From a candidate division WOR-3 bacterium (GTDB lineage Bacteria > SDB-A): a stretch of 8,571 bases of DNA. This document shows positions 1-8,571 of the stretch, piece by piece. Position numbers and translations under genes: made by a program. The notes under the pieces were generated by a model. It was not told the origin of the DNA. It was given only the letters and a program-made list of their open reading frames with translations, and ran no database searches. The stretch lies in contig JAFGON010000076.1 of NCBI GenBank assembly GCA_016926475.1, positions 1 through 8,571 of the forward strand. The letters run 5' to 3'. The first letter of the stretch is position 1. Each line of letters begins with the position of its first letter.

Positions 1-1
1 A

Positions 2-172
2 GCAAATTTTATATATTTGACGCCATTTCTTTCTCTGGTTTTCATACATTTTGTCGGAAGAGAAGAAATTAAATTGACGACTGTAATTGGATTAGCGATA
101 ATTTTATCTGGCATTTATTTTCAGAATTTCGTTGGAGAAAGACAAAAAAAACAAAATGCGTTTTCGCGATGA
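2..172 (+). CDS. EamA/DMT-family transporter, C-terminal end (partial)
   Basis: Frame 2 is open from the window edge to a TGA at 170-172 and encodes the last 56 residues of a membrane protein. It has two hydrophobic stretches, one beginning YLTPFLSLVFIHF and one TTVIGLAIILSGIYF, joined by a short charged loop (VGREEIK). A short basic tail (GERQKKQ) follows. This is the usual ending of EamA-type drug/metabolite transporters: a penultimate helix starting YLxP, a short xGEExx loop, and a last helix with IGxxxIxxGI. Such proteins export or import small metabolites with ten membrane helices, and the substrate cannot be read from this end. The stop lies 15 nt before the next start, and both are in the same reading frame, so the two genes are probably cotranscribed. 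The assignment rests on the last two helices only. Confidence 0.8.
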   Translation, partial: ANFIYLTPFLSLVFIHFVGREEIKLTTVIGLAIILSGIYFQNFVGERQKKQNAFSR

Positions 173-187
173 AAAGAGAAAGCAGAG

Positions 188-1012
188 TTGTTACTGAATT
201 CATTCTGCCACCTTGATGGAATAAACCTGATAACAGAACATGAACTTTGGAACAAAGGAATCAAAAGCTGGGAACAGGCAAATTCAAGCTTAGAAAGTAT
301 AGGTTTCTCTGAAAAAAAATGCAAAAATATCAGGAAAGGCATAGAAACCTCATTTCAGAAATTTGAAGAGAGAGCAACCGACTATTTTTTCGATTCACTG
401 CCGAGAGAACAGCATTGGAGATTTTTCAAAGAATTTAAAGATGAAATTGCCTATCTCGACATTGAGACCACCGGTCTGTCAAGAACCGACTCTGTGACTG
501 TTGCCTCAATATACTATAAGGGTAAATTGGACGTATATGTGAATGGTATAAATATGGAAAAGATGGTCCAAGATATAGCAAAACCCAAGATTTTGGTGAC
601 TTTCAACGGCAATCGATTTGACATTCCGTTTATTGAAAATTATTTCGATATTAAAATTTACCAGAAAAAAATCGACTTGATGTATATTCTGAGAAATTTA
701 GGATTTCGCGGAGGCTTGAAAAGGTGTGAAAAATCTCTTGGTATAACGAGAGAAGGAATGGAAAATCTTGATGGCAATATCGCTGTTCTTCTATGGGAAG
801 ATTATCGCAGAAATAAAAATGTAAAAGCTTTAAAAACCTTAATAGCTTATAACGCCTACGACACAATCAACCTTGAAAGACTTTCGGCAATATCCTACAA
901 CAAAAATATAATTCTTACAGGGATTGATTTCACCAAAATGGATATTCCCAGGAGCAAAGCTGTTCCATTTTTCCCAAATCCTGCTACCGTAAAAAAAATA
1001 ATGGATAATTGA
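188..1012 (+). CDS. RNase H-like DEDDy 3'-5' exonuclease domain protein (YprB-like)
   Basis: This 274-residue protein carries a DnaQ/RNase H-fold exonuclease domain. Residues 91-96 are DIETTG, supplying the acidic pair D91 and E93 (ExoI). ExoII is seen at VTFNGNRFDIPF (residues 137-148, N140 and D145). ExoIII is YNAYD at 221-225, with Y221 and D225 in the DEDDy spacing. All metal-binding acids are therefore present. The N-terminal 45 residues (FCHLDGINLITEHELWNKGIKSW) resemble the helix-hairpin-helix-like lead of short YprB-type proteins. The start is TTG at 188: an in-frame TGA sits at 170-172, and MLxNxFCH is typical of the family's N-terminus. Only a weak purine-rich site (GAGAAAG) precedes it. 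A likely role is nucleic-acid 3' end processing in the cytoplasm; the natural substrate is unknown. It ends 17 nt before the cyclophilin gene. Confidence 0.85.
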   Translation: MLLNSFCHLDGINLITEHELWNKGIKSWEQANSSLESIGFSEKKCKNIRKGIETSFQKFEERATDYFFDSLPREQHWRFFKEFKDEIAYLDIETTGLSRTDSVTVASIYYKGKLDVYVNGINMEKMVQDIAKPKILVTFNGNRFDIPFIENYFDIKIYQKKIDLMYILRNLGFRGGLKRCEKSLGITREGMENLDGNIAVLLWEDYRRNKNVKALKTLIAYNAYDTINLERLSAISYNKNIILTGIDFTKMDIPRSKAVPFFPNPATVKKIMDN

Positions 1013-1013
1013 C

Positions 1014-1020
1014 AAGGAGG
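1014..1020 (+). promoter_or_regulatory. Shine-Dalgarno site fixing the cyclophilin start
   Basis: AAGGAGG lies 9 nt before ATG 1030. A longer reading from TTG 1009 is possible, but it would place this site inside the coding sequence, so ATG 1030 is the better start. The site begins 2 nt after the stop of the upstream exonuclease gene, as expected in an operon. Confidence 0.85.
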
Positions 1021-1029
1021 CAAATCAAT

Positions 1030-1632
1030 ATGTATGGATTTTTTTCACTTATTTTGCTTATCAACCTTTGGAGTTTCAACCCTGGGGGAAAGACCAAATC
1101 TATGAAAGAAGAAACACAAAACATTATTACAGTTGAAATCATTACAGACAGAGGAAATATTATCCTCGAACTCTATCCCGACAGAGCTCCTCTAACAGTT
1201 TATAATTTCGTTAGATATGTTAAAGAAGACTATTATGACGGGTTGATTTTCCATCGAGTGGTCAAGAATTTTGTCATACAGGGAGGCGGTTTTCAACCGG
1301 GTCTTGTTTACAAAGAACCCTTTTTCGATCCGGTAGTCAACGAGGCTGCGAATTCAGAACTCAGCAATTTAAGAGGCACAATAGCTATGGCGCGAACATC
1401 AGACCCGAATTCTGCTACTTCACAATTCTTTATCAACACATGCGACAACGACAGGCTTGACTGGGATAAATGTTCCGACCGTTATGGGTACTGCGTTTTT
1501 GGAAAAGTAACAGAGGGAATGTACGTGGTGGATGAGATAGAAAACTTGCCGGTGAAAACAGTTGGTCCTTATGAAAATGTCCCGACTGTAGACGTGATGA
1601 TAGAAGATATTATTATTCACGAAGATATGTAG
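1030..1632 (+). CDS. Cyclophilin-type peptidyl-prolyl cis-trans isomerase, exported (PpiA-like)
   Basis: This 200-residue protein catalyses proline cis-trans isomerisation and so assists protein folding. The N-terminus (MYGFFSLILLINLWSF) is hydrophobic and looks like a signal peptide or membrane anchor, so the domain probably works outside the cytoplasmic membrane. The cyclophilin core starts near residue 34. It contains FHRVVKNFVIQGGGF (74-88, with catalytic Arg76), GTIAMARTSDPNSATSQFF (116-134), YGYCVFGKV (152-160) and VGPYENVP (178-185). The last segments closely match the bacterial PpiA/PpiB type. Where human cyclophilin A has the cyclosporin-contacting Trp121, the aligned residue seems to be Arg (DNDRLDW), so cyclosporin binding would probably be weak; this is inferred from an alignment by eye. 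The start is ATG 1030, chosen by the strong upstream AAGGAGG. It probably shares an operon with the exonuclease gene. Confidence 0.93.
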   Translation: MYGFFSLILLINLWSFNPGGKTKSMKEETQNIITVEIITDRGNIILELYPDRAPLTVYNFVRYVKEDYYDGLIFHRVVKNFVIQGGGFQPGLVYKEPFFDPVVNEAANSELSNLRGTIAMARTSDPNSATSQFFINTCDNDRLDWDKCSDRYGYCVFGKVTEGMYVVDEIENLPVKTVGPYENVPTVDVMIEDIIIHEDM

Positions 1633-1763
1633 AATAATGACAAAAGAAGACAAGAGAAACCCGTCTTTCTGCCGTGTTTTAATTTGGAAAAGTCTTGGCG
1701 TAAATTGGTTTTGAAAGAGGAGATGTTGAAATATTTAAAAAGACCTAGAAAGGAGAGAACAAT
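1633..1763 (+). promoter_or_regulatory. Intergenic gap before the rubrerythrin-like gene; possible promoter
   Basis: The 131-bp gap breaks the run of close-packed genes and may carry the promoter of the next gene. A weak candidate is TTGAAA (1711-1716) with TTTAAA (1734-1739) at a 17-bp spacing; the second hexamer matches a sigma70 -10 at only 4 of 6 positions. AAAGGAG (1749-1755) is a good ribosome site for ATG 1764. I see no convincing terminator. Confidence 0.3.
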
Positions 1764-2219
1764 ATGAACAGGGAAAAGTACATACTCATCCTGAAAAAGG
1801 CGATAAAAAACGAAATTGAAGCCTATATCTTCTATGACAGCGTCGCCAAAAAGGTCAAAGAAGAATCCATGAAATCATTGTTCTCAGATCTTGCTCAGGA
1901 AGAAAAAAATCATCGGACTTTGCTGGAAAGTTATTTAGAAAACCCATCAAAACCGTTGGTTTTTCAGGAGGGTCAGGACTACAAAGTTTCAGAATCGGTA
2001 GATCTTCCTCCTTTGACATCTGACATGAGTCCTGCCGAAGCGGTATCTCTCGCAATGAAAAAAGAAGAAGAGGCCATGAAAACATACGAACAATTCGCTG
2101 ACCTCAGCAAAGACGAAGAACAAGCAGGGATTTTCAGGAACTTGGCAAATATGGAAAAAGGGCACAAGGCGAAACTCGAGGGCATGTACACAAACATGGC
2201 TTTTCCCGAGGCTTGGTGA
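1764..2219 (+). CDS. Rubrerythrin-like ferritin-fold diiron protein without rubredoxin domain
   Basis: This 151-residue protein is a four-helix ferritin-like protein. Two copies of the diiron motif are visible. ExxAxxxY occurs at E17/A20/Y24 and again at E101/A104/Y108. ExxH occurs at E47/H50 and E131/H134. All expected carboxylate and histidine iron ligands are therefore present. The protein ends in FPEAW right after the last helix. There is no C-terminal CxxC...CxxC rubredoxin module, so any electron donor would have to be a separate protein. Rubrerythrins reduce hydrogen peroxide in the cytoplasm of anaerobes, and short forms like this are usually assigned to peroxide or iron handling. A linker rich in proline and acidic residues (about 60-90) joins the two helix pairs. 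The start ATG has a clear AAAGGAG site 8 nt upstream. The gene seems to be transcribed on its own or to lead the following group. Confidence 0.88.
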   Translation: MNREKYILILKKAIKNEIEAYIFYDSVAKKVKEESMKSLFSDLAQEEKNHRTLLESYLENPSKPLVFQEGQDYKVSESVDLPPLTSDMSPAEAVSLAMKKEEEAMKTYEQFADLSKDEEQAGIFRNLANMEKGHKAKLEGMYTNMAFPEAW

Positions 2220-2311
2220 CCCAAAAGAAATTTTGAGTAAACCAGGCAGTTATTTGATGTCAATAGTGAAAATAATAGTGATTACTGGAGTTGTTTTGAC
2301 AGGATAAAAAA
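2220..2311 (+). other. Gap upstream of the methyltransferase gene with a 16-codon hydrophobic micro-ORF
   Basis: This 92-bp gap has no recognisable terminator or strong promoter. It holds an open frame, ATG 2257 to TAA 2305-2307, encoding the hydrophobic 16-mer MSIVKIIVITGVVLTG. Its stop lies 4 nt before the GTG start of the methyltransferase, a spacing compatible with translational coupling. No good Shine-Dalgarno site precedes the micro-ORF. AGGA (2301-2304) serves GTG 2312. Confidence 0.2.
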
Positions 2312-3070
2312 GTGGGAAAAGAGCATAAAAACACGAAGTACGGCAATACAGACGATCCAGGCCTGATTCTCAGCAAGATTCACGGAAAGAGAGTTCTTGA
2401 CGTCGCTACCGGGACTGGTTCCAATATTCAGCACCTAAAAAATTCTTTGGGAAGTTTTAAAGAAATTATCGGCATAGACCTTGAAAAACCCGAGCGGATA
2501 AAAAAGTTTGATCATGACGGAATTTTCAACGGACAAAATATCAGGTACATTCAAATGGACGCCGCCCAGTTGAAGTTTGACGACTGCAGTTTCGATGTTG
2601 TCTCAATCGGCAACTCTCTTCATCATTTGGAAGATCCTGAAACAGTATTAAGCCAAATGTTTCGCGTTTTAGAGGAAAAGAGGTGGGCAGTCATAAGTGA
2701 AATGTACAGAAATAGACTTTCTCCTGAGTCTCAAACACATGTTCTTGTCCATCATTGGTGGGCTGGAATTGACAGCGCGTTGGGGGTGACGCACAGAGAG
2801 ACTTACAAAAGATGCGATCTGGTGGAAATGATAGAAAGAGCAGGTTTTATCGAGAATAAATACTTCGATATAATCGACAGTGAAAGCGATCCGCATGATG
2901 AAGAAAGAAAGAAATATTTTTACGATGCCATTGAAAAATATCTCTATAGAGCGAACTCTTTTCAAAACCTGCCTTTTTTTAAAGAGCAGGCAAAAAAATT
3001 ACTGGATCGAATAGATAGAATAGGTATTAGATGGTCGCCTGTTTTACTTGCTATAAGTAAAAAACAGTAA
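2312..3070 (+). CDS. Class I SAM-dependent methyltransferase
   Basis: This 252-residue protein has a Rossmann-type methyltransferase domain of the Methyltransf_11 kind. Motif I is VLDVATGTGSN (28-38). The acidic end of strand 2, which binds the SAM ribose, is EIIGIDLEKPER (51-62). Motif II lies around IRYIQMDAAQLKFDDCSFDVVSIGN (77-101). The family-typical LHHLEDPETVLSQMFRVLEEK follows at 103-123. The C-terminal half (from about 130) has HHWWAGID and a long charged helix, which do not identify the methyl acceptor; it could be a small molecule or a quinone-like substrate. The start is GTG 2312: an in-frame stop lies at 2297-2299, and AGGA at 2301-2304 is well spaced. The stop is 11 nt before the CGGC-domain gene, so these two are probably cotranscribed and might act on related chemistry, but this is only inferred. 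Confidence 0.85.
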   Translation: MGKEHKNTKYGNTDDPGLILSKIHGKRVLDVATGTGSNIQHLKNSLGSFKEIIGIDLEKPERIKKFDHDGIFNGQNIRYIQMDAAQLKFDDCSFDVVSIGNSLHHLEDPETVLSQMFRVLEEKRWAVISEMYRNRLSPESQTHVLVHHWWAGIDSALGVTHRETYKRCDLVEMIERAGFIENKYFDIIDSESDPHDEERKKYFYDAIEKYLYRANSFQNLPFFKEQAKKLLDRIDRIGIRWSPVLLAISKKQ

Positions 3071-3081
3071 TTGGAGGTAAA

Positions 3082-3525
3082 ATGAAAAAGATCGGAATTA
3101 TCATATGCGCAAGGTATATAAACTGCGGCGGAGGTAAATGCCTCAGAGCGATGAGAGAGAAAGTTGGAGGATTCGCATGCTACCCCGAAGAAGAAGAGTT
3201 ACAACTCGTAGGTTATGCAAATTGTGGGGGGTGTCCTGGAGGAAACATCGAATATGTTCCTGAAGAGATGGTAAAAAACGGAGCGGAAGTTATCCACTTG
3301 GCAACAGGTCTTGTTGTTGGTTACCCTCCGTGCCCGAGTATGAATTTTTTCAAGGAATTCATTGAAACCAAATTCAAAATTCCTGTTGTAATAGGCACTC
3401 ATCCTATACCCATGAAATACTTTGAGATCCATAAAAATCTTTCTTTCTGGAAAAAGGCGGACATCGGAAAGGCAATAAAACATTTGCTGGAGGAAGATGA
3501 AAAGATTATGCTTGACTATAACTGA
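3082..3525 (+). CDS. CGGC domain-containing cysteine-rich protein (putative metal-binding)
   Basis: This 147-residue soluble protein has the hallmark CGGC at residues 48-51 (ANCGGCPGG). Other cysteines are C9, C15, C20, C33 and C84, and histidines are H72, H107 and H117. The N-terminal pattern CARYINCGGGKCLRA (9-23), the YPPCPSMNFFKEFIE segment (81-95) and the VVIGTHPIP stretch (102-110) are typical of the CGGC family (Pfam CGGC domain). The family has been proposed to bind zinc or another metal because of its conserved Cys and His; a biochemical function is not established to my knowledge. It is common in anaerobes, in keeping with the redox genes in this window. ATG 3082 has GGAGG (3073-3077) upstream. 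It sits 11 nt after the methyltransferase stop and 8 nt before the next gene, indicating an operon. Confidence 0.85.
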   Translation: MKKIGIIICARYINCGGGKCLRAMREKVGGFACYPEEEELQLVGYANCGGCPGGNIEYVPEEMVKNGAEVIHLATGLVVGYPPCPSMNFFKEFIETKFKIPVVIGTHPIPMKYFEIHKNLSFWKKADIGKAIKHLLEEDEKIMLDYN

Positions 3526-3533
3526 CAGACCAA

Positions 3534-4421
3534 ATGTTTTTCAAAAGATATCTTCCTTTACTTACATCTCTAATACTTTTCTTTATCATAGTATCTATTA
3601 TATTGTCTGTTTCTTTAAAAGAAAACAAAGGGAAATTTGTATATGCACTTGATGATGCTTATATTCATATGGCGATGGCTAAAAATTTCTCAAAATATGG
3701 TGTTTGGGGAGTTGACAAAACAGCTTTTACTTCTTCGTCGTCTTCACCTCTTTGGACTTTTCTGTTGTCGTGTTGTTATTCAGCGTTTGGCGTAAAAGAA
3801 ATTTTACCGTTTGTACTAAACCTCATCTTCTCTATAATTTTCTTGTTTGCTGTAGATATGATTTTAAAGAAAAACAGAACAGATATGAGTTTTAGAATAC
3901 TCGTATTATTGTCGATTGTATTTTTTTCCCCGTTGTATGCTCTTGTTTTTACGGGACTTGAGCATGTTTTACATATTCTTCTTGTCTCTATTCTTCTTTT
4001 TGTCTCAAAAGAAGTCATCGTCGAAAATAAAAGTGTCTTAAAAATAATACCTATTGCTTTTTTTGCTATTGCGACTCGATATGAAAGCCTTTTTTTGGTT
4101 TTTGTAATAATTATTTTTCTTTTTTTGAAGAAAAGATGGGTAAGCGCTTTGTCCTTTTTAATAATATCTTCATTGCCTGTTATTGCCTACGGACTTATAT
4201 CAGTTAGTAAGGGGTGGAATTTTTTCCCCAACCCTGTCTTCATGAAAGGGAATTTTTCAGGTCTGGTGTTCGGTGAATTGTCAAAACTTTTCAACAGATT
4301 TCTAGAGCAATCAGCTATAACCCCGGATCTTATCGTTTTAATCTTATCAGCGCTTTTATTGTCAATATTTTTGACGAAAAAAAGTTTTATGAAAACTCAT
4401 TTTTGTTTACAGTTTTTGTAG
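3534..4421 (+). CDS. GT39/PMT-like multi-spanning membrane protein, N-terminal part of a frame-interrupted gene
   Basis: This frame encodes 295 residues with many membrane helices. It contains the lumenal signature ALDDAYIHMAMAKNFSKYG (38-56, acidic pair D40/D41), TSSSSSPLWT (66-75), TGLEH (140-144) and ATRYE (180-184). These are typical of an uncharacterised GT-C-like family resembling PMT/GT39 glycosyltransferases, which transfer sugars from polyprenyl phosphate donors outside the membrane. The DD pair would be the catalytic site by analogy. The sequence stays convincing up to residue 283 (SIFLTKK) and then degenerates (SFMKTHFCLQFL) to a stop. The natural continuation is in the -1 frame (KFYENSFLFTVF). 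A one-base change at the A7 run 4377-4383 would join both parts into one protein of about 520 residues (3534-5095). ATG 3534 has no clear ribosome site, so translation may be coupled to the upstream gene, which stops 8 nt before. Confidence 0.75.
   Translation: MFFKRYLPLLTSLILFFIIVSIILSVSLKENKGKFVYALDDAYIHMAMAKNFSKYGVWGVDKTAFTSSSSSPLWTFLLSCCYSAFGVKEILPFVLNLIFSIIFLFAVDMILKKNRTDMSFRILVLLSIVFFSPLYALVFTGLEHVLHILLVSILLFVSKEVIVENKSVLKIIPIAFFAIATRYESLFLVFVIIIFLFLKKRWVSALSFLIISSLPVIAYGLISVSKGWNFFPNPVFMKGNFSGLVFGELSKLFNRFLEQSAITPDLIVLILSALLLSIFLTKKSFMKTHFCLQFL
4377..4383 (+). other. A7 homopolymer at the frame break of the membrane-protein gene
   Basis: Seven consecutive A lie where the reading frame of the GT39-like gene shifts. 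The zero frame reads ACG AAA AAA AGT. A -1 slip after the second AAA, or one extra A, gives AAG TTT TAT GAA, which continues the family-like sequence KFYENSFLF. The site could be a true indel mutation, a sequencing or assembly error, a phase-variable tract or a transcriptional slippage site; the sequence alone cannot tell. Confidence 0.65.
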
Positions 4422-5095
4422 CCGTTGCAACGATTCATTTGATTTTTGCCAGAGTTGGTTGGTTTTTCCGATACGAGGCTTATTTAATAGATATTGGAAT
4501 TTTGTCTATATCGACAATAATCTTTAAATATTTACCTGAAATTTGGACAAAGATATCTTTTTATAAAAAAGCACTCATGTTTTTGTCTGTGATTATCCTG
4601 TTTTCTCCTCTTTTAAGAAGAGCCTGTTTAGGTTTTTATCAAACACATAAAGCAACAAAAAACATTTATGAACAACAATATCAGATGGGGCTTTTTGTTA
4701 AAGAGTATTATTTGGGAGAAGCCGTTTTACTAAACGATATTGGGGCGGTATGCTTTCTTGCAGACGTGAAATGCGTGGATGTTTGGGGCGTGGCAAACTA
4801 CGAAGTTATGTGCCTTAAAGGCAAAGAAAAGTATTGTACCGGCGATTTTGAAAGGCTTGCCAAGGAATATGATTCTAAATTAGCAATAGTCTATGAAGAA
4901 TGGTTAAATTTTTATGGGGGGGTTCCCCGGAGTTGGATTAAAGTCGGTAAATGGAAAATAAAAGACAACGTAGTGTGCGCAAGAGATGAGGTTACATTTT
5001 TCGCCTTTGATGAAGATGGAGGGGAGAGGTTGAAAGCTCTTCTCTATCAATATAAAAGTTTTCTTCCAGAGGACGTAGAACAGACAGTATACTAA
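4403..5095 (+). CDS. GT39/PMT-like membrane protein, C-terminal part of the frame-interrupted gene
   Basis: This frame (nominal TTG start at 4403, but open upstream across the A7 run) encodes the remainder of the preceding membrane protein. It begins with membrane helices (TVFVAVATIHLIFARVGWFF) and contains FFRYEAYLI, a segment typical of the family's later helices. It then gives two more hydrophobic stretches and a soluble C-terminal domain. That domain includes LLNDIGAVCFLADVKCVDVWG, which resembles the NDIGA...D..G segment found in extracytoplasmic tails of related proteins. No Shine-Dalgarno site precedes TTG 4403, and no natural N-terminus is visible. I therefore read it not as an independent gene but as residues about 284-520 of one protein. 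A run of seven G at 4916-4922 inside it keeps the frame. The gene is followed by the long intergenic region. Confidence 0.7.
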   Translation: MFTVFVAVATIHLIFARVGWFFRYEAYLIDIGILSISTIIFKYLPEIWTKISFYKKALMFLSVIILFSPLLRRACLGFYQTHKATKNIYEQQYQMGLFVKEYYLGEAVLLNDIGAVCFLADVKCVDVWGVANYEVMCLKGKEKYCTGDFERLAKEYDSKLAIVYEEWLNFYGGVPRSWIKVGKWKIKDNVVCARDEVTFFAFDEDGGERLKALLYQYKSFLPEDVEQTVY

Positions 5096-5281
5096 AAAGC
5101 GTCGTAAAACTGTTTTTTAAATGAGTCTTTGAGCGCCCGAAGATTTTTAACCCCGTAGAGAATCTCAACAAAGATAAATGTCTGGAATTTTGAAGGTAAA
5201 AGAATACTGGAAAAGCGACATGTCAAGTAAATAATTAATAAAGGTAAGAATTAATAGTAGAAATTCTCATACAAAGGCTTT
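5096..5281. other. Gene-free AT-rich stretch, left half of the 302-bp intergenic region
   Basis: No gene or terminator is seen here. It contains AATTAATA twice, 16 bp apart (5233-5240 and 5249-5256). An inverted repeat AGAATT/AATTCT (5247-5252 and 5262-5267) surrounds TAGTAG. An 18-codon open frame from ATG 5178 has no ribosome site and is unlikely to be a gene. The AT-richness increases toward the TGTK array that follows. Confidence 0.5.
5254..5263 (+). repeat. ATAGTAGAAA direct repeat, left copy (DnaA-trio-like)
   Basis: The decamer ATAGTAGAAA occurs here and again at 5367-5376, on either side of the TGTK array. With the preceding bases this copy reads TAA-TAG-TAG-AAA, which fits the DnaA-trio pattern (3'-[G/A]A[T/A]-5') known from Bacillus subtilis oriC. 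It lies on the expected side of TGTGGA-oriented boxes but about 30 bp away, farther than the known arrangement. Confidence 0.35.
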
Positions 5282-5290
5282 TTATCAACA
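5282..5290 (+). other. DnaA-box-like 9-mer TTATCAACA
   Basis: TTATCAACA differs from the consensus DnaA box TTATCCACA at one position. It faces the opposite way to the TGTK units that start 3 bp downstream. A single such 9-mer is expected by chance in AT-rich DNA; its value comes from the adjacent array. Confidence 0.35.
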
Positions 5291-5293
5291 CAA

Positions 5294-5367
5294 TGTGGAA
5301 TAATTGTGGATATATTGTTGAAATTTGTTAAATTTGTTTATTTTATGTTAATTATCTGTTAATAAGA
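5294..5367 (+). repeat. Seven-unit helically phased TGTK array, possible DnaA-box cluster
   Basis: Seven head-to-tail units with no leftover bases begin at 5294, 5305, 5316, 5326, 5335, 5346 and 5357. They read TGTGGAATAAT, TGTGGATATAT, TGTTGAAATT, TGTTAAATT, TGTTTATTTTA, TGTTAATTATC and TGTTAATAAGA. The period is 11, 11, 10, 9, 11 and 11 bp, about one helical turn. The reverse complements of the first two 9-mers are TATTCCACA and ATATCCACA, close to the DnaA box; later units drift to weaker forms ending in AACA. DnaA boxes separated by 2 bp (11-bp period) and ordered head to tail are a known design in the low-affinity arrays of E. coli oriC. This may therefore be an origin-type DnaA filament site or a cooperative operator for the next gene. 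No dnaA, dnaN or other origin-marker gene is in view. Confidence 0.45.
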
Positions 5368-5376
5368 TAGTAGAAA
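5367..5376 (+). repeat. ATAGTAGAAA direct repeat, right copy
   Basis: This is the second perfect copy of the decamer, starting at the last base of the TGTK array and 113 bp from the left copy. It lies about 20 bp before the start of the membrane-protein gene. A chance origin is possible in sequence of this composition. Confidence 0.35.
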
Positions 5377-5388
5377 GATGAAATATGT

Positions 5389-5392
5389 GAGG
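5389..5392 (+). promoter_or_regulatory. Shine-Dalgarno site supporting a TTG start
   Basis: GAGG, within GTGAGGAAACA, lies 5 nt before TTG 5398 and supports initiation there. No ATG or GTG is found in this frame near the beginning of the protein. Confidence 0.55.
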
Positions 5393-5397
5393 AAACA

Positions 5398-6534
5398 TTG
5401 AGCGATAAAAAGGCTTTTAAACAGGAAGAGATTATACTTTTTGTTCAAAACCAAACAGAAGGTTGGAAAGATGCATATTTTTCTCATAATATTTCTGAAA
5501 TCGCTGAAAACAACGCGAGGACTGAATTTGGCATAAGAAACGATGAAAAAATTCTTGCTCTGATAAACGAAGCTTTTCTTGAACAAAATATTGGTAAAAG
5601 TGGGTTTGTCTTCACTGACGAAAAAATCTGTATTAAACCGCCTTTCAGAGAAACGTTTTCGGTTAAATACAGCGATTTTCCAGAAACGCCTTTTTCATTT
5701 TTCAGAGAGAAAATTTCTTTGAACGAATCTTCTTCACAAAAAGATATGGTTTCATTGTGCCAGAAAATAAAGGTATTAGCCATGTATGGAGATCCCGATC
5801 ACATAAAACTTCCTTCTGACCCCACAAAGAGCCCGCATCCTGTAAAGGACTGGTTTGTTTTTGCTCTGACTTTCATGTTTTTTATTATTTTAGTCCCTTG
5901 GCTGTCGTTTAGTGTAATTGGCCCTCGAGTTTCTCTTCCGAGCCCTGTCAGATATTTATCCTTGATAAGTATTCTTTCTTGGTTTATTTGGTTTAATTCT
6001 CATAGAGCAAAGATCAAAAGAAGAGAAAAAAAAACACTATTTTCCATTTTCAAAAGAATTGCATACGGTGTGTTTTTTTCAGCAGGATTTCTGGGGGCGG
6101 TTGTACTGGATAAGACAAGGACAAATCCCGGTTTAAATATGTCTTCTCTGTTGCCTGTTTTAGGGACGTCTTTGATTGGAGCAGTAGCTTTTATTGTTTT
6201 ATTTCTGTTGCTGGAGAGGTTTTTTCTTCTTGCTGGACATAAGAGGAAGAGAAAAATAATCGTCAGGAAGTATCTGGAAGATCTTGAAAAAGAAGACAAA
6301 AACGGATTGATAGGTCTTCTTGACGCAGGCGTCTGCGACCTGGACGACGATGCTGAAATAAGAAAAGTCTGTTACGACATCGCGAATATTTCCATAAACC
6401 CTCTTAAAGAATACTGGGATCTCCTTCAAAAATCAGACCTCTTTGATTTTTTCCAATACGCAAAAGACAGAGGATACGATTTCGAAAAATGGGGAAAACC
6501 CGAGGTAATTGTAAATAAAATTGTGACATTTTAA
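5398..6534 (+). CDS. Membrane protein of unknown function with possible N-terminal PH-like domain
   Basis: I do not recognise a named family for this 378-residue protein. Residues 1-130 are soluble. The segment DEKILALINEAFLEQNIGKSGFVFTDEKICIK (49-80), followed by FSVKYSDF (87-94), resembles the bacterial PH-like fold in which GxxFTDKGIYxK and a YxDI strand recur. The match is by eye and uncertain. Four hydrophobic segments follow at about 151-175, 184-200, 221-238 and 250-280. They are separated by a basic loop (HRAKIKRREKK, 202-212) and ended by KHRKRK-like basic residues (HKRKRK, 281-286). By the positive-inside rule these basic stretches should be cytoplasmic. The last 90 residues are charged, with an acidic patch DLDDDAE (314-320). 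The start is TTG 5398 with GAGG upstream. It is the first gene after the 302-bp TGTK-array region, which may regulate it. A transporter role is not suggested. Confidence 0.65.
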   Translation: MSDKKAFKQEEIILFVQNQTEGWKDAYFSHNISEIAENNARTEFGIRNDEKILALINEAFLEQNIGKSGFVFTDEKICIKPPFRETFSVKYSDFPETPFSFFREKISLNESSSQKDMVSLCQKIKVLAMYGDPDHIKLPSDPTKSPHPVKDWFVFALTFMFFIILVPWLSFSVIGPRVSLPSPVRYLSLISILSWFIWFNSHRAKIKRREKKTLFSIFKRIAYGVFFSAGFLGAVVLDKTRTNPGLNMSSLLPVLGTSLIGAVAFIVLFLLLERFFLLAGHKRKRKIIVRKYLEDLEKEDKNGLIGLLDAGVCDLDDDAEIRKVCYDIANISINPLKEYWDLLQKSDLFDFFQYAKDRGYDFEKWGKPEVIVNKIVTF

Positions 6535-6584
6535 ATTTGGTTAATAAATATTTGGATTGTAAATTATCTTGAAGAGGGAAAAAT

Positions 6585-6947
6585 ATGGCAACAGACAAGG
6601 ATTTCATCGAGTACATAACCGACCAGATGGCTGAAGCTGGTAAGATAACATACAGGAAAATGTTCGGGGAATACGCCGTATATCTCAATGGTAAAGTAGT
6701 AGCCCTGGTCTGCGACAACAAACTGTTCGTTAAACCGACAGAAGGCGGTGGAAAATTTATCGGCAATGTCGTTGAAGCTCCGGCTTACCCTGGAGCTAAA
6801 ATGAGTTTTTTGATCGAAGAAGGATTTGAAGACACTGCATGGTTGAGCGAGCTCATGAGGATTACAGCTGAAAATCTCCCTGAACCTAAAAATAAGAAAA
6901 AAGGAACGAAGAATAGAGGAAAGGGTGAAAAAAAGGACAGGAGGTAA
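6585..6947 (+). CDS. TfoX/Sxy N-terminal domain protein
   Basis: This 120-residue protein matches the TfoX N-terminal domain. The signature RKMFGEYAVYLNGKVVALVCDNKLFVKP runs from residue 24 to 51, preceded by a helix (FIEYITDQMAEAGKI). GKFIGNVVEAPAYPGAKMSFLI (56-77) and the helix DTAWLSELMRITAENLP (83-99) complete the fold. TfoX/Sxy is a competence regulator in gammaproteobacteria, but stand-alone N-terminal-domain proteins like this are widespread and mostly without known function, so no competence role is claimed. The C-terminal TfoX domain is absent. A lysine/arginine-rich tail (KNKKKGTKNRGKGEKKDRR, 102-120) may contact nucleic acid. ATG 6585 has AGAGGG (6573-6578) upstream. The last codons contain the ribosome site of the next gene, so the two are cotranscribed. 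Confidence 0.88.
   Translation: MATDKDFIEYITDQMAEAGKITYRKMFGEYAVYLNGKVVALVCDNKLFVKPTEGGGKFIGNVVEAPAYPGAKMSFLIEEGFEDTAWLSELMRITAENLPEPKNKKKGTKNRGKGEKKDRR
6939..6945 (+). promoter_or_regulatory. Shine-Dalgarno site within the end of the TfoX-domain gene
   Basis: AGGAGGT overlaps the last codons and the first base of the stop codon of the TfoX-domain gene, 8 nt before ATG 6954. It fixes the start of the downstream exported protein and shows that the pair is expressed from one transcript. Confidence 0.8.
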
Positions 6948-6953
6948 AAATAC

Positions 6954-7487
6954 ATGGAAAAATTGTTTTTTACAGTGATGACTTTTATATTTTTGTCCTG
7001 CAGCGCCTTCGCTGATGAAGAAATGTCTAACAGACCGGTTGTCAGAGCTTCACAATATGGTTTGACCTACGCGAAAAGCATCCCGGATGCGGCCTATGGG
7101 GATATGGGAAAAACGTTTATCTATTCTGTCGGATGGGAAAATGACGAAATCATATGTGAGTATAATTGGTATGCATATGAAATATACCTTGGCGGTCCTG
7201 GAGAGACAACAATTGTCCGCTTCGGTCCATGGCACAGGGGAAATGAGCCAAAGGAAGACCACCTCGCAATCGGCTTTTACAGAGACCAAGAAGTATTAAG
7301 AGAATATTCAACGGTTGAAATTAAGAACCTGGGAAGCGGTATCTCGGTCAGCGTGTCGCATTATGAAATATTCGGGGAAAAGCCGGGTTTTAGTTATGCC
7401 GGAGATGATGATTACGTCTTTGAAGTAAAAGGTGTCAGCGGAAAGCTTTTTTCATTCGATATTTCCTCGGGAGATCTTCTTAAATAG
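6954..7487 (+). CDS. Exported protein of unknown function
   Basis: This 177-residue protein starts with a classical signal peptide: MEKLFF, a hydrophobic core to residue 19, and a likely signal peptidase I cut after AFA (A20/D21). A cysteine at residue 16 (FLSCS) is not in a good lipobox, so a lipoprotein is less likely. The mature part is rich in aromatic residues and glycine. Notable segments are RASQYGLTYAKSIPDAAYGDMGKT (31-54), CEYNWYAYEIYLGGPGETTIVRFGPWHRG (68-96), HLAIGFYRD (103-111) and VSGKLFSFDIS (161-171). The alternating pattern suggests an all-beta fold. The protein has the look of a conserved family, but I cannot assign a domain or activity. The start is ATG 6954 with AGGAGGT overlapping the upstream gene's end. 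It is convergent with the flavin reductase-like gene, 41 bp away, with no clear terminator between. Confidence 0.75.
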   Translation: MEKLFFTVMTFIFLSCSAFADEEMSNRPVVRASQYGLTYAKSIPDAAYGDMGKTFIYSVGWENDEIICEYNWYAYEIYLGGPGETTIVRFGPWHRGNEPKEDHLAIGFYRDQEVLREYSTVEIKNLGSGISVSVSHYEIFGEKPGFSYAGDDDYVFEVKGVSGKLFSFDISSGDLLK

Positions 7488-7528
7488 CTGTTTTCCTCCA
7501 AGATTTAGATAAATTTACAGAAAAACCT

Positions 7529-8179
7529 TTATTCCTGTGTTCTGAACTTATCTATCACACCAAGCCAGAAACCGTCTGTCTGACCGGATAAGGGATTCAG
7601 AGGTTCGTTTATATTGTAAATGTATCCTGTCTTGCCGTATCTTCCCTTTTTGCCTTCGTCAAAATACTCTTTATCCATTGCGATGTGTTTGACCCGGACG
7701 CAGATAGATGCGCCTTTGCCGTCGGAAAAGGTATCCTTCTCCCAAAGAAATTCACACTCAAGGCTTAGAAAACACTCGGCAACCCTTGGAGCATTAACCG
7801 TTTTAGACTTTTCGATCGTCAAACCCGATTTTGTTATCTCGTCGTCTTCAAATTCATTGTTCTTTATCGTCTTCAGACATTTGTCGAATATTTCAGAAGA
7901 AGGAAAGTTAATCACGCATTCTTTTGTGTTGATAAGGCTTCTGTACATATGACCTGATTTATTGACGTGACCGAATATGCACAAAAATTCGCCTTTGTCG
8001 GAAAAGAACGTCGACCACGACTGAAGGCAGGCGTTGGGTCTGCCGTTGTCTTTGTATGAAGTCACGAGAAAGACAGCAGAAGGAATAGCCGTGATGAGTT
8101 CTTTCCAGGGGAACATTGCCGATGCCCCAGGCCATGGTTCAATGTATTTGACGTCATTATCTTTTAATTCGATTTTCAT
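7529..8179 (-). CDS. Flavin reductase-like FMN-binding split-barrel protein
   Basis: This 216-residue protein belongs to the flavin reductase-like domain family. The N-terminal part (FPWKELITAIPSAVFLVTSYKDNGRPNACLQSWSTFFSD, 23-61) has the usual first strands, with the FMN-contacting segment RPNACLQSWSTF. HVNKSGHMYRSLINTKECVINFPSSE (71-96) corresponds to the family's SR..T...I..TGEFVVN region. APRVAECFLSLECEF (130-144) matches the V.E....LEC strand. Members bind FMN and reduce free flavin or transfer electrons in anaerobic redox reactions; the electron donor cannot be told here. The length is normal. The start codon (complement of 8177-8179) has AAGGAG (complement of 8188-8193) 8 nt upstream. 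It is transcribed toward the exported-protein gene and away from the radical SAM gene, so its promoter must lie in the divergent region to the right. Confidence 0.87.
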   Translation of the reverse strand: MKIELKDNDVKYIEPWPGASAMFPWKELITAIPSAVFLVTSYKDNGRPNACLQSWSTFFSDKGEFLCIFGHVNKSGHMYRSLINTKECVINFPSSEIFDKCLKTIKNNEFEDDEITKSGLTIEKSKTVNAPRVAECFLSLECEFLWEKDTFSDGKGASICVRVKHIAMDKEYFDEGKKGRYGKTGYIYNINEPLNPLSGQTDGFWLGVIDKFRTQE

Positions 8180-8417
8180 GTTTTTAGCTCCTTGATTTAT
8201 TGAAAAATATTGGTTTTTTTTTACCCATATATTAGAATTGCTTTTAACCTAGTTTAGTTGAAATTATTTTTTATTTCAATTGCTAATTGACGGAAAGGCT
8301 GTGTTTGATAACATAAAAGCGATGTAAAAACATTTTGTAAACACGAATGAAAATTAGATACATAGAAAATGTTTTTCCCAAAAAAGAGTACATTCAGAAT
8401 ACAAGGGAGTATAAAAA
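8180..8417. promoter_or_regulatory. Divergent intergenic region between the flavin reductase-like and radical SAM genes
   Basis: This AT-rich 238-bp region must hold promoters for both flanking genes. On the plus strand TTGACG (8287-8292) and TAACAT (8309-8314), spaced 16 bp, form a weak sigma70-like pair. On the minus strand TTGAAA (complement of 8274-8279), with TAAACT 17 bp on, is another weak pair. A T9 run (8214-8222) lies between imperfect inverted arms ATATTGG (8207-8213) and CCCATAT (8224-8230), in the leader of the minus-strand gene. AAGGGAG (8403-8409) is the ribosome site of the radical SAM gene. Confidence 0.45.
8258..8279. promoter_or_regulatory. Inverted repeat TTGAAAT-N8-ATTTCAA, possible operator
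   Basis: The perfect 7-bp arms TTGAAAT (8258-8264) and ATTTCAA (8273-8279) are separated by 8 bp of A/T. The next outward base pair is G/T and the one after it A/T. The 15-bp centre spacing would suit a dimeric regulator. It overlaps the weak minus-strand promoter candidate of the flavin reductase-like gene. A/T-rich palindromes arise by chance, so the call is tentative. Confidence 0.3.
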
Positions 8418-8571
8418 ATGTTTAAATATATATTTGGTCCCGTTCCTTCGAGAAGGCTTGGAATGTCTTTGGGTATAGACCTTGTCCCGAAAAAAATCTG
8501 CTCGCTGGATTGTGTTTACTGCGAAGTTGGGAAAACGACAAAACTCACTCTTGAGCGAGGAGAATATATAA
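8418..8571 (+). CDS. Radical SAM protein, COG0731-like, N-terminal end (partial)
   Basis: The first 51 codons are present and open to the window end. The sequence [19 protein letters not shown] (residues 6-24) and [17 protein letters not shown] (25-41) is the typical N-terminus of COG0731-type radical SAM proteins, related to the wyosine (imidazoG37) synthetase family. The cysteines C28, C32 and C35 form the CxxxCxxC motif that binds the [4Fe-4S] cluster used to cleave S-adenosylmethionine, and the aromatic Y34 before the last cysteine is usual. In bacteria these proteins are mostly of unknown substrate; tRNA modification is known only for the archaeal/eukaryotic TYW1 relatives, so no specific reaction is claimed. 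ATG 8418 has AAGGGAG (8403-8409) 8 nt upstream. The rest of the gene is outside the window. Confidence 0.9.

Follow-up and report, generated by a model that had tools for sequence, protein, structure and literature searches.

An ordered run of short DnaA-box-like sequences in front of a gene coding for a protein with no recognised domain raises the question of what DnaA would do there: open a chromosomal origin, control the gene downstream, or be held away from an origin located elsewhere. The run lies in an 8,571-bp stretch (hereafter, the window) that constitutes the entire contig C76 of G000, a 2.15-Mb draft genome of a candidate division WOR-3 bacterium, and it was compared mainly with two sister species of the same genus (G001 and G002) and with a relative from the same family (G003), all of the genomes being drafts joined by gene order. 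The array occupies an intergenic gap bounded by a membrane-protein gene, which ends at 5095, and by a gene that starts with TTG at 5398. It consists of seven TGTK units at steps of 11, 11, 10, 9, 11 and 11 bp, preceded by an opposed DnaA-box-like site (Table 1), and every coordinate given for these elements in the sequence-only reading of this DNA proved to be right. When read on the minus strand the units terminate in ACA, as DnaA boxes do. Four of the eight sites (5282, 5294, 5305 and 5357) are near-consensus, with at most one mismatch, and the other four are weak, resembling the degenerate low-affinity sites of E. coli. Tandem Repeats Finder reports three short 9- and 11-bp repeats in the array, and slippage may have helped to build it. 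No Rfam match was obtained in the window. A 10-mer (ATAGTAGAAA), the complement of which resembles DnaA-trios (CTACTA), is present on both flanks of the array (5254-5263 and 5367-5376), but its distance to the boxes exceeds what the known module allows.

Table 1. Features of the window relevant to the array; mismatches are counted against the DnaA-box consensus TTWTNCACA.
Feature	Position	Strand	Details
RNase_H_2 gene	188-1012	+	Ties the window to the neighbourhood of dnaA; comes after rsmG-EamA in G001 and G002
Intergenic gap holding the array	5096-5397		302 bp; 28% GC
Opposed DnaA-box-like site TTATCAACA	5282-5290	+	1 mismatch
Opposed pair TCAACACAATGTGGAAT	5285-5301		5282 site plus unit 1
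Array unit 1 TATTCCACA	5294-5302	-	1 mismatch
Array unit 2 ATATCCACA	5305-5313	-	1 mismatch
Array unit 3 ATTTCAACA	5316-5324	-	2 mismatches
Array unit 4 AATTTAACA	5326-5334	-	3 mismatches; weak
Array unit 5 AAATAAACA	5335-5343	-	3 mismatches; weak
Array unit 6 TAATTAACA	5346-5354	-	2 mismatches
Array unit 7 TTATTAACA	5357-5365	-	1 mismatch
Downstream gene	5398-6534	+	378-aa protein without a match in Pfam; each congener has an orthologue (58% identity)

The significance of this arrangement is carried by its phasing and by the comparison with relatives, and not by the number of near-consensus boxes, which is only mildly unusual for the gap (four against 1.2 expected, p ~0.03). Chains of at least five TGTK units were absent from 5000 dinucleotide shuffles of 5096-5397, in which the maximum was four. 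When 2688 degenerate 4-mer/strand combinations were tried across the window, all chains of at least five corresponded to this same array, on either strand. When clusters were ranked with hand-set box-scoring weights in a sample amounting to about 12-21% of each genome, the window came first in G000 at threshold 13 (442 kb sampled). Two other places with three boxes in G000 (C66:5098 and C37:8083) were discarded, since they have fewer boxes and fall inside a coding sequence or at its start, and a strict tandem-box pattern was likewise set aside, its matches away from dnaA lying only within phosphoglycerate mutase and phosphoglycerate kinase genes. A nucleotide search with the gap in 60 relatives returned only the window itself.

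The relationship of such phasing with DnaA was assessed by searching 60 genomes for a phased triple-box pattern (TGTKGAWW-N1-4-TGTKGAWW-N1-4-TGTKRAWW). The window is the sole place in G000 where the pattern occurs. It is matched in nine other genomes: G013, G016 and G022 have it at most ~0.6 kb from the dnaA AAA+ domain and G039 at less than 3 kb, whereas the remaining five place it away from dnaA. The pattern is therefore a good marker of DnaA sites, but not of origins alone. The DnaA protein of the genus is ordinary, with a normal domain IV that aligns to that of B. subtilis (8btg) and matches that of E. coli (1j1v); the alignment spans the helix-turn-helix (KDHSTVIHA in the sister-species DnaA, RDHTTVIHA in 8btg). 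Together with the phasing and with the clusters of the congeners described below, these results support the proposal, already made from the letters of the window, that this is a real, ordered array of predicted DnaA boxes.

The chromosomal position of the array can be approached through gene order. It had been argued that none of the flanking genes is a usual origin neighbour, but the first 187 bp of the window are, by our own reading, the end of an EamA gene, which in the relatives follows rsmG near dnaA. The order in the window (EamA end, RNase_H_2, cyclophilin, rubrerythrin, methyltransferase, CGGC and membrane protein) recurs on the dnaA-side contigs of both congeners, save for single inserted genes. 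In particular, contig C69 of G001 carries glmS (minus strand), a 1043-aa gene (minus), dnaA (plus), dnaN, PBP, ThiI-like, rsmG, EamA, RNase_H_2 and an adenylate cyclase gene that runs on into C45, with which C69 shares a 70-bp exact overlap, and C45 continues with cyclophilin, rubrerythrin, methyltransferase, CGGC and the membrane protein; G002 presents the same order across C140 and C71. A search of the G000 assembly, which is rated 100% complete despite these absences, yielded no dnaA, dnaN, rsmG or ThiI-like gene and only weak matches to glmS. Since a single contig carries all of them in G001, the corresponding stretch is most likely missing from the G000 assembly, and the distance of the array to dnaA therefore rests on the gene order of the relatives: assuming collinearity, the 8.4 kb of G001 and the 5.1 kb of the window place the array ~13.5 kb downstream of where dnaA starts. 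The membrane-protein gene is read in the window as two overlapping frames (3534-4421 and 4403-5095), corresponding to a single 521-aa protein in G001 and G002; there is a frameshift near 4403-4421, due either to mutation or to assembly error.

In both congeners, DnaA boxes are densely clustered in the corresponding stretch, some 17-20 kb away from dnaA. In all three species of the small set compared for cluster position (G000, G001 and G002), the cluster comes after the membrane-protein gene and before the next block, and by gene order it occupies the same interval downstream of dnaA. G003, in which neither the membrane protein nor the 5398 gene was found, was left out of this placement. The gap before the 5398 orthologue of G002 contains TTATCCACA and TTTTCCACA, which are full-consensus DnaA boxes, two copies of TTTTCAACA, and TTTTGAACA; three boxes are set 11-12 bp apart in one direction and accompanied by an opposed partner. 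This cluster (C71:3146-3280) is the best-scoring of the 248 kb sampled, above the dnaA-upstream and dnaA-dnaN clusters, and lies ~17-18 kb from dnaA, a distance that includes one unsequenced join, itself estimated from G001. Among the four genomes (G000 to G003), the opposed-box motif TCAACACNRTGTKGAWW occurs with zero mismatches only at 5285 in G000 and in this gap of G002. In G001, the gap (C45:8212-8702) holds seven sites within one mismatch against 2.0 expected, and its cluster (C45:8266-8520), 19-20 kb from dnaA, ranks first or second alongside the dnaA-upstream cluster in 343 kb sampled. It has no alignable sequence or opposed-pair motif in common with the clusters of G000 and G002, and the single one-mismatch opposed-pair match in G001 was rejected as lying inside an aldehyde dehydrogenase gene.

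Box clusters were also observed at other locations. In the ~650-bp gap beside a PAP2 gene of G003, off the dnaA contig, there is a DnaA-box cluster (C312:5552-5624) composed of TGTTGAAAA, TGTTGATAA and TGTGGATAA. Another genome, G005 (two contigs, 1.2 Mb), carries four tandem TGTGGATA boxes beside nusA-infB (C2:965160-965200), ~595 kb from its best dnaA match, and it is possible that these represent an origin or a sink away from dnaA.

Among the alternatives to a site acting on DnaA itself, the main one is a DnaA-responsive operator, at which DnaA bound upstream of the 5398 gene would repress its transcription or time it to the cell cycle. This we regard as possible, albeit with clearly limited confidence. 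The array ends 32 bp ahead of the predicted start of the gene, and in G002 the cluster likewise immediately precedes the orthologue, with TCAACACNRTGTKGAWW common to both; the boxes of G002, however, are ~100-270 bp from the orthologue start. Against an operator, the orthologue of G001 has moved (C45:17.9 kb) and has a single box-like site (CTTTCAACA) in front, and the cluster precedes another gene in the origin-proximal block. Furthermore, no convincing promoter was detected (two promoter-like matches against 1.7 expected), and the protein has no known domain. A search of GTDB contigs with this protein gave no match. The operator is retained because two of the three species have array and motif in front of the same gene, and weakened because gene and cluster have parted in G001, the cluster staying origin-proximal. 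Another, rather unlikely explanation is that the opposed pair and the array form the operator of another regulator, one recognising a palindrome that looks like two DnaA boxes. The near-perfect 23-bp palindrome of G002 (TTTTCAACAC-G-GTGTTGAAAAG) and the restriction of the motif to the G000 and G002 loci are congruent with such a regulator, but the full-consensus boxes of the G002 gap lie outside the palindrome and the motif is absent before other genes.

A further candidate reading is an origin distant from dnaA, either the chromosomal one, as put forward in the sequence-only reading, or an additional one. The array does combine a DnaA-box cluster with an adjoining AT-rich element, as oriC and its unwinding element do, the AT-richest part of the gap (5314-5366) having 15% GC, and dnaA is missing from the G000 assembly. 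The head-to-tail phasing is also similar to that of the low-affinity arrays of E. coli oriC (R1-R5M-tau2-I1-I2 and C3-C2-I3-C1), made of degenerate boxes in the same direction. The weak units described here diverge to a similar extent as the E. coli sites I1, C3 and I2, which are 3-4 bases off consensus (PMC4585315), but the E. coli arrays lie inside the origin, whereas this one is on one replichore, off the skew minimum. Indeed, the cumulative GC-skew minimum is at dnaA in G001 (7-8 kb in C69+C45) and also in G002 (C11), and in G001 the skew rises almost uninterrupted for 38 kb, past the position corresponding to the array. Cumulative skew likewise climbs throughout the window, and no turning point, the mark that had been proposed for checking an origin, appears in it or in the corresponding part of G001. 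The change in gene direction is at dnaA in both congeners, and the genes flanking the array point one way, as had been noted from the outset. Box clusters exist on the dnaA side in G001, G002 and G003. From skew and gene direction in the congeners, through which the question was addressed, the origin reading was rejected, and we consider this role highly improbable for the locus. A B. subtilis-type unwinding module was also rejected, since the sole DnaA-trio-like run past the boxes (CTACTATTA, minus strand, in the 5255-5263 region) is ~33 bp away, beyond the 16-bp limit (PMC8287927); inspection by eye revealed no such run in the other clusters. A triplet run of the form CAACAGCAACAACA is found directly before dnaN in the dnaA-dnaN spacers of G001, G002 and G003 (L022:8929-9130, L023:8994-9169 and L024 about 1790-2025), where it may act as a variant of the DnaA-trio or of the unwinding element. 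Finally, an accidental periodicity of AT-rich DNA, for which the short repeats (part of the phasing could be slippage) and the modest box-count excess might speak, seems very improbable against a chain of seven units where the longest other TGTK chain is three (442 kb of G000 plus 614 kb of G001-G003, both strands, ~2.1 Mb) and against the clusters that both congeners have in this interval.

The explanation we favor, and consider probable although by no means assured, is that of an origin-proximal, non-origin DnaA-box cluster that would bind DnaA cooperatively and temper initiation, in the manner of the B. subtilis DnaA-box clusters (DBCs) or of E. coli datA. Its location ~13 kb from the expected start site and the clusters in the same neighbourhood of both sister species suggest a site that probably regulates or titrates DnaA and is not a start site. 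The comparisons establish that the array exists and is rare, where gene order puts it relative to dnaA, and that the sister species have clusters; DnaA binding, cooperativity and a titrating or ATP-hydrolysing effect are inferred. DnaA would bind the near-consensus boxes at 5282, 5294, 5305 and 5357, seeding the array, and ATP-DnaA would then spread cooperatively over the weak sites, which share one orientation at about one helical turn each. Being close to oriC, on the right-hand replichore, the array would be copied soon after initiation, and the doubled sites could draw down free or ATP-bound DnaA at the expense of oriC; the lowered DnaA may help to prevent early re-initiation. The titration and operator options are both retained, and the position is better matched by titration or regulation.

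Comparison with known systems situates this proposal. The array holds boxes outside oriC at a density above background, as expected for a non-origin DnaA-box cluster. The title of Okumura et al. (2012) reportedly calls the B. subtilis clusters oriC-proximal. In B. subtilis, DBCs are DnaA boxes clustered outside oriC that lower the DnaA available to it, according to reviews, and deletion of all six leads to early initiation (PMC5295017, PMC13220808). The likeness to them lies in boxes clustered outside oriC yet near the origin; on the other hand, here we find, at the level of sequence, one cluster per genome in the sampled DNA, a phased degenerate array and an opposed-pair motif, in another lineage. 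E. coli datA restrains initiation by ATP hydrolysis, needs IHF and lies ~0.47 Mb from oriC, as computed from published positions (PMC5742627). Like the array, it is non-coding, lies on the oriC side and mixes strong and weak boxes, and its essential boxes point in one direction, as the array units do (PMC5742627). No IHF site was found between the boxes of the array, however, the sole IHF-like match in the window having one mismatch and lying outside them (interval position 133, ~5228); the G002 cluster has none, and that of G001 has one exact match that overlaps DnaA-like boxes, so that none is conserved between boxes. The E. coli DARS core comprises three boxes, of which I and II are opposed, and DARS2 has regulatory regions for Fis and IHF in addition (PMC8682772). 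An opposed pair beside further boxes recalls the DARS1 and DARS2 cores, but here a seven-unit one-way array follows the opposed box.

A more specific proposal can be advanced tentatively: that the locus is dedicated to controlling DnaA, with a box density that equals or exceeds that of the dnaA-side clusters, and is kept ~13-20 kb downstream of dnaA while neighbouring genes reshuffle, in which a DARS-like opposed pair is joined to a datA/oriC-like one-way array, making it an independent element of the DnaA cycle in a lineage without any known. Most likely, the array joins the known class of origin-proximal DnaA-box clusters. Non-origin DnaA sites that time initiation have been worked out in a few model bacteria only, and the array is a short, testable sequence. 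It is also a reminder that DnaA boxes clustered on a contig lacking dnaA do not necessarily mark the origin. In this uncultured genus of a candidate phylum the cluster has stayed close to dnaA, which suggests that placing sink or reset sites near the origin is a more general solution.
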